Of a stretch of DNA of 5,976 nt, positions 1 to 5,976 are shown one piece after another. Location of the stretch: assembly GCA_944358685.1 (NCBI GenBank), contig CALVRQ010000077.1, forward strand, positions 1 to 5,976, read 5' to 3'. A program made the position numbers and the translations under genes. This DNA is from an uncultured Bacilli bacterium (GTDB taxonomy: Bacteria; Bacillota_I; Bacilli_A; RF39; UBA660). The notes beneath the pieces were generated by a model. That model saw only the letters and a list, made by a program, of their open reading frames with translations, ran no database searches and was not told the origin of the DNA. Each line of letters begins with the position of its first letter. The first letter of the stretch is position 1.

Positions 1-11
1 AATAAATTGGG

Positions 12-51
12 TTTACATTTTCTTTTAAGTAAGGTAAAATTATAGTATAAT
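12..51 (+). promoter_or_regulatory. Probable sigma-A-type promoter of the ftsA-ftsZ operon
   Basis: TTTACA at 12-17 and TAAAAT at 35-40 are separated by 17 bases, close to the housekeeping consensus TTGACA-N17-TATAAT. A perfect TATAAT also lies at 46-51, but it has no good -35 at the right distance, so either hexamer could serve as the -10. The site lies 30-40 bases ahead of the ftsA ribosome binding site. Upstream genes may also read through from outside the window, since ftsA often sits inside the larger dcw cluster. Confidence 0.5.
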
Positions 52-79
52 TAATGATAGACCGTAGGAGGATGATGTT

Positions 80-1309
80 ATGGAGCACGTTTATGCGAGT
101 ATTGATCTCGGCAGCGATTCCATTAAACTTGCTGTATGTGAATTATATAAAAATCATTTGAATTTACTTGCAGCTACAACTATACCTTCTCGGGGAATAA
201 AAAAGGGGCTAATAATTGACCCAGAGTTAGCTAAGAAGTCAATTTTACTTGCTTTTAGGTCTATTGAAGATATGCTTGGGATTAAGATTAAAAAAGTTAT
301 TGCGAATGTGCCAAACCACATGGCTGAGTATAAGTTAATTAGAGGTGAATGTGATATTCCTGGTGATTTAATTACATCTAAAGATATGATTAATTCCTAT
401 AAGGCTGGAATTAAGGGAAATTTGATGCCTAACGAAGAATTTGTAACTGTTGTTCCAATTGATTTTAAAATTAATGGGAAGACGGTTATGAAAGATCCTA
501 AGGGTTTTCCTGGTCAGAAATTAATGGGTAGAGCCATGATGGTTACGACCCCTAAAAAAAATGTATATTCAGTTGTAAGTATAATTGAAAGTTTAGGAAT
601 TGAAATTGTCGATATTTCGGTTGAAAGTATTGGCGATATGAATTGCTTTAGAACGGAAACATTAGACAAAAGTATTAGTGCAATTATAAATGTTGGTGCG
701 GATATTACAACAGTATCTTTGTATAATAAAAGTATTCCAGTTATTACTAAAATAATTGGGGCTGGAGGAAATGATATAGACCGTGATTTGGCATCTATGT
801 ATAAGATAGACTTAAAGGATGCTAGAAAAATTAAAGAAAAGTTTGCTTTGGCTCACGTTAGGAATGCTAGTGTTCATGATATTTATGAAACGGTTAATAT
901 AGATAATGTTAGAATTAAAATTAATCAAAAAGCAGCTTCTGAAGTAGTAATGAGCCGAATTAGCGAGATACTTACTTTGGCAAAAAATGAGTTAAAGGAC
1001 TTAACAAATAAGCCAATTCAGTATATAATAATAACTGGTGGCACTAGCAATATGCTAGATTTTGAATATGTTTTGCACGATGTTTTGCCAGTAGCTAGTA
1101 AAGGGGCAGTTAAATTAATAGGAGTTAGAAATAATAAATATAGTACAGTTATTGGGAATATTATTTATTTTCTAAATACTTTAAAATTAAAAGGAATGGA
1201 TTATTCAATGCTTAGTGAAGATGATATGGATGAACTTTCTTCACCTAGAGAAAATTCTAACGATGATACAATGCTGGGAAAAGTATTTGGATACTTTTTT
1301 GGCGAATAG
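80..1309 (+). CDS. ftsA: Cell division protein FtsA
   Basis: This is an actin-like ATPase that anchors the FtsZ ring to the inner face of the membrane and helps recruit later divisome proteins. The 409-residue length is normal for FtsA. The phosphate-1 motif lies near residues 5-19 (YASIDLGSDSIKLAV). The FtsA-specific 1C subdomain occupies about 83-160. The second phosphate loop is at about 202-215 (IINVGADITTVSLY), and the adenosine-binding loop at about 316-325 (IIITGGTSNM). The last 11 residues (LGKVFGYFFGE) form a short amphipathic helix of the type that binds the membrane, after an acidic, poorly conserved linker at about 378-397. The ATG at 80 is chosen because TAGGAGG lies at 65-71, 8 bases upstream; the ATGs at 72 and 75 are in another frame. 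ftsZ begins 12 bases after the stop, and the ftsA stop codon is part of the ftsZ Shine-Dalgarno, so the two are co-transcribed and probably translationally coupled. Confidence 0.97.
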   Translation: MEHVYASIDLGSDSIKLAVCELYKNHLNLLAATTIPSRGIKKGLIIDPELAKKSILLAFRSIEDMLGIKIKKVIANVPNHMAEYKLIRGECDIPGDLITSKDMINSYKAGIKGNLMPNEEFVTVVPIDFKINGKTVMKDPKGFPGQKLMGRAMMVTTPKKNVYSVVSIIESLGIEIVDISVESIGDMNCFRTETLDKSISAIINVGADITTVSLYNKSIPVITKIIGAGGNDIDRDLASMYKIDLKDARKIKEKFALAHVRNASVHDIYETVNIDNVRIKINQKAASEVVMSRISEILTLAKNELKDLTNKPIQYIIITGGTSNMLDFEYVLHDVLPVASKGAVKLIGVRNNKYSTVIGNIIYFLNTLKLKGMDYSMLSEDDMDELSSPRENSNDDTMLGKVFGYFFGE

Positions 1310-1321
1310 GAGGAAATTAAT

Positions 1322-2362
1322 ATGATGGGAATTGAAATGGATCAACTTGCAAAAATAAAAGTAATAGGAGTCGGGGGCGGCGGCTGTAATGCGGTAAATA
1401 GAATGACGGAATCGGTAGAAGGGGTAGAATTTATTGTAGCAAATACAGATTCTCAGGTTCTTAATAATTCTTTAGCGGAAAATAAAATTCAAATAGGAGT
1501 AGAGCTTACCCATGGACTTGGGGCCGGTGCTAATCCACAAATTGGTAAAGAGGCTGCACTTGAATCTAAAACTGAATTAGAAGAAGCTTTAAAAGGCGCT
1601 GATATGGTATTTATCACTTGTGGAATGGGTGGTGGTACTGGTACTGGTGCGGCACCGGTTATTGCTGATATTGCCCAAAATTCAGGTGCTTTAACTATTG
1701 GTATTGTTACTAAACCATTTTCTTTTGAAGGTAAGAAGAGAATGGAGCAAGCTTTAGCTGGAATTGAAGAGCTTAAGAAACATGTCGATACTTTAATTGT
1801 CGTTCCAAATGATAGATTAAGAGAGATTATTGATAAATCTACACCGCTTTTAGATTCATTTAAAGAGGTTGATAATGTACTTCGCCGTGGCGTTCAATCT
1901 ATTTCTGATTTGATTGCATGTCCAGGATTAATTAATTTGGATTTTGCTGATGTTAAAACAGTAATGGAAAAACGTGGTAATGCACTTATTGGTATTGGTG
2001 CAGGAGTTGGAGAAGATAGAGCTGTAGAGGCTGCAAATCAGGCTGTTCTTAGTCCGCTTTTAGAGACTAGTATTGATGGAGCTACAGATGCGATTATCAA
2101 TGTTACTGGTGGACCTAATTTAACTTTATTTGAAGTTGAAGAGGCAGTTGAGGCTATTAGGAAGTCTGCTAATACTGATATTAATACTATATTTGGTGCG
2201 GTTATTAATGAAAACTTTACTGATGAACTTATTGTAACAGTTATTGCAACTGGTTTTGATCAAAATAAGGAAAAAGAAGAAGATGATATGATTCCTATTG
2301 CCGGATTAGATGATGAAGATACTGTAATACCAGCATTCCTTAGAAAAAGAGGAAATTATTAA
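1322..2362 (+). CDS. ftsZ: Cell division protein FtsZ
   Basis: This tubulin-like GTPase polymerises into the cytokinetic ring at mid-cell. The nucleotide-binding N-terminus starts [17 protein letters not shown] (residues 12-28). The tubulin signature GGGTGTGA is at 103-110. The T7 synergy loop [11 protein letters not shown] is at about 205-215, with the catalytic acidic residues D207 and D210 both present. The C-terminal domain ends near 311. A short acidic linker of roughly 20-25 residues follows, then the conserved C-terminal peptide (VIPAFLRKR, about 335-343) that docks onto FtsA. At 346 residues the protein is slightly short for the family because the linker is short. AGGAGG at 1308-1313 is 8 bases from the ATG at 1322; the next codon is also ATG (1325) and is a less well spaced alternative start. 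All key residues are intact, so it should be an active essential protein. A terminator follows about 30 bases after the stop. Confidence 0.98.
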
Positions 2363-2391
2363 TAGATAAACTTATTGTAAAGTGAAAATTG

Positions 2392-2441
2392 AAACAAGTG
2401 ATTTATCGAAAATATTACTTGTTTTTTTTTTTTTTTTTTTT
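2392..2441 (+). terminator. Intrinsic terminator of the ftsA-ftsZ operon with a 20-T tract
   Basis: The arms AAACAAGTGAT (2392-2402) and ATTACTTGTTT (2414-2424) form an 11-bp stem with one G-U pair and an 11-base loop. The 3' side runs into 20 consecutive T at 2422-2441. The stem is AT-rich, but the T tract is exceptionally long, much longer than the usual 5-9. Its position just after ftsZ fits the operon end. The tract may have a second role in the promoter of the next gene. Confidence 0.85.
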
Positions 2442-2446
2442 ATATT
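2419..2446 (+). promoter_or_regulatory. Candidate promoter with poly-T spacer upstream of the surface-protein gene
   Basis: TTGTTT (2419-2424) and TATATT (2441-2446) are 16 bases apart and resemble -35 and -10 hexamers. The spacer between them consists entirely of T. Transcription would begin near 2453 and leave a short leader of about 24 bases containing AGGAG at 2464-2468. No better promoter is visible between the ftsZ stop and the gene at 2477. The -35 overlaps the terminator stem, so this is a tentative call based only on hexamer similarity and position. Confidence 0.35.
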
Positions 2447-2476
2447 TTGGATATTGATAAGATAGGAGAGGTATTC

Positions 2477-3769
2477 ATGAAAGAAAAAATAAAGAAAATA
2501 GTGTTAGGATATTTGCCAGGATTTGTAACAGGATTAATTGTATGTGGAGGAGTAAGTGTAATAGCTGCAACGTATTTTCCAAGTAATCAAGTGACGTATG
2601 AAAATACGGCGAGTGGAATGCAGGCGAGTGATGTTCAAGGAGCAATAGATGAGCTTTATGCAGAATGTACAAAAGAACCTACTACTGGTGATTCAATATT
2701 AGATAATACTGATATAGTAACATCAGGAGATGGACTTTACGCTGATGAGTATGAAGAAGGAAAATATACATATAAAGGAGCTAATCCGAATAATTATGTA
2801 ACATTTAATAATGAAACAGCAGGTTGGAGAATTATTTCTATAAATTCAGATGGAACGATAAAGATAATGAGGGATGCTAATATAAATACATCTAATAATT
2901 TAGTATGGGATAGGTCAAATTCAAATAATTGGAATCGCCCAGCAGATTTGAATACTTATTTAAACAACACATATTATAATGGACTTAATTCTACTGCCCA
3001 AAGTCAAATAGTAGAAGCAACGTATTATGCAGGTGCAGTAACTGCAAATAATAATGATATGCAAGATCAAATAAGTGATGAAAAAGTAACGACATCAAAA
3101 GTAAAAGTAGCCTTACCAACATTAAGTGAATATTTAAGAGCCAATTCAAATAAAGAACAGTGTGGAACATATAGTTTAAATAAGGAAAATTATAGTACCT
3201 GTAAAAATTCAGATTGGATGGTTAATAGTGATGCTTGGTGGACCTTGTCGCCTTATTCTGACAATTCTAGCGTGTTCAATGTGTACGTCTATGGTGATGT
3301 GTTCGCCCGCAACGTAGACAATACGGGCACTGCGGTCAGGCCTGCCATAACTCTTTCTTCTAAAGTCCAAATTACTGGAGGAGATGGTAGTCAGTCAAAT
3401 CCATATACATTAAGTATGGGTGGAACTTCTACATCAACCCTAGAAAAACCAACCTTCACAGAAGAAGGAGTATATCCCAAAACAGTAACTATTACATTCC
3501 CAGATGGTTGTGGTGACACCCTAACATGTTCATATCAAAAAGATAATGGTGCAAGCGTAAATGTAACAACAAAAACAGTCGATGTTGAATTTGATAATCA
3601 TGGAAGTGTAGCCGCTACTGCTACTGATGGTACTAATACAGTAAATAGTTCACTTACAGTAATTATTAAATTAAAAGCAGCTGAATTATCTTATGCAAAT
3701 ACAAATACTGGACTAGATTGTACAGATGTTCAATGTGCACTAGATGCTATAAAGAAAATGTTAGAATAA
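2477..3769 (+). CDS. Membrane-anchored surface protein, C-type-lectin-like (DUF6273-like) core with probable DGR variable region, Ig-like domain
   Basis: The protein has 430 residues. The N-terminus is basic (MKEKIKK), followed by a hydrophobic segment at about 8-32 that acts as a signal anchor or signal peptide; an AA-TYF junction near 31 could be a cleavage site. Residues 39-64 carry a short module of the pattern YxNTxxGMxxxDVQxAIDEL. The core, about 86-312, contains WRIISI, RPADLNTYLN, LPTLSEYLRANS and WWTLSPY, and ends VRPAITL; I recognise this style from DUF6273-like/FISUMP-like proteins of uncultured Firmicutes, which resemble the C-type lectin folds used by DGR targets. C229 and C242 could form a disulfide. 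Residues 254-290 are the probable variable region. An Ig-like domain (324-397, Cys 345/351) and a tail with Cys 415/420 follow, both related to the prepilin encoded downstream. The ATG at 2477 is preferred because AGGAG lies 8 bases upstream; the in-frame TTG at 2447 has no ribosome binding site. The likely role is extracellular binding; the ligand is unknown. Confidence 0.85.
   Translation: MKEKIKKIVLGYLPGFVTGLIVCGGVSVIAATYFPSNQVTYENTASGMQASDVQGAIDELYAECTKEPTTGDSILDNTDIVTSGDGLYADEYEEGKYTYKGANPNNYVTFNNETAGWRIISINSDGTIKIMRDANINTSNNLVWDRSNSNNWNRPADLNTYLNNTYYNGLNSTAQSQIVEATYYAGAVTANNNDMQDQISDEKVTTSKVKVALPTLSEYLRANSNKEQCGTYSLNKENYSTCKNSDWMVNSDAWWTLSPYSDNSSVFNVYVYGDVFARNVDNTGTAVRPAITLSSKVQITGGDGSQSNPYTLSMGGTSTSTLEKPTFTEEGVYPKTVTITFPDGCGDTLTCSYQKDNGASVNVTTKTVDVEFDNHGSVAATATDGTNTVNSSLTVIIKLKAAELSYANTNTGLDCTDVQCALDAIKKMLE
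2591..2668 (+). repeat. N-terminal copy of short YxNTxxG/DVQxAID module
   Basis: It encodes residues 39-64 of the surface protein, directly after the membrane segment. The recognisable core is YENTASGM followed by SDVQGAIDELYAEC. It matches the C-terminal tails of the same protein (3683-3766) and of the prepilin (5596-5691) at the positions Y-x-N-T/S, G-L/M and D-V/A-Q-x-A-I/L-D. Similar sequences with a VQxAIDEL ending occur in many Firmicutes surface proteins and phage tail proteins. Its function is not known to me. Confidence 0.6.
3236..3346 (+). other. Probable diversity-generating retroelement variable region (VR)
   Basis: It encodes residues 254-290 (W254, W255 to A290) at the end of the lectin-like core. 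The stretch 3242-3346 has 55 G/C of 105 bases (52%), while the flanks are strongly AT-rich. Of its 35 codons 14 end in C, including TTC, GCC, CGC, GTC, GGC and GAC, whereas neighbours prefer A or T. The codons at 3260, 3269, 3284, 3287, 3302, 3305, 3308, 3317 and 3326 are all NNC, and those at 3290 and 3296 are NNT. Each can be derived from AAC or AAT by changing adenines only, and AAC remains unchanged at 3311. The constant frame (TLSPYS, FNV, NV, NT, VRPA) is what DGR targets keep. The GC-rich 3' end at 3335-3346, containing the palindrome CAGGCCTG, is where an initiation-of-mutagenic-homing site would be expected. The template is inferred; it is not in the window. Confidence 0.75.
3446..3667 (+). 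repeat. Ig-like module shared with the downstream prepilin
   Basis: It encodes residues 324-397, beginning KPTFTEEGVYPKTVTITFPDG with the Cys pair C345/C351 and ending near SSLTVII. Three related copies lie in the prepilin at 4393-4614, 4879-5103 and 5365-5589. All share PxF, a PxxVTI/VxYP strand, GCG-x(4)-C-x-Y, a KxDxG turn, V-x-F and a DGxN-x(2,5)-T/S ending. The copy follows the variable lectin-like core, so it probably serves as a stalk or a docking domain. Confidence 0.8.
3683..3766 (+). repeat. C-terminal Cys-containing tail module (copy in surface protein)
   Basis: It encodes residues 403-430: ELSYANTNTGLDCTDVQC followed by ALDAIKKMLE. It closely matches the prepilin C-terminus (5596-5691), including both cysteines of the GLDC-x(4)-C spacing. 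The N-terminal copy at 2591-2668 lacks these two cysteines. A conserved extreme C-terminus on two otherwise different exported proteins suggests a common sorting, anchoring or partner-binding role, but no known sorting motif such as LPxTG is present. Confidence 0.65.
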
Positions 3770-3796
3770 AGACCTCGTTTAACGAGGTTTTTCTTT
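3768..3796 (+). terminator. Intrinsic terminator after the variable surface-protein gene
   Basis: A perfect 7-bp stem, ACCTCGT (3772-3778) with ACGAGGT (3782-3788), is closed by a TTA loop. It can be extended outward by one G-U and three A-T pairs. TTTTT at 3788-3792 then C and TTT follow. The hairpin starts right at the stop codon and would separate this gene's transcript from the prepilin gene. Confidence 0.9.
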
Positions 3797-3846
3797 ACAA
3801 ATTCATCATCATATCAAAATTTTTAATGTTATATCATCTAAAAATA

Positions 3847-3867
3847 TGATATACTATAAATATAGTA
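3847..3867 (+). promoter_or_regulatory. Candidate extended -10 promoter with overlapping inverted repeat, upstream of prepilin gene
   Basis: TGATATACT (3847-3855) has the extended -10 form TG-N-TATACT. The position 17 bases upstream has only a weak -35 (TGTTAT, 3827-3832). The arms TACTATA (3852-3858) and TATAGTA (3861-3867) form a 7-bp inverted repeat with a 2-base gap that overlaps the -10, as an operator might. Transcription from here would leave a leader of about 60 bases. TATAAA at 3900-3905 is another -10-like hexamer but lies very near the start codon. The local AT-richness makes chance matches likely. Confidence 0.35.
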
Positions 3868-3924
3868 GAAAGCATACATAAACACAAATGACGACTTTGT
3901 ATAAAACACTATGGGGTGAACAAT

Positions 3925-5694
3925 ATGAAGAATAAAGGATTTACCGTTGTTGAGCTAATAGTCTCGTTTGCTTTAACAATGATAATTGCAGTTTTCTTAT
4001 TTGAAGTATTGATTGAAGTAAAAGATATATTTACTGATGCAAGTACTAGAACAGCTATTCAAGAAAAAGCTAGTATTATCTCTAAAAACATCAGTAGTAT
4101 TTTATCATCAGGTGAAAATCACATTACTTGTAATAATTCAACCAATTTAGGAAATTGTCAAATAAATGGTAAAAATTTTAGAATCAATAAAGATAGTAAT
4201 ATAATAGTAATTGATGGGCAAAACTTTGATTTACCAGAAACTGTAAGTATAAAAAATTACAGTATTCAAAATGCTTGTGAAGAAAACAATTGTTACTTAA
4301 ATGTTAAAATGGTTCTAGATAGTGCTAATCTAACTAAAGAATATAATTATGACGTTACATATTATTTCACGGCTGACCCAGTAGCAATACCAGGACCTAC
4401 TTTTTCAGAAAGAGGAACAAATCCAAAAATAGTAACTGTTACATATCCAGATGGTTGTGGTGATAGATATACATGTACATATAAAAAAGACGATGGTAAA
4501 TTAGTCAATGTAGCTCAAAAAACAGTCGATGTTGAATTTACTAATAGTGGTGATATCACTGCCTCTGTCTCTGATGGTAAAAATTCAACTAACAATAGTT
4601 ACCATGTTGAAGTAGCTAAACCAATTAATTTAACTATATCAACAACCAATACAACAAATAGTATTACTGTAACTGCTAATGCCTCATCAGAAAGCCCTGT
4701 CAATAAATATGAATATTCTATAGATGATGGTAAAAATTGGACTAATGCGGGTCCTAGTAATATTTATACGTTTACAAAATTAACACAAGGAACAGAATAC
4801 AAAGTATCTGTAAGAGCAACTAATGATAGTGGCGCAATTGCAACTGCCAGTAAAACATTAACTACTTCAGTTATTCCAAAACCAACATTCAGTGAAAGTG
4901 GAGTAGTTCCGAAAACAGTTACCATATATTATCCAGAAGGCTGTGGTGATATATATACATGTACTTATCAAAAAGATAATGGAACCTCAGTTCCTGTTAC
5001 TAGCCAAGTAGCAGACGTTGAATTTACAAAATCTGGAACACTAGTTGCCACTGTTTCAGATGGTACTAATGAATCAAATGAAACTTATAATGTCACAGTA
5101 ACTGAAGATACATTATCTGTATCTCTAACTACAACTAATACAACAAATAGTATTACCGCTGTCGCCAATGCAACTTCAGTAAGTAAAATAACTAAATATG
5201 AATTTTCTGTAGATGGTGGCAAAAATTGGGTTACTTCTGGAACAAATATCTATAGATTTGAAGGATTAAAACAGGGTACTGAATATAGTGTCATGGCCAG
5301 AGTAACTAATGCTACTGGAAAAACTGCTACAGATACAAAAATAGTTGCCACTTCAGCTTTGACAGCTCCATCATTTAAAGAAACTGGAATATATCCAATA
5401 ACAGTCACTATTACATATCCAGAAGGTTGTGGTAGTTCTTATATTTGTGATTATAAAAAAGATGATGGGACTATAGTCACTGTTACCGATAGCACCGAAG
5501 AAGTACCATTCTATTACCATGGAAATATTGTGGCCTCTGTTTCAGATGGTACTAATACAATAAGTAATACATATACAGTTACAATTAAATTAAGAGCTAT
5601 AGATTTGACTTATGATAACTCTAAAACCGGCTTAGATTGTGAAGATGCACAGTGTGCAATAGATGCCATTGATGAAATGATTGATAAAGAGTAA
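3925..5694 (+). CDS. Type IV prepilin-like protein with Ig-Fn3-Ig-Fn3-Ig stalk
   Basis: The protein has 589 residues. It begins MKNKG|FTVVELIVSF: a 5-residue basic leader, the Gly-Phe prepilin peptidase site and Glu at position 5 of the mature protein, then a hydrophobic helix to about residue 30. This is the signature of type IV pilins and pseudopilins. Residues 31-150 form a pilin-like head with Cys pairs 69/78 and 118/123. Tandem modules follow: Ig-like 157-230, Fn3-like 233-316, Ig-like 319-393, Fn3-like 396-478 and Ig-like 481-555. Each Ig copy carries a close Cys pair (178/184, 340/346, 502/508). The tail 558-589 ends with the GLDC-x(4)-C module also found in the protein encoded at 2477-3769. 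At this length it is far larger than a major pilin (usually 130-200 residues), so a minor or tip pilin, or a pseudopilin-anchored adhesin, is more likely. The ATG at 3925 is chosen because GGGGTG (3913-3918) sits 6 bases before it; the GTG at 3916 is inside that site. No assembly ATPase, platform protein or peptidase gene is nearby. Confidence 0.88.
   Translation: MKNKGFTVVELIVSFALTMIIAVFLFEVLIEVKDIFTDASTRTAIQEKASIISKNISSILSSGENHITCNNSTNLGNCQINGKNFRINKDSNIIVIDGQNFDLPETVSIKNYSIQNACEENNCYLNVKMVLDSANLTKEYNYDVTYYFTADPVAIPGPTFSERGTNPKIVTVTYPDGCGDRYTCTYKKDDGKLVNVAQKTVDVEFTNSGDITASVSDGKNSTNNSYHVEVAKPINLTISTTNTTNSITVTANASSESPVNKYEYSIDDGKNWTNAGPSNIYTFTKLTQGTEYKVSVRATNDSGAIATASKTLTTSVIPKPTFSESGVVPKTVTIYYPEGCGDIYTCTYQKDNGTSVPVTSQVADVEFTKSGTLVATVSDGTNESNETYNVTVTEDTLSVSLTTTNTTNSITAVANATSVSKITKYEFSVDGGKNWVTSGTNIYRFEGLKQGTEYSVMARVTNATGKTATDTKIVATSALTAPSFKETGIYPITVTITYPEGCGSSYICDYKKDDGTIVTVTDSTEEVPFYYHGNIVASVSDGTNTISNTYTVTIKLRAIDLTYDNSKTGLDCEDAQCAIDAIDEMIDKE
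4393..4872 (+). repeat. First Ig-Fn3 unit of the prepilin
   Basis: It encodes residues 157-316. The Ig-like part (4393-4614) starts GPTFSERGTNPKIVTVTYPDG and contains GCGDRYTC. The Fn3-like part (4621-4872) has the features KYEYSIDDGKNW, QGTEYKVSVRATN and a final TLTTS. It is the first of two tandem units with a period of about 162 residues. The 20-base string at 4648-4667 recurs exactly at 5137-5156. Confidence 0.8.
4879..5358 (+). repeat. Second Ig-Fn3 unit of the prepilin
   Basis: It encodes residues 319-478. The Ig-like part (4879-5103) contains KPTFSESGVVPKTVTIYYP and GCGDIYTC. The Fn3-like part (5110-5358) contains KYEFSVDGGKNW and QGTEYSVMARVTN. It aligns throughout with the first unit at protein level, with more divergence at DNA level, so the duplication is not very recent even though short exact DNA repeats remain. 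Confidence 0.8.
5365..5691 (+). repeat. Third Ig-like module and C-terminal tail of the prepilin
   Basis: It encodes the Ig-like copy at residues 481-555 (5365-5589), with GCGSSYIC, and the tail at 558-589 (5596-5691). This Ig-plus-tail arrangement, joined by an IKLRAI/IKLKAA linker, is the same as the C-terminal end of the protein encoded at 2477-3769. The match there includes YHG/NHG before the last strands. The two C-termini therefore probably derive from one duplicated cassette. Confidence 0.75.
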
Positions 5695-5708
5695 ATAAAT
5701 TATACCTT

Positions 5709-5742
5709 AAAAGGTGTTGGTGATTTTTCGCCAGCACCTTTT
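5709..5742 (+). terminator. Intrinsic terminator after the prepilin gene
   Basis: A 14-bp stem pairs AAAAGGTGTTGGTG (5709-5722) with CGCCAGCACCTTTT (5729-5742), with two G-U pairs and a 6-base loop. The T run is short (TTTT, then AC and a T/A-rich stretch), and A's on the other arm mean it may act in both directions. It lies 14 bases after the stop codon. Confidence 0.85.
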
Positions 5743-5786
5743 ACTATATTTAAAATTTAAACTTTTTCTAAAATAAAAAAGGAAAT

Positions 5787-5815
5787 TTGATTTTTACATC
5801 GTATGTTTATATATG
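5787..5815 (+). promoter_or_regulatory. Candidate promoter for the right-edge gene
   Basis: TTGATT (5787-5792) and TATATG (5810-5815) are spaced by 17 bases, and a ribosome binding site and ATG follow. The terminator just upstream means that this gene needs its own promoter. The rest of the stretch between 5743 and the start codon is plain AT-rich sequence in which I see nothing else. Confidence 0.35.
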
Positions 5816-5837
5816 AAGGGGCAAAGAAAGGAGTTAT

Positions 5838-5976
5838 ATGAAAATAGAGCATTTAGAAAACCTAGACCAAACATTATCTTTGATTCCTTTAAGCTATGAT
5901 AGAGCTTTTAAAAGTGTGTTTAAAATAAATTTAGATATTTTAAAAGACTTTTTAAAAGTAATTATTCCTATCAATA
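5838..5976 (+). CDS. Probable PD-(D/E)XK nuclease / Rpn-family transposase-like protein, N-terminal part, cut by window edge
   Basis: Only 46 codons are visible. After a short lead-in they read LSLIPLSYDRAFKSVF, then KINLDILKDFLKVIIPI. The pattern 'YD-x-x-FK-x-x-F ... N-x-x-x-L-x-x-F-L' is typical of the N-terminus of Rpn-type (recombination-promoting nuclease) and related PD-(D/E)XK transposase-family proteins, which are common in gut Firmicutes. The catalytic residues would lie beyond the edge, so activity cannot be judged. AAAGGAG at 5827-5833 is 4 bases from the ATG at 5838, slightly tight but usable. It is on the same strand as the other genes but behind its own terminator and probable promoter. 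Confidence 0.55.
   Translation, partial: MKIEHLENLDQTLSLIPLSYDRAFKSVFKINLDILKDFLKVIIPIN

Follow-up and report, generated by a model that had tools for sequence, protein, structure and literature searches.

The window analyzed here is the whole 5,976-nucleotide stretch of DNA, from an uncultured Bacilli bacterium, in which ftsA and ftsZ are followed by a gene for a DUF6273 protein of 430 residues (2477..3769, forward strand). A TTG at 2447 is a possible earlier start of this gene. Because ftsA and ftsZ adjoin it, the window is chromosomal. In Pfam, residues 130-294 matched DUF6273 (PF19789) with 40.3 bits against a cut-off of 23.5 bits, while NCBIfam gave no match for the protein and its PHROGs family was phrog_9958, of unknown function. 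Modelling the entire protein with AlphaFold gave a poor result (pLDDT 36.6); residues 64-313 modelled alone (2666..3415, forward strand; pLDDT 94.0, pTM 0.91) took on a C-type-lectin-type fold, with fold matches to go with it. Pfam and the modelled fold thus bear out the C-type-lectin-like core expected in the original prediction. By sequence, no solved homologue of the domain was found (four chains up to E 1, the best at 0.14).

Two further parts flank this domain on the forward strand. Judged from the translation, the hydrophobic N-terminus (2477..2572) is probably a membrane anchor or signal. The C-terminal extension (3416..3766) has a weak Rib-like match (PF08428, 16.9 bits, under the 27-bit cut-off) and a TGLDCTDVQCALDAI motif. 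At columns 315-317, no more than 2-3 of the 120 aligned rows have residues, and the window is one of these. Together, these parts suggest that the product is displayed at the cell surface as a binder. The product of the next gene (3916-5694) has a prepilin-like N-terminus (N_methyl just under the cut-off) and fn3, and the gene contains repeats of a 193-nt unit that also occurs in the part of the lectin gene coding for the C-terminal extension. A motif of the DVQ.AIDEL type recurs at both ends of the lectin (2630-2660 and 3725-3755) and at the C-terminus of this next product (5644-5674).

The relatives used for comparison were 44 genomes of the same genus, all draft MAGs. The ftsA-ftsZ DNA had matches in all 44, the closest being in G004 (93% identity, partial), followed by G005 and G001 (87%), and the lectin protein itself matched 161 of the 193 genomes of the family. 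A conserved position beside ftsZ was considered and rejected: among 20 ftsA-ftsZ loci, two of them incomplete, a DUF6273 match lay within about 1.5 kb behind ftsZ only in G010 and G218. A phage origin was rejected as well, as tblastn of the protein against 50,697 phage records gave no match, and none of the 21 viral-contig stretches that fitted a pattern codes for a relative of it. A phage receptor-binding protein would be encoded inside a phage genome, and this gene lies next to ftsA-ftsZ. DUF6273 proteins of phages do match the domain by fold, and distant reverse transcriptases (RTs; 32-36% identity) occur on seven viral contigs.

In diversity-generating retroelements (DGRs), an RT working with the accessory protein Avd copies a template, adenines are randomised in the process, and the resulting cDNA replaces the variable region of a target gene. 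The original prediction placed such a variable region at 3236-3346, and its coordinates and its claim of richness in G+C and in NNC codons proved correct. This stretch is 53% G+C versus 32% in the remaining gene, and 53% is attained by just two of the 5866 windows of 111 nt in the sequence, the ones that begin at 3236 and 3237. Of the 37 codons for residues 254-290, 14 are NNC, whereas the other 393 include 19 (Fisher p 2.6e-8). The 11 variable codons that had been listed are all as described, but the list was incomplete, since the template of a same-genus genome (G003) points to 17. Sixteen of these are AAY codons in that template (residues 260, 263, 265, 268, 270-272, 274, 276-279, 281, 282, 284 and 285), and the seventeenth, residue 262, is AGT. 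In the window, each of the 17 has C or T as its third base, compared with 184 of 393 codons elsewhere (2.5e-6, an independent-draw estimate).

Set against the G003 template, the variable region runs from 3244 to 3343 on the forward strand and is one codon shorter, owing to a 3-nt deletion. The codons predicted to vary, 17 in all (residues 260-285), span 3254..3331, and behind them lies a constant, G+C-rich 3' end (3332..3346; low-entropy columns 286-289), which would hold the IMH site, if there is one. The region falls inside the modelled C-type-lectin-type fold. So sharp a rise in G+C could in principle be an accident of base composition, or mark a G+C-rich island that came from a different genome. 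This idea has next to no probability, as homologues have the same stretch at the same place and homologous templates in relatives refute it. Instead, the G+C content is explained by AAC template codons with randomised adenines.

The machinery came to light in the relatives. PF00078 matches were present in 10 of the 13 genomes that carry relatives of the lectin gene. At the RT locus of G003 (L055), a template (6169-6271) is followed by a MutS_I-like open reading frame (ORF; 6563-6973), Avd (6967-7317) and an RT (7292-8452). The template had been guessed from the window's variable region as FNVNNNGNVNNNNVNNTN, which agrees with the G003 template, FNVNNNGNVNNNNANNTN, at 17 of 18 residues. Avd matched bAvd of Pfam (1.3e-11) and 'Avd protein of DGR' of PHROGs; it scored 50.1 of the 80 bits set by the NCBIfam Avd model, under the cut-off, and no solved homologue of it was found by sequence. 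The RT carries the motifs IGNMTSQ and YMDD, which we take to be those of a DGR-type enzyme, and among solved structures its best match is 8ub7 (4.1e-34), presumably the RT of BPP-1. Its NCBIfam matches were confined to models of group II introns, Drt and retrons, all under their cut-offs. MutS-like accessory ORFs occur in DGRs. The term MutS is absent from the available portions of the DGR papers checked, PMC8144416 included.

No target gene was found in the 16 kb of L055 near the template and RT, and therefore the four G003 lectins on other contigs would be targets in trans, provided that the assembly is correct. By eye, an ORF resembling the N-terminus of TnpB (5639-6301 of L055) runs in frame into the template, as if a transposon gene had taken the place of the former target gene. 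With the RT as query, 34 of the 44 genus genomes had matches at E<=0.001, some of them weak or in broken frames, and the template DNA found 21 of 44, with variable regions among its matches. Across the family, 98 of 193 genomes matched the RT, but as many of these matches are weak, no prevalence of DGRs is drawn from them.

Within the 6-kb window, no RT was found among ORFs of at least 60 residues, and the repeats listed between 2400 and 5976 include no second copy of the variable stretch. Therefore, if the gene is diversified now, it must be served from elsewhere.

The mismatches between templates and variable regions in the relatives fall where a DGR would put them. Four lectin genes of G003, on four contigs other than that of the template, differ from it at 18 (L210), 17 (L211), 18 (L213) and 20 (L212) of 36 adenines, and at 0, 0, 1 and 1 of the 66 other positions, respectively. 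In sum, 73 of 75 mismatches lie at template adenines. In a cis pair of G001 (L263), the counts are 17 of 35 adenines versus 2 of 75 other positions. An AAC-rich template, a DGR-type RT and adenine-placed mismatches in genomes of the same genus thus support the predicted variable region. The window itself, measured against the foreign G003 template across its one-codon deletion, differs at 18 of 34 adenines versus 12 of 66 other positions (p 4.5e-4).

Variation among homologues follows the same codons. In an alignment of the best 120 of 1819 homologous proteins, 16 of the columns 256-289 have at least 2.4 bits of entropy and the other 18 have 1.94 or less, and the set of 16 high columns is identical to the set of AAY codons of the G003 template that align to the window. 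If columns are taken as exchangeable, a random draw from the 34 would yield just those 16 about once in 2.2e9 times. The intermediate columns 262 and 283 correspond to AGT and ACG in the template. At the DNA level (23 of 104 distinct sequences, with at least 60% identity), entropies at the three codon positions are 1.67, 1.51 and 0.92 in variable codons as against 0.66, 0.46 and 1.09 in constant ones. The pattern in the variable codons is the reverse of ordinary synonymous drift. A hypervariability produced by selection and recombination among paralogues, with no DGR at all, would suit the large paralogue family and the variability of column 253 (3.05 bits), which lies outside the stretch and counts against variation by a DGR only. 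Nonetheless, such an account is highly improbable, given that the variation sits at positions 1 and 2 of AAY codons with third positions spared, and that relatives possess the template, the RT and the 73 of 75 mismatches at adenines. Because of the codon signature, the template and RT of relatives, the match to the entropy columns and the mismatch pattern, 3244-3343 is almost certainly a stretch made by a DGR.

Whether this DGR still serves the gene is a separate matter. The stretch might have been made in an ancestor or a paralogue, copied here, and be decaying now that the template and RT are lost or no longer reach the gene. The 12 of 66 non-adenine mismatches, compared with 0-1 of 66 in the clean regions of G003, are in keeping with such a fossil, as is the codon deletion. 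No hairpin was found behind the variable region at 3320-3480 (stem of 6 or more, loop of 3-6), a finding that would also agree with decay; according to the part of PMC3521204 available, however, the hairpin is a feature of 'a subset of DGRs' and hence no universal requirement. The one RT that the nearest genome, G004, yielded is truncated and of a different type, and no template was found in G004. A search for the template of the window's own lineage turned up 10 matches, spread over 8 of the 44 genomes, of which two or three may be variable regions rather than templates, and none in G002, G004 or G005. Relatives also hold many diverged paralogues that resemble variable regions, and most of 63 paralogue sequences (60 sources) have no clean match to a known template. 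On the other side, each of the window's 12 non-adenine differences is found again in at least one further variable region from the genus. Nine are common to the closer variable regions, as a diverged template of the lineage would predict, and three (template positions 22, 55 and 76) occur only in strongly diverged ones. This recurrence fits a diverged lineage template, though an ageing region would show some of it too. Moreover, the reading frame and the scaffold are intact. We regard a fossil as unlikely, and favor a DGR variable region in a lectin target that is served in trans to this day, with a probability of roughly 0.75 for this reading as a whole. By analogy with the relatives, the genome of the window would thus hold a template and an RT that act in trans on the gene beside ftsZ and are still active.

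Under this favored reading, the RT with Avd would copy a template RNA made mostly of AAC and AAT codons, and random bases would be placed opposite the template adenines during copying. The mutated cDNA would then be swapped in for 3244-3343 of the lectin gene. Up to 17 residues could be altered in this way on a C-type-lectin-type domain whose scaffold is kept, and the NNY codons would keep the variable region free of stops. What is diversified would presumably be a surface-displayed binder.

The five genomes G001-G005, each of 1.1-1.4 Mb, contain 66, 41, 46, 50 and 50 DUF6273 matches, respectively (matches rather than genes, so that split genes count twice), of which 22 of 46 stretches in G003, 18 of 50 in G004 and 20 of 66 in G001 were taken for analysis. 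For such small genomes, 41-66 matches make a very large lectin-like family. Behind DUF6273 genes, a hairpin motif occurs at 8 places in 3 of the 44 genomes. One of these places, C2 of G001, is a complete DGR. At C1 and C4 of G003 (L212, L213), intact copies of the template, with hairpin and leader and no adjoining RT, lie behind lectin genes; these copies comprise 167 + 103 + 63 identical bases and are divergent beyond on either side. At C31 of G005 (L179), a copy is template at its start and variable region at its end, where it has a second lectin tail. Template copies at C18 of G001 and C11 of G005 are interrupted by one common palindrome, TATTAGACATGTCTAATA, which cuts the orphan template at the same point in both genomes (L006 1032-1049; L177 82-99). 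In L006, two ORFs that by eye resemble tyrosine recombinases come after the palindrome. At C6 and C15 of G005, no template was found in the 700 bases covered.

The copies look as though recombination through homology between template and variable region had put a hairpin and a template behind another target, with the proviso that an assembly error at repeats could account for them. In this genus, a DGR may even have turned into a trans-acting engine for a genome-wide superfamily of lectins. Cassettes of hairpins, leader and template, copied through the same homology and recombined behind targets, would then leave the recipients with a hairpin and an extra template but no RT, and the window gene would be one trans target among others. 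This wider scheme is tentative, and we consider it rather doubtful. With the present locus, a DGR-diversified lectin is located in chromosomal DNA, and in an uncultured Bacilli lineage whose relatives have small genomes rich in lectins. If one template and RT locus does serve many remote lectins, these genomes are a natural setting for questions of trans targeting and target recruitment by DGRs, and of what so many variable binders recognize.

As in the Bordetella phage BPP-1, the machinery of the relatives consists of an RT, Avd and an adenine-rich template. Efficient homing of BPP-1 depends on a hairpin that follows the target, and the published rule calls for a GRNA loop 4-34 bp behind the variable region (as given in the accessible part of PMC3240598). 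The relatives likewise have a hairpin behind the target, with an 8-bp stem and a 4-nt loop that in G003 is GATA and fits GRNA. They differ from BPP-1 in that about 100 nt separate the G003 hairpin from the variable region before it, in the TATA and GTTA loops seen elsewhere, which do not fit GRNA, and in the additional MutS_I-like ORF. The window differs from BPP-1 in showing no hairpin at 3320-3480. Variable protein 1 of Treponema denticola (2y3c) has 12% identity to the window's domain, and so low a Z alone proves little.

DUF6273 is a published DGR target in gut phages (PMC11792537; PMC10743442, 'tentaclins'). As far as the available text of these papers goes, the phage targets share with the window DUF6273 itself, a variable region at its C-terminal end and a lectin-like fold in models. 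The window gene, in contrast, is chromosomal and adjoins ftsZ, and sequence searches of phage records and viral contigs gave no relative of it. DGRs with several variable regions, and with remote ones, are also on record (PMC3521204, PMC6642488, PMC7517822 and PMC10907252, in the portions available). To judge from extracts of the last two, cyanobacterial DGRs (PMC7517822) have remote C-type-lectin variable proteins served in trans away from the RT, and Thiohalocapsa PB-PSB1 (PMC10907252) has trans and incomplete DGR loci; what these systems have in common with the present one is C-type-lectin variable proteins at a distance from the RT, templates that match remote regions at non-adenine sites, and degraded loci. 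PMC8144416 states, in its accessible part, that its own metagenome survey would miss remote targets, such as the present one. Among the literature matches listed, no paper dealt with DGRs in the present lineage, which is weak evidence of absence. Thus, the DGR of the window is of a known kind. What differs from the cyanobacterial and Thiohalocapsa systems is an uncultured Bacilli lineage, with genomes of 1.1-1.4 Mb that have 41-66 DUF6273 matches each and with intact, RT-less template copies behind lectin genes; if confirmed, the new part would be these template cassettes and a lectin family this large for such small genomes.
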